A DNA stretch of 64,000 nucleotides from the NCBI RefSeq assembly GCF_008362905.1, contig NZ_VFJB01000001.1, forward strand, positions 62,001 through 126,000, given 5' to 3'. Origin of the DNA: Deferribacter autotrophicus. Its GTDB lineage: Bacteria; Chrysiogenota; Deferribacteres; Deferribacterales; Deferribacteraceae. Positions 1 through 64,000 of this stretch are shown piece by piece. The stretch's first letter is position 1. Each line of letters begins with the position of its first letter. The translations under genes were made by a program, and so were the position numbers. The notes beneath the pieces were generated by a model, which was given only the letters and a program-made list of their open reading frames with translations, ran no database searches and was not told the origin of the DNA.

Positions 1-1
1 A

Positions 2-670
2 AGAGATTGGCAGGAAAATATTTGCAATAAGAAAATCCACGGCACAACTAGAAAAGTTCCATATGAACAATTTATGGAAAAAGAGAAATCCTGTCTATTA
101 AGCATTCCAGGTAAGAGATATGAGGTTTATGAAGTTTCAGAAAGAATTGTAAACAGATATTCTCATATCACTTACAAGTACAATTATTATTCCGTGCCTT
201 ATAAATATGTGGGTAGTAAGGTAAATATTCGCAGTAATGGCAGCATACTGAAAATCTACAATGAAAAATTTGAGGAAATAGCGGTTCACACAGTATCTAA
301 ATTAACTGGAGAATTTATAACAAATAAAGCCCATAATCCGAAATTGACACAAAGTGACTATAAAAGAAAATCTCTTGAAATAGGCCTTAACACTTTAGAA
401 TTTTATGAAAGGTTAAAGGGAGAAAAACCTCGTCATTATCACAGAATGATGCAGGGAATATTCAGTCTTTTAAAAGTTTATGACAGAGAAATAATCGATT
501 TGGCTTGCAAGAGAGCTAATAAGCACAATTCAATAAGTTATTTATCGGTTAAAAAAATATGTGAATCAGGGATATATTCTATTTCTGAACCTGAGGAATC
601 AGTAAAATGTTCAGGGTATGGTCATAATTTGCAAATCTATGATGAGATATTAAATGGGAGGATCAATTAA
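2..670 (+). CDS. istA: IS21-family transposase IstA, C-terminal part (5' end outside window)
   Basis: The reading frame is open from the first bases of the window, so this is the C-terminal portion of a longer protein. The start of the visible part, around the words IHGTTRKVPYEQF, matches the conserved region just after the DDE catalytic core of IS21 IstA transposases. The remainder is the basic C-terminal beta-barrel and DNA-binding type region. The catalytic DDE residues are upstream and cannot be judged. The gene ends two bases before the istB start codon, and the istB ribosome binding site lies inside its last codons, which is the usual istA-istB coupling. It is clear as IstA; whether the full protein is intact is unknown. 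Confidence 0.85.
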   Translation, partial: RDWQENICNKKIHGTTRKVPYEQFMEKEKSCLLSIPGKRYEVYEVSERIVNRYSHITYKYNYYSVPYKYVGSKVNIRSNGSILKIYNEKFEEIAVHTVSKLTGEFITNKAHNPKLTQSDYKRKSLEIGLNTLEFYERLKGEKPRHYHRMMQGIFSLLKVYDREIIDLACKRANKHNSISYLSVKKICESGIYSISEPEESVKCSGYGHNLQIYDEILNGRIN

Positions 671-671
671 A

Positions 672-1418
672 ATGCAAGAAATTATAAATAAATTAAAGAA
701 TTTTAAGTTATCCGGTATGGTTAAATCTTTAGAATCCAGGAATCAATATGCCATAGAGAATCAATTAAGCTATCTTGATTTTCTTTCACTCCTTCTTGAA
801 GATGAAGAATCAAACAGACAGAGCAACTCATTTAAAAAAAGATACTCTAAATCAAAGCTGGATTCTTCTAAGACTCTTATGGAATATGACTTTAGTTATC
901 AGCCTAAATTGAATAAAAAAGAAATACTTGATTTAAGCAGTTGCAGGTTTATTCAAGAGAAGAAGAATATAATCTTTATGGGCAATCCTGGAGTAGACAA
1001 AACTCATCTTGCTAATGCGATAGGTTTGGAGGCTTTAAAAAAAGGATACAAGGTCTTATTTATACATTCTAATGATATGGTTAATAAACTTATATCTTCA
1101 AAAGGTGACGGTAGTTATTTTACTTTGCTCAAAGAATTATTAAGTGTGGATTTGTTGATCATTGATGAGGTTGGTTTTAAGAAAATAGCCCTTAATTATG
1201 TAGATGAATTCTTTGTAATAATTAGACGAAGGTATGAAAGCAAATCAATCATAATCACAACTAACAGGAACTTTGAAGAATGGGGCAACATATTTGGTGA
1301 TGTTGTATTGGCTTCTGCTATTATAGACAGGCTTGTACATCATTCTTACATTTTTAAAATTGAAGGTAATAGTTATAGAATTAAAGATTTACAAACTGTT
1401 AAAAATAGTAAAATATAA
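672..1418 (+). CDS. istB: IS21-family helper ATPase IstB (altered Walker A)
   Basis: IstB is the AAA+ ATPase that assembles with IstA and target DNA to drive IS21 transposition. The protein of about 248 aa has the family layout: a helical N-terminal region, a Walker A-like loop GNPGVDKTH near residue 105, and a Walker B stretch DLLIIDEVGF near residue 165. I chose the ATG at 672 over an in-frame ATG six codons upstream because GGGAGG at 656-661 is correctly spaced from it. In the P-loop the glycine directly before the catalytic Lys-Thr is Asp (GxxGxGKT becomes GxxGxDKT), which would probably weaken nucleotide binding. The protein is otherwise full length, so the element may be a recent but inactive copy. 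Confidence 0.85.
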   Translation: MQEIINKLKNFKLSGMVKSLESRNQYAIENQLSYLDFLSLLLEDEESNRQSNSFKKRYSKSKLDSSKTLMEYDFSYQPKLNKKEILDLSSCRFIQEKKNIIFMGNPGVDKTHLANAIGLEALKKGYKVLFIHSNDMVNKLISSKGDGSYFTLLKELLSVDLLIIDEVGFKKIALNYVDEFFVIIRRRYESKSIIITTNRNFEEWGNIFGDVVLASAIIDRLVHHSYIFKIEGNSYRIKDLQTVKNSKI

Positions 1419-1419
1419 C

Positions 1420-1463
1420 TGGGGATTTTTAAGGGCCATAAGGTGGGGATTTTTAAAGGACAT
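1420..1463 (+). repeat. IS21-type right-end terminal repeats
   Basis: Two 20-nt direct repeats, TGGGGATTTTTAAGGGCCAT at 1420-1439 and a copy with two differences at 1444-1463, lie just after istB with a 24-nt period. Multiple terminal repeats of this kind, with a GGGGATTTTTA core, are typical of IS21-family ends and bind the transposase. They place the right end of the element near 1465-1475. The left end is outside the window. Confidence 0.7.
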
Positions 1464-1487
1464 TAACAGTTTTTATAAAAGCATTGT

Positions 1488-1772
1488 TTACTTTCTAATG
1501 GTTATTTGATTCATAACCTCAACTAACTTTTTATTCGAAAATCCATACAAATCTTTTATTGCCAAGATTAAAGCTAACCATAAATAAGTTCCCTCAGAAT
1601 TCCTTTCAAAATTATAAATGGGCTCCATAATCGGAAACAAGCGGTGGTAATCTTCCCATCTATGATAGTAATTGAATAATTGTATTGTTTTAAGAGTATG
1701 CTTTAAATGTAAAAGACGGTTGTTTTGAAACTCTTCTAAATCAATTTTTTTGTAAAATTCAAAATCGTACAC
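1488..1772 (-). CDS. Hypothetical protein, possibly truncated by the IS21 insertion
   Basis: A 94-aa frame rich in aromatic and charged residues (for example YYHRWEDYHRLFP). I do not recognise the family. The only in-frame start is GTG, with no clear Shine-Dalgarno sequence. Its 3' end stops about 20 bases from the end of the IS21 element. It could be a real small gene or the remnant of a longer gene cut by the insertion. No signal peptide or membrane segment is evident. Confidence 0.3.
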   Translation of the reverse strand: MYDFEFYKKIDLEEFQNNRLLHLKHTLKTIQLFNYYHRWEDYHRLFPIMEPIYNFERNSEGTYLWLALILAIKDLYGFSNKKLVEVMNQITIRK

Positions 1773-1853
1773 ATCTTAAAAAATAAAATTTAATCTTTCG
1801 GTATTTAAATATGATAAGTTATGCTTCATCAAACCCCTAAAATACTGAATAAT

Positions 1854-2351
1854 TTATTCAACATCTATCACATCTATATCAGAAATACGAAATTCATTTT
1901 TTAAATAATCTAAATTCCTATATTTTACATTATTATAACCTAAACATTTTAGGATAATCTCAAAATATGATTTACTTGTAAATTTTTTAACAATATCTAG
2001 AAAAAATACTGGATAATACTCGGCTCTGTAAAAAAATTCACATTCTTTTAAGTGCCCTTTTTCATTAGTATGAAAAATGAAAAGTCCGATATTAGAATTA
2101 AACAAGACACAGTCATCACTTTCAAATACTCCTTTTTTATCTGAAAGTGATTTTAAATAAAAAGAACCACAAATATTATCGTAAAGATAATCATTTTCAT
2201 TAGATATGCAGTTACAAATTCCTATAATTGTATAATCATTCAATTCATCTATAATTTTGTCTTTATGAATCTCTGGATAAGCTTTTACTAACAAGAAAAC
2301 TAAAAATTCATACATTTCCTTAAAATTAATAATTTTTATACCTTGCTTCAT
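1854..2351 (-). CDS. Hypothetical protein (165 aa)
   Basis: I do not recognise this protein. The start at 2351 is supported by a strong ribosome binding site, AAAGGAGG, five bases upstream of the ATG, and replaces a longer frame that begins further upstream without such a site. The sequence is soluble and mixed alpha/beta in character, with Tyr- and Asp-rich stretches and a cysteine pair (GICNC) about 60 residues in. There is no signal peptide. Its setting between an IS element and a toxin-antitoxin pair suggests an accessory gene. Confidence 0.55.
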   Translation of the reverse strand: MKQGIKIINFKEMYEFLVFLLVKAYPEIHKDKIIDELNDYTIIGICNCISNENDYLYDNICGSFYLKSLSDKKGVFESDDCVLFNSNIGLFIFHTNEKGHLKECEFFYRAEYYPVFFLDIVKKFTSKSYFEIILKCLGYNNVKYRNLDYLKNEFRISDIDVIDVE

Positions 2352-2802
2352 GATATCCTCCTTTCTATATATTAGCATATAAATATGTTTTACGTCATAT
2401 CTTGTCGTATATAAATTTAAAATTTTTAGAAGTATAACACACAATTTAAATAAACTCTCAGCCTAAAGATAATTTTATTGTATTAAAAATAAGAACTGTT
2501 TTAGATAATCGGAAAAATTCGGATATTTTATCCCCTTAAATTTTCAAATAAAACTATTCTGTTTTTTTTTCACAAAAATTGACCCACCTTTTAATACCTT
2601 GATTAATATTTTCAGATATAACTCCTAAACCATGCTTTTATAAAAATATTCTGTTAACATTCCGTATTCCGGAACATGGAATATATTGAAAGATCATCGT
2701 TGGCAAGAAATGTAATTGTGTTAGTAGATATTTTACATACAAAAAGTTAAACTTATTACATCTGATATAAATGAACTATTAACCAGTTAGTATGACAGGT
2801 AT
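2352..2802. other. Intergenic stretch without a recognised gene
   Basis: About 450 bases of AT-rich sequence between two minus-strand genes. I see short interrupted frames only. No tRNA, strong hairpin or clear promoter was recognised apart from the leader and ribosome binding site of the gene ending at 1854. Confidence 0.5.
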
Positions 2803-3147
2803 CTATTCTTCCGTAAAAACTATTGATTCGATTATGTCTAAGATTTCTTCCATTTTGCTGTCGGATAGCTTTTGTACAAACTGTGTATTTCTTGCTTTGT
2901 AATCTATACTTCTCATTTGATCCACCATTGCAGCTCCATTTATCTTGCCTTCCTCAATAATAACATGAGTTGGATAATTCTTAATTTTTGAAGTAATCGG
3001 TATCACAAAACTCATCCCTGTTTTTAAGTTAAAATAAGAATGGCTGACCACAACAGCATATCTTTTTCCCTTTTGTTCATGCCCTAAGGTAGGATTAAAA
3101 TCAAGGTGAACGATATCACCTTTTTCAGGAACATATCTTTTTACCAT
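2803..3147 (-). CDS. mazF: MazF/PemK-family endoribonuclease toxin
   Basis: MazF toxins cut mRNA at short sequence motifs when not bound by their antitoxin. The 114-aa length and the pattern fit the family: an N-terminal GDIVHLDFNPTLGHEQKGKR strand-loop carrying the conserved E-Q-x-G-x-R catalytic region, the central VIPITSK strand, and AAMVDQMRSID near residue 75 (typical DQ-R motif). The start overlaps the end of the upstream antitoxin gene by 7 bases, as usual in mazEF. All key residues appear present, so the toxin is probably active. Confidence 0.92.
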   Translation of the reverse strand: MVKRYVPEKGDIVHLDFNPTLGHEQKGKRYAVVVSHSYFNLKTGMSFVIPITSKIKNYPTHVIIEEGKINGAAMVDQMRSIDYKARNTQFVQKLSDSKMEEILDIIESIVFTEE

Positions 3148-3386
3148 ACTTCTTTTCCTTGCGGTTTTTGCCAGTCATATTCTTCAGTTTGGTAATCTTT
3201 GTCTTTTTCAAAAAGATCATAAATATTGATTTTAGGTTTTTTACTGAATTTTACCGGTTTGAGAATTAAATTGTTACCTTTTATTTCAATTTCAATAGTG
3301 TCTCCCACATCAAGCCCGATTTTTCTTAAATATCTTTTAGGTATTCTGATTCCTTGAGAATTTCCCCATTTTTGGATTATTGCCAT
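3141..3386 (-). CDS. mazE: MazE-type AbrB-fold antitoxin
   Basis: An 81-aa antitoxin with an N-terminal swapped-hairpin AbrB/MazE DNA-binding domain (WGNSQGIRIPKRYLRKIGL, residues 7-25) and an acidic, flexible C-terminal tail (residues 55-81) expected to occupy the MazF active-site groove. It precedes and overlaps mazF on the same strand. Like other MazE proteins it probably represses its own promoter; two 8-bp palindromes lie just upstream. Confidence 0.92.
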   Translation of the reverse strand: MAIIQKWGNSQGIRIPKRYLRKIGLDVGDTIEIEIKGNNLILKPVKFSKKPKINIYDLFEKDKDYQTEEYDWQKPQGKEVW

Positions 3387-3410
3387 ATCATTACCTCTTT
3401 TTTATATATT

Positions 3411-3429
3411 GTATATACATAGTATATAC
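3411..3429 (-). promoter_or_regulatory. Candidate mazEF operator
   Basis: Two identical 8-bp palindromes, GTATATAC at 3411-3418 and 3422-3429, lie 25-43 bases upstream of the mazE start with an 11-bp period, so they sit on the same face of the helix. Paired palindromes in the promoter are a common autoregulatory arrangement of mazEF operons. The binding role is inference. Confidence 0.5.
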
Positions 3430-3529
3430 TTAGATTTCGATTTTTGCAATAAATAATATTATGATAATATTCTTTCGCAAATAGAAGCAATCAAATAAAC
3501 AAACCGTACCCTGTATAATTAAAAACAAT

Positions 3530-4714
3530 TTAATACAAAAATCCGATCAACCATAAAGGAACTTTTCTACCGTATCCCACTTCAATATCATCAACAAAAA
3601 GGTAGCCACTACCCTCAATTTGTGAAAAATCCTTATTCTTACCGCCAATTTCAACCAGATATTGATTATTTATCAGTATATCTCCTTTTTTAGGATAGCT
3701 TAAATCATAGAAATTCCTTAATTGTGAAACCACAAAAGTTTCTCTGATTGTACCAATTTTTTGTTCTTTGCAATAACAGTAGTTTAAGTTTGTATTGTTC
3801 AGATATATTTTTTCAGGTTTTGTAAAAATAGCATCACCCTTTACTTTTGGTTTTAATGACGTCAGAATGTTGCCAGAATTTAAATATTCAATATAACGGT
3901 ATAAGGTGTGTCTATTAATTTCAATTTTCTGTGCAAGCTTTGAAAGGTTAAGCTCATAAGGTTTTGAAAAACAGATTAATTTAACAAGTTTTTTGAGCTT
4001 GACGATATTTTTAGGATCGATCTTAAACAGTAGCGGCAAATCAGATTCTATAACTACATTTATTGTTTCTTCCAACTTTTTATAATATGTGTTAGGATTT
4101 TCAAAATAAAAGGGATAAAATCCATACTGTAAATACTCTTTAAAGTATTCCAACGGCTTTATAGACTTCAATATTTCATATGCAATTTCCATATGATTTT
4201 CTAAAACATCTTTTAATGAAAAGCTTCTAAATTGTTTACCCGTTTTTAATTCCAAAAATTCTCTAAATGATAGTCCGTTTATTCTGTATAGAACTGCCCG
4301 TCTGCTCAAATCAGCTTTTGCATGTTCTAACCTCAAAGCACTTAAACCTGAAAAAAGAACTTTTATATCAAGAAGATCATAAATTTCTTTTAAATGCCCG
4401 GCAAAATCGGAATATTTATGAATTTCATCTATTGCTAAGACCTTACCACCTTTTGCTGCAAACTCTTTTGCCAGCTCAAATAACGACAAATTACTCATCT
4501 CTATCGAATCGGCAGAAATGTAAAGTTTTTTATTCAGAGGGATATCAATCTCTTTTAAATATTGTAAAAGAAAAGTGGTTTTCCCTACCCCTCTTGCACC
4601 TAAAATACCGATTAACTTATCATTAAAATCAATTTCATGAAAAAAATACCGTTTGTATTGAATGTTTAAACTGGTAAGTAATAATACAAATCGTTCTGTA
4701 AGAAAATTTAACAT
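3530..4714 (-). CDS. AAA-family ATPase with DUF4143-like C-terminal domain
   Basis: A 394-aa protein with a Walker A loop GARGVGKTT at about residues 39-47 and Walker B VLAIDEIHKY near residue 95, followed by a winged-helix region (about 245-290) and a C-terminal nuclease-like DUF4143 type domain with VEIGGKNKD near residue 355. Proteins of this architecture are common in anaerobes and archaea, often near mobile DNA. Their cellular role is poorly known. It has its own promoter region and no obvious operon partner. Confidence 0.8.
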   Translation of the reverse strand: MLNFLTERFVLLLTSLNIQYKRYFFHEIDFNDKLIGILGARGVGKTTFLLQYLKEIDIPLNKKLYISADSIEMSNLSLFELAKEFAAKGGKVLAIDEIHKYSDFAGHLKEIYDLLDIKVLFSGLSALRLEHAKADLSRRAVLYRINGLSFREFLELKTGKQFRSFSLKDVLENHMEIAYEILKSIKPLEYFKEYLQYGFYPFYFENPNTYYKKLEETINVVIESDLPLLFKIDPKNIVKLKKLVKLICFSKPYELNLSKLAQKIEINRHTLYRYIEYLNSGNILTSLKPKVKGDAIFTKPEKIYLNNTNLNYCYCKEQKIGTIRETFVVSQLRNFYDLSYPKKGDILINNQYLVEIGGKNKDFSQIEGSGYLFVDDIEVGYGRKVPLWLIGFLY

Positions 4715-4796
4715 GGATAGCTCTCACACTTTTGTTTAATGGATTAAACAAAAGTATATTACAATTGGTTAATATAATCAACATTTTTTGCTTGTT

Positions 4797-5378
4797 CTAT
4801 TCATTATTATTGGATTTAAGCAATGGCTGAAATAAACTTTTTTTAAAGCTATCTATTTTATTATCAAATTTTGCCTGAGCTATCTTAATATAATTATTAA
4901 TAATCTCAGGTTTGCTATGATTCATATATTCTTGAATTTCTTTTTGGTAAAAATTTTTACTTAGAGCTAATAAAGTAGCTAACGTATGTCTAAAAACGTG
5001 CATTGTAACTTTTTTATCAATTCCAGCATTTATTGTTGCAGTTTTTAACGCCTTTGAGTTGTTTCTGGTTTTAAACAATCGATCTGTTATATCATTTTTT
5101 GTAATGTATTCTTTTATTTCATTTAAAGTAAATTCTGTAATCGGTTTAGAATCCAGTTTGTCACCATTTTTGCGTATTGTTGTTGTTATAATCTTATTTA
5201 CAAAATCAATGTCTTTAACCGTTAATTTATTGATATCACCTCTACGCCATCCTGTCTCAATAGCTATGAGTGTCTTGATATAAACTTCTTCACCCCCAGA
5301 CAATTTTAAGTATGCAATTAACTTATGTATTTCATCTGCTTCTAAATAAATTATACGAGATTTATATTTATTTGACAT
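4797..5378 (-). CDS. Short tyrosine recombinase (catalytic domain only)
   Basis: A 193-aa protein that is essentially only the catalytic domain of a lambda-type integrase. Visible motifs are the first Arg (ETGWRRGD, near residue 44), the HVFRHT box near residue 128, a degenerate second His region (YMNHSKPEI) and the nucleophile Tyr in INNYIK. The N-terminal arm-binding and core-binding domains of an ordinary integrase are missing. It is therefore a truncated integrase or a small stand-alone recombinase. A tRNA 3'-end fragment lies 77 bases upstream, which suggests it once served an element integrated at a tRNA gene. Confidence 0.75.
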   Translation of the reverse strand: MSNKYKSRIIYLEADEIHKLIAYLKLSGGEEVYIKTLIAIETGWRRGDINKLTVKDIDFVNKIITTTIRKNGDKLDSKPITEFTLNEIKEYITKNDITDRLFKTRNNSKALKTATINAGIDKKVTMHVFRHTLATLLALSKNFYQKEIQEYMNHSKPEIINNYIKIAQAKFDNKIDSFKKSLFQPLLKSNNNE

Positions 5379-5454
5379 TTTAATATTTTCATAAACATGA
5401 GTATATAATTTTTCTTCTATGTAATTGTGCGTTTTTGCATTGTTTTAAAAATGA

Positions 5455-5493
5455 GCGAATTCGGTGTCAGAGGTTCGAGTCCTCTCGGGGGCG
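5455..5493 (+). other. 3'-end fragment of a class II (Leu-like) tRNA; probable attachment-site remnant
   Basis: This 39-base stretch contains a variable-arm-like segment, then a perfect 5-bp T-stem (AGAGG and CCTCT) closing the loop TTCGAGT, followed by the 3' acceptor strand CGGGGGC and a discriminator base. There is no D-arm or anticodon arm upstream, so it is not a functional tRNA. Such fragments arise when an integrase inserts into a tRNA gene. Confidence 0.6.
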
Positions 5494-5589
5494 TTTTTTA
5501 ATTCCATTATTTACCAACAAGTTATATACACTCAAACACATCTTATATTAAACCTAGAACCGAATGGCGCATTGTTAGTTGATTATTAG

Positions 5590-5778
5590 ATGAAAAGTGA
5601 TGGTTTAAATTATTATTTTGCATTAAATTGTTTTTACAAACAATCAGAGGAGCAGAAAAGTTTTGAGCTAATCAATCATTTTAGTAATGAAAAAATTAAG
5701 ACACTTTTTAATCAAAATTCGAAATTATTTAGCTTTAATAATATGTTACGAAAAGTTAGTCTAAATAAAAATAAATAA
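5590..5778 (+). CDS. Doubtful small open reading frame (62 aa)
   Basis: A 62-aa frame rich in Asn, Lys and Phe with no recognisable family and no Shine-Dalgarno sequence ahead of its ATG. It runs toward the 3' end of the convergent P-ATPase gene. It could be a fragment of a decayed island gene or chance. Confidence 0.2.
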   Translation: MKSDGLNYYFALNCFYKQSEEQKSFELINHFSNEKIKTLFNQNSKLFSFNNMLRKVSLNKNK

Positions 5779-8367
5779 TTATGGTTGTTTTTTTAGGATT
5801 TTTCTAGCTTCTATAAATATGAAAACTATTGTTGACATTAAAATGGTAAATATAAGCTCTTTAATTGTTAGTGATGATGTTTTAAATATTGAATTCATAA
5901 TAGGAGAGTAAATAACAAAAAGTTGCAATAAAGCTGTAAAAATTATTGAATATAACATAAATTTGTTTGACAGTAAGCCAAGTTTGAATATTGGTTCAGT
6001 TTTTGATCTTAATCCTAAGACATTTCCTAGTTGGCTAAAAACTAAAACCGTAAATGTAATAGTTTGCCAGTGCATATTGTTAATTGTGGAAATATATTGC
6101 GTTAATAACGTTATAGATGTCATTAAGAGTCCTAAAATTATTATATGGACAACGAGATCAGAGGTAAAAATCCCTTCTTGAGGCTTTTTAGGAGGTCTTA
6201 ACATGACATCCTTTTCAGCTGGTTCTGTGGTAAACGCCAATCCTGGAAGTCCGTCTGTTATCAGATTTATATAGAGTATTTGAATAGGAGCAAAAGGGAT
6301 AGGTAGTCCGAAAATCGGTGCAAATAAGATTACAAGCAATTCAGCTGCATTAGTTGTGAGAGTGTAAGTAATAAATTTTTTAATATTATCATAAATTCTG
6401 CGTCCTTCTTTTATGGTTTTAACTATGGTACTGAAATTATCATCTAACAATACCATATCAGATGCTTCTTTGGCTACATCTGTGCCGTTAATACCCATAG
6501 AAATTCCAATATCCGCTTTTTTTAAAGCAGGGGCATCATTTACACCGTCACCAGTCACAGCTACAAATTCATCTTTATTTTGAAGTGTTAATACAATTTT
6601 TAATTTCTGTTCGGAATCTACTCTAGCGTATACTTTTATTTTATCTATTATATGTTCAAATTCTTTTACATCTAACTTTTTTAATTCTTCACCAGTGATT
6701 ATCATGTCGTCTTTTGAATCAATAATTCCAATTTGTTCAGCAATAGCCTTTGCAGTAATGGGATGATCACCTGTAATCATAACTGGTTTTATACCTGCTT
6801 GCTTACATGCTTTTATTGCTTCAAAAACTTCTTCTCTTGGGGGATCAATTAACCCTACAAAACCCACAAAAATTAGATCATCTTCCAGTGAAGAATCGAT
6901 ATTCTCAGGTAATTTATCAAGTAATTTAAAAGCATAAGCTATAACTCTCATCCCATTTTCAGCAAACTTGTTTGCATCTTTTAGAATTTTATCTTTATTA
7001 ATGGTAGTTATCTTATTTTCTAGTAGTACGTAGTTGGATCTTTTTAAAACTTCTTCGATAGCTCCTTTGGAGATGGTCAAAAAGTTTTTATTAAAAATTT
7101 TATCTTTTAACTTGATTTTGTGAATTGTGGTCATGAGTTTTCTTTCAGAATCAAAGGGGATTTCTGCAACTCTCGAATATTGTTCTTCTGCTGATTCCTT
7201 GGATAAATTATGCTTTTGTCCAAACCCCATTAAAGCAACTTCTGTTGGATCACCAACAGGGTTTCCTTTATTATCTTGTAGTACATTGTTGTTTAGCACC
7301 ATACATAATGTTAAAATATTTTTTGTAAAATCAGCGTCGTATACGAAAATTTTTTCTACAGTCATTTTATCTAAAGTAATTGTTCCAGTTTTGTCAGAGC
7401 AGATATAGGTTACAGAACCTAAGGTTTCAACAGCAGGTAATTTTCTGATTAAAGCATTCAGCTTGAGCATTTTTTTAGCGCCTAAAGCAAGTGAAATAGT
7501 AATAACTGCAGGTAAAGCTTCAGGAATTGCAGCTACGGCAACTGAAATGGATGTAAACAGCATATAAACTGGATCGAGTCCACGCAAAATTCCAAAAACA
7601 AAAATAATTAAACATAAAATCAAAATTACAAATGTGATGTATTTTGCTAACTTGTTTAATCTAATTTGAAGTGGAGTTCTTAGTTCAACCTGATCTTGTA
7701 GCAAAGAAGCTATTTTCCCTATTTCAGTATTCATTCCTGTAGCAACCACTACCCCTTTAGCATTACCATATGTTACTACAGTTCCTTTAAATACAATGTT
7801 TTTCAATTTGTAAATTGGCACATTTTCTTGGTAAATAGTTTCAGCTTTTTTTTCTACTGGTGTAGATTCACCAGTTAAAATGGATTCTTGCACCTGTAGA
7901 AAATTGGTCTCAAATAGTCTTATATCAGCAGGAACAATGTCGCCAGCTTCGATAATAACAATATCTCCAGGTACTAAATCTGTAGAAGATATTGTATGTA
8001 ATACTCCATCTCTTATTACTTTAGCAGAAGGTGATGCAATTTGTTTTAATGCTTCGATTGATTTTTCAGCTCTATATTCCTGAATGAAACTGATTATAGC
8101 ATTTAATAACACAATTATAATAATGACAATGGTATCTTTTGCCTCTCCAATGATTCCAGCAATGATTGCTGATATGATAAGAATAATTATCATTAAATCT
8201 TTAAATTGAGAGAGAAAAATGCCGAGAGCTGTCTTCTTTTTTATTTTTTCAAGTTTATTGTAGCCATAATTAGCTAATCTAATTTTAGCTTCATTATTAC
8301 TAATACCTGAGCTACTTGTTTCCAATTTGGTAAAAATCTCATCAATTTTAAACTGATGCCAGTTCAT
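5779..8367 (-). CDS. P-type Ca2+-transporting ATPase (type IIA)
   Basis: This 862-aa inner-membrane pump should export a divalent cation, most likely Ca2+, using ATP. Domain order fits type IIA: cation ATPase N-terminal region (1-70), membrane helices M1-M2, actuator domain with TGES (165-168), M3-M4 with PEALP (282-286), the phosphorylation site DKTGT (Asp325), nucleotide-binding domain, hinge motif [17 protein letters not shown], and a C-terminal six-helix bundle. All catalytic motifs are intact. It stands alone on the minus strand between two tRNA fragments, so it may be island cargo. The exact ion is inferred from family membership. Confidence 0.9.
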
Positions 8368-8445
8368 TGTTTATCTCGCAATTATTTGGGAAAATTGAAC
8401 TGTCCCCAGTTATCAAAACCAAATTTATCATTTCTCTTATTCTCT

Positions 8446-9015
8446 TCAAACTATCTTCCTCAATGATTTGCTATATTCTTTTTCTGGTGTACAGTATTCC
8501 AGTAATGAATGTAATCGGCTCTTGTTGTAAAACTCAATATATTCACCTATACCTGCCCTCGCTTCCCTCAATGTCTTATAGTTCTTCAAATATACACTCT
8601 CATATTTCAATGTCCTGAAAAACCTTTCTACTATTATATGTCCATCGTTATACTTTTGCCATTCATTGATATCAGGATACCCCTTGAATGTAAAAGCTCC
8701 ATATGCTCTTTATGCTGCATATTGACTCACCTGGTCAGAGTTAAATATTTTTGGTGGCTCATATTCTTCAAAAGCTGCCGCCAATGCGAATACCGATAAC
8801 TTCGAATCCATTACAGCATCCAACTTCCAAGACAACACCAACCAACTTAACCAATCCATTACAACAGATAAATACGCACACCCCATCCAATCATGAGTAT
8901 ATTATATCCCCACACCATACCTCATTAAAACCTATATCCTCTTTGCCTTTCAACAAATAAGGATACTTCTTGTGCTCAGATATATCAAATTCTGATAAAT
9001 TTATACTCACAAGTA
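8446..9015 (-). pseudogene. Decayed IS3-family transposase OrfB
   Basis: On the minus strand, translation in several frames gives pieces of the IS3-type integrase core in order: HKKYPYLLKGKED, a region around YLSVVMDWLSWLVLSWKL, FEEYEPPKIFNSDQ, then VERFFRTLKYESVYLKNY and the C-terminal FYNKSRLHSLLEYCTPEKEY ending at a TGA at 8446-8448. At least two frameshifts and an internal stop separate the pieces. It is a dead copy. Its upstream end lies within about 35 bases of the tRNA fragment at 9047. Confidence 0.8.
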
Positions 9016-9046
9016 AGCATAAATACTAATAAACTTTCAAAAAATT

Positions 9047-9069
9047 AGGTTCAAGTCCTCTCGGGAACG
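9047..9069 (+). other. Second, degraded tRNA 3'-end fragment
   Basis: The 23 bases AGGTTCAAGTCCTCTCGGGAACG resemble the T-loop and acceptor end of the fragment at 5455-5493 (shared GTCCTCTCGGG core) but with substitutions in both T-stem and acceptor. I read it as the decayed partner attachment site of a former island holding the P-ATPase gene. Confidence 0.4.
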
Positions 9070-9099
9070 TTCAACCTTTCAATTTTATAAATTATAAAT

Positions 9100-9798
9100 T
9101 TATACGGCTAAATATCTCTTTTGAATTTCTTCATTTTCTTTCAATATACTTGCACTACCACTGTAGACAATTTTTCCCTTATCTATCACATAACCCCTAT
9201 CAGATATGCTTAATGCAAAATATGCATTTTGCTCAGCTAACAAAATAGTAACATTTTCCTTTAATCTAACTATTATCTCTGCCAATTGCTCCACAATTAC
9301 AGGTGCCAATCCCTCACAAGGTTCATCTAATAACAATAGTTTTGGATTTGTAGCCATTGCTCTGGCTATTGTTACCATCTGCTGCTCTCCTCCACTTAGC
9401 TCCCCACCTTTTTTATTTCTCAACTTTTTTAGAAGAGGAAACATTTCAAACAAATCTTCCACTTGCCACTTAATATCCGCTTTATTAACAGCACTAAATG
9501 CAACTTCTAAATTTTCTAAAACCGTTAAATCGGCAAAAACTCTCCTATCCTCAGGAACATAACCTATTCCCAACCTAATGTTTTTAAACGTCCTATTATT
9601 GGTAATATCTTTATCTTCAAAAGTAATTTTGCCTTTTCTCGGATGCAAATATCCCACAATGCTTTTAAAAGTTGTAGATTTACCGGCGCCATTTCTGCCA
9701 AGCAAGCAAACGATCTCACCCTCATTTACATGTAAATCAACTCCCTGAATCACATAACTTTCGCCATAATAAACATGAATATCCTTAACTGATAACAT
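9100..9798 (-). CDS. livF: Branched-chain amino acid ABC transporter ATP-binding protein LivF
   Basis: One of the two ATPase subunits of the high-affinity Leu/Ile/Val importer. The 232-aa protein shows Walker A GRNGAGKST (about 33-41), the signature LSGGEQQ (about 134), Walker B LLLLDEPCEGLAP and the H-loop-equivalent LAEQNA, a substitution usual in LivF. I place the start at the ATG at 9798, preceded by an AGGTGG site, rather than the GTG pair upstream. It overlaps the 3' end of livG by 14 bases and is the last gene of the livKHMGF operon. Confidence 0.95.
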   Translation of the reverse strand: MLSVKDIHVYYGESYVIQGVDLHVNEGEIVCLLGRNGAGKSTTFKSIVGYLHPRKGKITFEDKDITNNRTFKNIRLGIGYVPEDRRVFADLTVLENLEVAFSAVNKADIKWQVEDLFEMFPLLKKLRNKKGGELSGGEQQMVTIARAMATNPKLLLLDEPCEGLAPVIVEQLAEIIVRLKENVTILLAEQNAYFALSISDRGYVIDKGKIVYSGSASILKENEEIQKRYLAV

Positions 9799-10564
9799 AA
9801 TCCGCACCACCTAAATAAGCTTCTCGAACACGTTCATTTTCCCTTATTTCATAAGGAGTTCCGGAAGCTAACAACTCACCCTGATGAAGCACATATATAT
9901 AATCGGAAATTCCAAACACCACATTCATGTCATGCTCTGTTATTAAAATTGTAGTATTTGTTTTTTCGTTTAGATCTTTTATTAATTTTACCATTCTTTC
10001 GGTCTCACTTGGGTTCATTCCTGCAGTCGGTTCATCTAACAATATCATTTTTGGGTTTGTGGCCAATGTAATAGCAATTTCCACCCTTCTTTTATCCCCA
10101 TAGGCTAATTCATTAACTTTACTGAAAATAAAATCTTCAAGACCTACCAAATTTAAAATTTCCTTAGCCTCATCATATAGATCCTTTTTATTCTTGAGAT
10201 TATCCCAAAATTTAAGATACTTACCATCCCTTATTAAAAGGGGGATAAAAATGTTTTCAATTACTGTAAGATCTTCAAAAATATTTGTTATTTGAAATGA
10301 TCTGCACAAACCAGCTTTTACCACTTTATCTGCTTTAAAATTTGTAATATCTAATCCATCAAAAATTATTTTTCCCATATTGGGAATTACTCCACCTGAT
10401 ATTACATTGTAAAATGTAGTTTTACCTGCACCGTTGGGACCTATTAATGCAGCAATTTTACCTGTTTCAACGGACAAACTTATACCTTTTAACACTTTAA
10501 ATTTGCCATAAGAAAAATGCAAATTTTCTACCTGTAATATCTTACTTTCTTGTGATGTACTCAT
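9785..10564 (-). CDS. livG: Branched-chain amino acid ABC transporter ATP-binding protein LivG
   Basis: Second ATPase of the importer, about 259 aa from the ATG at 10564. It carries Walker A GPNGAGKTT, the variant signature LAYGDKRR characteristic of LivG, Walker B MILLDEPTAGMNP and the switch ITEHDMNVV. The start overlaps the end of livM by 23 bases. A longer frame begins 39 bases further upstream but would overlap livM by 62 bases and lacks family conservation at its N-terminus. It works with LivF at the cytoplasmic face of LivHM. Confidence 0.94.
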   Translation of the reverse strand: MSTSQESKILQVENLHFSYGKFKVLKGISLSVETGKIAALIGPNGAGKTTFYNVISGGVIPNMGKIIFDGLDITNFKADKVVKAGLCRSFQITNIFEDLTVIENIFIPLLIRDGKYLKFWDNLKNKKDLYDEAKEILNLVGLEDFIFSKVNELAYGDKRRVEIAITLATNPKMILLDEPTAGMNPSETERMVKLIKDLNEKTNTTILITEHDMNVVFGISDYIYVLHQGELLASGTPYEIRENERVREAYLGGADYVIS

Positions 10565-11477
10565 AAATCGTCCCAAAAACTCCCTTTGGAAAAAATAAAA
10601 CAATGGGGATTAATATTGTTCCTAAAAAAAACATCCAGTTTTCAGTAAATCTTAAAATAATCTGTTCAAGAATAAAAAACAACGCTGCTCCGCCCAACGG
10701 TCCTAAAAAAACCGTAGAACCGCCCAAAATTGTCATGATTACCGGTTTTGCAGAAAAGCTCCAATGAAGAAAATCCGGTGTGGCCATACTACTAAACAAT
10801 GAAAATAAAAATCCGCAAGCCCCGGCAATTGTCCCAGATATAACAAACATTATTAATCTAATTTTGGCAATATTTCCCCCAACATAATAAAGTCTATTCT
10901 TATTTTCTCTCATCCCTTTCAAAAGTAAGCCAAAAGAAGAATTAACCACTTTCCACATAATTAAAATAAAAATTACAGTAATAAATAACACGAACAAATA
11001 CATATTTACCGGTGAAAACAATGTAATTTCATAACTCATTATTTTAATATCAGGAATATTCATGATAGGTAATCCATCACTACCACCCGTAATTTCTCTA
11101 TAATTATGAGCGAAGGTAAAAATCATCATACCTAAGCCCAAAGTTATCATTGCAAAAAATATTTCATCATGCCTGATACTTAACAAACCAAAAAATAGAG
11201 CAAAAACTGCAGATATAATCATACATATTAATAAAACCATTAGCAGTGAAGAAAAATCACTATTTAATAAGAATGCCGTAGTGTATGCTCCAATACCAAA
11301 AAATGCAGCATGGCCAAATGATAGAAGTCCAGAATATCCCATCAATAAATTAAAACTCATGGCAAAAAGTCCCATAATTAATATTTCACTAAATATCATT
11401 ACCCAAAACGTTGGTAAAAATACCGGCAATATTCCGACTACTAATAAAAATAAAATTATCAAATATTTTTTCTTCAT
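10542..11477 (-). CDS. livM: Branched-chain amino acid ABC transporter permease LivM
   Basis: Inner-membrane permease of 311 aa with about eight to nine hydrophobic segments and the LivM hallmark near residues 45-65, NLLMGYSGLLSFGHAAFFGI. The EITGGSDGLP loop near residue 130 is also typical. The ATG overlaps the last base of the livH stop codon (TAATG), so translation is coupled. It pairs with LivH to form the transmembrane channel. Confidence 0.94.
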   Translation of the reverse strand: MKKKYLIILFLLVVGILPVFLPTFWVMIFSEILIMGLFAMSFNLLMGYSGLLSFGHAAFFGIGAYTTAFLLNSDFSSLLMVLLICMIISAVFALFFGLLSIRHDEIFFAMITLGLGMMIFTFAHNYREITGGSDGLPIMNIPDIKIMSYEITLFSPVNMYLFVLFITVIFILIMWKVVNSSFGLLLKGMRENKNRLYYVGGNIAKIRLIMFVISGTIAGACGFLFSLFSSMATPDFLHWSFSAKPVIMTILGGSTVFLGPLGGAALFFILEQIILRFTENWMFFLGTILIPIVLFFPKGVFGTIYEYITRK

Positions 11478-12337
11478 TATGTTCCCTTTTTAAATAAACC
11501 TGTTGGTCTTACAATCAATATCAAAATCAATAAAATGTATGGTAAAGCCATCTGAAGCCTTCCCGCAAAAACGGTCCCAAAGGATTCCAATAACCCAATA
11601 AACATAGCACCTACAAATGCACCTGTAAAACTGCCAAAGCCACCTACTACGACCACTATAAAACTTTCTATTATTATCCTCTCACCCATAGATGGAGCCA
11701 AACTCTGATGAGGAGCAGCCAAAGCACCACCTAACGCTGACAACCATGTGCCAAACGCAAAAACCGATGTAAATACAAATGAAACATTAATCCCCACACC
11801 CTCAGCCATCTCCTTGTCTAAAGCAGAAGCCCTTATCATTTTTCCATATTTTGTAAACTTAAAAAACATCAGTAGACTTAAACCAATTAATGGCCCTATA
11901 ATTATTAAAAACAATCGATAAACAGGATAAGTATGATTAAAGACATTAATTACTCCGGATAAAATTAAAGGAGGTTCAACTACATAATACCCCGGCCCCC
12001 AAATCAGCCTTACAGCATCATCCAGTACTAGCAGTATTGCAAATGTTAGTAACAACTGAAAAGATATATCTCTGTCATAAATCTTTCTTAATAAAAACCT
12101 TTCAACTACCAACCCTAAAATCGCTACTAAAATAGGACCAATAATAATTCCAATCCAAAAAGATTTAACTAAATTCATAAATTGCATACACAAATAAGCA
12201 CCCAACATAAAAAAGGACCCATGTGCAAAATTCAACACTCCTAATACACCGAAAATGATTGTTAACCCTATCGATATAAGGAAAAGGAGCATCCCCCAAC
12301 TTAAACCGTTAAATAAATTTAAAACAAATGTTTCCAT
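11477..12337 (-). CDS. livH: Branched-chain amino acid ABC transporter permease LivH
   Basis: Inner-membrane permease of 286 aa. The N-terminal region GLSWGMLLFLISIGLTIIFG followed by VLNFAHGSFFMLGAY is diagnostic of LivH, as is VVGGFGSFTGAFVGA near residue 230. It lies downstream of livK across a 36-base spacer that contains a strong hairpin, which probably lowers expression of the membrane and ATPase genes relative to the binding protein. Confidence 0.94.
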   Translation of the reverse strand: METFVLNLFNGLSWGMLLFLISIGLTIIFGVLGVLNFAHGSFFMLGAYLCMQFMNLVKSFWIGIIIGPILVAILGLVVERFLLRKIYDRDISFQLLLTFAILLVLDDAVRLIWGPGYYVVEPPLILSGVINVFNHTYPVYRLFLIIIGPLIGLSLLMFFKFTKYGKMIRASALDKEMAEGVGINVSFVFTSVFAFGTWLSALGGALAAPHQSLAPSMGERIIIESFIVVVVGGFGSFTGAFVGAMFIGLLESFGTVFAGRLQMALPYILLILILIVRPTGLFKKGT

Positions 12338-12352
12338 AAAACCCCTTTTAAC

Positions 12353-12375
12353 AAGAGGCGGAAATACCGCCTCTT
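12353..12375 (-). terminator. Hairpin between livK and livH (partial terminator or 3' stabiliser)
   Basis: A perfect 9-bp stem (AAGAGGCGG at 12353-12361 and CCGCCTCTT at 12367-12375) with a 5-base loop begins within the livK stop codon. On the minus strand it is followed by GTTAAAAGGGG rather than a U-run, so it is better read as an attenuator or mRNA-stabilising stem that favours the abundant binding protein. Confidence 0.65.
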
Positions 12376-13594
12376 ATTTCATCCTACATTCAGTTTCTTC
12401 AATCGGCCTTGTAACACCTATTCCATCAAATACTTTAACTGGAGCTAAAATAGATAATGGTAATTCTTTTAAGTGAAATGTTTGTCCCCAGTGAGCATCT
12501 GTTATTGCTTGATGATCTTCAGCTCTGATTTCCACCATACCAGCAGGCAGTTCTATCTTTAAACCTTCAAGTGCCTTGATAACTGCCATTTTATTCGTTG
12601 TTCCAGCTTTTTCTGCTGCCTTTTTAAATGCATAAGTTGCAGCATATGCCCCATGAGCATTGTATGATGGATAAGCTCCATATTTATCATAATAACTTTT
12701 CACAAACTTTCTATTTAACTCACTATTATTTGCCAAAAACCAATATCTCGTACCAACCCAGATGCCGTCAGGCATCTTGTCTCCAAGAGCGGTCAATACC
12801 TCTGTTGCAGCCCCTAAAGACATCAACACCTTGTATTTACCATTAAAGAATCCCATCTCCTTTGCCTGTCTCACAAAATCTATCAAATTACCACCCCATA
12901 AAGATATGAATACTCCATCCGGATTAGAATTCATTATTTTAGTGATATAAGAACTAAAATCAGTAGTTTTAAACGGTGGAAAAGCTACTTCTGAATCGCT
13001 AAAAAATTCAACATCCGGCTTCATTTGCTTTAAATATTTTTTAAAATATTCCCAGGACTGATGGCCAAAAGCATAATCTGGACCTACAGTAGTCCACTTT
13101 TTAGCATCCATTTGTGATGCTAATGTTGCTGCAGCTTTAACATTTTGAGCCAGATTTAATGAGATACGAAATACATATTTATTACACAACTTACCTGTAA
13201 CATCAGGTGTTGCAGCATGTGTAATAATAAGAGGCGTTTTCATTTTAGGTATGGAAGGAACTACTGTCTTTGCCACACCACTAGAATCCAACCCTATCAA
13301 AATATCAACTTTCTCTTGATAAACCAACTTTCTAATTGCCCTTAAAGCAACATCAGGCTTTCCAGTAGAATCTTCAAAATAACCTTTAACAGGTCTACCA
13401 AGGATTCCACCATTTTTATTTATTTCTTCTATTGCAAGTTCAGCACCTTGTTTTGCAAATTGCCCATATGTAGAAAACGGACCTGACATAATGTAAACAT
13501 ATCCAATTTTAATTGGCTTTGCAGCAAAAGACATGACAGCAACTGAAAGCAGGAAAATAATTGTCATTAAAAGTACATTTCTTACTTTACTCAT
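12374..13594 (-). CDS. livK: Branched-chain amino acid ABC transporter periplasmic binding protein LivK
   Basis: The 406-aa precursor begins with a Sec signal peptide (about residues 1-25, hydrophobic core then SFAAK). The mature part is a type I periplasmic binding fold with the family opening IKIGYVYIMSGPFSTYGQFAKQ and GAELAIEEINKNGGILGRP. It delivers Leu, Ile, Val or a related substrate to LivHM. The exact ligand cannot be set from sequence, since close relatives bind amides or urea. First gene of the operon, with a GGGAGG ribosome binding site. Confidence 0.92.
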   Translation of the reverse strand: MSKVRNVLLMTIIFLLSVAVMSFAAKPIKIGYVYIMSGPFSTYGQFAKQGAELAIEEINKNGGILGRPVKGYFEDSTGKPDVALRAIRKLVYQEKVDILIGLDSSGVAKTVVPSIPKMKTPLIITHAATPDVTGKLCNKYVFRISLNLAQNVKAAATLASQMDAKKWTTVGPDYAFGHQSWEYFKKYLKQMKPDVEFFSDSEVAFPPFKTTDFSSYITKIMNSNPDGVFISLWGGNLIDFVRQAKEMGFFNGKYKVLMSLGAATEVLTALGDKMPDGIWVGTRYWFLANNSELNRKFVKSYYDKYGAYPSYNAHGAYAATYAFKKAAEKAGTTNKMAVIKALEGLKIELPAGMVEIRAEDHQAITDAHWGQTFHLKELPLSILAPVKVFDGIGVTRPIEETECRMK

Positions 13595-13637
13595 TACATC
13601 CTCCCATAGGCATTTTTAAAAACTCCCCACAATAAAT

Positions 13638-13667
13638 TTTATAACATATTTTTATTTTAAAACACAA
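13638..13667 (-). promoter_or_regulatory. Possible livK promoter
   Basis: On the minus strand TTGTGT (13662-13667) and TATAAA (13638-13643) are separated by 18 bases and lie 44-73 bases upstream of the livK start. The match to the sigma-70 consensus is moderate. The sequence lies in the divergent livK-glpK intergenic region. Confidence 0.35.
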
Positions 13668-13741
13668 GTAGTTTTTTTTATTTAAATATTTTCATAAAAA
13701 TGATATTATGAAATAGATTCATTTATAATAAGGGGGACATA

Positions 13742-15223
13742 ATGTCTAAGTATGTTTTAGCACTGGATTTAGGAACAACTGGAAATAAGGCTATTGTTTT
13801 TGATAAACAAGGGAATACTATAGCATCTGAGTATTCTGAATTTCCACAAATTTTTCCTAAAGAAGGCTGGGTAGAACATAACCCTAACGATATATGGGAA
13901 ACTGCACTAAAAGTCATTGCTATTGTCATTGAAAAAGTTGGTGCAGAAAATATTCAGGCCATTGGCATTACCAACCAAAGAGAAACAACTATAATCTGGG
14001 ATAAAAAAACAGGGAAACCTTTATATAACGCTATTGTTTGGCAATGCAGAAGAACCGAAAACATATGTAAACATTTTTCTCAACTCAAAAAATTAATTAA
14101 AGAAAAAACAGGTTTATTTTTAGACCCATATTTTAGCGCCACAAAAATAAAGTGGCTTATTGATAATGTAGAAGATGTAAATAAAAAGGTAAAATCAAAA
14201 GATGCACTTTTTGGCACAGTGGATTCCTGGATTTTATATAACCTAACTGCAGGAAAATGCCATGCTACCGATATTACAAATGCATCAAGAACAATGATTT
14301 TCAATATAAAGACATTAGAATATGATGAAGAACTTTTGAATCTCTTTGAAATTCCAAGACATTTACTACCGCAGGTTTTCCCTAGCAATCATTTATTTGG
14401 TTATACAGACAAAAAACTATTTGGCAAAGAAATACCCATCGCAGGCATTATAGGCGATCAACAGGCATCCCTATTCGCCCATGGTGGATGGCGAAACGGT
14501 TTGATTAAAAATACATATGGAACTGGCCTATTTATGATGACATCCACTAAAAACAAAATCTATTACTCAGATAATCTTATTAGCACAATAGCTTGGCAAA
14601 TTGATAAAGATGTAGAGTATGCTCTGGAAGGTAGTATATTTGTCGGTGGATCATTAATTCAGTGGTTAAGAGATGGACTAGGAATAATAAATGACACAAA
14701 AGAAGTGGAAGATTTAGCCAAAAAAGTTAATTCTTCTGAAAACGTTGTTTTTGTACCTGCATTAACCGGACTTGGTGCACCCTACTGGGATCCATCTGCA
14801 AGAGGGTTGATAATTGGAATTACAAGGGGAACCACTAAAGAACATATAGCAAGAGCTGCTCTTGAAGGAATAGCATTTCAAACTCGTGACGTATTTGAAG
14901 AATTTGTCAAAACAACAAAAAATGAAATAGATTTTTCAACACTTGCAGTGGATGGTGGTGCTTCCAAAAACAATTTTTTAATGCAATTTCAAGCTGATAT
15001 CTTAGGAATTGATATAGAAAGACCCTATATTACCGAATCCACTGCATTGGGTGCTGCTGCTATGGCTGCCATATCCACAGGTTTCTGGGACAAAAATAAT
15101 ATCCTCAAAATAAGAGAAATTGAAAAAGAATTTAAACCGAAAATGGATAATAAAACACGTAAAAAAATATATAACAAATGGCTAAATGCATTACAAAGAA
15201 GTTTAAATTGGGCTAAAGATTAA
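13742..15223 (+). CDS. glpK: Glycerol kinase
   Basis: Phosphorylates glycerol to sn-glycerol 3-phosphate with ATP in the cytoplasm. The 493-aa length is standard for GlpK. The protein opens with YVLALDLGTTGNKAIVFD (phosphate-binding loop of FGGY kinases) and shows NQRETT near residue 80, IVWQCRRT near 100, GDQQASLF near 240 and the C-terminal ADP loop DGGASKNNFLMQ near 404. A strong AAGGGGG site precedes the start. No glpF or glpD is adjacent. Glycerol may come from lipid breakdown, which would match the fatty-acid genes in the same window. Confidence 0.95.
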   Translation: MSKYVLALDLGTTGNKAIVFDKQGNTIASEYSEFPQIFPKEGWVEHNPNDIWETALKVIAIVIEKVGAENIQAIGITNQRETTIIWDKKTGKPLYNAIVWQCRRTENICKHFSQLKKLIKEKTGLFLDPYFSATKIKWLIDNVEDVNKKVKSKDALFGTVDSWILYNLTAGKCHATDITNASRTMIFNIKTLEYDEELLNLFEIPRHLLPQVFPSNHLFGYTDKKLFGKEIPIAGIIGDQQASLFAHGGWRNGLIKNTYGTGLFMMTSTKNKIYYSDNLISTIAWQIDKDVEYALEGSIFVGGSLIQWLRDGLGIINDTKEVEDLAKKVNSSENVVFVPALTGLGAPYWDPSARGLIIGITRGTTKEHIARAALEGIAFQTRDVFEEFVKTTKNEIDFSTLAVDGGASKNNFLMQFQADILGIDIERPYITESTALGAAAMAAISTGFWDKNNILKIREIEKEFKPKMDNKTRKKIYNKWLNALQRSLNWAKD

Positions 15224-15463
15224 TAAAAATGGTAGCTCAGCCTAGAATACTATAATGAATATTCTTATATCAGAATTTAACTTTTTTCTTTATTTTTTTA
15301 CACTTATTAAATTTCTCATCGTAAACATTAGCACTATTTATACATACTAGAAAGTATGTTTAGAGTTAAATTACTTAAAATATATACCAAATTTAAGACA
15401 CTCAAATACAGGAATAATAAGTAAAAGGAGACATACTTACAAAAAGTTACATTTTAGAATTAT

Positions 15464-15491
15464 TTGACCAATATTTTAAACTTGATATAAT
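15464..15491 (+). promoter_or_regulatory. Promoter of the HAD-hydrolase/flavin oxidoreductase pair
   Basis: TTGACC at 15464-15469 and a perfect TATAAT at 15486-15491 are separated by 16 bases, 28 bases before the start codon at 15519, with an AAGGAGG site in between. This is the best sigma-70-type promoter match I saw on the plus strand of this area. Confidence 0.7.
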
Positions 15492-15518
15492 TAAAGTATA
15501 CCATTTAAGGAGGATAAA

Positions 15519-16205
15519 ATGGTGGTTTTATCTTTTGATGTCTATGGCACGCTAATTGATACGAAAGGAGTTTTTGATGAGATTGTCTCTATTGTAAAAG
15601 ATGAAAAGCTTGCTTTACATGTCACCGATTTGTGGAGACAAAAACAACTTGAGTATTCATTTAGAAGAGCGTTAATGCAAAACTACGTCGATTTTTCTGT
15701 CTGCACAAAACAGGCTCTCGAGTATGTAAACAATTACTTTAATTTGAATATAAGTGAAGATGAAATGAAAATACTGCTTGAGAAATATAAAAATCTTCCA
15801 CCATTTGATGATGTGATTAGTTCGTTAAATGAATTAATGAATCTTGAAGTCAAAATGTATGCTTTCTCAAACGGTAAACCTGAAGATTTGAATATTCTCC
15901 TTAATAATGCTGGGATTATTGATTATTTCGAAGGAATTATAAGCGTTGATGATATAAAATCTTTTAAACCAAATCCTGCTGTCTATGCTCATTTTTTAAG
16001 AAGCTCAAAAGCTGAAAGAGAAAAGGCTTTCATGATTTCTGCTAATCCTTTTGATGTTATAGGTGCAATTTCTGCTGGGATGTCAGCAGTATGGGTGAAT
16101 AGAGGCGGGAAGATTATATTTGATCCGTGGGAACTTAAACCAACTTTTACAATCAATTCTTTGAGAGAACTGCCAATATTATTGAAAGATAATTATAGCT
16201 GTTAG
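15519..16205 (+). CDS. HAD-superfamily hydrolase, haloacid dehalogenase type II-like
   Basis: A cytoplasmic 228-aa hydrolase. Motif I is SFDVYGTLID (nucleophile Asp7), motif II FSNGK near residue 118, motif III Lys in SFKPNPAVY near residue 150, and motif IV around MISANPFDVIGA near 170. The FDVYGTL start and the SANPFD motif are characteristic of the L-2-haloacid dehalogenase subfamily, which also includes phosphatases with other substrates. It is followed 30 bases later by the flavin oxidoreductase gene, so the two probably form an operon. Confidence 0.85.
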   Translation: MVVLSFDVYGTLIDTKGVFDEIVSIVKDEKLALHVTDLWRQKQLEYSFRRALMQNYVDFSVCTKQALEYVNNYFNLNISEDEMKILLEKYKNLPPFDDVISSLNELMNLEVKMYAFSNGKPEDLNILLNNAGIIDYFEGIISVDDIKSFKPNPAVYAHFLRSSKAEREKAFMISANPFDVIGAISAGMSAVWVNRGGKIIFDPWELKPTFTINSLRELPILLKDNYSC

Positions 16206-16235
16206 TTTTAAAAATATTTTTAAGTGGAGGAGTAA

Positions 16236-17345
16236 ATGATTTTTAGCAATTTTAAAATTGGTAATCTTAATCTGAAAAACAGAACCATAAGGTCTGCAAC
16301 GTGGGAGGGTATGTGCGATAGTGATGGTAAACCGACTGAGCGTTTAATTAATTTGTATGAACAGCTTGCTGAAAATGAGGTTGCACTTATAATCACTGGT
16401 TATGCTTATGTAAGCCAGGATGGTATTCAACTACCTGGTATGCTCGGTGTTCATGATGATAACAACATTTCTGCTTTAAAGGAACTTGTTGATAAGGTGC
16501 ATGAAAAAGGCGGCAAGATAGCAGTACAACTTGTTCATGCTGGTGGACAGGCAAACAGAAAATCTTCTGGACTCCAGCCTATTGCTCCATCTGCAGTGGA
16601 GTTTCCAAGCTATTCAGAAGTGCCAAAGGAAATGACCATAGATGATATAAAAAGAGTAATCGCTGACTTTGGCAAAGCTGCAAGAAGGGTAAAAGAAGCA
16701 GGATTTGATGCAATTCAGTTGCACGGAGCACACGGATATTTGATTAATCAGTTTTTATCTCCACTTACAAATAAGAGGACTGATGAGTATGGCGGAAGCC
16801 TTAAAAACAGAGTAAGGTTTTTAAAAGAAGTTGTAGCTGAAGTTAGAAATAAAGTAGGTAACGATTATCCTGTATTTATCAAGCTAAATTGTGATGATTT
16901 TTTAGATGGAGGATTTACAATTGATGAGGCTGTAAAAGTAGCTAAAATGCTTGAAGAATGGGGTATAGATGCTATTGAGGTTTCCGGTGGTTCTCCAGCA
17001 TCAAAGGACACCTCTCCAGCAAGATCAAAAATTGATAGTGCTGAGAAAGAAGCTTACCATAAAGAGTTATCTAATAGGATAAAACAAGTGGTTAATATTC
17101 CTGTAGCTGTGGTTGGCGGAATTAGAAGCTTCGAAGTTGCTACTGAGATTATTGATAATGGTTTTGCTGATGCTGTTTCATTTTCAAGACCTTTGATAAG
17201 AGAGCCACATCTAATTAAAAGATGGAAAGAATCTGATAAAACAAAAGCAAAATGTATTTCCTGTAATGGATGTTTTATGCCAGGGATAAAAGAGGGTGGA
17301 ATTTACTGTGTGGTTGAAAAAAGGTTGAAAGATCAGCAAAAATGA
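16236..17345 (+). CDS. Old Yellow Enzyme family NADH:flavin oxidoreductase with C-terminal Cys cluster
   Basis: A 369-aa TIM-barrel flavoprotein that should use FMN to reduce an activated C=C bond. The barrel motifs are IRSATWEGM near residue 20, VQLVHAGGQ near 96, HGAHGYLINQFLSP near 165 and RTDEYGGS near 181. The C-terminus carries four cysteines, spaced C-x2-C-x2-C-x11-C (CISCNGCF onward, near 341). This is close to the Fe-S ligand pattern of 2,4-dienoyl-CoA reductase, but the protein ends where that enzyme would continue into its FAD/NADPH domains. It may therefore be a dienoyl-CoA reductase-like short form. Substrate unknown. Confidence 0.88.
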   Translation: MIFSNFKIGNLNLKNRTIRSATWEGMCDSDGKPTERLINLYEQLAENEVALIITGYAYVSQDGIQLPGMLGVHDDNNISALKELVDKVHEKGGKIAVQLVHAGGQANRKSSGLQPIAPSAVEFPSYSEVPKEMTIDDIKRVIADFGKAARRVKEAGFDAIQLHGAHGYLINQFLSPLTNKRTDEYGGSLKNRVRFLKEVVAEVRNKVGNDYPVFIKLNCDDFLDGGFTIDEAVKVAKMLEEWGIDAIEVSGGSPASKDTSPARSKIDSAEKEAYHKELSNRIKQVVNIPVAVVGGIRSFEVATEIIDNGFADAVSFSRPLIREPHLIKRWKESDKTKAKCISCNGCFMPGIKEGGIYCVVEKRLKDQQK

Positions 17346-17385
17346 TGTAAATTTACTTGAAGTTAAATTTAAAAATTTGAGATTT

Positions 17386-17458
17386 GGGGCGGTAGCTCAG
17401 CTGGGAGAGCACTACAATGGCATTGTAGGGGTCGGGGGTTCGACTCCCCTCCGCTCCA
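17386..17458 (+). tRNA. tRNA-Ala (anticodon GGC)
   Basis: Full cloverleaf: acceptor GGGGCGG pairs with CCGCTCC (one G-U pair), D-arm GCTC/GAGC, anticodon stem CTACA/TGTAG enclosing loop ATGGCAT with anticodon GGC, and T-arm GGGGG/CCCCT around TTCGACT. The discriminator is A and CCA is not encoded. The 3' 59 bases are part of a 62-bp direct repeat found again at 24665-24726, so this gene is the integration site of a mobile element. Confidence 0.97.
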
Positions 17459-17461
17459 CTC
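17400..17461 (+). repeat. Left attachment site of the integrative element (62-bp direct repeat)
   Basis: From the D-loop of tRNA-Ala to three bases past its 3' end, this sequence is identical over 62 bases to 24665-24726. The tRNA gene stays intact at this end because the element carries a replacement-type copy. Confidence 0.93.
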
Positions 17462-17693
17462 AACGACTCTCTGATAAATAAAGAAAAACGCAACCAACCC
17501 GTGTTTTATAACTCTTGAATAACTCTTCAAAAACCCTTTTTTTGTCAAGAAAGTTGTCAAGAAACTTGACAAATTTCCCCCACCAAAACCCTTGCAAAAT
17601 CTTGAATAACCATTCATTATAAACAAAACAAACCAGTTAGGTTTGGTTAGGTTTCTGTCAAGGCAGTCAATGTTGCTGTAAGGTTGTAACCTG

Positions 17694-18767
17694 TTAGTCA
17701 TCTTCTTTCTTACCACTCTTAAGTATTCTAAACCCCACTCCTTTGTTGTCCGTGTAGTATGCATTCTCTAACAAGTCAATATAGTCGAGTATGTGGGATG
17801 TGAACCTATTAGCAAACTCTTTATCGTGTTGTTCCAACATCGAAAGAAACGGTTTAAGCTTGTTTTCTATTAGCTGTAATGATGAGTAAAATATTAGCTT
17901 TATTTCAATTTCTGGTATGGTTGAGTGAAACCAAGTAACATAGAAATCACCATTTGCTTGTATTAGCTTCTCAGACCGTTTAAACAAATCGTAAGGTATT
18001 TTTCCTTTAAAGAACTCTCCCTTAATTGCTCTGGTGATTAGACTATCTTCAATCGTATATAGTTTATTGTTATACCTGTTTAACAGTATAGTTTTAACAT
18101 CTTGTGGTGTTAGATTTTCTATATCAATGCCACAGTGTTGTTTTAATGCTTCAGTAAACTCTTGAATCAATATGTTGTGATTATCAATATCCCAAAATTC
18201 GTCACTTGGGTCAAGATACGTGTTAAAAGTGCTCAAAAACTTGTAATGCTCATCTGTAAGCTTAACCTTGTTAAACACAAGAAAGTCGTTGTTTTCTTTC
18301 AATTTGGTAATAGTAGCTAAAAAGTCATCCGTTCCATTTGTTAAAGTTTTAGATACACCAGCTTTGATTTTGGTTATTGCTGTAACAGTATCAAGAAAGC
18401 TTTGTGCTAATGAATATCGTTGGCTTGTAGTGGTAAATAACTGTTTAAAGTCATCGTAAAAGTTAAAGCTATCAATGAACAACAAAAAGATATTATGACT
18501 TAATAAAGATTCAATAAGTTTTGCTTTGTTTTTACTATTTGCTAATTTTAAATAAGAGTTAAGAATAAAAGTAATATCAGAATATGAAAGATTAAATATT
18601 TGGAAAATTTTAAAAACTGTTTCTGCAGTAGGTCTTTTTTTTCCGTTTTCAATATTATTTACAAATGTTGGAGACAAACCAAGTATTTTGGCTAAATCTT
18701 TTTGTGTTATTTTATGATTTATCCTTATTTGTCGAAGAAAATTACCCAAACTTTCTAAATCACTCAT
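17694..18767 (-). CDS. XRE-family transcriptional regulator (putative element repressor)
   Basis: A 357-aa protein starting at the ATG at 18767, which has an AAAGGTG site just upstream. A longer frame begins 43 codons earlier with a hydrophobic leader and no such site. Residues about 5-65 form a Cro/CI-type helix-turn-helix (FLRQIRINHKITQKDLAKIL then SPTFVNNIENGKKRP). The remaining 290 residues match no family I recognise and could be a sensing or oligomerisation domain. It is divergent from the HTH gene at 18917, with an inverted repeat between them, the usual layout of a lysogeny-type switch. Confidence 0.8.
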   Translation of the reverse strand: MSDLESLGNFLRQIRINHKITQKDLAKILGLSPTFVNNIENGKKRPTAETVFKIFQIFNLSYSDITFILNSYLKLANSKNKAKLIESLLSHNIFLLFIDSFNFYDDFKQLFTTTSQRYSLAQSFLDTVTAITKIKAGVSKTLTNGTDDFLATITKLKENNDFLVFNKVKLTDEHYKFLSTFNTYLDPSDEFWDIDNHNILIQEFTEALKQHCGIDIENLTPQDVKTILLNRYNNKLYTIEDSLITRAIKGEFFKGKIPYDLFKRSEKLIQANGDFYVTWFHSTIPEIEIKLIFYSSLQLIENKLKPFLSMLEQHDKEFANRFTSHILDYIDLLENAYYTDNKGVGFRILKSGKKEDD

Positions 18768-18826
18768 TATTTCACCTTTTTTAGTAAATATATCACAAAA
18801 AATAAGATATTCAAGTAAAAAGAAAA

Positions 18827-18846
18827 CTATTGACAAAAAACAATAG
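18827..18846. promoter_or_regulatory. Candidate operator between the divergent regulator genes
   Basis: An inverted repeat CTATTG (18827-18832) and CAATAG (18841-18846), with an 8-base centre, lies between the start codons of the XRE gene and the HTH gene. Its left arm overlaps a TTGACA -35-like hexamer at 18830-18835. The position suits a repressor site controlling one or both promoters. Function is inferred. Confidence 0.5.
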
Positions 18847-18916
18847 CAATTTATTTTAAAATTATGATTGACCAAAAATTGCATAGTTTTTACCAAAACA
18901 ACTAAAGGAGGTTAAT

Positions 18917-19117
18917 ATGTCAACCAAACTAATCCCCAACAAAGACACTTTGTTGCAACAGGCTGGTGTTTTACACACAGCCACCACGCTAAGGACGTGG
19001 AAATCTAAAGGCAAGTATCCTGAAATCTTCCGCAAGATTGGTGGTAGGCTTTACATCGACCTTGAAGCCTACCAAAGACATGTATTGGAAATGAATCCAA
19101 GCGAGTTAAACAAGTAA
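18917..19117 (+). CDS. Small HTH DNA-binding protein (excisionase/AlpA-like)
   Basis: A 66-aa protein with a winged-helix or MerR-like layout: TLLQQAGVLHTATTLRTWKS as helix-turn-helix, then FRKIGGRLYIDLEAYQRHV as wing and helix. Proteins of this size and pattern in integrative elements are usually excisionases or small activators. It has a near-perfect AAAGGAGG site and is divergent from the XRE repressor. It heads a run of plus-strand genes. Confidence 0.65.
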   Translation: MSTKLIPNKDTLLQQAGVLHTATTLRTWKSKGKYPEIFRKIGGRLYIDLEAYQRHVLEMNPSELNK

Positions 19118-19132
19118 ATGGGAGGATGAGCT

Positions 19133-19519
19133 ATGGGGGAGTTAACTAACAAAGTAGTAAAAGAAACAGAGCTTAAGAAAGAATGTAAATATTTTGAGTC
19201 CTGTAATGCTCCATTATGCCCGTTACTTTCTGACGATGTCAATTCATTAGGGCTTTGGTATGCTGATGAGGATATTTGTAAGCTTAAAATTAAACAGCCA
19301 TATTGGGTAAAGAAACAACAAAAGATACAGCACATACATAAACACCAAAAGCCTGTATTCGGTTATTTTAATTTTCAAATGTTAAATCACAGTTTTAGAG
19401 TTCAACGTGGCATTATTGGATTAGACCCAGACAAGAACACTGACTCAGAATTGCAAATGTGGTTCAAAAAATACAAGGGTAAATCACGGCTTGAAGCAGT
19501 TTCAAAACAAGCGAGTTAG
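19133..19519 (+). CDS. Hypothetical element protein with N-terminal Cys cluster (128 aa)
   Basis: I do not recognise this protein. Near residues 17-30 it has three cysteines (ECKYFESCNAPLCPL), with a fourth in DICKLK near 60, a spacing that could bind a metal. The C-terminal half is basic. It starts 15 bases after the HTH gene, so they are probably co-transcribed. GGGAGG precedes the start. Confidence 0.6.
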   Translation: MGELTNKVVKETELKKECKYFESCNAPLCPLLSDDVNSLGLWYADEDICKLKIKQPYWVKKQQKIQHIHKHQKPVFGYFNFQMLNHSFRVQRGIIGLDPDKNTDSELQMWFKKYKGKSRLEAVSKQAS

Positions 19520-19576
19520 ACGTGTTTTTTGAGTCAAAATGAGCGAGTTAAGCGTGTCCAACAGGGGTAAAAAAAT

Positions 19577-19602
19577 TTGACTAAGGGTTTTACCTTAGTC
19601 AA
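19577..19602 (+). terminator. Hairpin after the first plus-strand gene pair of the element
   Basis: A 10-bp perfect stem TTGACTAAGG (19577-19586) and CCTTAGTCAA (19593-19602) with a 6-base loop. It is not followed by a U-run on the plus strand (AGCCC follows), but on the minus strand it is followed by AATTTTTTT. It could act as a terminator in the minus direction or as a regulatory stem. Nearby, the 15-mer-like motif GCGAGTTAAGCGTGT occurs twice (19511 and 19541 areas), and a complementary TAACTCGCTT follows at about 19628. Confidence 0.5.
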
Positions 19603-19744
19603 GCCCAACCCCCCTAAAAATACCCCTTAACTCGCTTCATTTAACCCCGAAAATGGGCTTAACTCAATTTTAAGGTTGTAACTATTTGATAATTAAGAAG
19701 ACAATTTTTAGAGAAAGGTTAAATAAACATCGAGGGAGGTTAAT

Positions 19745-20047
19745 ATGAAAACAAATAATTCAGCCATTTTGAATCTTGTGAAAGTATTAGGAGTAGCCAA
19801 TGCGGTTAAAAGTGCTATTGAAAAAATTGCAAGTCAAACTGATGAGTCAAACTTGAAGCAAGTTAGCTCTGATTTAGCCAACTTAATCTATGATGTTGAA
19901 AATATGGTTATCCCTCTTGACACACGTGGAACTATAAGCCTTTCAGATTATTATATCCATCAATGTGCTTCCTTAATCAGAAATGCTCTGGTTATCATTA
20001 AAGACCTCAACAAAGAGACAGAGTTCTGGTGCTATCTGGGAGAGTAA
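19745..20047 (+). CDS. Hypothetical element protein (100 aa)
   Basis: Unknown soluble, mainly helical protein with no motif I can name. It has a GAGGGAGG site and precedes the putative replication gene by 36 bases on the same strand, so it may act with it. No signal peptide or membrane segment. Confidence 0.55.
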   Translation: MKTNNSAILNLVKVLGVANAVKSAIEKIASQTDESNLKQVSSDLANLIYDVENMVIPLDTRGTISLSDYYIHQCASLIRNALVIIKDLNKETEFWCYLGE

Positions 20048-20083
20048 AACAGCATATATGACAACACCACCACGGGGTATTAC

Positions 20084-21232
20084 ATGAAAGAGAACAGGCA
20101 AGGATTTTTCAAAGTCAACACAAGAAAATTCTACAAGTTATTTAAGATGGATACTAACGAAATTCTGGCTTATCTTGTGTTTACAGCAGGCACAAGTGAT
20201 TTGGGGATTGATGGATTACCCAATAACAGGTTTACTGAATGGGGAGCAGAAAGTTTACACAGATATCTAGGATTACCACGAACAGTAGCCAGAAGATGTA
20301 TCAAAAAACTTTTGGAAAATGACATCATTAGGGAAGTAACTGGAAAATCTGCATATAGTTTTTACACTAAAAAACAATTTGCGGGTAGGCGTCTTTCCCC
20401 TACCCGCTACAAGAAGACCAGCAAAGTTTACGATATTTTGCCAATTGGTGAACTTGAAAATGATGAATATATTTACATGCCTAATATGATAATTAATACT
20501 TTCAAGCATTTTGTCAATACCCCAAAATACAACATAATCTTTCTGCTCTGTTCATATATCCAAACCAACTGGATGGTGGGAGGAGGGATAGTTAAGTTTT
20601 GCTTTAAGAAGTGGATGGAAATACATCCAAGTGAAGGCAGTATTCTCACACAATATACCTGTAGTGATAGTAATACTATCCTATGGAAACATGTCCAAAA
20701 AATAACCCAGTATTTACCAGAATATAAAGATTACAGCATAGATGAGTTACAAAAACTTAATACTGACAAAAATATCATTACCACCGAAATCATCTGGAAT
20801 CCCTTGCAATTTCTAATCAACCATAAACTCATCTATGAGGTGGTTTCTGTTTACGAGTGTGATAATGATGTGTTTGATTTTGATAACGCAGAATGGCTTT
20901 ATGATTTGTTTGTGCCAAGAAACAAAGGGTTAGAAAATAAATCCAGCCAAGACCCTTGTTTGTATGATATGCTAAAAGAAAAACACGAGGCAGAGGGTTA
21001 TAATATACCCAAGAAAATACTCTCACTACGTGATTGGGATGACAACGAAGTCTTAACTGTTTACAAACCCTATAACAATATTTGGGTTGTTAGTAATTAC
21101 AGGCTATTATATAGACCTGATACTGAAGCAGTATACCAAGCTTATAAGAATATGAAATCAAACATAAAATATTACGCTAATTGTGTTCTTAAATGGTTCA
21201 AGCCACGCAAAACAGAAGAAGTTGTCTGGTAA
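20084..21232 (+). CDS. Putative replication-initiator-like or DNA-binding protein (382 aa)
   Basis: The N-terminal 110 residues read as a winged helix (ILAYLVFTAGTSDLGIDG, then LHRYLGLPRTVARRCIKKLL and EVTGKSAYSF), as in plasmid initiators and RepA-like or helix-turn-helix adaptor proteins. The following 270 residues are not recognised. The gene is followed immediately by about 0.95 kb of non-coding DNA with an iteron array and AT-rich repeats, the usual order of a rep gene and its origin. The replication role is inferred from this context. I cannot exclude a transcriptional or primase-associated role. Confidence 0.5.
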   Translation: MKENRQGFFKVNTRKFYKLFKMDTNEILAYLVFTAGTSDLGIDGLPNNRFTEWGAESLHRYLGLPRTVARRCIKKLLENDIIREVTGKSAYSFYTKKQFAGRRLSPTRYKKTSKVYDILPIGELENDEYIYMPNMIINTFKHFVNTPKYNIIFLLCSYIQTNWMVGGGIVKFCFKKWMEIHPSEGSILTQYTCSDSNTILWKHVQKITQYLPEYKDYSIDELQKLNTDKNIITTEIIWNPLQFLINHKLIYEVVSVYECDNDVFDFDNAEWLYDLFVPRNKGLENKSSQDPCLYDMLKEKHEAEGYNIPKKILSLRDWDDNEVLTVYKPYNNIWVVSNYRLLYRPDTEAVYQAYKNMKSNIKYYANCVLKWFKPRKTEEVVW

Positions 21233-22190
21233 TTTCAATCCAACAGGGTGGTTGATTAATTTAGCCACCCTGCTTTCTTATCTAACCTGAATTATACCCA
21301 CTTATATCCCGATATACTAAACATAACCTAAGCTTACTTAAATATATCCCATTTAGGTAAATATTAGGTTTTATATACCCAGTTTTATAATATCCAAGTA
21401 TAATTAAACTTAGTTATACACTACTTAAGCCAAGTTATAGGCTATTATTTAACTAAGCTTACTTATACCAGAGTATAACAAGAGTATATTACTTAATTTA
21501 AGCCAAACTGTTATACTTGGTAATAATTACTCAGTCATACTTAATTTTTAGCCAAGATTATTATATTATCTAAGTTATAACTTAGCTTAGCTTAGCTTAG
21601 ATTAATATAACTTGGTTTAGTATAGTATAGCTTAGCTATATTTAGCTTAGTATAATATAACTAAGCTTAGATTAATGTGTAATAAGCTTGGTTATCATTT
21701 AGTATAATACTTAGTTTAACTAAACTAATACTTAGTAATAGCCAAGATAAAAGAAATAGTTTTGATTGGCTTAAGAAAAATAAAATAAAATAAAATAAAA
21801 TAAACTAACTATGCTTTATTTTATTATTTTTTATTATTTAAGCCACTTGATATACACTTGATAAGCATTTGATATGCATACTTGATAACACATACTTGAG
21901 TTACATACTTGAGAATACATACTTGAAATACATACTTGATATGGTTAAGCCTTTCTTTAACAATACCAAAGTATTAGCCAAAAATTAAAGGTTTATTGTT
22001 TTTGGTTGGCTAAGGCTTAATTCTGGGATTGTAAGAGTAAGGGAATCTTAGAGAATTGGTGTGAGAATATACGTTGAAATGATTTTTTAGGTTTACTTGC
22101 AAAGAAGTATTCTTATGATAAAATTTAATTGGAAATTAAATTAGTTTCCAAGTAGTGTAAAGTTAAGTAATATAATGTTTAACAGGTGAT
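21233..22190. other. Origin-like AT-rich repeat region
   Basis: About 0.95 kb without a gene. 21270-21760 is unusually rich in short palindromic words built from CTTAG, AAGCTTA and TATAACTTAG, including four perfect tandem CTTAG units at 21581-21600. 21781-21800 holds four tandem TAAAA units. An iteron array follows at 21845-21939. A repeat cluster beside an AT-rich block and a rep-like gene is the classic arrangement of an iteron-type replication origin. The function has not been demonstrated. Confidence 0.65.
21845..21939 (+). repeat. Iteron array, core ACTTGA (8 copies)
   Basis: The hexamer ACTTGA (one copy ATTTGA) recurs at 21845, 21856, 21867, 21880, 21894, 21907, 21921 and 21934 with spacings of 11-14 bases. 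The last five copies share the longer core CATACTTGA. The regular period is close to a helical turn and a quarter, as expected for binding sites of an initiator. Confidence 0.8.
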
Positions 22191-22195
22191 GCCTA

Positions 22196-22726
22196 ATGTT
22201 AAACTTAATTATTTCGTTTATCTTGATTTTGATTACTGTTTTTGTCTTATTAGCTTCCGTTAGATTGTTAATAGAGCCTTATATACAAATCCCCAAAGCT
22301 AAATTTATAAGCTTTATCACTTCTCCATTATGGTGTTTATTTTTGTTTGTATTACTTCCTCTTGCACTAAGAGACTTTTCTTTAGGAGATTTAGAGTTTA
22401 GTTTTAGTTTCGTAAAAAATTATCTCTTAAGCAATAAAAATATCTTTGATAAGTTATACCCTATACTGGTTATACCAATAAGCGTTTTATGGTTATATAT
22501 ATTGCCGTCTCATATTTGGATTCAAAATAATAAAGAAAAAATTGATAGTAAAATTAAAAATTTTGCGAGGATATTAAATTTTTTTGTAGGAATTCATTAT
22601 ACTGGTTTTGTTGGAAGAATATTTATAAATGAATTGTTTGAGCTTTTTGATATTTTTTTCTTAATAATATATATTCTTGGTTCTCTTACCCATGAAGTAG
22701 CCAACAAAGAAAATAATGAAATTTAA
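22196..22726 (+). CDS. Hypothetical membrane protein of the element (176 aa)
   Basis: An unrecognised integral membrane protein with four hydrophobic segments (about residues 1-25, 38-58, 88-108 and 150-170). The first segment may be an uncleaved signal anchor. The ribosome binding site is weak. Base composition and codon use are more AT-rich than the core genes. The function is unknown; immunity or superinfection-exclusion roles are possible for such cargo but unproven. Confidence 0.55.
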   Translation: MLNLIISFILILITVFVLLASVRLLIEPYIQIPKAKFISFITSPLWCLFLFVLLPLALRDFSLGDLEFSFSFVKNYLLSNKNIFDKLYPILVIPISVLWLYILPSHIWIQNNKEKIDSKIKNFARILNFFVGIHYTGFVGRIFINELFELFDIFFLIIYILGSLTHEVANKENNEI

Positions 22727-22995
22727 ACAGTTATCATTGTGTTTAGAAGATAAATATTACCCATAAGTATTCACCAACCTTTTTATCCACCTCGCAAATC
22801 TGAGTGGCTTTTTTATATATGCCCCCTCCCCTAAAAATTTTTGATGGGGTGGGTATAGGTAAGATAGTTAACACTGACAGTATTACTGACTACACCATAA
22901 AACAAGAATAAAAAAAAATAGCAAGTTTATTTGCAACCTTATAGTTATATGATAAAATTTAATAAGAAGTTAAAAATTTGTTAATGGGAGGGATT

Positions 22996-23547
22996 ATGAA
23001 AAAATTATCTAATTTTATTGTAAAATTAGCAAGTTATGTTTTTGTAGCTTATTTTTTAGTATCGTTTTCTATTTTTGCTCCTTTTTATAACTATGAATAT
23101 GCTAAACAAAATGGATTTATTAAATGGTTACTTTTAGGACAAATTGTTCCAACTATAAAAGCATTAGCTTTTCCTTATTTTGAGTATCAAAGATACTACA
23201 ATAAACAAATCTCAAAAGAGTTAGATAAAATATTCGGTTCTTTAACATATTATAAAGAAGCAATAAGTTTGCTTATAAACCAGCAAAACATAGAACAAAG
23301 CTTATTTAAGTTAAAACAAGCTTACAATATGATTAATCAAGTAAATTTTGAGTTAGCAAAGAAATCTAATTATGATTTTGTAATTGACGTGGAGAAATAT
23401 TATAAACCAGCCTTAAAAAAATATGTTGAGGGATACGAATCTGGAAATACTTATTTAATAACAGAAGGCGATATACTCTTTAACAAATTTAGAGAAAAAC
23501 TTTTGAAATATTCAAAACAAGGCAAGTTAGTTATAAAACTTAATTAA
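22996..23547 (+). CDS. Hypothetical membrane-anchored protein of the element (183 aa)
   Basis: I do not recognise the family. One hydrophobic segment (residues 8-35) is followed by a soluble helical domain rich in Lys and Tyr, with predicted coiled-coil character at about 65-115. The start at 22996 is chosen because GGGAGGG lies just ahead; an in-frame ATG six codons upstream has no such site. It is convergent with the integrase gene, with a 7-base gap. Confidence 0.55.
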   Translation: MKKLSNFIVKLASYVFVAYFLVSFSIFAPFYNYEYAKQNGFIKWLLLGQIVPTIKALAFPYFEYQRYYNKQISKELDKIFGSLTYYKEAISLLINQQNIEQSLFKLKQAYNMINQVNFELAKKSNYDFVIDVEKYYKPALKKYVEGYESGNTYLITEGDILFNKFREKLLKYSKQGKLVIKLN

Positions 23548-23554
23548 ATTTAAA

Positions 23555-24577
23555 TTACAGGTTAAAAATACTATTGATACTATCAATAATATTTTTCTTT
23601 TGTTGGTTTAAAATATGAGTGTATCTTTGTGTCATCTTAATATCCTTATGCCCAAGAAGTTCTTGAACAGTCCTAAGGTCTTTAGTCATTAATAGGGCAT
23701 AAGTGCCAAACGTGTGGCGTAAGTCATGAAATCTAAAATCAGCTATACCAGCTCTTTTTAATGCATTGGTAAACCCTTTTTTGATGTCTGTAAATGGCTT
23801 TCCTGTTTTAGGGTTATAAAACACATAGCCAAAAGGGGATTTCTCAAGCCTTTTCTTAAATATTCCCGCCAAAGTGTCGTTTATTGGAATGATTTTATAA
23901 TCATTGTTCTTAGTGTTTTCTGCTTTCTTGGTGATAATCATTAGCTCGAAGTTTATTTCATTTACGTGCAAATCTAATATTTCACGTTTTCTCATACCCG
24001 TTAAAATTGCTGTAATTATTATTTCTTTTAGATAACCATCTGTGGCTTTTAATAGCCTGTTCAACTCATCTTTAGAGAGGTATCTCATACGTGGATATTC
24101 CTCAAACTTTAGGAAGTGTTGAAATGGGTTTTCTTTAACCAAGCCTTGTTTAATTGCTTTGTTGTAAGCTGATTTGACAAAGTTTAGTTCTCTGTTGATG
24201 GTTGCACCAGATACACCTTGAGCTAATCTTAACTGTTGCCATTTGTAGATAAGCTGGGGAGTAATTTTCTTGTTGTTAAAAAACTCAATAAGTTTGGCAA
24301 ACTGATGTTTGCATGTGTGGTAAGTACTAACCTTGTGGGTTTTCAGGTATTCCAGAAACATGGTTAACACTTCCTTGAAAGATGCTTCTCTTTTTACAGT
24401 CTGTTTCTGATACAACCCCAAAGCCACTTGGGCTTTTATCTCTTTTATTTTCTCCGTAGCTTCCTTTCTGGTCATTTTCGATACAGGAAGTAACCAACCC
24501 CTGTAACGTTTACCGTGATAAGTGAAATCGTAAAACCAAGTTTCAACACCTTTGTAAAGTCCAACTTTAAGAGCCAT
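23555..24577 (-). CDS. Tyrosine integrase of the tRNA-Ala element
   Basis: A 340-aa phage-type integrase that should recombine the 62-bp att repeats. It has an N-terminal beta-rich arm-binding region (residues 1-60, including GVETWFYDF), a SAM-like core-binding domain (about 70-165) and a catalytic domain with Arg in TGMRKREILDL, HDLRHTFGTYALL, LLGHKDIKMTQRYTHI and the nucleophile Tyr in the latter. The start at 24577 follows a good GGAGG site. The gene begins 88 bases from the right att repeat and reads inward. All catalytic residues are present. Confidence 0.93.
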   Translation of the reverse strand: MALKVGLYKGVETWFYDFTYHGKRYRGWLLPVSKMTRKEATEKIKEIKAQVALGLYQKQTVKREASFKEVLTMFLEYLKTHKVSTYHTCKHQFAKLIEFFNNKKITPQLIYKWQQLRLAQGVSGATINRELNFVKSAYNKAIKQGLVKENPFQHFLKFEEYPRMRYLSKDELNRLLKATDGYLKEIIITAILTGMRKREILDLHVNEINFELMIITKKAENTKNNDYKIIPINDTLAGIFKKRLEKSPFGYVFYNPKTGKPFTDIKKGFTNALKRAGIADFRFHDLRHTFGTYALLMTKDLRTVQELLGHKDIKMTQRYTHILNQQKKNIIDSINSIFNL

Positions 24578-24664
24578 AACCAAAACCTCCACTTAGAAAA
24601 GTTGACAAAAATCTTGACAAGTTTTGTGGACGGGTTGGTTACTCTTTGGTAATATTGGGATAAT

Positions 24665-24726
24665 GCTGGGAGAGCACTACAATGGCATTGTAGGGGTCGG
24701 GGGTTCGACTCCCCTCCGCTCCACTC
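24665..24726 (+). repeat. Right attachment site of the integrative element (62-bp direct repeat)
   Basis: A perfect 62-base copy of 17400-17461. It lacks the 5' acceptor strand and D-stem of the tRNA, so it is not a functional tRNA gene. It marks the right boundary of the element. Confidence 0.93.
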
Positions 24727-24751
24727 TATTTTATCCAATAAAATCAATAAC

Positions 24752-25632
24752 TTACAAATTATCAAAATTAAATTCTGACAGTTTTCTGACAATTTTGTTT
24801 GAATTAAAAAAGAAATCTGACAATTTTTCTGCTTCTTTGTGATCATTTTCTTTAATAAATTTTGAATACTTTTCAAAAAGTGTTCTCACTCCTGAGTGTC
24901 CCATTTGTTTGGCTACAAAATTCGGTGAAATGCCTGCAATTAATGATAATATAGCATACGTATGTCTTATTTGATAAATTTTCTAAATCTTATACCTAAT
25001 ACTTTAAGTGTCGGTCTCCAGATATTTTTAACTATATTCGAAGATTGAGTATAATTAGTTCCCCATTTAGTTAAAAATACAAACTTTGATTTCATAAAAG
25101 TGTATTGTTTATGATTAAGTACTATCTTTTGTAATGGTTCTATTATTACGACATCTCTAATACTATCTATAGTTTTAGGTTTAAGTAACTTACCGTCTGT
25201 CATACTTTCTTTAACTCTATATATCCAACAATTAAAATCAAAATTTTCCCATTTTCATTGCTAATAACTCACCTGTTCTCATCCCTGTCATGAATCCTAC
25301 GGCAAAAAAAAAAAAAGCATACATTTCAGGATATTTTTTTGAATATAATCTAAGATCATCAACATTTCTTCTTTTGAAAACGGTTCAATATCAGTTTTTT
25401 TTCCTTTAAATTCTTAATTTTAAGCATTATGTTTGAATTTATAATTTCTTAATCAAAAGCATCTTCAAAAATTCTTCTAAAAGGTATTAAGAAATTATTG
25501 ACTGTTTTAGCTGATCTTCCTTGTTTTATACTCAGAATAAAATCTTCTACATAATACTTTTTTATCTCTATTAAATTCATTTCCCATAAGTTATTCTCTT
25601 TTAATCCCTTTATTACTAATCTTAATTGTTTA
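24752..25632 (-). pseudogene. Decayed second tyrosine integrase
   Basis: Minus-strand translation gives an integrase broken into several frames: an N-terminal piece (YYVEDFILSIKQGRSAKTVNNF), then EEMLMILDYIQKN and TGMRTGELLAM (first catalytic Arg), a middle piece at 24967-25203, and finally YQIRHTYAILSLIAG, MGHSGVRTLFEKYSKF near the 3' end. Stops and frameshifts, including a run of 13 A at 25303-25315 on the plus strand, break it. It starts only 26 bases beyond the right att repeat, so it probably belonged to an older element that used the same tRNA-Ala gene. Confidence 0.82.
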
Positions 25633-25674
25633 TATTAAGTTAAATACTCATCTTTGTAAATAATTGAAACTATC

Positions 25675-25723
25675 TGCAAGTAAAACTTGCAATCAAATTT
25701 AGACTACTTTGCTTACGCAAAGT
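25675..25723 (+). promoter_or_regulatory. Two hairpins upstream of the CmdTAC-like operon
   Basis: TGCAAGT/ACTTGCA (25675-25681 and 25685-25691, loop AAA) and ACTTTGC/GCAAAGT (25706-25712 and 25717-25723, loop TTAC) are perfect 7-bp inverted repeats. The second is followed by TTATTATTTTTT, so it resembles an intrinsic terminator on the plus strand. As no plus-strand gene ends here, it may be a leader attenuator or an operator for the operon starting at 25795. Confidence 0.5.
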
Positions 25724-25794
25724 TTATTATTTTTTCTTGCAAAAATAAAAATTTTTAATTAACTTTAACATAAAGATTTCAATATAAAATAAAA

Positions 25795-26370
25795 ATGTGT
25801 GTACATTATTTAGAAACTATAGGACATCATACGTGTGAAAAAGATGGAACAAAAGAAAAGGTATTAAAAAACGCACCTTTTTTGTCTGAATATAATGAAG
25901 ATGATAATAAAACTCCTTTTTTAGGAACAGGTTATTACTTTTGGGATAATAATATAGAAATGGCAAGACTCTGGGGGAAATGGCATTATAAAAATGGTTA
26001 TTATATAATAGAAGCGAAACTTATATTGAAAAAACCTGATTTTTTTGATTTAGTAGGTAATAGAGCCGACATGATATATTTTAGAAAATTAATAAAAATA
26101 TTAGAAAAAAAATTTAGAGATAAAAAATGGACTGTAGGTAAGGCAATAGAATTTTTAAAGAGATTAAATAATAAATGTAATGGTATATTTCCTTTTAAAG
26201 TTATAAGAGCAGTTAACGATAGTGATAGAATAAGGAGATTGAAAAGAGGAAAGGAAAAATATAATTTTTCTAATAAGGATTATATTTTTTTAGATCCTCG
26301 AATTATGATTTGCTTTGTAGAAAAAAATGATGATATTATATTAAATAAAAAACTTATCGAGGAGAGATGA
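25795..26370 (+). CDS. ADP-ribosyltransferase-like toxin (CmdT-like)
   Basis: The 191-aa protein has the look of an ADP-ribosyltransferase fold: an early His-Thr element (TIGHHTCEKDGT, residues 8-19), followed by the glycine-tyrosine loop LGTGYYFWDN (43-52) that resembles the GxGxYF segment of H-Y-E type transferases, and MARLWG after it. It begins a three-gene operon with a small acidic protein and a SecB-like chaperone. In the known CmdTAC anti-phage system the order is the same and the toxin ADP-ribosylates mRNA. The start has no clear Shine-Dalgarno sequence, so toxin translation may be weak. Assignment rests on fold-like motifs plus context. Confidence 0.6.
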   Translation: MCVHYLETIGHHTCEKDGTKEKVLKNAPFLSEYNEDDNKTPFLGTGYYFWDNNIEMARLWGKWHYKNGYYIIEAKLILKKPDFFDLVGNRADMIYFRKLIKILEKKFRDKKWTVGKAIEFLKRLNNKCNGIFPFKVIRAVNDSDRIRRLKRGKEKYNFSNKDYIFLDPRIMICFVEKNDDIILNKKLIEER

Positions 26371-26371
26371 T

Positions 26372-26710
26372 ATGAGATACAATATGGAAGAAATTTACGA
26401 AAAATCACTAAAACTACTAAATGATTTTTTAGATAACACTCCAGAAGATGAATTAATAAAAGAATTAGAAGAAGTAGAAAAACTTAACATAGAAAGCATA
26501 CCAGTAGATGAATATTTTAATTTATTTGCTGGTAATTTTAAATTTGTTGAAATAGCTGAAGATGAAAATGATGATTGTTTATTTGGTGAAGAAATTACAA
26601 ATATCAAACTTCATGAAGAAAGTCCAATTATATTTAATTTTAAAGAGGATGAAAAATTAAGTATTCATTATAGTAATATAACTAACAATAAAGGAGATTT
26701 AGCAGCATAA
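26372..26710 (+). CDS. Small acidic protein, putative antitoxin (CmdA-like)
   Basis: A 112-aa protein with many Asp and Glu residues (for example LDNTPEDELIKELEEVEKL), typical of antitoxins that wrap a basic toxin. It starts one base after the toxin stop codon with a good GGAGAG site, unlike the toxin. Its last codon overlaps the chaperone start (TAATG). In toxin-antitoxin-chaperone systems the antitoxin needs the SecB-like chaperone for folding. The hydrophobic tail in its C-terminal part (SPIIFNFKEDEKLSIHYSNI) could be the chaperone-addiction segment. Family identity is inferred from position and composition. Confidence 0.6.
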   Translation: MRYNMEEIYEKSLKLLNDFLDNTPEDELIKELEEVEKLNIESIPVDEYFNLFAGNFKFVEIAEDENDDCLFGEEITNIKLHEESPIIFNFKEDEKLSIHYSNITNNKGDLAA

Positions 26711-27129
26711 TGAAAGAACCCAAGAAAACAAAAATAATAAAGCTTAAAGATTTTAAAATTACTGAACTAAACTACAACTATAATATTAATAGTAAACTTA
26801 AAGAACTCACTATTGGTTTAAAATATAAAGTTGAATTTAATGAGTCAAGTAATAAAAGATATTCAGTTATATTTCATTTATTAATAGAAAATATAGAGCA
26901 GGAATTTGTGTTAGAATGTAAAGCAGTAGCATTATTTGAAACGTCAAAACCAATAGACAAAGACTTTAAAATATCTAATTTTGTACAAACTAACTCTCCT
27001 GCGATAGCATTTCCTTTTTTAAGAAGTTTTATTAATACATTTACCACTAATGCTGGAATAAAACCTATTATTTTACCAGCTTTTAATTTTGCTGCTGCAA
27101 AAGAAGTTACAAAAGAAGAAAAAGAATAA
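26710..27129 (+). CDS. SecB-like chaperone (CmdC-like)
   Basis: A 139-aa protein with SecB-type organisation: paired beta-strands in the first 90 residues (LTIGLKYKVEF, YSVIFHLLIEN, FVLECKAVALFE), then the diagnostic turn and helix NSPAIAFPFLRSFINTF (about 100-116) followed by IKPIILPAFNF, which parallels the SecB C-terminal P-x-x-x-F-P-[YF]-x-R and L-x-P-x-N-F motif. SecB proteins bind unfolded polypeptides as tetramers. Solitary SecB-like genes coupled to a toxin and antitoxin define TAC systems. Start codon overlaps the antitoxin stop. Confidence 0.75.
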   Translation: MKEPKKTKIIKLKDFKITELNYNYNINSKLKELTIGLKYKVEFNESSNKRYSVIFHLLIENIEQEFVLECKAVALFETSKPIDKDFKISNFVQTNSPAIAFPFLRSFINTFTTNAGIKPIILPAFNFAAAKEVTKEEKE

Positions 27130-27144
27130 AATAATTCATTAATT

Positions 27145-27933
27145 TTATTTTTTAAATAATTTCATTTCCAATTCGTTTACTACACGATATGTATTACATC
27201 CTTCTTGAAATTTCAAATCACAAGCCTTACCAAAGTACTCTTTTGCTTTTATTATATATTCTTTTTTTGGTTTTGATGATCTGATAAAGTAATAATATCC
27301 TGTAAAATAACATCCAACAGCATTCTTATGATCACAAGCTTTTTTAGAATATTCAATAGCTTTTGAATAGTCCTGTCTTACACCATAACCATTAGCATAT
27401 AAATCACTTAAAGAAACACAACTATCATAAAAATTATTATCACATGCTTTCTTATAATAATCAAATGCTTTAAAATAATCTTTATTTACACTCAAACCTT
27501 TTTCGTAAAATATTCCAAGCTTATGGCAAAATAAAAAATCATCTAATTTACAGGCTTTATCATAATACTTCAAAGCTTTTTTCATATCTTGTTTTACATT
27601 TTTCCCAAAAAAATATTTATATCCTAAAAAACCGCACCCCTTACCATAACCTAAATTACAAGATTTTTCTCCAAACTCTAATGCTTTTTTAACATCTTTT
27701 TTTACAATTATATTACCTTTTTCATACATCATAGCTAAATTCAAGCATGCATATCCATCACCTTCTTTACAATTTTTTGTATAAGAATCAAAAAACATCT
27801 TAGTAACTAACATTAAATTATCTTTATATTTCTTCATATCTATTTCATTTTGATTGGTAGAATTATCATAACTTAATACAGTGTTACTTATTAATAATAT
27901 AACTAATAAGCTAAAAATACATAATTTTTTCAT
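27145..27933 (-). CDS. Secreted Sel1-repeat, Hcp-like cysteine-rich protein
   Basis: A 262-aa precursor with a Sec signal peptide (residues 1-21, ending at VLSYDNS). The mature part holds about five Sel1-type repeats of 36 residues with consensus A-x-x-Y-x-K-A-C-x-x-x-x-x-x-x-C, such as ALKYYDKACKLDDFLFCHKL and AFDYYKKACDNNFYDSCVSL. The paired cysteines should form disulphides within each repeat, as in the Helicobacter Hcp proteins. The role of the family is protein-protein binding in the periplasm or outside the cell. It is convergent with the CmdTAC-like operon and may be island cargo. Confidence 0.85.
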   Translation of the reverse strand: MKKLCIFSLLVILLISNTVLSYDNSTNQNEIDMKKYKDNLMLVTKMFFDSYTKNCKEGDGYACLNLAMMYEKGNIIVKKDVKKALEFGEKSCNLGYGKGCGFLGYKYFFGKNVKQDMKKALKYYDKACKLDDFLFCHKLGIFYEKGLSVNKDYFKAFDYYKKACDNNFYDSCVSLSDLYANGYGVRQDYSKAIEYSKKACDHKNAVGCYFTGYYYFIRSSKPKKEYIIKAKEYFGKACDLKFQEGCNTYRVVNELEMKLFKK

Positions 27934-28082
27934 TAATAACTCCTTGATAGCATAAATGTTAATAAATTATTATATCATTCAAAATAATATTTTCAATTTT
28001 ACTTTTAATAATAATTAAAAAATTTTAACTTAAAACCTGCTTACAAATTTAAGGATAATTTAAAAATTAAATAAGGTATTAA

Positions 28083-28265
28083 TCACATCATTACTTGATA
28101 ATCAACAGCCCATAAACCTTTTTTATTTCTTTTTGCTCGTTTAAGTAAATCATCTAATATTTTAGGATATTTAGCTTTCTATAGATACAAGCATATCCGT
28201 CTTTTATTATATCAAAATTATAAGATTGACCTGCACCTCTTCTATATACAACTGCAAGACTAAAG
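28083..28265 (-). pseudogene. Remnant of a staphylococcal-type thermonuclease gene
   Basis: Minus-strand reading gives LAVVYRRGAGQSYNFDIIKDG followed by YACIYRK, then after a frameshift KILDDLLKRAKRNKKGLWA. This parallels the C-terminal half of SNase-fold nucleases (LVKEGYAWVY then ARKAGRGLW). The N-terminal catalytic region is missing. It is a dead fragment. Confidence 0.7.
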
Positions 28266-28382
28266 AATGTTAATTGTAAATTAAATTTTATTCAAAAAAT
28301 TCGACAAAATTCATAAAAATTAATCAATTTAAATTAATTATAAAAACGGAATATTTTATTAAGTATCAGATAGTTAATTTGA

Positions 28383-28715
28383 TATTTTAAGTTCGCCTAA
28401 ATCTATAGTGTTGTTTTTACGATATGGAATGAATTTACCTGAAAAATTGCTATCTCATGTTCTTGGAACAGATATACCTACTAATACTCTCAAAATTGTT
28501 TTTAAATCTCTTTTATAAAAAGCATTCCCTTTGTATCCGAATGTTCTTGCAAATAATATTATCTCTCTTCTAACATCATTTCTTCCAAAACTGACTTGAT
28601 TAATGGCTTTAACAACTCTAAAATATTTATAGAGTGTTTTTCCATAAGAACTTCCTGTATTTTTCTTACAGGCTCACAGGAAGCTCTTTTTATCTCAACT
28701 ACAAACACAATTAAA
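28383..28715 (-). pseudogene. Remnant of an IS256-family (Mutator-type) transposase
   Basis: Minus-strand frames give VLMEKHSINILELLKPLIKS, VLEEMMLEER, then YYLQEHSDTKGMLF and, in a shifted frame, NAFYKRDLKTIL and VPRT. Together these match the N-terminal region of IS256-type transposases. Several stops interrupt it and the catalytic part is absent. Confidence 0.72.
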
Positions 28716-28806
28716 GTAACACTACTAGAATTTAAATAAAAAAGATTAAAAAAACTTTTGCAGCGAGAGACATTATAAAAGTTGTAAATAGTTTGTGAGG
28801 TAAAAG

Positions 28807-29850
28807 ATGAAACTATTAGAATTCACTGCTTACTATCTTAGTAAAAGAAAATATTTTAGAATTATCCTAATTATATTGGTAATAGGCTTTTGGGGTTGGA
28901 GTGAATATGGCGATCTTATCCCTATCAAAGAACATGATCTGAATTTTAAATCATTGCAGGAAATTAAGGCTAGGTATAAAGGTGGAGGTTTTACATTTGC
29001 AGTTTTGGGTGATAATAAAAATTCATCTATTTTTAACTATATTATCAATAAGTTGAACCAAGACAAAAAGCTACTCTTTGCTATAATTGGAGGTGATCTT
29101 GTTCTTTATCCTACTAAAGAGACTTATCAAGCTTTTTTGAAACAAAGACAGCATATAGAAATTCCAACACTGGTATTACCTGGTAATCATGATGTAGCTT
29201 TTCGAAACTGTTATTTTTATCACAAAATTTTTGACAGCTTTTATTATAGTTTCACTTTAGGGGATACAAAATTTATACTGTTAGATAACAGTAATGAAAA
29301 TAATATTTCTGATGAGCAGTTCTATTGGCTGGAAAATGAACTAAAAAATTCGCAAAACCTTAAATACAGGTTTGTGTTTATGCATGTTCCACTTTGGGAC
29401 CCTAGGGATTTTGTAGATAGCGGAGTAAAGTTTGCACATGCATTAAAAGACTCTGATTTTGCGAGAAAATTAGAGGATTTATTTATTAAATACAATGTAA
29501 CAATTCTTTTTGAGTCACACATTCATGGCTATTATGCTTTTGAGAAAAGAGGCTTAAAACACATAATTACTGGTGGTGCTGGAGCTGAATTAAAGGGTAC
29601 AACTCCTGAAACTAATTTTTATCATTATGTAAGGGTGAATGTAAGTGACAAAGGTGTAAAAACAGAAGTTGTAAAACTTGACAAAACTACAACATTTATA
29701 GGACTGGAAAAGTACTGGCACACAGCAAAGCTTTATATTTCAAGATTTGGGAAAATCTATTTCAAACAAATATTGCTGGGATTTTTTATTTTTATCTTAC
29801 TACTGGATGGACTTTTAGATTACCTTACATACAGAAAGCGTCTTAAATGA
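28807..29850 (+). CDS. Membrane-anchored calcineurin-like metallophosphoesterase
   Basis: A 347-aa protein with two membrane segments, one at residues 17-35 and one near the C-terminus (about 320-338), with the enzyme domain in between. The di-metal site motifs are in order: FAVLGDNK (about 60), IIGGDLVLY (about 95), LPGNHDVAF (about 122), FMHVPLWD (about 193) and ESHIHGYYAF (about 238). Such proteins cleave phosphoesters. Signal-anchor topology suggests the catalytic domain faces the periplasm. The substrate is unknown. It is the first intact non-island gene after the tRNA-Ala island. Confidence 0.85.
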   Translation: MKLLEFTAYYLSKRKYFRIILIILVIGFWGWSEYGDLIPIKEHDLNFKSLQEIKARYKGGGFTFAVLGDNKNSSIFNYIINKLNQDKKLLFAIIGGDLVLYPTKETYQAFLKQRQHIEIPTLVLPGNHDVAFRNCYFYHKIFDSFYYSFTLGDTKFILLDNSNENNISDEQFYWLENELKNSQNLKYRFVFMHVPLWDPRDFVDSGVKFAHALKDSDFARKLEDLFIKYNVTILFESHIHGYYAFEKRGLKHIITGGAGAELKGTTPETNFYHYVRVNVSDKGVKTEVVKLDKTTTFIGLEKYWHTAKLYISRFGKIYFKQILLGFFIFILLLDGLLDYLTYRKRLK

Positions 29851-30075
29851 AGAATTGATAACTCAAGATAATAAATCTCTGATTAGACCAAAACTATGGC
29901 TCAGTGAAAATGTAGATACAATTGATGTTACTCTATGGAAGCTCTTAGGTTATTTTAATTATGATTCTGATATTATTTTCTGCGATTGTGGGTAATTTTA
30001 TCATACTTTGATAAATTTTTTAAAATTTTTTTTAATTTGATTTGAAATAAAAAAAAATAAGGTGTAAAATGTAAT
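29851..30075 (+). other. Intergenic stretch with a possible coding remnant
   Basis: 225 bases between two plus-strand genes. A frame of about 50 codons (with LIRPKLWLSENVDTIDVTLW) runs without a stop from about 29835 to a TAA near 29995 but has no start or ribosome binding site of its own. It may be a decayed gene end. No hairpin was seen. Confidence 0.3.
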
Positions 30076-31590
30076 ATGAAAGCATTGCTAGTATATCCAG
30101 AATATCCAAACACGTTTTGGAGTTTTAAATACGCTTTAGATTTTATTAACAAGAAAGCAAGTCTTCCTCCCCTTGGTTTACTGACAATTGCTTCAATGTT
30201 ACCTGAAGACTGGTCTCTTAAACTGGTAGATTTAAATGTAAGCAGATTAACCGATGAACATATATTATGGGCTGATCTTGTGATAATCAGTGCAATGTCT
30301 ATTCAGAAAGATTCAGCCTTAGAAATCATTGATAGGTGTCATAAATATAATGTTAAAGTGGCAGGTGGTGGCCCCCTGTTTACAGTAGAATCTGATAAAT
30401 TTGATAATGTTGATTACTTGATTTTGGGAGAAGGTGAAATAACTGTTCCTAAGTTTTTGAATGACTTAAAAACTGGTGTCCCCAAAAATGTGTATATGCC
30501 GGATGATTATGCTGATATGGTTGATTCACCTGCACCGAAATGGGAAGCACTTGATGATATAAACGCATATGCATCTTTGAGCATTCAGTATTCCAGAGGC
30601 TGCCCTTTTAACTGTGATTTCTGCAATGTTACTTCAATGTTGGGAAACAGAGTAAGAACCAAAACAGTAAAACAGGTAATAACCGAGCTTGACAATATGT
30701 ACAATCTCGGTTGGCGAGGCGGAGTATTTTTTGTGGATGATAATTTTATTGCTCATAAAAAAAGGGTAAAAGATGAGCTTTTGCCGACATTAATTAAATG
30801 GATGAAGAAAAGGAAGTATCCTTTTGAGTTTTTCACACAGGTATCAATAAATTTGGCAGACGATGATGAAATGATTGATTTGATGGTACAAGCTGGTTTT
30901 GACACTGTTTTTATTGGTATAGAAACACCAAATGAAGCTAGCTTAAATGAAAGTAAGAAATATCAAAATATTAACAGGAATTTAATGGATTCAGTTAGAA
31001 AATTGCATAGAAAAGGGCTTCAGGTTCAGGGTGGATTTATTGTTGGTTTTGATAGTGATCCTTTAGATATTTTTGACCGTCAAATTAATTTCATTCAGAA
31101 AAGTGGTATTATTACAGCAATGGTTGGGCTTTTGAATGCTCCTCCAGGCACAAAGCTTTATGAAAGATTAAAATCTGAAAACAGACTTTTAGATATATTT
31201 GGAGGCAATAATACCGACATTTTTATTAACTTTATACCAAAAATTGATAAGGAAAAACTGGTTGAAGGTTATCTTAAAATTGTGAACACTATTTATTCTC
31301 CTAAAAAATTTTATGAACGTTTAAAGACATTTTTAAAGGATTATAATCCACCAGATTTTAGCAATGTAAAGTTTTCATTTAAAAGATTAAAGGCATTTTT
31401 TAAGTCATTGTACAAATTAGGAATTTTTGAAAAGGAAAGATATTATTTTTATAAACTGTTATTTTGGGTGTCTCTTAGAAAGTTTAAATGTTTGCCAATG
31501 GCTATATATTTATCAATCTGCGGATACCATTTCAGAAAGGTTTTTGAAGAAGTAACAGAGGATTATTTCAATAAAGGTAATAAGTTTTAA
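30076..31590 (+). CDS. B12-binding-type radical SAM protein (DUF4070-like C-terminus)
   Basis: A 504-aa enzyme with an N-terminal Rossmann-like cobalamin-binding domain (about 1-140), a radical SAM core with the Fe-S motif RGCPFNCDFC (Cys176, Cys180, Cys183) and FFVDDNFIAHKKRVK, and a C-terminal DUF4070-type region. Relatives are B12-dependent methylases and ring-contracting enzymes, including those that modify hopanoids. The cobalamin DxHxxG motif is not evident, as in much of this family. The substrate cannot be set from sequence. It appears to be transcribed alone. Confidence 0.87.
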   Translation: MKALLVYPEYPNTFWSFKYALDFINKKASLPPLGLLTIASMLPEDWSLKLVDLNVSRLTDEHILWADLVIISAMSIQKDSALEIIDRCHKYNVKVAGGGPLFTVESDKFDNVDYLILGEGEITVPKFLNDLKTGVPKNVYMPDDYADMVDSPAPKWEALDDINAYASLSIQYSRGCPFNCDFCNVTSMLGNRVRTKTVKQVITELDNMYNLGWRGGVFFVDDNFIAHKKRVKDELLPTLIKWMKKRKYPFEFFTQVSINLADDDEMIDLMVQAGFDTVFIGIETPNEASLNESKKYQNINRNLMDSVRKLHRKGLQVQGGFIVGFDSDPLDIFDRQINFIQKSGIITAMVGLLNAPPGTKLYERLKSENRLLDIFGGNNTDIFINFIPKIDKEKLVEGYLKIVNTIYSPKKFYERLKTFLKDYNPPDFSNVKFSFKRLKAFFKSLYKLGIFEKERYYFYKLLFWVSLRKFKCLPMAIYLSICGYHFRKVFEEVTEDYFNKGNKF

Positions 31591-31987
31591 TAATAACCAT
31601 AGTTATTTCACCTCTTTGTTTAGTATTTCCTCGAAAATTTATTGTGTTTTCCAATATATATGCTTATAGTTCTTTAGGTGTTTTAGATGAATATTTGCAA
31701 AGAATTTCTACAGCTTATTTTTTCAATCTTCCCCCCTCTCCCATCCGGATACTTGCTGTAACTAACTTTTGGTTTATCAGACCATTCTGATTTTTCCGGC
31801 TCTTTACGGTCTTCAGGCAATAGTATTCTTCCCTAAAAATACACCCCCCCATTCTCTAAAAACACCTATATTTATATTGAGATAACAATGAATTATTAAA
31901 ATCTTAAAACACTACTACCGTGCAAAGGTCTTAAAAATTTATAAATATTTTAAGTACATTTTTGCATTAAATCTTTTTTAATATCAG
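31591..31987. other. Intergenic stretch, possible small coding remnant on the minus strand
   Basis: About 400 bases between two convergent genes. On the minus strand between about 31680 and 31830 there is an open stretch with GRILLPEDRKEPEKSEW and KVSYSKYPDGRGGK that looks like protein sequence but has no start codon or ribosome binding site. I do not recognise it. No clear terminator was seen. Confidence 0.3.
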
Positions 31988-32839
31988 TTATCTTTTTTTA
32001 TTGGGTTCAAAGATGAAAATGGCAATAGCTATCCATATAAAAAGAAAGCTAATTAAATGAGTGGTTGTAAATGTTTCTTTATATACAAACAGTCCTATGA
32101 TGAACATTAAAGTGGGACCAATATACTGAAGCATCCCCACTGTTGATAAACGCAACGTCCTGATACCATAAACGTACATAAGCAAAGGTGTCGCAGTAAC
32201 AAAACCACTAAAAATGAGTAAAGAAGTTATTGTAGTTTTTAAATGAAAAAGATTATGTCCGTACATAACAATATATGCAATGGAAACAGGGGTTAAAATA
32301 GCAGTTTCAAGAAACAATCCATTAACTGATTTTACTGAAGATTTCTTACGAAATACTGAATAAAAACTAAAAGTAATTGCAAGACTCACTGCCACATAAG
32401 GAAATTTTCCATACTTAATAGTGAGTAATAAGACGGAAACAGTGGCAAACAGAATGGAGATTATTTGTAATTTTGTAAAATCCTCTTTAAAGAATATTCT
32501 GCCAAATAAAACACTAACAAGTGGTGTGATATAATATCCTAAGCTGCATTCGATAATTTTATTACTGTTTACTCCCCAAACATAAATAAGCCAGTTTAAC
32601 GCTAGAAATAAAGCACTATATGCTGAAGTAAGAATAATTTTTTTATCAAATAAATACGTTATCTTTTTTCCTTGTTTAAAAGTAACGTATATTGCAAGCA
32701 GGATAAATGTCATGGAAATTCTATAGGCAAGAATTTCCAAGGCAGGTATTTCAATAAGTTTTTTCCAATAAAACGGAAGTATTCCCCAAATTATGAATGC
32801 TGAAATTGATGCAAGAAACCCTTTTGTGCGTTCAGTCAT
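31988..32839 (-). CDS. rarD: EamA-family transporter RarD
   Basis: A 283-aa inner-membrane protein with ten hydrophobic segments, the DMT-superfamily layout. The opening GFLASISAFIIWGILPFYWKKL is characteristic of RarD, as is ALNWLIYVWGVNSNKIIECSLGYYITPL in two adjacent blocks (about 80-108). The transported compound is not firmly known. It is monocistronic, with no evident partner. Confidence 0.88.
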   Translation of the reverse strand: MTERTKGFLASISAFIIWGILPFYWKKLIEIPALEILAYRISMTFILLAIYVTFKQGKKITYLFDKKIILTSAYSALFLALNWLIYVWGVNSNKIIECSLGYYITPLVSVLFGRIFFKEDFTKLQIISILFATVSVLLLTIKYGKFPYVAVSLAITFSFYSVFRKKSSVKSVNGLFLETAILTPVSIAYIVMYGHNLFHLKTTITSLLIFSGFVTATPLLMYVYGIRTLRLSTVGMLQYIGPTLMFIIGLFVYKETFTTTHLISFLFIWIAIAIFIFEPNKKR

Positions 32840-33089
32840 CCATGAATATTAAAATAAATTAAAAAATAGTCAATTAATTTTAGTATAATAAAAAAATAGC
32901 AATTGTTTTTGTTGCTTAGTGATAAAATCTTTTATCTTCTATCTTCCAGATAGCGTTATCGTAGATATTTTGAAGACAAAAAAAAGTAAAACTTAGTTTA
33001 GACATGTCAGACAATAGTAATGCAATTTTTTGTTAATAAATATGATTTTAGATAATAGTCTTTTTTCTATTCTACTCCGTTTCATCTTT

Positions 33090-36000
33090 TTAAAAATTAA
33101 TGGTTGTTTTTTTTCTATAAATCCAAACAAAAACTATAGGTATAAATACAAGAGTTAAAAAGGTCCCAACCATAAGTCCACCTATAGCAACTGCTCCAAG
33201 AGGTGCAAGGCGTTCAAGACCTATCGCCCAACCAAGCGCAACAGGAAGCATACCTGCCGTAGTGGCAAATGCAGTCATAAGAACAGGTCTTGTCCTGATT
33301 TTGATACTTTCTAACATTGCCTCTTTGGCACTTAAACCTTTTTTCATACCTAACAGTGCAAATTCTATGAGAAGTATTGCATTGTTTACAATAATACCAC
33401 TTAAAAGGATAAACCCCATCATCGCCGGCATGGAAGTATGATAACCGAGCATTAGAAGTATCCAACTTGCCCCAACAATTGTCAAAGGTATTGAAAAAAT
33501 TATTAAGAGAGGTGATCGAAATGAATTGAACATTGGCACAAGAGTTAAAAAAATTAAACATATACCAAAAAACACCGCTTTTATCATCCTTTTTGCAGAA
33601 TCTTTGAATTGAGCTATATCTCCAGTTTGAGTTAATTTAACATTGTCAGGTAATCTTACTCCATTAAAAGCTTTATTAAAATTTTGCATAATATGTGAAA
33701 TTGCAGCTTTTTCTCTAAATCCGTAAACATCAACTGTATATTCAAGCCCTTCTCTTGTAATCTGACTAGGCTCTTTAACTTTTTCAAACTTTGCTAATGT
33801 TAATAGAGGAATTTTCCCTTTTGGGGTATCAATAAGTACAGTTTTCAATAATTCTAACATGTTATCCCTGTCACTACTCCAGATACGTACATTCATATCC
33901 CGTGAGTTTTGAACGGTTCTGGAGGCAGCAGGAATACCTTTCAAAATCATACTAATCTGATTTGTAATATCATCTGCATTTACCCCGTAAAATGCAGATT
34001 GCTGTTCGTCAATAACAAGCTTGTAAACCGTCTTGTCCAAATCCCAAGTTTTTGCCACATTGACTAGTCCTTTGGTGTTTGCAAGCACTTTTAGAAGAAT
34101 ATTTGAAGCCTCTTGAAGTTTCTCAAAGCTATCGCTGCTTAACATTACATCAACATTCCCTCTAATACTGGAAAGTGCTGTTGCTCCATAATCAAAAACA
34201 GTAAAATATTTTATATTTGGGATTTGTTCGATTTTTTCTCTCAACCTCTTTTCAATATCCCAAATATCTTCTTTTCTTTCAAATCTATTTACATAAGTGG
34301 CTGTAATGGAAATATGGTCTATCCCGCTTCCACTTCCAACACTAAGTACTCCAGGTTCACTACCAACACTCGCTGAAATCCGAAATACTTTTCCACTATC
34401 ATAGATAGCTTTATCAACCTTTTTCAAAATTTCTTCACTTTTTTGAATGGAAAGATTGGGATCAACGGTAATATCAATTTTTACGATTCCCGTATCCATT
34501 GGAGGCATCAATTCCTGCCCAACCAGAGGCATGACCAGCCTGACACTTACAAAAAAAAGTCCTATCAGTACTACAAAATAAATAACGGTTAGCGGTTTAC
34601 TTCCCATGGCTGATTTAGCTAATTTAGCAAAAAAACTTTTAGCAGAATTATTAAAGCCATCTGTTATTTTAGAAAACAGTGCTTCTGCTTTTAATACCCA
34701 GGATGATTTTATAGCCAAAAATTTTAGGCTCAAAAGTGGAACGGTTGTAATAGATATAACATAAGAAGCCGCAAGTGCTATGAGCAGAGTTGATACCAGC
34801 GGTCTGAAAATAGTCTGTGGATAATCCCCTACAAACATGATTGGAAATAATGCAGCCATAGTGGTAATAGTCCCTGAAAGATCAGCAAACATTATCTCTT
34901 TAGTACCTTCCAAGACCGCTTTATTTATTGGCTTTTTAAGCTCTTTGTAATGGCGCTCAATATTTTCCATAACCACAACAGCGTCATCAAGTAAAAGCCC
35001 CAAAGCAAGGATGATTGCTGTAAGTGTAACCACACTAAATTCAATACCAAACAGATACATCATTGCAATTGTTGCAGCATAGACAAGAGGAATTGTAAAA
35101 AGTACTACCAGGACCTGCCTGAAAGAAGCCAAAAAGAAAAATGCTACAATGGTGGACATAATAATGGCATCACGAAGCGATTCAAACATATTTGTAATAC
35201 TCTGCTTAATCGTATCTTTTTGAGTATCGGTTATCTCAAAAGTGAGTCCTTGATAAGATGCTTTTATACTTTTTAATTTTTTCTCCACGTTTTCGATTGT
35301 TTTGATGACATCGGCATCAATTGAACGTTGCACTGCCAAAGCAATAGCAGGTTTACCATTTCCATAGTAAAGAGCCGTATTATCATAATGCCCATAATAA
35401 ACTTTTGCCACATCTTTTAAACGGATATTTTCAGTAATAGGAAGTTGTTTAATCGCTTGCAATGTTTCCCTTTTACCTCTGGATTTAAGCAAAAATCTTC
35501 CTCGAGGTACATCAATAAAACCTATAGCATAATCCCGATCATTCTTCGATAATGCTGCTAAAACTTGATAAAGAGTTATTCCATATCTATCTACAAGAGA
35601 TTTATTGACTTCTACCAATACCTCTTTTTTGTAACCACCAAATACATCTACATTTGCAACACCTTTTATCTTTATCAAAATATTCTTTATTTCATTTTCG
35701 GCTATTTCTCTGACATCTTCCAATGATACTTTATTAGAGGAAACACCAATAGTTACAACAGGAGCTGTAGCAGCAGTTATTTTATGAATCTGTGGTTCTT
35801 TAATATCTGGAGGCAACAAAGATCGTATTTTAGAAATAGCATTTGCAACATCTGAGGCAGCACTGTCTATATCTTTTTCATACTCAAATTCTGCTCTAAT
35901 TACACTCACTTCATCTATAGTCGTCGAATAAACCCTACGTACCTTATCTAAAGTATACAGCTCTTCTTCCACAGGTACTGATATATTGGAAGCAATATCT

Positions 36001-36176
36001 TTGGCTCCAGCTCCTGGCCAAACAACTACAACAGCAATTTCAGGGCGATTTGAATCAGGGAATAACTTTCTATCGATAGAATTATACCCATATAAACCGA
36101 GAAAAACAAAAAAACCTAATAAGGAAATAATATAATAAGGTCGTTTTAATATTTTTTCGATCCAGCTGTTACTCAT
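33090..36176 (-). CDS. RND-family efflux transporter permease (AcrB/HAE1-like)
   Basis: A 1028-aa inner-membrane proton-driven pump with 12 membrane segments in two repeats and two large periplasmic loops. The opening IEKILKRPYYIISLLGFFVF and the helix-4 motif LGLLLDDAVVVMENIERH, with the paired Asp of the proton relay, are intact. It is the third gene of a tolC-MFP-RND operon and overlaps the adaptor gene by 8 bases. The substrate class is uncertain; sequence style fits the small-molecule HAE-1 or related branch rather than the heavy-metal branch. Confidence 0.93.
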   Translation of the reverse strand: MSNSWIEKILKRPYYIISLLGFFVFLGLYGYNSIDRKLFPDSNRPEIAVVVVWPGAGAKDIASNISVPVEEELYTLDKVRRVYSTTIDEVSVIRAEFEYEKDIDSAASDVANAISKIRSLLPPDIKEPQIHKITAATAPVVTIGVSSNKVSLEDVREIAENEIKNILIKIKGVANVDVFGGYKKEVLVEVNKSLVDRYGITLYQVLAALSKNDRDYAIGFIDVPRGRFLLKSRGKRETLQAIKQLPITENIRLKDVAKVYYGHYDNTALYYGNGKPAIALAVQRSIDADVIKTIENVEKKLKSIKASYQGLTFEITDTQKDTIKQSITNMFESLRDAIIMSTIVAFFFLASFRQVLVVLFTIPLVYAATIAMMYLFGIEFSVVTLTAIILALGLLLDDAVVVMENIERHYKELKKPINKAVLEGTKEIMFADLSGTITTMAALFPIMFVGDYPQTIFRPLVSTLLIALAASYVISITTVPLLSLKFLAIKSSWVLKAEALFSKITDGFNNSAKSFFAKLAKSAMGSKPLTVIYFVVLIGLFFVSVRLVMPLVGQELMPPMDTGIVKIDITVDPNLSIQKSEEILKKVDKAIYDSGKVFRISASVGSEPGVLSVGSGSGIDHISITATYVNRFERKEDIWDIEKRLREKIEQIPNIKYFTVFDYGATALSSIRGNVDVMLSSDSFEKLQEASNILLKVLANTKGLVNVAKTWDLDKTVYKLVIDEQQSAFYGVNADDITNQISMILKGIPAASRTVQNSRDMNVRIWSSDRDNMLELLKTVLIDTPKGKIPLLTLAKFEKVKEPSQITREGLEYTVDVYGFREKAAISHIMQNFNKAFNGVRLPDNVKLTQTGDIAQFKDSAKRMIKAVFFGICLIFLTLVPMFNSFRSPLLIIFSIPLTIVGASWILLMLGYHTSMPAMMGFILLSGIIVNNAILLIEFALLGMKKGLSAKEAMLESIKIRTRPVLMTAFATTAGMLPVALGWAIGLERLAPLGAVAIGGLMVGTFLTLVFIPIVFVWIYRKKTTINF

Positions 36177-37314
36177 TGTTTACAGCCTTTGCATTTGTAA
36201 TCACAAAAAGTCTGGATAATTTATCACTACTTCCAATTGCCACCGGTTTATTTATATCCGGAGACACCACTGCATATTTGTCATTTTGAGAAAGAATTTG
36301 TACTTTTGTGGGAGTAAATCTTCCACCATTATAAACAAAAAGATAAACTCCATCTTCCTTTTCAAGTAATGCATTTACAGGAACCGTACTCCCCGTAGCT
36401 TCTTTAATAACAACTCCAATTTTTATATTGCTATTTTCAGGCAATGGTAAAGTTGTATCCAGATCAATGTAAGCAACCGCCAAAAATTTAAATGCAACAG
36501 GTAAAACTTTTGTTATCTCAGCCTGCTTACCTAAAAGATAGGCTTTCTTCCCTTTTTTTATTTTTCCAAGCATATTTTGAGAAAACGAAAACTCTACTCT
36601 TTTTTTCATACCATACAATGTCAAAATCTGTTTGCCAGGTACGGCCAAATCCCCCTCTCTCAATACAACTCTGCCCACAACTCCATCTATAGGGGATTTG
36701 ATGGATGTATATTTCAACTGATTTTCCTTAGACAAAAGCTGTGCTTTTAAGGACTTTAATTCCTCTTTTTTCGCTTCTATACTTTTTTGAGTTGATTTCA
36801 ATTTAGCAAGCTTCAATTCCATCGCCACACGTGAAAAATCGAGCTTCTCTTTGGAAAGTGCATCTACTTTATAAAGTTCCTTATTTCTTTCATAAGCATC
36901 TCTGGCATATAAAAAATCACTTTCAAGAGCCTTTAAATTTACTTTTAAAGATTCTATTGACTGGATTAAAGCTCTTATTGCAGCTTTTTGTGCATTTATA
37001 GATTCTACAATCTCTTTATCATCAATTTTGACAAGAAGTTGTCCTTTTTTAACCTTTTCTCCATCCACCACATATAATTTTTTAATAAATCCACTTACTT
37101 TTGAAGCAATTACAGGATGCTGGATGGAATAATAATTTCCCAAAAATTGCCTTATCTCCTCAATATGCATATTTTTAGGATGAACAGTTTCCACAGTAAT
37201 CGTTTTAGCTGGAGGAGGCTGTAGAGATGCCAACTGCTGCTTTCTTTTCTTGATAAGAAATACACCACCTGCAACAATCAAAATAATAATAATCAGAGAA
37301 AGAATTTTTTTCAT
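36169..37314 (-). CDS. RND efflux periplasmic adaptor (membrane fusion protein)
   Basis: A 381-aa adaptor linking the RND pump to the outer-membrane channel. It has an N-terminal membrane anchor (residues 3-22), a lipoyl-like half motif VIASKVSGFIKKLYVVDGEKV (two blocks, about 68-90), a coiled-coil hairpin (about 105-200), the second lipoyl half SPIDGVVGRVVLREGD, and a beta-barrel domain. No lipobox is seen, so it is anchored by its helix. The start overlaps the tolC-like stop by 4 bases. Confidence 0.92.
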   Translation of the reverse strand: MKKILSLIIIILIVAGGVFLIKKRKQQLASLQPPPAKTITVETVHPKNMHIEEIRQFLGNYYSIQHPVIASKVSGFIKKLYVVDGEKVKKGQLLVKIDDKEIVESINAQKAAIRALIQSIESLKVNLKALESDFLYARDAYERNKELYKVDALSKEKLDFSRVAMELKLAKLKSTQKSIEAKKEELKSLKAQLLSKENQLKYTSIKSPIDGVVGRVVLREGDLAVPGKQILTLYGMKKRVEFSFSQNMLGKIKKGKKAYLLGKQAEITKVLPVAFKFLAVAYIDLDTTLPLPENSNIKIGVVIKEATGSTVPVNALLEKEDGVYLFVYNGGRFTPTKVQILSQNDKYAVVSPDINKPVAIGSSDKLSRLFVITNAKAVNNE

Positions 37315-38567
37315 TTTTCACCCGCCAACAAATAATTAAGATAAGCTTTCTGTATCCTAAGATTATACAACGCATCAATATAATTACTTTTTGCATCCTG
37401 ATATTTTGCATAAGCGAATAAAAGGTCATACATATTTGAAGCACCCTTTTCATATTTGATTTTTTCTGCTTCTTTGACTTTTGATAAAAATTCCAGTTGC
37501 CGTTTAACAGATTTCACTTTTTCAACTGCTGTAGCAATTTTATTTTGTGCATCAATTATAAAGCTTTTAAGTTCTAATTCTGTTTTTTTAAGCTGAAGTA
37601 TGGCATTCATATGAGAGATTTTCGCTTTTTGTAGTTGAGATTTTCTGCTACCAAAATCAAATAATAACCAATTTACAGTAATTCCTGCTTGCCATAATTC
37701 TTCTTTTTCACCTTTTGCATAATTGTTTCCATAATAAGCACTAAACCCAATCTTAGGATAATAGAGAGATTTTGACTTCTTTAATGCCTTTTTCGATTTT
37801 CTAACTTCAATCTCAGAAAGTTTGTATTTATAAGTATCTTTTACATCTATAAAATTATTAATTTTCTCATCATCGTTCACAGGGGCAACATCTTCTATCT
37901 CATCAACACCAATCAATGCAGCAAGCATTGCTTTCAAAGAGTCAATGGAGTTTTTAATATTCTCCATATTAAATGAAGCATTTTCAAGATCGGCAGCGAC
38001 TTTTAAAAGATCGATTTTTGCTTTTTTCCCAAGAGCCACTTCTTTCGCAACATTGTCATATAAGATTTTTAATGCTTTATAATAAGTCAAAGCTGCTTCC
38101 TTTTGACTTTCCATAGCCAAAATCTTAAAATAAAGAGATTTCACATTAAAAATTAACTGCTCTTTTGTAATATTAAGTTTTATTTTAGACGTATTCTCAC
38201 TCAAATCGGCAATTTTTACTGCTGTTATATCTGCAAAACCATTAAAAAGAAGTACATCATAAACTATCCCTGCACTAGTTATATCTTTACTCGTAATTAC
38301 ATCAGGACTTATAGGAGGTACAATAGGCGCTAAAGTACGAGGTAAATTATATCTGGTATAACTTCCTAAGGCACTGATTTTCCCATAATTTATGGCTTTT
38401 TTTGCTTTTTTTTCCTCTTTTGCTTCAAGAAGTCTTTGTTTTTGTATCAGAAATTCAGGACTATTTTTCAGGGCAATCTCTATCGCTTCATCCAAAGTAA
38501 TTGCATACAAAGGAACTATCACGACAGCAGTAAAAAGAAAAAAAATTAATAGAAAATTTTTAAACAT
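37311..38567 (-). CDS. TolC-family outer membrane efflux protein
   Basis: A 418-aa precursor with a signal peptide (residues 1-22, ending at PLYA) and the OEP opening ITLDEAIEIALKNSPEFLIQ. Two long helical repeats are visible, with the second starting near residue 240 (KYKLSEIEVRKSKKALKKSK). It forms the trimeric exit duct for the RND pump encoded downstream and heads the three-gene operon. Confidence 0.92.
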   Translation of the reverse strand: MFKNFLLIFFLFTAVVIVPLYAITLDEAIEIALKNSPEFLIQKQRLLEAKEEKKAKKAINYGKISALGSYTRYNLPRTLAPIVPPISPDVITSKDITSAGIVYDVLLFNGFADITAVKIADLSENTSKIKLNITKEQLIFNVKSLYFKILAMESQKEAALTYYKALKILYDNVAKEVALGKKAKIDLLKVAADLENASFNMENIKNSIDSLKAMLAALIGVDEIEDVAPVNDDEKINNFIDVKDTYKYKLSEIEVRKSKKALKKSKSLYYPKIGFSAYYGNNYAKGEKEELWQAGITVNWLLFDFGSRKSQLQKAKISHMNAILQLKKTELELKSFIIDAQNKIATAVEKVKSVKRQLEFLSKVKEAEKIKYEKGASNMYDLLFAYAKYQDAKSNYIDALYNLRIQKAYLNYLLAGEK

Positions 38568-38678
38568 TTAAGCCACCATTTCTTTTTTATAATTATAACA
38601 TATGATTTGTTAAAAAAATTGATTGGAATCAATTTTTGAGCATTTGTTAAAAAGATGATTATAAAATTCAGTGAAGAA

Positions 38679-40718
38679 TTAATAGCAGCTAGCAAGAGGT
38701 TTACCTATAAAAAAGCCTTGTGAATAATCTATTCCCAATTCTATCACCTTCTTATGTACTTCTTCATTGTGCACATATTCAGCTACCGTTTTGATATTAA
38801 GTTTTTTCGCAAAACTCACAATAGTTCTAACAACAAGTTCTGAGTTTTCATCAATATGTATATTTTTAATTAAAGAACCATCAATTTTAATATAGTCCAC
38901 ATTTAATTGTAACAAGTATGAAAAGTTTGAATACCCACTACCAAAATCATCAATAGCAATACTTGCTCCATACTGCTTAACATCTTTTATAAATTCTGAA
39001 ACAATATCAAAGTTTTCAATACCTTCACTCTCCAAAATTTCAAACGTCACCTTTTTAGCAATCTCAGGATATTTTTTCAATTTATCAATAATGAATGATT
39101 TTGTAGAAAAATCTATGATATCATCCACTGAAATGTTCACAGAAAATTCACACGGTTTATCTTTAAAATAACTAAATGCTTTTTCTACTACACGTTTGGT
39201 AAGCTCACCATATAATTTGCCCTTTTTTGCCACTTCCAAGAAAATACCAGGTGAAATCATTTCTCCTTTTTCATCAAACATCCTTACAAGACATTCATAT
39301 TTGCTGATAACCCCAGTTTTATTATCCACAATAGGCTGATAATATGGAACAATTTTATCAGATTCCAAGGCTATTTTCAAAGCCTTCAGAATTTTCATAT
39401 TAATCTCGACATCTTTTTCAAAGTTCAATACTTCTTTGTAAACAGCATATTTCAATCTACTATCTCGTTTTACATATTTCAAAGCAATATCAGCCTTTTC
39501 CAATAACGGTTCTTCCATAGAAATACCGATTGAAACTGATACAGAAATATCCCATTGATCGATTTTAAATTCATTATTTTCTATTTTATTAACAAGATAA
39601 TTCGCAAATTTCTCAGGATTATCAACATTTTCCTTTCTGACTAAAACTCCAAAATCATCAGATCCAAGACGGTAAACTTTTGCTCTGCAATAATCCTTTA
39701 CCAACTCTTTCAGCTTTTTCCCAAAAACTTTTAAAAATTCATCACCTATTCTAACTCCATAAAAGTTGTTAATATGCTTAAAATCGTCAATATTAACAAT
39801 AAACAGCATGTGATGTTTGCTGTAATCTAATTCATGAATAAGACGGTTTCTATTGTAAAGCCCCGTGAGATGATCGATAGTGGCAGCTTTTTTAAGCCGC
39901 ACAATATAATATACAATAAAACTAATTGCCATTATTATACCAGCTGAAAACAAGATTGCTAATAATAGGAGCTTCTTAAAAGTATATTGATTTTCTTTTT
40001 GGTAAACAGTCTTCATCTGTTTTAATAAACTTAATGATCGTGTATCAGTTAATCTATTCAAAAGCATTACATAAGACGGATAATATTTACTAAAAACTTC
40101 AAGATGTCTTAATATCTTATCATGTATCAATTTATCGAGTTCACTATCAGGCTCATGACTCTTTATGAACTTTATATTTTCTTCCAAAATATCCAACATC
40201 TCCAAATCCAAATTGTTCCTTATCAACAACAAGGTTGAAACTATGTTAGTAAACATCTGAAGGTAATGATACCCATTTACCTGGCTTGACTCAGTATGCT
40301 TCAAAATCAAGGTGGGAATATATACTAAAGAATTTTTAATGGTAGAATTATATCTTATAAATTTATGTAAATCTTTATTTTTTTTTATCAACAACTCTTC
40401 ATAAGCACTCACAAGCTCTTTACTTTTTTTATAATAATTAGATTCTGGCTGATTTAAATCATCAAATAACTCGTCAGCATGTTTTAGAAGTCTGTCATAA
40501 ACATCTATAACTTCATCATAATTATAATAGAGCAAAAAGCTGCACTCTAAAATTTTTCTGTTCAGTTCATTTTCCAACCTACCAAGCATCTCAACATGAC
40601 TCACAATGCTAAGATATTTTCTATAATCACTTTCACTATTAATAATCAAATAACCTGAAAATAATGCCAATAAACTCCCAAAAATAATAATTAAATAAAT
40701 ACTAAGATTTCGCTTCAT
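38679..40718 (-). CDS. Membrane GGDEF/EAL protein, degenerate GGDEF
   Basis: A 679-aa c-di-GMP signalling protein. A periplasmic sensor region lies between membrane helices at residues 5-27 and about 252-274. The GGDEF domain (about 280-430) keeps DHLTGLYNRN but the active-site loop reads RLGSDDF instead of RxGGDEF, so cyclase activity is doubtful. The EAL domain (about 440-675) has YECLVR in place of YEALVR, with the metal-binding Glu retained, and keeps VNIS, FEILESEG, IDDFGSGYSN and IKIDGSLI, so phosphodiesterase activity is likely. Its end overlaps the cytochrome c peroxidase operon partner by 4 bases. Confidence 0.9.
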   Translation of the reverse strand: MKRNLSIYLIIIFGSLLALFSGYLIINSESDYRKYLSIVSHVEMLGRLENELNRKILECSFLLYYNYDEVIDVYDRLLKHADELFDDLNQPESNYYKKSKELVSAYEELLIKKNKDLHKFIRYNSTIKNSLVYIPTLILKHTESSQVNGYHYLQMFTNIVSTLLLIRNNLDLEMLDILEENIKFIKSHEPDSELDKLIHDKILRHLEVFSKYYPSYVMLLNRLTDTRSLSLLKQMKTVYQKENQYTFKKLLLLAILFSAGIIMAISFIVYYIVRLKKAATIDHLTGLYNRNRLIHELDYSKHHMLFIVNIDDFKHINNFYGVRIGDEFLKVFGKKLKELVKDYCRAKVYRLGSDDFGVLVRKENVDNPEKFANYLVNKIENNEFKIDQWDISVSVSIGISMEEPLLEKADIALKYVKRDSRLKYAVYKEVLNFEKDVEINMKILKALKIALESDKIVPYYQPIVDNKTGVISKYECLVRMFDEKGEMISPGIFLEVAKKGKLYGELTKRVVEKAFSYFKDKPCEFSVNISVDDIIDFSTKSFIIDKLKKYPEIAKKVTFEILESEGIENFDIVSEFIKDVKQYGASIAIDDFGSGYSNFSYLLQLNVDYIKIDGSLIKNIHIDENSELVVRTIVSFAKKLNIKTVAEYVHNEEVHKKVIELGIDYSQGFFIGKPLASCY

Positions 40719-41671
40719 TTTTCCTTATTCTCTTTTATTATATCAGGCAATTCACCCGTTAAAGTCTTCAAAAACATTAGAATCTTTTTCATTTCTTCCT
40801 TATTAAGTTCTAGTCCTAAGTTATGCAAAGCCATTTTTTCCACAGCCTCTTTTAAAGTTTTCGCACTACCATCATGAAAATATGGATATGTAATCTCAAT
40901 ATTTCTCAAAGTAGGAACTTTAAACACATTTTTATCTTCAGGATCTTTTGTTATTTGATACAAATCAGGAACTTTCTCACTCCATTTATGAGGGAAAATA
41001 ATCCCGATTTTTTGATAAGAATTTCCACCAAGATTCACTCCATTGTGACAAGTGATACACCCCAAACTTTTAAAAAGACTAAATCCATCCTTCTCATCCT
41101 CTGTCAATTCGATTTCACCTCTTAAGTATTTATCAAACTTACAGTTTGGAGTAATCAATGCCTTTTCAAATTCTGCAATAGCATCAATCACATAACTGAA
41201 CTTTATTTCATTTATACCATAAACTTTATAAAATAACTCTCTGTATTTAGAAGATTTATTTAATCTATCTTCAACCTCTTTTTCTGTCATATCCATTTCT
41301 GAAAAACCTTTAATAGCCATAGCCGCTTGCTCTTTTAAATCCTTTGCGCTACCATTCCAGTTTTGTCTAAAATTAAATATGGCATTATATACGGTAGGAC
41401 TATTAATCGAATGCACCCTGTTAAAAACACCTATAGAAAACTTTCTGTGGTCAGTACCTCCTGAATATAAATCATGACATGATGCACATGAAATCTTTTT
41501 ATCCTTTGATAGCATCTTCTCATAAAATAACTTCTTACCAAGCAATGCCTTAGCTTCATTATATTCAATCTTTTGAGGAATAGGTGTAATCAGTCTAGCG
41601 GCACATAAATTGAAACTTAAAAACACCAATGATAAAACAAAAAAAATAATCCTCAAATTACATTCTTTCAT
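40715..41671 (-). CDS. Di-haem cytochrome c peroxidase family protein
   Basis: A 318-aa periplasmic protein with a signal peptide (residues 1-25) and two c-type haem sites: CASCH at 62-66 and CITCH at 205-209. The arrangement fits bacterial cytochrome c peroxidases of the CcpA/MauG superfamily, which reduce H2O2 with electrons from the respiratory chain. It is co-transcribed with the downstream GGDEF/EAL gene (overlap of 4 bases), an unusual partnership that could link peroxide stress to c-di-GMP signalling. Confidence 0.92.
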   Translation of the reverse strand: MKECNLRIIFFVLSLVFLSFNLCAARLITPIPQKIEYNEAKALLGKKLFYEKMLSKDKKISCASCHDLYSGGTDHRKFSIGVFNRVHSINSPTVYNAIFNFRQNWNGSAKDLKEQAAMAIKGFSEMDMTEKEVEDRLNKSSKYRELFYKVYGINEIKFSYVIDAIAEFEKALITPNCKFDKYLRGEIELTEDEKDGFSLFKSLGCITCHNGVNLGGNSYQKIGIIFPHKWSEKVPDLYQITKDPEDKNVFKVPTLRNIEITYPYFHDGSAKTLKEAVEKMALHNLGLELNKEEMKKILMFLKTLTGELPDIIKENKEK

Positions 41672-41705
41672 AACTAAATAATCACCTCAAATAGCTCAAA
41701 ACCTA

Positions 41706-42839
41706 TCATTCTGCATACATTTCACTAAGCTGTTCAAAAATATCGTAAGGTTTTTTATTATACAAAAAGGTATCTGGGATATACACACCCTTACTCTGAA
41801 TTAATACATTGAAATTTGTACCAAATCCACCTTCAGGAATGATTAATGATTTTATTCTGGTTCTATGAAGATCCGTTTTCGCATTTCTAATTTCATCAAG
41901 AATACCACTCTGTAATAAAAACACCCATTGTGGCTCAAAATTTACCACATTCAATCCGGATTCCTTGCCATATTCCATCAAAGCGGAAAAGTCCACAAAT
42001 GCCGTAATATCCTGATAACCTATTCTTTCAAAGAAATCATTATTTTGTGTATGTTTAAAATAACATGTTACAGTTCCATCCATTCTAAACGGAGCATAAA
42101 GATTTTTAGCATCAAAACCATAATCAATGGTTACAACTATTCCTTTATTAATTTTTTCTCCAACATCCTTAATCCATTTGACAGCATCAAGATTTATATC
42201 TGCAATCTGCTTATCAACAAGCTTAACCCCTAATTTTCCAATATACTCTTTTAAATTAACTGTGGAAAATTCATCAGGGTAAAACTGCAGCTTTTCATCA
42301 TGATAGATCACATACAGCTCTTTTAAATCTCCATTAATATTTATAATGCGATGTACAGGGAATGCGTCTACCAACTCATTGGAAAAAAATACTCCTTCAA
42401 AATCGTTCAACCCATCAAAGGAAATCCATTCTACTTTATCAATATGCTCTTTTAACAATTCTTTTTGTCTATCAATTAAATATTTGCTCTTTTCAATAAT
42501 TATATACTTCACTTCACTGTAAAATTTATTGGACTCGGCTTTATAATAATTTAATATATCATTTGCAAGCATACCACTACCAGCTCCCATCTCACATAGT
42601 ATAGGAGCCAGATTTAGCTCTTTGATAGTTTCTTCAAACCCTTTTGCAAGAGTCCTACCAAAAGATTCAGATGCATCTACTGAAGTGTAAAAACTACCCT
42701 GCATCCCAAAAGGGTTTTCTTTCTGATAATATCCATATTCTGGATGATAAAGTGCAATTTCCATAAACTCCGCAAAAGTTATTTTCCCCTTTTCTTTCAC
42801 CAATTGAATTACAAATTCTTTTAATACGTCCATAATCAT
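41706..42839 (-). CDS. SAM-dependent methyltransferase, MidA/NDUFAF7 family
   Basis: A 377-aa protein of the COG1565 family. It opens with ITFAEFMEIALYHPEYGYY (about 20-38), the family hallmark, followed by the SAM site LCEMGAGSGMLANDIL near residue 84 and EWISFDGL and FFSNELVDAFPVHR (about 140-160). The mitochondrial relative methylates an arginine of a complex I subunit. The bacterial role is not settled. Its start overlaps the tonB-like stop by 4 bases, so it is the last gene of the exbBD operon. Confidence 0.88.
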   Translation of the reverse strand: MIMDVLKEFVIQLVKEKGKITFAEFMEIALYHPEYGYYQKENPFGMQGSFYTSVDASESFGRTLAKGFEETIKELNLAPILCEMGAGSGMLANDILNYYKAESNKFYSEVKYIIIEKSKYLIDRQKELLKEHIDKVEWISFDGLNDFEGVFFSNELVDAFPVHRIININGDLKELYVIYHDEKLQFYPDEFSTVNLKEYIGKLGVKLVDKQIADINLDAVKWIKDVGEKINKGIVVTIDYGFDAKNLYAPFRMDGTVTCYFKHTQNNDFFERIGYQDITAFVDFSALMEYGKESGLNVVNFEPQWVFLLQSGILDEIRNAKTDLHRTRIKSLIIPEGGFGTNFNVLIQSKGVYIPDTFLYNKKPYDIFEQLSEMYAE

Positions 42840-43576
42840 CTCACCCTAAAAAATAGTGTTATTTCCACAAAATCTGGCTTATTATAATCAACCGCATCAA
42901 ATCGCAACCCCTTTACAAAATCTATAGCAATTTTTTCCACATTACTACTACTACGAGTTAAAAGATTTATGTCAAAAGGCCTTCCATATCTATCCACTTT
43001 AAAACTTAAAGTAATTTTTGTCCCTCTTTCAAGGGAAAAGCTGGGTTTTGGTGGTTCATAAACAATTTTACGCTTGAGATTAGTAATGCTTTTTATTTCA
43101 TAAAAGTCGTTTTTAGCAAAACTCTGCTGTTCATTTATAAGAGCCTTATCATTATTTGTCTTTTCTATCTCACTTTTTACCCTTTCAAGCTCACTTAAAA
43201 CAGGTTTTTCATCCTGCTTTTCAATGTGTCTATTTTCCAAAATTTGCATATTGTTTAAATCAGGTATTAATACTTTTTCCTCCGTAGTCATAGTAGGTAC
43301 TTCTACCACTTCTTTATTACCGCTATCACTTTTATTAAATTTTTTCCTTAACTTTTCTTTTAAATTTTCGATTTTTTTGTTACTAAAGAGAGGTTTCTCT
43401 TTTTCTTTTGTCTTGTCTTTTTCCTTTTTTATTGATTGCTTTAAAATTTCTATTTTCACAGTCTTCGGTTTGATATTTTTAAAGTCAAGATTATACTCTG
43501 GAATCATTTTCAAGAGCAATATATGCAAAACAATCGATAGAACAAAAAATAGACTTAATCTAGGATAGTTTATCAT
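42836..43576 (-). CDS. TonB-family energy transducer
   Basis: A 246-aa protein with an N-terminal membrane anchor (about residues 8-22), a long charged linker rich in Lys and Glu that should span the periplasm, and a C-terminal TonB-like beta domain (about 180-246: TKITLSFKVDRYGRPFDINL). It should transmit the proton-motive force from ExbB/ExbD to outer-membrane receptors. The linker is Lys/Glu-rich rather than Pro-rich, as in many TonB2-type or TolA-like proteins. Overlaps exbD by 4 bases. Confidence 0.82.
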   Translation of the reverse strand: MINYPRLSLFFVLSIVLHILLLKMIPEYNLDFKNIKPKTVKIEILKQSIKKEKDKTKEKEKPLFSNKKIENLKEKLRKKFNKSDSGNKEVVEVPTMTTEEKVLIPDLNNMQILENRHIEKQDEKPVLSELERVKSEIEKTNNDKALINEQQSFAKNDFYEIKSITNLKRKIVYEPPKPSFSLERGTKITLSFKVDRYGRPFDINLLTRSSSNVEKIAIDFVKGLRFDAVDYNKPDFVEITLFFRVR

Positions 43577-43974
43577 TCTTCTTCTACTGCGATGGTAAAC
43601 CTGTCAAATCCGGCTTTTTTACATTGATCCATCACAAAAACCACAGTACCGTGTTTTGCATTCTTATCAGCTTGAAGTATAATGGGTATATTGGGATTCT
43701 TCTCTTTCAAGTCCTTCATTACCCTGTAAAGTGCAAATTTCGGAACTTTCTTTTTGCCTACAAAAATCTGATTATTGCTATCCACCACAACCACAATATT
43801 TTTATTTACCGTTTGTTCATCCCCTTTTGCTTTTGGTAAATCTACCTTCAAGGCGTTTGTATAAATAAAGGTTGTTGATACCATAAAAAATATCAGTAAC
43901 AAAAAAACCACATCTATCAACGGGGTTAGATTAATCTCCAACCCTCTATCATTTCTTTTGTTCGAAAATTTCAT
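43573..43974 (-). CDS. exbD: ExbD/TolR-family biopolymer transport protein
   Basis: A 133-aa protein with a short cytoplasmic start (INLTPLIDVVFLLLIFFMVS, residues 14-33) whose Asp in the membrane helix is the proton-carrying residue, then a periplasmic domain. It forms the energising complex with ExbB. It follows exbB directly and overlaps the tonB-like gene by 4 bases. Confidence 0.92.
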   Translation of the reverse strand: MKFSNKRNDRGLEINLTPLIDVVFLLLIFFMVSTTFIYTNALKVDLPKAKGDEQTVNKNIVVVVDSNNQIFVGKKKVPKFALYRVMKDLKEKNPNIPIILQADKNAKHGTVVFVMDQCKKAGFDRFTIAVEEE

Positions 43975-43975
43975 T

Positions 43976-44581
43976 TTAACCCTCTTTAAAAATTAGGTTA
44001 ATTATTTTAGCAGTAGCTTTTTCAAGCTCAATAGTTAACTTTTCAGACCTATGCCTAATAATATGATAAAATATAACTGTAGGGATAGCCACTGATAAGC
44101 CAGCTGCAGTTGTCAAAAGAGCTTCAGATATACCTCCAGCAAGAGCCTGTGCATTACCAACACCTTGCTCAGATATCACAATAAAAGTTTTTATCATCCC
44201 CAAAACCGTTCCTAATAAACCAAGTAAAGGGGCAATATTCCCAATTGTTTGTAGTGTTGGTAAAAATCTATCCAATTTTGTAGCCTGAAATCTTCCCACA
44301 TCTTCTGCAAGCTCCATAAGCCTTGTTACCGGTAAATCAAGATTACTCAGTATTTCTCTTGCAATTTCACTTATTGGGCTCTTTTGCAATTCGCACAAAT
44401 TCTTAGCATCTTCAAAATCTTTTTTCTCAAGATAAACAGAAAGTTTTTCTAAAAATGTATCTGGAACAAAATTACTCTTTCTAAGCGTAAACAACCTTTC
44501 AAGAAAAACAGCAAGTGATATCACAGATAAAGCAATGATGGGATACATCAAAATTCCACCCTTTTGAATAACCTCAAACAT
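43976..44581 (-). CDS. exbB: MotA/TolQ/ExbB-family proton channel protein
   Basis: A 201-aa inner-membrane protein with three membrane segments (about 7-27, 105-130 and 148-170). The motif region TIGNIAPLLGLLGTVLGMI in the second segment and ALLTTAAGLSVAIPTVIFYH in the third identify the family. It works with ExbD as the stator of the proton channel. Its start codon directly follows the stop of the TPR gene. Confidence 0.92.
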   Translation of the reverse strand: MFEVIQKGGILMYPIIALSVISLAVFLERLFTLRKSNFVPDTFLEKLSVYLEKKDFEDAKNLCELQKSPISEIAREILSNLDLPVTRLMELAEDVGRFQATKLDRFLPTLQTIGNIAPLLGLLGTVLGMIKTFIVISEQGVGNAQALAGGISEALLTTAAGLSVAIPTVIFYHIIRHRSEKLTIELEKATAKIINLIFKEG

Positions 44582-47206
44582 TTATCCCTCCAGTTTTTTT
44601 AATATTTTTTCAATTTTTTCTGCTTCATTCTTTTTATTTAACAATTCATAACACTTCTTAGCTTCAACCAAACTTCTTTTAACATAATCACTATCCTTAA
44701 ATAAATAATATACTTTTAGAAAATGTTTTAAAGCATACATATACTCTTTTTTCTCAAATAAATATTTCCCTTTAAAATATAAACCTGCCGGAATAAATTT
44801 CTCATCCCCACTATTTAACAACTCTTCAACATATTGGTATACTTCATCAGAAAAATTACTCTGAAAATTCAAATACCTCTCAATACCTGCCAAATAAATT
44901 TCCATGTTTTTATCTTTAAAATAAAGAGCGTAATTCAAAACTTCTGAACTATTATCAGAAATAAAAATCAATTCCTTTTTACTTAAAAATTCATATCCGC
45001 TTTTTTCTTGTACCAGTTCTTTAAATAAAGGATATGCTTTTTTGACATCAATATTTTTAGTACACTCTGCTTTTAAAAACAAAGCTTCATAATCCTTAGA
45101 AATTGCAAGTGCAGCATTGGCATCGTAGATACACTCTTGATACATTTTATTTGATTTATAAAAATTTCCTCTCAAAATATATGCGTCTTTTTTATACTTT
45201 GATTTTGGAAAATTTTTAAAAAAGTAATTAATGAGCTTCATGTAACTTTCTTTATCCTGGTTTTCATAAGCAATTTTTGTAAGCTGCAATATCACAAAAT
45301 CTTTATTTTTAAATGACAACTTGGATGTAATTTCAAAAATATTATTTATAAAATTTTTTTCATTCTTTTCTTTCTTAATAGAAATCAAACCAAATATAGT
45401 ATCAAAAAGATATTTCTTCTTATCTAAAAGCTCTTGAAAATGTTTTTCAGCCTCATCATATCTTTTAAGAGAATACAGTGCTTTTGCCTTTATAAGTGTC
45501 AGATAATCATCTTCTAACCCACTCTTATTTATAAAGTAAAGAGTATCATTGTAATCTCCAGCTAAAAATAAATATTTTACCCCTTCTTTTATAAATTTTT
45601 CATCATTTTTATACTTTTTCATAATATTGATAGCATTTTTAATTTTATCATTTTTAAATGATAAAAGCATTTTTAAATAATCTACTTCCTTGGAAACATT
45701 ACTTACTTTTTGTAATTCATTGTAAGCTTCATCATAAATTTTCAAATTGTAATAAGCTGCGGCTCTTAAAAAATAAACCCTGTCACTCTTAATCCCTTCA
45801 GTAATTCCCAATACTTCCTTAAATTTGCCCTTTTTGAAAAAAACTTCCCCTTTTATCCTTTTACACAGGTTTGACGAACAATCAGCCACAATCAAAAAGG
45901 CATCATCCACTCTATCATTTAAAAGTCTGATTTGAGCAACAACAAATCTTGCTACATCAACCTTTGCTTCATCGAACGAGTTATTTATATAATCAATTAA
46001 CAATTTCTCAGCCATCTCAGGACTGTCATATACCTCTGCAATACCTCTATAAAACAGAGCTTCTTTATACAACTTATCATTAAAAATTATTTTATTTAAA
46101 TAATATGATGTCTTTTCATATTCTCTATTTTCTAAATAATAAATACCTAGATAGAAATTTTTATAATCATTTAACTTGTTATCATAAAAATCTAAACTTT
46201 TTAAAATCTCTACATTTATTTCAGGAAACCATTTTGAAATATAAAAAAGCATTAATGATAATTTGTCTATATCTTTAAAATTAGAAAACAATTTTTTATC
46301 AACTACATCATCTAATATTTTCAATTTGGCAAAGAAATAACGTTTTGTGTACTCATCACCAATTTTATTTATTTCATCCTGAATACCAGATAACTCATTT
46401 AAAGAAATTTTAGCATCCACCACAAAAGGTAAAACAACATCTGATACATCTTGAATAGATATAATTTTTTCAAAATCGCCCTTAAAATAAAGAGACAGCA
46501 CATAAAAATCTTTTATAAAAGAATAGGTTAACTGTTTTTCAGAAATAAATTTTAGGATTTCATCATACTTCTTGTTTTGTTTCAAAATAGAAAGGTAAAC
46601 ATATGTAGAATAAGGTGTTTTATAATCAATACTTTGATAAATATTTATCAATTTTTTATTATCAATCCCATACAAAACGTCAAAATAAAAATCAAGAGCC
46701 GAATCTCTGAAAATATTTTCGCTATAAATTATCTTATTTAATTTTTCAAATGCTTCACTTTTGAAGTTTGCTTTGAAAAGGGAAACGGCATAAATAAAAT
46801 CCACTTCATCTTTAATTTCTTCGTCCTTTAACTTTTCATAATACTTTTTGTAGTTCTCAATTACATTGATGTAATCCCCTTTTAAAAAATTTTTTAAAAG
46901 ATAATTTCTATAAGCTTTCTCTCCCACAAAAATTGCTGACAGTGCTGTACCAAATTTTGATGAATATATATTTCCAGGCTCTTTAGCTTTGAATTCTTTT
47001 TTTTCAGGTTCCTCAATTTTTATCTTTGCAGACTGTAAATAGCTATTAAACTGAGATACATCTGAAAAATTAATCTCTATACTGGTAAAAGAAGGTTTAA
47101 CGTCAAAAGAAGATACTTCTTTCCCTACAAAAGAAAAATTAGGAACCTCAACGGCAGCAAAAGATACAGTCGTAAAAAATAATAAAATAAATAGTAATCT
47201 TTTCAT
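44582..47206 (-). CDS. Large TPR-repeat envelope protein (874 aa)
   Basis: A secreted protein with a signal peptide (residues 1-17, MKRLLFILLFFTTVSFA) and many helical TPR-like repeats over the rest, such as YSLKRYDEAEKHFQELLDKK near 570 and YILRGNFYKSNKMYQECIYD near 670. TPR proteins coded with exbB/exbD/tonB are known as accessory scaffolds of TonB systems or as cell-envelope stabilisers like YbgF/CpoB with Tol-Pal. This one is unusually long. It is linked by an ATGA overlap to the small lipoprotein gene upstream and directly abuts exbB. Exact partner unknown. Confidence 0.82.
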   Translation of the reverse strand: MKRLLFILLFFTTVSFAAVEVPNFSFVGKEVSSFDVKPSFTSIEINFSDVSQFNSYLQSAKIKIEEPEKKEFKAKEPGNIYSSKFGTALSAIFVGEKAYRNYLLKNFLKGDYINVIENYKKYYEKLKDEEIKDEVDFIYAVSLFKANFKSEAFEKLNKIIYSENIFRDSALDFYFDVLYGIDNKKLINIYQSIDYKTPYSTYVYLSILKQNKKYDEILKFISEKQLTYSFIKDFYVLSLYFKGDFEKIISIQDVSDVVLPFVVDAKISLNELSGIQDEINKIGDEYTKRYFFAKLKILDDVVDKKLFSNFKDIDKLSLMLFYISKWFPEINVEILKSLDFYDNKLNDYKNFYLGIYYLENREYEKTSYYLNKIIFNDKLYKEALFYRGIAEVYDSPEMAEKLLIDYINNSFDEAKVDVARFVVAQIRLLNDRVDDAFLIVADCSSNLCKRIKGEVFFKKGKFKEVLGITEGIKSDRVYFLRAAAYYNLKIYDEAYNELQKVSNVSKEVDYLKMLLSFKNDKIKNAINIMKKYKNDEKFIKEGVKYLFLAGDYNDTLYFINKSGLEDDYLTLIKAKALYSLKRYDEAEKHFQELLDKKKYLFDTIFGLISIKKEKNEKNFINNIFEITSKLSFKNKDFVILQLTKIAYENQDKESYMKLINYFFKNFPKSKYKKDAYILRGNFYKSNKMYQECIYDANAALAISKDYEALFLKAECTKNIDVKKAYPLFKELVQEKSGYEFLSKKELIFISDNSSEVLNYALYFKDKNMEIYLAGIERYLNFQSNFSDEVYQYVEELLNSGDEKFIPAGLYFKGKYLFEKKEYMYALKHFLKVYYLFKDSDYVKRSLVEAKKCYELLNKKNEAEKIEKILKKLEG

Positions 47207-47331
47207 TGATTTTGAGTATTTGTCTGCTCAGGTGATGTAGGTGTAGAATTTGAACATCCTTCACAACCAACAAATACTGTCAATGAGATAGCAAATAAAA
47301 TCAGAAAAATAATAAATTTTATTCTTCCCAT
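47203..47331 (-). CDS. Small lipoprotein (42 aa)
   Basis: A short gene with a strong GGAGG site seven bases before its ATG, which lies inside the 3' end of surE. The product begins MGRIKFIIFLILFAISLTV, followed by a lipobox-like VFVGC (Cys about residue 23) and a polar, Ser/Thr/Pro-rich tail with a second Cys. It should be a lipidated envelope peptide. Its stop overlaps the start of the TPR gene (ATGA), so it is translationally coupled to both neighbours. No family assigned. Confidence 0.7.
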   Translation of the reverse strand: MGRIKFIIFLILFAISLTVFVGCEGCSNSTPTSPEQTNTQNQ

Positions 47332-48083
47332 TCTTGAACCTCCATTTTCACCTTATTAAAAAAATTATAATTTGTCATATCATATTTTAATGGTGTAACA
47401 CTTATATAACCATTATTTATCGCCTTATCATCACTTTCATCAACAGATTCAACTTCAATTTTCTCCCCTGTCAACCAGTAATATGTATTACCTCTTGGAT
47501 CAACCCTTTTTTCAAAAGTATCAAGATATTTTGTCCTACCCTGTACAGTAAATTTCCAGCCTTTAATCTCCTCACGCTTCAGTGGTGGAACATTTATATT
47601 GAATAGAAGATTTTCTCCTACATCAAGTTCATGTAAATATTTTGCAAAAAATTTTCCAAACTGCGCCGCCACAGAAAAATCACTATATTCCACAGAAGCA
47701 AGACTTATTGCAAAAGATTTAACTCCCATCATGGCACCTTCTGTGGCTGCTGAAATGGTACCTGAATAAATCACATTTGAAGATAAATTTGCCCCATGGT
47801 TAATACCTGAAACTACCAGGTCAGGTTTTGTTGTCAAAATATCATCAAATGCAAGCTTAACACAATCTGCTGGTGTCCCTTTTACACCATATCCAAAAAA
47901 TTTGTTTTTTCTCGTAACTTCATAGATCCTCAAAGGATCAGATATGGTTATAGCATGCCCCACAGCACTCTGCTCTGTGATAGGTGCAACAACTACAACT
48001 TCAGCTATTTCAGTAAGCTTCTCATAAAGAGCATAAATTCCTTTTGAATATATACCATCATCATTTGTTAATAAAATCTTCAT
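47319..48083 (-). CDS. surE: 5'/3'-nucleotidase SurE
   Basis: A 254-aa metal-dependent survival-protein nucleotidase acting on nucleoside monophosphates. The opening MKILLTNDDGIYSKGIYAL carries the metal-binding Asp-Asp, and SGINHGANLSSNVIYSGTIS and AATEGAMMG (about 88-116) complete the active site. It heads the operon that continues with the lipoprotein, TPR and exbBD-tonB genes. It is divergent from the Mrp gene. Confidence 0.94.
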   Translation of the reverse strand: MKILLTNDDGIYSKGIYALYEKLTEIAEVVVVAPITEQSAVGHAITISDPLRIYEVTRKNKFFGYGVKGTPADCVKLAFDDILTTKPDLVVSGINHGANLSSNVIYSGTISAATEGAMMGVKSFAISLASVEYSDFSVAAQFGKFFAKYLHELDVGENLLFNINVPPLKREEIKGWKFTVQGRTKYLDTFEKRVDPRGNTYYWLTGEKIEVESVDESDDKAINNGYISVTPLKYDMTNYNFFNKVKMEVQEWEE

Positions 48084-48218
48084 ATTAAACTCCTTAAATC
48101 TTTTTACATCATTTTTAAGACACTTTCAACCATCCCTTTTTATATTTTATTTTTATTGAAAATTTCATATTTCTAACTATATTAGCATTTGTTTATAAAC
48201 ACAAAAAGGAGGTTTTAA

Positions 48219-49091
48219 ATGTCTTCATGCAATTCAAACAGCTCATGTAGCAGTTGTTCATCTCAAAACAGTTGCGATGTTTCTGAAAAAGAAAAACATA
48301 CAAAAGAGCTTTTAAAACAAAGACTTTCAAAAATCAAATGTACATTAATGGTAATGAGTGGCAAAGGTGGTGTGGGTAAATCAACTGTAAGTACAAATCT
48401 CGCTGCAATGCTTAATATGCTAGGGCACAAAGTAGGTATCCTTGATGCGGATATACATGGACCAAATATCCCAAAAATGTTAGGAATAAACGAAAAAGGT
48501 GTATTATCATCCGCTGAAGGAATCATCCCCTTTGAACCTATTGAAAATCTAAAAACTATGTCTGTAGCATTCCTTTTAAAGAGTGATGATGATGCTGTCA
48601 TATGGAGAGCACCTTTAAAACACAGCTTAATAGAGCAATTTATCAGTGATGTAAATTGGGGTGAACTGGATTTCTTGATAATTGACTTGCCTCCTGGTAC
48701 GGGTGATGAACCATTAAGCGTTGCTCATGTCATTGAAAACGTTGATGGTAGTATCATCGTTACTACTCCTCAGGAAGTTGCCCTACTAGATTCAAGAAAA
48801 TCTGTAACTTTCAGTAGAAAATTAAACATACCAGTTATTGGAATTGTTGAAAACATGAGTGGATTTGTTTGTCCAAATTGTGGTGAAAGAATAGATCTAT
48901 TTAAAGTAGGTGGTGGTGAAAAAGCAGCAAAAGAGTTAGATGTTGACTTCTTAGGGAGAATCCCTATTGATCCACTCGTTGTAGCACATGGAGATGAAGG
49001 AAAACCTTATATTCTCAGCCATCCAACATCTGAAGTATCAAAAGCATATAAAGAAATAGCTGAAAAAGTAATTTCAAAAACAATCAAATAA
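48219..49091 (+). CDS. Mrp/ApbC-family P-loop ATPase (Fe-S carrier)
   Basis: A 290-aa protein of the Mrp/NBP35 family, which carries and transfers Fe-S clusters. A deviant Walker A motif is GKGGVGKST (about 49-57), and the C-terminal CPNCG (about 224-228) is the cluster-bridging pair. The first 40 residues are rich in Ser and Cys (seven cysteines), more than in ordinary Mrp. This is similar in style to NBP35-type N-terminal cluster sites. A strong AAAGGAGG site precedes the start, and a hairpin follows the stop. Confidence 0.92.
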   Translation: MSSCNSNSSCSSCSSQNSCDVSEKEKHTKELLKQRLSKIKCTLMVMSGKGGVGKSTVSTNLAAMLNMLGHKVGILDADIHGPNIPKMLGINEKGVLSSAEGIIPFEPIENLKTMSVAFLLKSDDDAVIWRAPLKHSLIEQFISDVNWGELDFLIIDLPPGTGDEPLSVAHVIENVDGSIIVTTPQEVALLDSRKSVTFSRKLNIPVIGIVENMSGFVCPNCGERIDLFKVGGGEKAAKELDVDFLGRIPIDPLVVAHGDEGKPYILSHPTSEVSKAYKEIAEKVISKTIK

Positions 49092-49104
49092 AACAATCTT
49101 ATTA

Positions 49105-49130
49105 GGTAGGGTGCTTGAAAACACCCTACC
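49105..49130 (+). terminator. Terminator of the Mrp gene
   Basis: A 9-bp perfect stem GGTAGGGTG (49105-49113) and CACCCTACC (49122-49130) with an 8-base loop, followed by CTATCTTTC, lies 14 bases after the stop codon. The GC-rich stem is distinctive in this AT-rich sequence. Confidence 0.75.
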
Positions 49131-49436
49131 CTATCTTTCACAAACATTACAAAATCATATAACAAATATCGTTAAATTTATAGCTTACACTGCTATCTTA
49201 TACTATTTTTGCGTCATATTAAATTATTATCATAGATATTCTCTATCGATTTTTAAGCTAATAAAAATTATAATAAACTTTGTTTAATTTTATCATACTG
49301 TCGATATTGATTTGCAATATTAAATCTATCAAAAGCGCTTAACTTATATAATCTAGCTCATAATAGCTTGATTTTAAAATATTTATTGACAATTCTATTT
49401 TTCTATAGTAAACACCGACGACAATGGGAGGATGTA

Positions 49437-52400
49437 ATGAGAATAAGAAAAATACTTGCAGCTAACAGAGGCGAAATAGCCATAAGGATATTTAGAGCTG
49501 CAACTGAACTTGGGATTAGAACTGTAGCAATCTATTCTGAAGAGGACAAATATTCACTTCACAAATACAAAGCTGATGAAGCATATCTCATTGGCAAAGG
49601 TCTTGATCCAGTCTCAGCATATCTGAACGCAGATGAAATTATTGATTTATGTATAAAAAAAAATATTGATGCAATCCATCCTGGATATGGATTCCTTGCC
49701 GAATCATACGAATTTGCTGATAAATGCAACAAAGCAGGTATAATTTTTATAGGCCCATCACCAGAGACAATTAAAATTTTTGGAGATAAAAAAATCGCAA
49801 AAGATCTTGCAAAAGAATGTGGTGTCCCAGTTATTGAAGGCTCTGATAAAATAAAGTCTCTCAAAGATGCAAAACAAGTTGCAAAAATCATTGGGTACCC
49901 TTTAATGATTAAAGCCACTGCAGGAGGCGGTGGAAGAGGTATAAGAATTGTTAGAAGCGAAACAGAGCTTGAAGAAAATTTTTATTCTGCAAAATCTGAG
50001 GCTTTAAAATCTTTTGCAAATGATGATATTATTCTTGAAAAATATATCGAAAAACCTAAGCATCTTGAAATCCAGTTACTTGCTGATAAGTTTGGAAATA
50101 TTGTTCATCTTTTTGAGAGAGATTGTTCCATACAACGAAGGCATCAAAAACTTATAGAAATAGCCCCCTCGTTAAATGTTCCAGAAAAAGTATTAAAACA
50201 AATCTATGAAGCAGCCGTAGAAATTGGAAAAAAATCACATCTTATAAGTGCAGCAACAGTAGAATTTCTGTTAGACAATGAAAACAACTTCTACTTTCTT
50301 GAGGTAAACCCCAGAATACAGGTAGAGCACACAATTACTGAAATGATTACGGGTATCGATATTGTTCAATCTCAAATATATATAGCTGCGGGCAAAAAGC
50401 TTTCTAACAAAGAAATAAACATACAAGATCAGTCATCCATCATAAAACATGGTTACGCTATTCAATGTAGAGTTACTACAGAGGATCCTGAAAACAACTT
50501 TTTACCTGATACTGGGGTATTAGAGGCCTACAGATCCGCCTCAGGGTTTGGTATCAGATTAGACGTAGGGAATGCTTACACAAATGCAAAAATCACTCCA
50601 TATTATGACTCATTGTTAGTAAAGGTTTCTTCTTGGGCTTTATCTTTTGAACAGGCTGCCAAGAAAATGCACAGAGCACTAAGTGAGTTTAGAGTTCGCG
50701 GCGTTAAAACAAATATTCAATTTCTTGAGAATGTCATAACACATCCAAAATTCTTAAAAGGTGATTTTGATACTACATTTGTGGACAAAACAAAAGAACT
50801 TTTTGTGTTTAAAAAAAGGAAAGATAGGGCTACGAAAGCATTAAAATTTCTGGGCAATAATATTGTAAATAACCCATCAAATGCAAAAATAAGTGAAAAT
50901 ACAGTTCTTCCAGAAATAAAACCACCCGTAGTTAAATATGGAGAAAAAATTCCTGCAGGCACAAGAGATATTCTTCTCAGAAAAGGGGTCAAAGGCATTC
51001 TAAATTATATTCAGCAGAGTAGAGAAGCCCTTTTTACCGATACCACATTTCGTGATGCTCATCAGTCCCTTTTAGCTACAAGGCTACGTACCTACGATAT
51101 GCTTCAAATTGCAGATGCCTATGCTCATCATATGCATCAACTGTTTTCTTTGGAGATGTGGGGAGGAGCTACATTTGATGTAGCGTTCAGGTTTTTAAAA
51201 GAATCTCCATGGGAAAGATTACGACTTTTGAGGGAAAAAATACCTAACATACTATTTCAAATGCTGCTCAGAGCATCAAATGCCGTAGGATATACAAACT
51301 ATCCTGATAACGTTGTCAAAAAATTTATACATCTATCAGCTAAAAATGGTATTGATATTTTCAGAATTTTTGACTGTTTTAACTGGACAGAACAAATTAT
51401 ACCTATAATTGAAGAAGTCAAAAAAAACGAAAAAATTGCAGAAGCTGCTATCTGTTATACAGGTGATATTTTAGATGAAAAAAAGGATAAATATACTTTA
51501 AAGTATTACGTTGATCTTGCAAAAGAGCTTGCTGAGGCCGGCACAGATATTCTGACAATTAAAGATATGGCTGGCCTTGTAAAACCTTATGCAGCAAAAA
51601 AACTTGTAAAAGCAATCAAAGAAGAAACAGGTTTACCGATTCATTTTCATACACACGACACAAGTGGAAATGGTGAAGCAACCATACTGATGGCAATAGA
51701 ATCTGGTGCAGATATTGTAGATTGCGCCATCAGTTCAATGAGTGGTCTCACAAGTCAACCAAATTTAAATTCAATCATTGCAGCTTTGGAACACACAGAT
51801 AAAAAATCTTCCATTGATAAAAAATGGGCACAAAAAATATCTGATTATTTTGAACGTGTGCGCAGGTACTATTTCCCCTTTGAAAGTGGTTTAAAAGCTG
51901 CCACTGCAGAAGTTTATGAACATGAAATACCAGGAGGACAATATTCTAATCTTATGGTTCAGCTTGAAGCTATGGGGTTACTAGATAGGTGGGAAGAAGT
52001 GCGAAAAATGTATAAAGAGGTTAACGACGCTCTCGGTGACATAATTAAAGTCACCCCATCTTCAAAAGTTGTAGGGGACCTTGCCCTGTTTTTGGTAAGG
52101 AACAACCTTACAATAAATGATTTATATGAAAAAGGCGATACCCTATCCTTCCCTGATTCAGTGGTAAGTTTTTTCAAAGGCTATCTTGGACAACCTTATG
52201 GTGGATTCAATGAAAAGCTTCAAAAAATCGTATTAAAAGATGAGAAACCTATTACTGTTAGACCAGGTGAACTTTTAGAACCTTTCGATTTTGAAAAAAC
52301 AAAAGAAGAGTTGCAAAACAAATTTAAAAAACACCACTTCACAGAAGAAGATTTAATCTCTTATGCATTATATCCAAAGGTTTTTGAAGAGTATCTGAAA

Positions 52401-52871
52401 TTTACTGAAGAATATGGAGATGGTTCTGTATTTGATACAAGATCATTTTTCTACCCACTCAATCCAAACGATGAAATAAGTGTGGATATCGAGGAAGGTA
52501 AGACACTTATAATCAAATATTTAGGTATCAGTGATGTAGACGAAAAGGGGTATAGACGACTTTTATTTGAATTAAATGGACAACCAAGAACTGTCACTGT
52601 GAAAGATGAAAAGATAACAGACATTATCAAATCAAATGAAAAAGGTGATTTAACAAATCCAAAACACGTGTGTGCTACAATGCCCAGTAAAATTGTAAAA
52701 ATATTTGTAAAAGAAGGGGATTCTGTAAAAAAAGGTGATCTTCTTGTAATCACAGAAGCAATGAAAATTGAGACTAAAATCAATGCAAACTGTGATGGAA
52801 CAGTGGAGGCAATCCTCCTGCACGAAGGGGATAAAATAGAAGCTGGCGATTTAATTCTGAAGCTGTCCTGA
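49437..52871 (+). CDS. pyc: Pyruvate carboxylase (single-chain)
   Basis: Converts pyruvate, bicarbonate and ATP to oxaloacetate, an anaplerotic step. I place the start at 49437 (GGGAGG ahead, then MRIRKILAANRGEIAIRIF), giving 1144 aa. Domains run in order: biotin carboxylase (about 1-455, with EKYIEKPKHLEIQLLADKFG), carboxyltransferase of HMGL type (about 540-810, with FTDTTFRDAHQSLLATRLRT and FHTHDTSGNGEATI), and biotin carrier (about 1080-1144) with EAMKIE, Lys1110 being the biotin site. The linked bioY 200 bases on serves its cofactor need. A strong hairpin overlaps the stop. Confidence 0.96.
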   Translation: MRIRKILAANRGEIAIRIFRAATELGIRTVAIYSEEDKYSLHKYKADEAYLIGKGLDPVSAYLNADEIIDLCIKKNIDAIHPGYGFLAESYEFADKCNKAGIIFIGPSPETIKIFGDKKIAKDLAKECGVPVIEGSDKIKSLKDAKQVAKIIGYPLMIKATAGGGGRGIRIVRSETELEENFYSAKSEALKSFANDDIILEKYIEKPKHLEIQLLADKFGNIVHLFERDCSIQRRHQKLIEIAPSLNVPEKVLKQIYEAAVEIGKKSHLISAATVEFLLDNENNFYFLEVNPRIQVEHTITEMITGIDIVQSQIYIAAGKKLSNKEINIQDQSSIIKHGYAIQCRVTTEDPENNFLPDTGVLEAYRSASGFGIRLDVGNAYTNAKITPYYDSLLVKVSSWALSFEQAAKKMHRALSEFRVRGVKTNIQFLENVITHPKFLKGDFDTTFVDKTKELFVFKKRKDRATKALKFLGNNIVNNPSNAKISENTVLPEIKPPVVKYGEKIPAGTRDILLRKGVKGILNYIQQSREALFTDTTFRDAHQSLLATRLRTYDMLQIADAYAHHMHQLFSLEMWGGATFDVAFRFLKESPWERLRLLREKIPNILFQMLLRASNAVGYTNYPDNVVKKFIHLSAKNGIDIFRIFDCFNWTEQIIPIIEEVKKNEKIAEAAICYTGDILDEKKDKYTLKYYVDLAKELAEAGTDILTIKDMAGLVKPYAAKKLVKAIKEETGLPIHFHTHDTSGNGEATILMAIESGADIVDCAISSMSGLTSQPNLNSIIAALEHTDKKSSIDKKWAQKISDYFERVRRYYFPFESGLKAATAEVYEHEIPGGQYSNLMVQLEAMGLLDRWEEVRKMYKEVNDALGDIIKVTPSSKVVGDLALFLVRNNLTINDLYEKGDTLSFPDSVVSFFKGYLGQPYGGFNEKLQKIVLKDEKPITVRPGELLEPFDFEKTKEELQNKFKKHHFTEEDLISYALYPKVFEEYLKFTEEYGDGSVFDTRSFFYPLNPNDEISVDIEEGKTLIIKYLGISDVDEKGYRRLLFELNGQPRTVTVKDEKITDIIKSNEKGDLTNPKHVCATMPSKIVKIFVKEGDSVKKGDLLVITEAMKIETKINANCDGTVEAILLHEGDKIEAGDLILKLS

Positions 52872-52887
52872 TTTTATCGGGACAGCT
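52861..52887 (+). terminator. Intrinsic terminator of pyc
   Basis: AGCTGTCCTGAT (52861-52872) pairs with ATCGGGACAGCT (52876-52887) over 12 bases, including one T-G wobble, around a TTT loop. The pyc stop codon is inside the left arm. It is followed by CCCCCTATT rather than a long U-run. The stem is very stable and should end transcription or protect the 3' end. Confidence 0.7.
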
Positions 52888-52908
52888 CCCCCTATTAACA
52901 GTGATAAG

Positions 52909-52977
52909 TGATGCGTAACACGTAATGCATAACACGTGATGCGTGATGCGTAATGCGTAATGCGTAATGAGTGATGC
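52909..52977 (+). repeat. Heptamer tandem repeats (TGATGCG/TAATGCG)
   Basis: Near-tandem 7-mers of the type TAATGCG and TGATGCG, with two CGTAACA-type variants, fill this intergenic stretch. A second simple repeat, AACTACTTAATAAC, occurs twice at 53021-53034 and 53060-53073. No gene fits here. These look like expanded intergenic micro-repeats between the convergent pyc and bioY genes. Confidence 0.7.
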
Positions 52978-53084
52978 TAAAGTATTATTAATCACAACTA
53001 ACAATAACTAACCCGTAACTAACTACTTAATAACAAAAAACTACCTAATAACTATAAATAACTACTTAATAACCATAATATAAA

Positions 53085-53615
53085 TCAACTATTAATAATA
53101 TTTTTTAATTTAGTTGCAATTACTGACGCAATAACAAGTTTTATGACATCAAATGGCAAAGGCAATAACATTCCAATATACAACACTTTATTAAAGCCGA
53201 TAGCTTTGTGCTGAATAAAATTTAAATTTATATACAAGTAGCTTACTCCAAGCCCATAGATAACCACAAGCCCAAATGCACCACCTAACAAATAAAAAGC
53301 AAACTTTTTAAATTTTGCAAAATAACCAGTAGGAATTGCAGATAGGACAAATCCTACCAAATATCCAAACGTAGGTTGCAATACATAAGCAATACCACCA
53401 CCATGGGCAAAAATAGGTAACCCTACAAGCCCTAAAATAAGATAAGCCACAAAACCAATCAACGATGCTCGCAAACCAAATACCATCGGTGCCAATAAAA
53501 CCACAAATGGCTGAAGAGTTAATGGTACAGGAGATATTGGAATCTTAATAAAAGCACTCACGGCAAGCAATGCGCAAATAAGACCAGAATAAGCCAACCT
53601 TTTCTCCTTGTTCAT
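53085..53615 (-). CDS. bioY: Biotin transporter BioY
   Basis: The substrate-binding S component of an ECF-type biotin importer. The 176-aa membrane protein has about six hydrophobic helices and the family segments IPISPVPLTLQPFVVLLAP (about 25-43) and FAHGGGIAYVLQPTFGYLVG (about 71-90). It may act alone or with a shared ECF module not in the window. It lies convergent to the pyruvate carboxylase gene, and its start overlaps the end of the patatin gene by 4 bases. Confidence 0.93.
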   Translation of the reverse strand: MNKEKRLAYSGLICALLAVSAFIKIPISPVPLTLQPFVVLLAPMVFGLRASLIGFVAYLILGLVGLPIFAHGGGIAYVLQPTFGYLVGFVLSAIPTGYFAKFKKFAFYLLGGAFGLVVIYGLGVSYLYINLNFIQHKAIGFNKVLYIGMLLPLPFDVIKLVIASVIATKLKNIINS

Positions 53616-54505
53616 AACTCCCCCGTTTCTATTATTTTTCGAACTAATGACTTTCCCTCCTGATAACCAATATTAATTATTTCTTTTGCTTTGGTAAAAT
53701 CCGTTAATTTATAATTATCAAGATCAGGCTTAACCTTTACACATTCTACATCATCCATCACATATTCTGCTACTGATTCCTGCAAAATAGCAATACTTTG
53801 CACTAATATCTCGAATATATTAGGATATTTTACTGTCCCATTACCACTGCTTAATTTTAAAATATCTTTAATAAATTTGTTTATAGACAAAGGAAAACCA
53901 ACATTATTTTCATTTTCAATATTATCATTTTTATAATATCTGCTTACAAGTTCCTCTTTCTCTGCAAAAGGTCCCACATGAACTGCAATTTTTATATCAC
54001 AATCATCAGGCAACCTATTTACAGGTACAGGATTTTTCAATCCTCCATCAACTAAAAACATACCATCTAAATATGCAGGGATGAATACACCAGGGAAAGA
54101 GATACTTGCCCTTAACGCTTTTATGAGTGAACCCGACTTAAAAATCACTTCATTACCTGTAATAAGTTCGGTGGCAACACAACAAAATTTCACATCAAGA
54201 TTTTCTATTTGCACATCACCTACAAACTCATAAATAAAATTCTCAATCTTTTTACCATCGACAAGACCAGATTTTGTTATCTTCAAATCAAAAAATTCTG
54301 TAAAAATCTTCCAATCCAGTTCATAAATCATCTTTTCTAAATGTGCTATATCATAACCTGCAGAATACAACCCACCAATCAACGCACCCATACTTGAACC
54401 GCTAATGGCATAAATAGGAATTTCTGCTTCATCAAAAGCTTTTAATATTCCAATGTGAGCAAGCCCCCTCGCTGCACCACTACCAAGACTTAATCCAATT
54501 TTCAT
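53612..54505 (-). CDS. Patatin-like phospholipase (RssA-type)
   Basis: A 297-aa serine lipid hydrolase from the ATG at 54505; a GTG two codons upstream is less likely. The oxyanion box LSLGSGAARGLAHIGIL (about 4-20), nucleophile motif GSSMG (Ser about 38) and VDGGLKNPVPV (Asp near 150) form the complete catalytic dyad set. It could release fatty acids from phospholipid. It would feed the fad genes that follow, and it precedes bioY in one operon. Confidence 0.9.
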   Translation of the reverse strand: MKIGLSLGSGAARGLAHIGILKAFDEAEIPIYAISGSSMGALIGGLYSAGYDIAHLEKMIYELDWKIFTEFFDLKITKSGLVDGKKIENFIYEFVGDVQIENLDVKFCCVATELITGNEVIFKSGSLIKALRASISFPGVFIPAYLDGMFLVDGGLKNPVPVNRLPDDCDIKIAVHVGPFAEKEELVSRYYKNDNIENENNVGFPLSINKFIKDILKLSSGNGTVKYPNIFEILVQSIAILQESVAEYVMDDVECVKVKPDLDNYKLTDFTKAKEIINIGYQEGKSLVRKIIETGEL

Positions 54506-54695
54506 ACACACCTCTAAATATTAAAGAAAATACATAAATCTTACCGAATTACAAGAAAATTATGAAGAAGTTATAATTTCCCTTATTACCAATTAGATAC
54601 TTTCTCTAACATTTATCATTATTTTTTAATTCAACAGTCATCACTTGTCCGACTTTGGACTAATCAAAATACTATTTTATATTCTACACTAAATT

Positions 54696-55643
54696 TCAAT
54701 CTGTGCACATCATAATATCTTTATTATCAATTACAATTTTTGCATCCTTTAAAGAATCTAACAATAATTTTGGATTTTCATAAAAATCCTTGAAAAATAA
54801 GATCTCTGACAACTTAATATACGTTTTAAAAGGCTCTGCATCTGGCTCTGGTATAATTGTTTTCAACGCTTTTAAAATATCACCTAGTTTCAAATACTTT
54901 TTCAAGCTTACCATTCTTTCACACATTTTACTTACATAAAATTTTACTCTTTCATCCACGCTATCGATATAATCCCTATGTCCTGGTAAAAATTCATATT
55001 TTTTCTCTAACTCTTTCATCTTTTTTATAGTATCGCAAAAATACAAATAATTTATAAACCTGTCATCCTCATAATCAGCATCGATATCAAGAAGTGGCGT
55101 TTGAAAAATTCCATTTAAAAAAACATCTCCCGTAATAGCCTTGCCATCCAAAAGATAAACGATATCGCTCTGAGAATGACCAGGACACCTAACATATGAA
55201 ATCTTCAGATCTTCTAAAATATCATCTGCTTCTTCAAGAACTCGTATTCCATCAGGTACTGGCACTTCTTTCGCAAACATACACAAAACGCCTATTATCT
55301 TTTCAATGGTTGTATCAGCCATGCCAATTTCTTTTAATATTCTACTCATGGCTTTAATTCTTAAATCTAGATTGTAAAGTCTAAATAAATCATATTTTGA
55401 AATAAAAATTTCTGCATCGCTGTTTTCTTTTATAAACTGAATAAGACCGTAATGATCGGCATGACAATGAGTAACAAATAAATATTTTAGTTTACTCAAA
55501 TCTATAGATTGCTTTAGGAATTCTTTTGCATGATTAGTGTTTGGACCTGTATCAAAAAGAACCAAAAAATCATCATACTCTTTCACATAAAAATGAACTG
55601 GTCCCACTGGATATGGAGTATCAACTGTATATTTCTTAATCAC
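54696..55643 (-). CDS. MBL-fold metallo-hydrolase
   Basis: A 315-aa metal-dependent hydrolase. The HxHxDH motif is seen as THCHADHYG (about 58-66), with further metal ligands near GHSQSD (about 156) and LPGHRD (about 224). The C-terminal winged-helix-like part (about 235-300) resembles the beta-lactamase-like proteins of the LACTB2 family. The precise substrate is unknown; some relatives are thioesterases. It has its own GGAGGGG site and follows the fadE terminator. Confidence 0.85.
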   Translation of the reverse strand: MIKKYTVDTPYPVGPVHFYVKEYDDFLVLFDTGPNTNHAKEFLKQSIDLSKLKYLFVTHCHADHYGLIQFIKENSDAEIFISKYDLFRLYNLDLRIKAMSRILKEIGMADTTIEKIIGVLCMFAKEVPVPDGIRVLEEADDILEDLKISYVRCPGHSQSDIVYLLDGKAITGDVFLNGIFQTPLLDIDADYEDDRFINYLYFCDTIKKMKELEKKYEFLPGHRDYIDSVDERVKFYVSKMCERMVSLKKYLKLGDILKALKTIIPEPDAEPFKTYIKLSEILFFKDFYENPKLLLDSLKDAKIVIDNKDIMMCTD

Positions 55644-55661
55644 TGCCCCTCCTATATTAAA

Positions 55662-55686
55662 AAGAGAGGCTATTTAAGCCTCTCTT
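55662..55686 (-). terminator. Intrinsic terminator after fadE
   Basis: A 10-bp perfect stem (AAGAGAGGCT at 55662-55671 and AGCCTCTCTT at 55677-55686, 5-base loop) overlaps the fadE stop codon. On the minus strand it is followed by TTTAATA, giving a normal rho-independent shape that separates fadE from the downstream MBL gene. Confidence 0.8.
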
Positions 55687-57463
55687 AGAATATGTATTTT
55701 TCTACTTCTATTGCAGTATCAGCTAATAATCTTTTTGCTTGCAACAAGCCTGTAGCATCATATTTTGTAAACCTTCTAATACCGCTCAAAAGCATCATAA
55801 GATTGTCGCCTTCCTCAACGAAGAAAGCAGCTTTTCTTGCAGCTTTTGCAATCACTTCCACCGCATCAAAAGTAAATACCTTCGCAGCAGCTTTCATTAA
55901 TTCTGCTTTTTTCTCACTTACCCTGCCCAAATTCTTTTCAGCCCTAAGCACAGCACTTTCGATAGCAAATATCTGAATAGCAATATCAGCAAGTGTAAGA
56001 AGAACTTCCTGCTCATTAATAATCTTATCCATATATTTCTGCACAGCAGCTCCTGAAAGGACAAGATAAAGAGTTTTTAAGTTCTTTAATGTGTATTTTT
56101 CCTGTGCGAAAGGAATAGAATCATCAATTTCATCAAAAGATGGGGTCATTAAAGCATCAACTGCTTTCATTGCTTCTTGCTGCAAAGGAATTTCACCTTT
56201 CATTGCCCTCTTTAGCATCATACCAGGAATAAGCAATCTGTTAATCTCATTTGTACCTTCAAATATTCTATTAATCCTTTCATCTCTATAAAATCTTTCT
56301 GCTGGATATTCTTGGATAAATCCATAACCACCATAAATCTGCACAACTTCATCAACAACTTTTGCAAGAACTTCACTACAGAACACCTTTGAAATTGAGC
56401 ATTCAATGGCATATTCTTCAATACCTTTTTGATAAAGCTCATAATAATTTTCTGCAGATTTATCAATTGTTGCTAATTTATCATCAAGTAATCCGGCAAG
56501 CCTGTAAACAAGAGATTCAGAAGCATAGGTATGCGCCACCATATCAGCAATTTTCTCTTTAATAGCACCAAAACTGCTTATTTGCTTTCCAAACTGTTTT
56601 CTCTCGTTTGCATATTTTATACCTTCAACAAGAGCATACTTAGCAGCTCCTGTAACAGCCGCGCCTAATTTAAATCTTCCAACATTCAAAATATTAAATG
56701 CAATCTTATGCCCTTTCCCTATTTCTCCGAGAACATTTTCTACAGGAACTTTACAATTATTCAAAATCACCTGTCTTGTAGAAGAACCTTTAATACCCAT
56801 CTTCTTTTCTTCAGGTCCAAGTTCCACACCCTCAAAAGTCCTTTCCACAAGAAACGCAGTAAAATGTTCTTTATCCACTTTTGCAAAAACTGTGAAAAGA
56901 TCTGCAAATCCTGCATTTGTTATAAACTGCTTTGTACCGTTCAAAATATAGTATTTTCCATCCTCACTGAGTGTAGCTGTTGCTTTTGCACCGAGAGCAT
57001 CACTACCTGAGCCTGGCTCAGTTAAACAGTAAGCAGCAATCCACTCACCTGTTATGATCTTTTCAAGATATTTTTCTTTCTGCTCTTTTGTGCCATAGTA
57101 AACAAGTGGCAAAGTACCAATACCTGTATGAGCAGCATAGGCCACAGAGAAAGAGCCAGAAGGAGCTATTTTTTCAGCAACTAACATACTTGTTGCTTTA
57201 TCCAAATCCAAACCACCATACTCTTCAGGGGCATCAATCATTAAAAGACCAAGCTCTCCACATTTTTTCATATGCTGTACAACTTTATCAAAATCTTGAT
57301 TATCAATATCTTCAATATCAGGAAGCACTTCATTTAAAACAAACTGCTCGGTAGTCTCAGCAATCTGCTTCTGCTCATCAGTAAAATCTTCTGGTGTAAA
57401 CACATCATCCTTTGAAACATCTGCAATTAAATATTCTGCACCTTTCAATAACTTTTTCTCCAT
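55685..57463 (-). CDS. fadE: Acyl-CoA dehydrogenase (FadE, YusJ-like)
   Basis: An FAD enzyme of 592 aa that introduces the trans-2 double bond in acyl-CoA. The N- and middle domains show AAYCLTEPGSGSDALGAK (FAD and substrate loop, about 148-165) and FITNAGFADLF. The C-terminal part has IYGGYGFIQEYPAERFYRDE (about 374-393) and FEGTNEINRLLIPGMML. The long C-terminal extension (about 440-592) is typical of the 590-aa subfamily found with FadN. It follows fadA on the same strand after a 265-base gap with two hairpins. Confidence 0.93.
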   Translation of the reverse strand: MEKKLLKGAEYLIADVSKDDVFTPEDFTDEQKQIAETTEQFVLNEVLPDIEDIDNQDFDKVVQHMKKCGELGLLMIDAPEEYGGLDLDKATSMLVAEKIAPSGSFSVAYAAHTGIGTLPLVYYGTKEQKEKYLEKIITGEWIAAYCLTEPGSGSDALGAKATATLSEDGKYYILNGTKQFITNAGFADLFTVFAKVDKEHFTAFLVERTFEGVELGPEEKKMGIKGSSTRQVILNNCKVPVENVLGEIGKGHKIAFNILNVGRFKLGAAVTGAAKYALVEGIKYANERKQFGKQISSFGAIKEKIADMVAHTYASESLVYRLAGLLDDKLATIDKSAENYYELYQKGIEEYAIECSISKVFCSEVLAKVVDEVVQIYGGYGFIQEYPAERFYRDERINRIFEGTNEINRLLIPGMMLKRAMKGEIPLQQEAMKAVDALMTPSFDEIDDSIPFAQEKYTLKNLKTLYLVLSGAAVQKYMDKIINEQEVLLTLADIAIQIFAIESAVLRAEKNLGRVSEKKAELMKAAAKVFTFDAVEVIAKAARKAAFFVEEGDNLMMLLSGIRRFTKYDATGLLQAKRLLADTAIEVEKYIF

Positions 57464-57485
57464 TTCACACTCCTTATATATTTAT

Positions 57486-57530
57486 TTTATCAATTAGTTG
57501 CCACTGAAATTGTGGCAACTAATTGATAAA
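57486..57530 (-). repeat. Long perfect hairpin upstream of fadE
   Basis: A 19-bp perfect inverted repeat (57486-57504 and 57512-57530) with a 7-base loop lies 22 bases upstream of the fadE start. Its core TTAGTTGCCAC resembles the TTAGTTCTCAC core of the hairpin at 57692-57726. It could be a leader structure controlling fadE translation or an operator. Confidence 0.75.
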
Positions 57531-57691
57531 TACTAATCTTTTTCAATATACTTATAAAAATCCTATCAGTTTTTTGATATTTATTACAAAAAGATGGGGG
57601 CTGTAATCCTCCTTTAAGTTTTTATAAAATGCATTTCATAATATAAAAAATTATTTAAAATTAATAAAATCATAAAAAATTTTTTATTTAA

Positions 57692-57726
57692 TAATTAGTT
57701 CTCACTTTTTCAGTGAGAACTAATTA
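57692..57726 (-). terminator. Hairpin downstream of fadA
   Basis: A 15-bp perfect stem (57692-57706 and 57712-57726) with a 5-base loop begins two bases after the fadA stop codon. On the minus strand the stem is followed by TTAAATAAAAAATTTTTTATG, an AT-rich but not immediate U-run. It may stop part of the fadA transcript or protect its 3' end. Confidence 0.7.
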
Positions 57727-57727
57727 A

Positions 57728-58906
57728 TTATTTAACAATCTCAAAAATCCCGGCAGCTCCCATACCACCACCGATACACATAGAAACCATACCATATTTA
57801 ACATCTCTTCTATGCATTTCGTGAAGCAGTGTGGCAGTTAATTTTGCACCGGTACAGCCAAGTGGGTGACCAAGGGCAATGGCACCACCGTTTACATTCA
57901 CTATATCCTTGTTTAAGCCAAGCTCCTTAATCACTGCCAATGACTGAGCCGCAAATGCTTCATTAAGCTCTATCAAACCGATATCTTTCAACTCAAGACC
58001 TGCGAGTTTCAGAGCTGCAGGAATTGCAGCTACAGGTCCAATACCCATAATTTCAGGAGCAACACCTTTTGCAGCAAAAGCAATAAACCTTGCAAGCGGC
58101 TTACCGCCAATCTTTTTCAAATAGTCTTCACTCACCACTAAAACAGCAGCAGCTCCATCAGTCATCTGAGAGGAATTTCCAGCGGTTACAGAACCGTTTG
58201 CTCTAAACACAGGTTTTAACTTGGCAAGCCCTTCAATAGTGGTATCGGTCCTAACACCATCATCCACTTCCACAACTTCTTTAACTTTATTAACTTTATT
58301 TTTCTCATCGATACTTGTATATTCTACTTCCACAGGGATTATTTCATCTTTAAACTTCCCATCCCTAATAGCAGCAGCCGCTTTCATATGGCTTTGATAT
58401 GCAAATTCATCCTGCTCTTCCCTTGAAATTTCGAATTTTTCAGCCACAAGTTCCGCTGTTATCCCCATTGAAGCATAAGTTTCAGGCCAACTTGCCACAA
58501 GATCAGGATTTGCACTAAATTTATTACCACCCATAGGTACCATTGTCATGGACTCTGTACCACCAGCAATAATACAATCTGCAAAACCAGCCATTATTCT
58601 TTCAGCAGCTAACGCTATTGTCTGCAAACCACTTGAACAAAACCTATTTACGGTCATAGCAGGCACTTCTATGGGAAGCCCAGCCTTAAAAGATGCAACC
58701 CTAGCCACATTCATCCCCTGTTCACCTTCAGGAAACGCACATCCTATGATAACATCTTCAATATCCGTATTATCAATCCCAGTTTTTTCCACCAACCCTT
58801 TAATCGCTGCAGCAGCCAGATCATCTGGCCTCATATCTTTAAATTTACCTTTTTTAGCTTTGCAACCAGGTGTTCTATAAGCAGCTAAAATATATGCCTT
58901 TCTCAT
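57728..58906 (-). CDS. fadA: Acetyl-CoA acyltransferase / thiolase (FadA)
   Basis: Cleaves 3-ketoacyl-CoA with CoA in the last step of beta-oxidation. The 392-aa protein from the ATG at 58906 (GGAGG ahead) has the active-site Cys in [10 protein letters not shown] near residue 90, [10 protein letters not shown] near 339, [16 protein letters not shown] (His near 350) and [11 protein letters not shown] with the second Cys near 380. It lies 33 bases after fadN. Confidence 0.95.
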
Positions 58907-58938
58907 CTTAAAATCCTCCATCATCTATTTTAAAAATT

Positions 58939-61326
58939 TTAATTTCTTAATGGCTTCCCTTTTTTCAACATATGTTGAATTCTTTCTATTGTTTTCTTCT
59001 GGGAGCAAAGTTTTACAAAAGCGTCCCTTTCAAGTTTTAATAAATACTCTTCGGTGATAAGTGTTCCAGCATTCACATCACCGCCAGTTATAACATCAGC
59101 AATCATGCTACCTAGATATTCTTCATATTCAGTAATAAATCCACCCATCTTCATGTTCCAAAGTTGTGACTTAATGCTGGCAGCTACGCTTCTACCTGGA
59201 GCTTTCAAGTTAGTAAGTGGTTTTTTAGGTCTATAGTTTTGTGCCAAGTCAAGCACCTTCATCTTTGCATCATAGATAAGGTTATCAATATTCATTACAA
59301 TAGCATCACCATCGGTAAGATAACCAAGGTCGTAAAGTTCGTAAGCTCCCATGGAAACTTTAGCCATTGCAATATTCATAAAATTTTTGAAAATAAATGG
59401 CGAAACATCAGTATTGTATTTCTCTGCTAACTTTATAGCACGAATAGCCATTTCTTTCGTACCGCCACCTGCAGGAAGTAAGCCAACACCGATTTCAACT
59501 AATCCCATATATGTCTCAGCATGAGCAACCCTTGCATCTGCATGTAAACAAAACTCACAACCACCACCAAGAGCCATCTGGAATGGCGCTGCAACAACAG
59601 GCACCTTAGAGTATTTGATTGCCATAGCAGTATCTTGAAAAGCTTTTACCATCATGTAAATATCATCAAACGCACCTTCAGCAATAGCCACAGCAAGCAT
59701 TGCAAGGTTTGCACCAACACTAAATGCTTTCCCTTGATTCGCAATTACAAGGCCAACACCATTTTCTTCAACATACTTAATAGCCTTTTTAGTCATTGAA
59801 AGAATATCGCCACTAATAGAATTCATCTTAGAATGAAACTCAAGACAATATACGCCATCACCAATATCGATAAGAGACGCACCTTTATTTGAATCTACAA
59901 CTTTACCTGCATTTTTAAGAAGTGCTAAATTGATTGTTTTTTCATCAACGGGCACTTCTTTGTATTCATCAGTCAAAATATCGTAATAATATTTCTTACC
60001 GTTTTCTACCTTGTAAAATTTCTCTATCTTTTTAAGTTTTTCAGGAACCTGCTTACCTTCCTTCTCTGCCCTTTCTACAAAATATTTAACACCAATAGCA
60101 TCAAACACTTCAAATGGGCCCAACTCCCAGTTGTAGCCCCACTTCATAGCATTATCAACATTCACTATATCATCAGCAATTTCAGGAATTCTGTTGAAAG
60201 TGTATATCAAAGAATCTCTCAGCAATCTCCAGGCAAACTCAGCAGCCTTGTCTTTGCCCGTAACAACTGTTTTGATTCTTGTTGCCACATCATCGATCTG
60301 CTTTGCAGTTTGTGTAGATGGAAATTTTGGTTTAACAACTTCTTTATACTCACCTGTTTTATAATCGTAAAAATATGTTTTCCTACCTTCTGCTGTTTTC
60401 TCTTTTTTATAAAAGCCTTGTTTTGCCTTGTTTCCAAGTAAACCTTTTTCAACCATTTTAGATAAAAATTCAGGAACCTTATAAATTTCTCTTTCCTCGT
60501 CATCTTTTAATAGATTGTAAGAATTATGACCTATATGAACGATAGTATCTATACCCACGAGATCTGCTAATCTAAAGATAGCAGTTTTAGGCATACCAAT
60601 GGCTGGGCCTGCTGCCACGTCTGCTTCTTCCACAGTCATATCTAAATCATTCAAATGTTTAAAAGCAGAATAGATTACGTAAACGCCAATTCTATTACCT
60701 ATAAAATTAGGAGTATCTTTGGCATAAACAATACCTTTACCTAAACGTTTACTGATAAAATCGGCCATAAAATTAACAACTTCTGGATCCGTATACTTAG
60801 AAGGAACAATTTCCATCAATCTCATATATCTTGGTGGGTTAAAAAAGTGTGTAACAAGAAAATTCTTTTTTATTTCATCAGGCAATACTTCTGCCATTTC
60901 ATTAACAGAAAGACCACTTGTATTAGTGGATAAGATTGCACCTTTTTTAAAGTTTGGTACAACTTTTTCAGACAACAACTTTTTCTTGATGTCCATATTT
61001 TCAACAACTACTTCGATAACCCAATCACAATCAGAGATTTTATGCATATCATCTTCAAAGTTGCCCACTTCAATCTGATTGGCAAACTCTTTAAAATAAA
61101 ATGCTGCAGGTTTAATCTTTTTTACATTTTCAAGCCCGTTTCTTGCAATTCTGTCTCTTACTACCTTATCATCTAAAGTAAGTCCTTTAGCCTTCTCTTC
61201 TTCTGTTAACTCTCTGGGCACGATATCTAAAAGTACAACATCAACACCTGCATTGGCCAAATGCGCAGCAATGGTAGCACCCATAACCCCTGCGCCTAAA
61301 ACAGCTGCCTTATTAATTTGCCTCAT
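58939..61326 (-). CDS. fadN: 3-hydroxyacyl-CoA dehydrogenase / enoyl-CoA hydratase (FadN/YusL-type)
   Basis: A 795-aa bifunctional beta-oxidation enzyme. The N-terminal dehydrogenase comes first (NAD site VLGAGVMGATIAAHL, about 9-23; FFNPPRYMRLMEIVPS near 170) and the enoyl-CoA hydratase-like domain last (about 480-690, with ALGGGCEFCLHADARVAHAE). This order is the reverse of E. coli FadB and matches Bacillus FadN. The start at 61326 follows AGGAGGA. In Bacillus the operon order is also fadN-fadA-fadE. Confidence 0.93.
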   Translation of the reverse strand: MRQINKAAVLGAGVMGATIAAHLANAGVDVVLLDIVPRELTEEEKAKGLTLDDKVVRDRIARNGLENVKKIKPAAFYFKEFANQIEVGNFEDDMHKISDCDWVIEVVVENMDIKKKLLSEKVVPNFKKGAILSTNTSGLSVNEMAEVLPDEIKKNFLVTHFFNPPRYMRLMEIVPSKYTDPEVVNFMADFISKRLGKGIVYAKDTPNFIGNRIGVYVIYSAFKHLNDLDMTVEEADVAAGPAIGMPKTAIFRLADLVGIDTIVHIGHNSYNLLKDDEEREIYKVPEFLSKMVEKGLLGNKAKQGFYKKEKTAEGRKTYFYDYKTGEYKEVVKPKFPSTQTAKQIDDVATRIKTVVTGKDKAAEFAWRLLRDSLIYTFNRIPEIADDIVNVDNAMKWGYNWELGPFEVFDAIGVKYFVERAEKEGKQVPEKLKKIEKFYKVENGKKYYYDILTDEYKEVPVDEKTINLALLKNAGKVVDSNKGASLIDIGDGVYCLEFHSKMNSISGDILSMTKKAIKYVEENGVGLVIANQGKAFSVGANLAMLAVAIAEGAFDDIYMMVKAFQDTAMAIKYSKVPVVAAPFQMALGGGCEFCLHADARVAHAETYMGLVEIGVGLLPAGGGTKEMAIRAIKLAEKYNTDVSPFIFKNFMNIAMAKVSMGAYELYDLGYLTDGDAIVMNIDNLIYDAKMKVLDLAQNYRPKKPLTNLKAPGRSVAASIKSQLWNMKMGGFITEYEEYLGSMIADVITGGDVNAGTLITEEYLLKLERDAFVKLCSQKKTIERIQHMLKKGKPLRN

Positions 61327-61385
61327 CACTTCCTCCTGATTTGACGTTCATTTATTTACAAACCACTTTATAACATAACACAACT

Positions 61386-63215
61386 TTACGTGCAAGTAAA
61401 ACAATCTCCATTATCCTCATATAAGCATTCTATCTTATCTTTATATTTTTCGTAAATTACCCTTCTCTTCAGTTTCAATGTCGGCGTAAGCTCCCCACCC
61501 TCTATTGTGAAATCTACAGGCACAAGTGAAAACTTTTTGATAGTTTCAAACTTTGCAAATTTTTTGTTAATCTCTCCCACTCTTTCTTGATACAGTTTCA
61601 AGATTTTTTCATGAGCAACAAGATCATTCATATCAAAGTATTCGATATGGTGTTCTTTAGCATATTCCACCAATCTTTCAAAATTTGGCACAAGCAATGC
61701 AACCAAATAAGGCTTTTTATCACCATATACAAAGGCCTGAGAAATATATTTATCCAGTTTTAGTTCATTTTCTATAGGTTGAGGGGCAATATTTTTGCCT
61801 CCAGCAGTAATAATAAGCTCTTTCTTTCTATCCACTATGTAAACAAACCCATTTTCATCAATTTTACCTATATCACCTGTTTTAAACCAACCATCTTCCA
61901 ACACTTCTTTCGTTGCCTCTTCATTTTTATAATAACCTTTCATAATAACAGGACCTTTTAATAAAAGTTCTCCATCTTCAGCCAATTTAGCATAACAATG
62001 CTCAAACATAGTCCCCACAGAACCAAATCGAACCTGCTTCAAAGTATTAATACAGATTCCTGGACTTGTTTCTGTAAGCCCGTACCCTTCAAGAATCGGC
62101 ATCCCAATCACCCAAAAGAACTCATTAATTGTCTTATCAAGAGGTGCACCCCCAGAAACAAAAGATTTTATCCTACCACCAAAGCGCTCTCTAATTTTAG
62201 AAAAAATTAGTTTGTCATAAATTTTATATTTAAAACCTAAAAAGCCAGGATTTTCCCCTTTCAAATATTTCTTTTCCACATACTGCTTACCTACTTCTAT
62301 AGCCTTATGAAAAAGTGTCTTTTTTAATCCACTCATGGCATGCACATTCTCATAAATCCTTGAGTACATCTTTTCAAATAGTCTTGGGACACTCACCATG
62401 CATGTAGGTCTAACTTCCAATATATTTTCAGGCACCTTATCGATACTTTCCGCAAAAACAACCTGTGCCCCCACATATATAGGAATATAGTAACCTACGG
62501 ATCTCTCAAGGGCATGACTCAAAGGCAAAAAACTCAAAAAGATATCATCAGGCCCAAGCATATCAACTTTTCTTGCACCCAAAATTATCTCGGACACAAG
62601 GTTATAGTGTGTAAGCATCACACCTTTAGGCACACCTGTTGTCCCTGAAGTATAAATCAATGTAGCCACATCTTCTGGATCAATGGATTCAATAACCTCT
62701 TCTATCTCTTTCTTTTCATCATCACTGAGAGGAACTGAAATTTCAGCTAACTGAAGATGCGTATTAACAGGAAACGCCTTATCTCCAAGGAATCTATCAA
62801 AAGATATAATATGCTCGATATGTGGAATTTCATCCTTTATCTCTAAAAGCTTTTCATACTGAAATCTATTGGAAATAAATATCACTTTGGATTCAGAATG
62901 ATTTAAAACATACTTCACTTGTTCTGGTGTATTTGTAGCATAAATAGGAACTGTAATTGCTCCAGCAGATAAAATCCCCATATCGGCAATTACCCAACCG
63001 GGGCGATTTTCAGAAAGGATAGCCACCCTGTCTCCCGGCTTGATACCAAGTTTTCTCAAACCTCGAGCAACCATCAGCGCAAGTTCATAAAATCTAGCAA
63101 AAGTAACATCAACAAATTTCCCTCCCTTCTTATAACCAAGGGCTGGTTTATCTGAAAATTTTTCAGCATTATGTTTTAAAATCTGGGGAACTGATTTAAA
63201 TGGCCATTTTTCCAT
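61386..63215 (-). CDS. fadD: Long-chain acyl-CoA synthetase
   Basis: Activates fatty acids to acyl-CoA with ATP and CoA. The 609-aa ANL-superfamily protein has LIYTSGTTGVPKGVMLTHYN (P-loop, about 187-206), GYGLTETSPGICI (about 374) and GWFKTGDIGKIDENGFVYIV followed by DRKKELIITAGGKN (about 439-475). The C-terminus ends in an unusual Cys-containing tail (CLYEDNGDCFTCT). It precedes fadN on the same strand with a 57-base gap, and a good promoter lies ahead. Confidence 0.93.
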   Translation of the reverse strand: MEKWPFKSVPQILKHNAEKFSDKPALGYKKGGKFVDVTFARFYELALMVARGLRKLGIKPGDRVAILSENRPGWVIADMGILSAGAITVPIYATNTPEQVKYVLNHSESKVIFISNRFQYEKLLEIKDEIPHIEHIISFDRFLGDKAFPVNTHLQLAEISVPLSDDEKKEIEEVIESIDPEDVATLIYTSGTTGVPKGVMLTHYNLVSEIILGARKVDMLGPDDIFLSFLPLSHALERSVGYYIPIYVGAQVVFAESIDKVPENILEVRPTCMVSVPRLFEKMYSRIYENVHAMSGLKKTLFHKAIEVGKQYVEKKYLKGENPGFLGFKYKIYDKLIFSKIRERFGGRIKSFVSGGAPLDKTINEFFWVIGMPILEGYGLTETSPGICINTLKQVRFGSVGTMFEHCYAKLAEDGELLLKGPVIMKGYYKNEEATKEVLEDGWFKTGDIGKIDENGFVYIVDRKKELIITAGGKNIAPQPIENELKLDKYISQAFVYGDKKPYLVALLVPNFERLVEYAKEHHIEYFDMNDLVAHEKILKLYQERVGEINKKFAKFETIKKFSLVPVDFTIEGGELTPTLKLKRRVIYEKYKDKIECLYEDNGDCFTCT

Positions 63216-63247
63216 AATTCCTCCCTGTTGAATAACAGTTCATTATC

Positions 63248-63276
63248 TACATAAACTCATTTAACGTTAATGTCAA
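63248..63276 (-). promoter_or_regulatory. fadD promoter with a 10-bp palindrome in the spacer
   Basis: On the minus strand TTGACA (63271-63276) and TATGTA (63248-63253) are separated by 17 bases, 33-61 bases upstream of the fadD start. The spacer contains the perfect palindrome TTAACGTTAA (63261-63270), a natural place for a repressor to block the promoter. The regulator is unknown; a FadR/TetR-type protein would be expected. Confidence 0.65.
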
Positions 63277-63647
63277 GCCTTTTAAAATACTATTTTAATT
63301 TTGCTGTAATTAAGATTCATAACTAAATCAAAATTTACTATTGCCATTTGCTAAATATATAATATAAGTAACAAATCATTTTTGATTAATTGTTGTAGCA
63401 AAATAATAAATTGTCATTAATTATGAAAAAACAATTTAACGCAGTATTTACAACCTTTTTTTGAGCATGAAAATTAATAAAACTATTTTTGACAATCGTA
63501 AAAATTCTCTCGTTCTTTATTCTTTTTACTTTACAAAATGTTATATCTATATTATATATCTCGTATTATAAGATTTAATATTTTCTAATTGACTATTCAA
63601 TGAAAATATAATAATGTTTGTTCCTAAACCATAAGAAAGGAGGATTT
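63277..63647. other. fadD-fadL divergent intergenic region
   Basis: About 370 bases between the fadD promoter and fadL. It is very AT-rich, with TTGACT at 63589 and TATAAT at 63607, but these are only 12 bases apart, too close for a normal promoter. No RNA gene or repeat recognised. Confidence 0.45.
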
Positions 63648-64000
63648 ATGAGAAAAAATTTTTCATCAAAATTTTCAAAAGTTTTAATAATTTTACTCTT
63701 TCCTATTCTATTGTATGCAAACGGTTTTCAGATCAACGAGCAGGGAGCAAAAGCATTAGGTATGGGTGGAGCTTTTGTAGCTCAGGCTAATGATCCTAGT
63801 GCAGTCTATTTTAACCCAGCAGGAATAACTCAATTAGAAAACATGCAAATTTCTCTAGGAGTATCACCTATTCACCCCTACGCAACTTTCAAAAGTGACA
63901 CAACCGGAAAATCAACAGATGCAGAAGACAAAACTTTTTATATTCCTAATTTCTATGCTACACTGAAATTATCAGACAAACTTGCTACTGGATTAGGAGT
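63648..64000 (+). CDS. fadL: FadL-family outer membrane fatty acid transporter, N-terminal part (runs off window)
   Basis: The start at 63648 has a strong AAAGGAGG site. The first 25 residues are a signal peptide (LIILLFPILLYA then NGFQI). The mature start NGFQINEQGAKALGMGG and ANDPSAVYFNPAGIT are the FadL family hallmarks of the hatch domain. It carries long-chain fatty acids across the outer membrane and is divergent from fadD. About 118 residues are visible; the barrel lies outside the window. Confidence 0.93.
   Translation, partial: MRKNFSSKFSKVLIILLFPILLYANGFQINEQGAKALGMGGAFVAQANDPSAVYFNPAGITQLENMQISLGVSPIHPYATFKSDTTGKSTDAEDKTFYIPNFYATLKLSDKLATGLG

Follow-up and report, generated by a model that had tools for sequence, protein, structure and literature searches.

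Actinomycete AICEs use a DNA translocase for transfer and are related to other Rep families than the one described below. The iterons of the R6K initiator pi are 22 bp long. To our knowledge, few mobile elements are known from the Deferribacterota. In the Vibrionaceae, PICMIs adjoin fis and depend on virulent phages (PMC10803314). The paper on the genome of the deep-sea vent bacterium Deferribacter autotrophicus gives 12 genomic islands and reports that neither coverage nor plasmidSPAdes showed an extrachromosomal element (PMC6896113). Any circle was therefore rare in the sequenced culture. The absence of such an element from the paper agrees with the initial annotation of the present locus, which called it a type not obviously described for such hosts.

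The locus is a 7,265-bp element at the 3' end of a tRNA-Ala(GGC) gene. It is probably a site-specifically integrated, plasmid-like element made up of an integrase, a candidate excisionase, an XRE repressor, an iteron replicon and two cargo genes.

Boundaries and integration target

The element is bounded by a perfect 62-bp direct repeat. The copies at attL (17400–17461, plus strand) and attR (24665–24726, plus strand) are exact, with a spacing of 7265, and are the only perfect copies found in a whole-genome search. All positions refer to the window, which is the whole 64-kb stretch of DNA that was analysed. Chance is excluded as the origin of the repeat, and the perfect tRNA-Ala att repeats of the initial annotation stand at both coordinates as a pair that is unique genome-wide. 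The attL copy consists of nucleotides 15–74 of the tRNA-Ala(GGC) plus 2 nt, and the tRNA gene (17386–17459, plus strand, by tRNA call) is reconstituted at the left end. The attR copy is without the first 14 nt of the gene and holds its 3' part only; no tRNA is called there. Rfam matches are to tRNA only.

The unoccupied site is found in the sister species D. desulfuricans, where the joined flanks align contiguously over 306 bp at 81%. The insertion is thereby shown directly. With perfect repeats, of which one forms the 3' part of an intact tRNA gene, an att-adjacent integrase and an unoccupied site in a relative, the locus belongs to the class of tyrosine-recombinase elements at tRNA 3' ends.

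The refuting condition named in the initial annotation, a gene block fixed in relatives without the att repeats, was checked and does not hold. Neither the 382-aa gene described below nor relatives of the element were detected when 49 further genomes from the phylum were searched, and the tRNA site of D. desulfuricans is bare. Searches with the 382-aa protein in 100 genomes and with its family profile in 385 returned this genome only, bar two weak matches confined to the winged helix. No close relatives emerged when viral and genome collections were scanned for peptide patterns of the 382-aa, XRE, 128-aa and integrase proteins. On the far side of attR there is the remnant of an older integrase, and also a PD-T4-9 defence locus.

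Gene content

The tyrosine integrase gene (23555–24592, minus strand) encodes 345 aa from a GTG, or 340 aa from the ATG at 24577, and its ORF lies 72 bp from attR. The protein contains arm-binding, SAM-like and catalytic domains (PF00589, E = 4e-29; PF12167; PF13102) and matches phrog_1 (E = 8.5e-68). An integrase match in another genome (G006) is a fragment of the arm domain and lies in an unrelated island that carries restriction genes. Arm-type repeats are inverted on the two sides of the core. The putative left attP arm sites (17492–17572) are AACCAACCCGT (17492), TTGTCAAG (17542 and 17554) and CTTGACAA (17565). The putative right arm sites (24602–24640), inverted relative to the left ones, are TTGACAA (24602 and 24614) and ACGGGTTGGTT (24630). 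Within the 64 kb, AACCAACCCGT occurs in these two places only, and we infer a role of the arm-type repeats in Int binding.

The XRE-type repressor (17694–18767, minus strand, ATG at 18767) has 357 aa. It contains an N-terminal HTH_3 domain (E = 3e-15) and a long C-terminal part for which no family was matched in Pfam, PHROGs or NCBIfam. Divergent from it is a 66-aa ORF (18917–19117, plus strand) with no family match in the same three collections. Its sequence and position make it a candidate small HTH protein, possibly an excisionase or activator. Two further genes from the ORF list encode a 128-aa protein with a Cys-rich N-terminus (19133–19519, plus strand) and a 100-aa protein (19745–20047, plus strand). 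No homolog of the former was found in the searches run, and the latter has no significant family match in Pfam, PHROGs or NCBIfam. One 128-aa match, in genome G036, is an antisense ORF within a transporter gene region and was judged to be chance.

The integrase, the XRE repressor, the gene divergent from it and the 382-aa, 128-aa and 100-aa genes of the initial annotation are all present; the HTH nature given there to the divergent gene product is a reading of its sequence. Two membrane-protein ORFs are absent from the list in that annotation. One (22196–22726, plus strand, 25% GC) encodes a 176-aa membrane protein with about four hydrophobic segments, and the other (22978–23547, plus strand, 24% GC) encodes a protein of 189 aa, or 183 aa from the ATG at 22996, with an N-terminal hydrophobic segment. 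In their promoter-like upstream 50 nt, the 189-aa and 176-aa genes are 76% alike. These two AT-rich genes are probable cargo.

If the locus were a decayed prophage or larger integrative element reduced to its regulation and replication block, it would also contain an integrase, a CI-like repressor and a replication gene, which make up the early region in many temperate phages. Just past attR there is a second integrase, which is decayed. This integrase, however, belongs to an older insertion that is common to D. desulfuricans and is separate from the element. None of the eight ORFs of the element is interrupted, their arrangement is compact, the two att sites are perfect, the arm sites are intact and virion gene fragments were not recognised. 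Decay from a larger element is thus very improbable.

As the initial annotation had stated, virion and conjugation genes are missing: no virion or relaxase match was found in the element in Pfam, PHROGs or NCBIfam. Family searches found no transfer gene, and the element would thus need a helper conjugative element, a phage or DNA uptake in order to spread. The size and the integrase fit an integrative mobilizable element that borrows the conjugation system of a helper, either with a relaxase that escaped recognition or with no more than an oriT. The 128-aa and 100-aa genes are without assignment, and oriT sequences are often unrecognisable. Nevertheless, with no relaxase family matched in the three collections, we give mobilization of this kind very little credence.

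The 382-aa protein and the iteron-like array

The gene at 20084–21232 (plus strand) encodes a 382-aa protein that matches no Pfam, PHROG or NCBIfam family. A family HMM was built from 11 homologs, with the 382-aa sequence itself left out. By this HMM, the protein is a full-length distant homolog of an unnamed plasmid-borne family (E = 3.9e-17), matched in two domains, the N-terminal winged-helix and C-terminal parts. The next real ORF scores 0.02 and shuffled sequences score 0.46 or worse. Identity to the homologs is only 13–23%. Rep_3 (PF01051) is matched in Pfam neither by the 382-aa protein nor by any of the seven family members scanned. Matches of the family profile to ribosomal protein S25 and a PDE were set aside as chance or winged-helix similarity. 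Structure prediction gave a pLDDT of 36.5 from the single sequence and a low-confidence model (mean pLDDT 50.7) from a seven-row alignment. The latter has a weak full-length Foldseek match to the pi-iteron complex 2nra (E = 0.3), and most of what it matches in Foldseek and VIA is generic winged helices.

The family is carried by plasmids of bacteria very distant from Deferribacter, namely Citrobacter, Enterobacter, Acinetobacter, Microvirga and Azospirillum, and by small roseobacter contigs. Among the annotated genes of the 8,580-bp Citrobacter plasmid, only the homolog is initiator-like. Near-identical copies of this homolog occur in an Enterobacter record with several unit copies and in an 8,649-bp contig of a viral collection. 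The Acinetobacter plasmids and one Microvirga plasmid hold another Rep (RepM, RepC), and the homolog is therefore not proven to be the initiator on those plasmids. A literature search found no experimental work on the family, and we know of no member with an experimentally tested function.

Downstream of the gene is a putative origin region (21233–22195) that is 26% GC and rich in repeats (CTTAG and AAAAT arrays). A terminator-like hairpin of 12 pairs (21244–21272, plus strand) lies directly 3' of the gene. An iteron-like array (21845–21942, minus strand) consists of eight TCAA[AG][GT] units with 11–14-bp spacing. It is the only chain of more than two units in the window, and the maximum in 200 Markov-simulated windows is four. 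The element contains a single 8-of-9 match to a DnaA box (22783), which is not above background.

In most family members, the 382-aa gene included, tandem TCAA-core units with 9–14-bp spacing adjoin the gene, as repeat arrays do for iteron-binding initiators in general. Next to the homolog there are arrays of 4–8 units in Citrobacter, in its 8,649-bp relative, and in Acinetobacter (three) and Microvirga (two). In three roseobacter-type loci an array of this size is upstream of the gene. No recognisable array was found at two homologs, those of Azospirillum and Microvirga lupini. Unlike those of its relatives, the Deferribacter array lies about 610 bp downstream of the gene and in the opposite orientation.

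These sequence features point to the 382-aa protein as a putative iteron-binding replication initiator. The rep-like gene of the initial annotation, a guess at the time, is well supported by the family HMM together with the array, and the origin-like region named there corresponds to the AT-rich repeat region.

A minimalist phage satellite (PICI- or PICMI-like) would be integrated and controlled by the repressor, would replicate by its own initiator after helper-phage induction and, having no packaging genes itself, would be packaged by the helper. Minimal satellites keep the same set of int, repressor, small HTH gene and rep without virion genes, and PICMIs likewise have no recognisable packaging genes (PMC10803314). 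The host genome also holds a tailed prophage, on contig C9, and the two membrane proteins could serve as exclusion or defence cargo. The N-terminal 140 residues of the repressor align with SaPI Stl (E = 0.0085), mostly through the common HTH, a similarity too weak to be of use. On the other side, terminase small subunit, capsid-size and primase-replicase genes were not recognised in Pfam, PHROGs or NCBIfam, no known anti-phage protein is found inside the element, and the element has no DNA in common with the resident prophage. The initiator family is plasmid-borne, with no full-length match in 50,697 phage records. We consider a satellite unlikely.

A probable integrative plasmid-like element among known systems

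The initial annotation's choice of a plasmid-like or satellite element was right in kind. The plasmid-like reading is favoured because the family of the 382-aa protein is plasmid-borne and its members lie beside TCAA-core iteron arrays. In a plasmid-like element, the 357-aa XRE protein would hold the divergent operon (66 aa, 128 aa, 100 aa and rep) off during integration. The integrase would recombine attL with attR to give a 7.27-kb circle, with the 66-aa protein acting as directionality factor and with help from the arm sites around the core. Circularisation would place int behind the repressor gene, across attP. The 382-aa initiator would bind the TCAA units, open the AT-rich region and start theta-type replication with host enzymes.

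It is about evenly balanced, in our judgement, whether the 382-aa protein, together with its plasmid relatives, makes up a class of iteron initiators not described before, with TCAA-core arrays of 9–14-bp spacing, that spans the Deferribacterota and the Pseudomonadota and has the Deferribacter element as its chromosomally integrating branch, a new minimal type of integrative plasmid. If so, annotation pipelines have left a new initiator family as 'hypothetical protein', and complete circular enterobacterial plasmids seem to depend on it. Recognition of the family would make such plasmids typable by gene and array. The Deferribacterota would gain a small replicon and possible thermophilic vector, and a strain that is in culture and has a prophage of its own would allow a direct test of how integrated elements free of transfer genes spread.

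With actinomycete AICEs and archaeal integrative plasmids, the element shares the plan of a tRNA-integrating replicon with int, candidate xis and rep, but no DNA translocase was found in it. It resembles SaPIs and other PICIs in its integrase, its replication gene and the Stl-like position of its repressor, which diverges from a small HTH gene. It differs from them in that pri-rep, terS and capsid-interference genes were not recognised (Pfam, PHROGs, NCBIfam) and in that int is at the other end of the integrated element. PICMIs are likewise small and integrated, with minimal excision and replication genes and no packaging genes (PMC10803314), whereas the present element is at a tRNA-Ala gene, not next to fis, and has a replication protein from a different family, one that is plasmid-borne.

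The likeness to the Rep_3 iteron plasmids (PF01051; RepE, R6K pi and Acinetobacter RepM) would consist of a winged-helix initiator and tandem direct repeats in an AT-rich origin. There is no sequence match to Rep_3, and the repeats of the present family have a 9–14-bp spacing and only the TCAA core in common. The same initiator-like family is found in Citrobacter pRHBSTW-00021_2 (NZ_CP056897.1, 8,580 bp) and its Enterobacter and IMG/VR relatives. This plasmid also carries a tyrosine integrase gene, and a TCAA array directly adjoins its initiator-like gene. In contrast to the Deferribacter element, it is a free circle with remnants of phage head and tail genes and 53% GC, its initiator is 22–23% identical, and its array follows right after the gene in the other orientation.

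Integration at the tRNA-Ala gene

The element is bounded by two perfect copies of a 62-bp direct repeat (attL, 17400-17461; attR, 24665-24726) that lie 7,265 bp apart, and no further copy is found in the whole D. autotrophicus genome (2.535 Mb; the window is on contig C1, 319,692 bp). The published draft of strain SL50T has an N50 contig of 319,692 bp, and the chromosome of the sister species D. desulfuricans SSM1 is 2,234,389 bp (PMC6896113). The left copy completes a tRNA-Ala(GGC) gene (17386-17459). The D. desulfuricans tRNA-Ala gene leads straight into the homolog of the sequence beyond attR, and the element's two flanks, joined by script, align to this locus without a break (306 bp, 81%). 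The D. desulfuricans locus is an unoccupied integration site. This fixes the polarity: the 3' half that the tRNA gene has today came from the element's own attP. The tRNA-Ala att repeats proposed in the initial annotation are thus confirmed.

Mirror-image sites flank the core at the element ends in circle order, AACCAACCCGT (17492) versus ACGGGTTGGTT (24630), with no further copy in the 64-kb window. A second set pairs TTGTCAAG/CTTGACAA at 17542, 17554 and 17565 with TTGACAA at 24602 and 24614. By their layout, these are putative integrase arm sites.

The gene for the 382-aa protein (20084-21232, plus strand) is found neither in the other 49 genomes sampled from the phylum nor in any further genome searched. 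The element is therefore a rare, recent-looking acquisition and not the block of genes fixed in relatives that the initial annotation had set against it.

Directly past attR, a decayed tyrosine-integrase 3' end (24727-24943), about 80% conserved in D. desulfuricans (L024 9717-9937), is the trace of an older element at the same tRNA-Ala site. A three-gene PD-T4-9-like anti-phage locus follows in D. autotrophicus (25795-27129; gene A, PADLOC 2e-30; gene C, SecB-like, 5e-29; the intervening 112-aa gene has no assignment) and is possibly cargo of the older insertion. Together, the shared remnant and this locus indicate that the site was used more than once. At its left end, the window carries an IS21-type istA-like fragment, istB and a short integrase ORF (74-1418; 4797-5378).

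Gene content

The 345-aa integrase (23555-24592, minus strand) has arm-binding, SAM-like and catalytic domains; its relatives are only generic (26-37% identity). The 357-aa XRE protein, a putative repressor (17694-18767, minus strand), has an N-terminal HTH, to which its plasmid matches are confined, and a long C-terminal part without a match in any library searched. Divergently from it run, in order, genes for 66-aa, 128-aa, 100-aa and 382-aa proteins. A strong terminator-like hairpin (21244-21272) follows, then a 963-bp non-coding stretch (26% GC), the putative origin region, and two membrane-protein genes (24-25% GC). Except for these genes and the origin region, element GC equals host GC. 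A 50-nt direct repeat (76%; 22091-22140 and 22925-22974) with promoter-like TTGCAA-16-TAAAAT sites precedes both membrane-protein genes. Searches of the family libraries recognise no virion or terminase protein inside the element, nor any relaxase or known defence protein. The initial annotation's integrase and XRE genes, and its lack of virion and conjugation genes, all hold.

The 382-aa protein and its repeat arrays

As a single query, the 382-aa protein matches no family. One tblastn match (E = 0.07) leads to a 321-aa protein of the 8,580-bp Citrobacter plasmid pRHBSTW-00021_2 (NZ_CP056897.1), whose gene is the sole initiator-like one annotated there, alongside an integrase, remnants of head and tail genes, and hypothetical genes. 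Homologs of the 321-aa protein occur on Enterobacter, Acinetobacter, Microvirga and Azospirillum plasmids and on contigs of Microvirga lupini, Roseovarius, Phaeobacter and a Kangiellaceae MAG. An HMM of eleven homologs, built without the 382-aa protein and scored against 672 targets, matches it at E = 3.9e-17 in N-terminal and C-terminal blocks (next-best real ORF, 0.02; best shuffle, 0.46). The gene initially annotated as rep-like is thus a distant family homolog. PHROG 'replication initiation O-like' profiles recognise two members of the family, at about 1e-4. A structure model from a seven-row alignment has low confidence (pLDDT 50.7, pTM 0.57) and a winged-helix first domain (residues 8-85). 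Structural matches are weak; alongside winged-helix regulators they include the iteron-bound pi initiator (E = 0.3), and the model would shift the initiator case little either way.

The Enterobacter kobei 34.3-kb 'plasmid' NZ_CP110875.1 repeats the 8.58-kb Citrobacter-type unit several times in tandem and is as long as four units; it is a multimer or an assembly artefact. The Phaeobacter (5.6-kb) and Kangiellaceae (8.6-kb) contigs encode nearly identical family proteins despite distant assigned hosts, which suggests a common small plasmid or a mis-binned contig; in each, a short CTTGAT array of four units lies close upstream of the gene.

In Citrobacter, its 8,649-bp relative from a viral collection, Acinetobacter and Microvirga, 5-8 TCAA-core units (usually TCAA[AGT]G, about 10-13-bp spacing) lie downstream of the stop codon of the family gene. 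Three roseobacter-type loci have 4 such units upstream, inverted and at 9-bp spacing, and two homologs show no recognisable array. Eight units, mostly TCAAGT and spaced by 11-14 bp, make up the window array (21845-21942, minus strand). No other chain in the 64 kb exceeds 2 units (TCAA[AGT][GT], 9-15-bp spacing). In 200 first-order Markov windows, the longest chain is 2 in 157, 3 in 42 and 4 in 1; the pattern was picked after the arrays were seen, so these counts describe rarity and give no clean P value. The gene and repeat families travel together across phyla, as an initiator and its iterons would; autoregulation or another DNA-binding role is possible.

Probable plasmid-like maintenance and a possible satellite lifestyle

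Plasmid-like maintenance is favoured from sequence comparison because the putative initiator family occurs on plasmids and gives no full-length match among 50,697 phage records. In the published genome study, neither coverage nor plasmid assembly revealed an extrachromosomal element (PMC6896113), which is consistent with a quiescent integrated state. The host also carries a tailed prophage on contig C9 (about 225000-253500), with a TerL-like gene (244806-246140) and capsid and baseplate-like ORFs. This prophage is a candidate helper for satellites, though it shares no DNA with the element. With such a prophage present, the element may be a phage satellite, since phage-inducible chromosomal minimalist islands (PICMIs) likewise dispense with packaging genes (PMC10803314).
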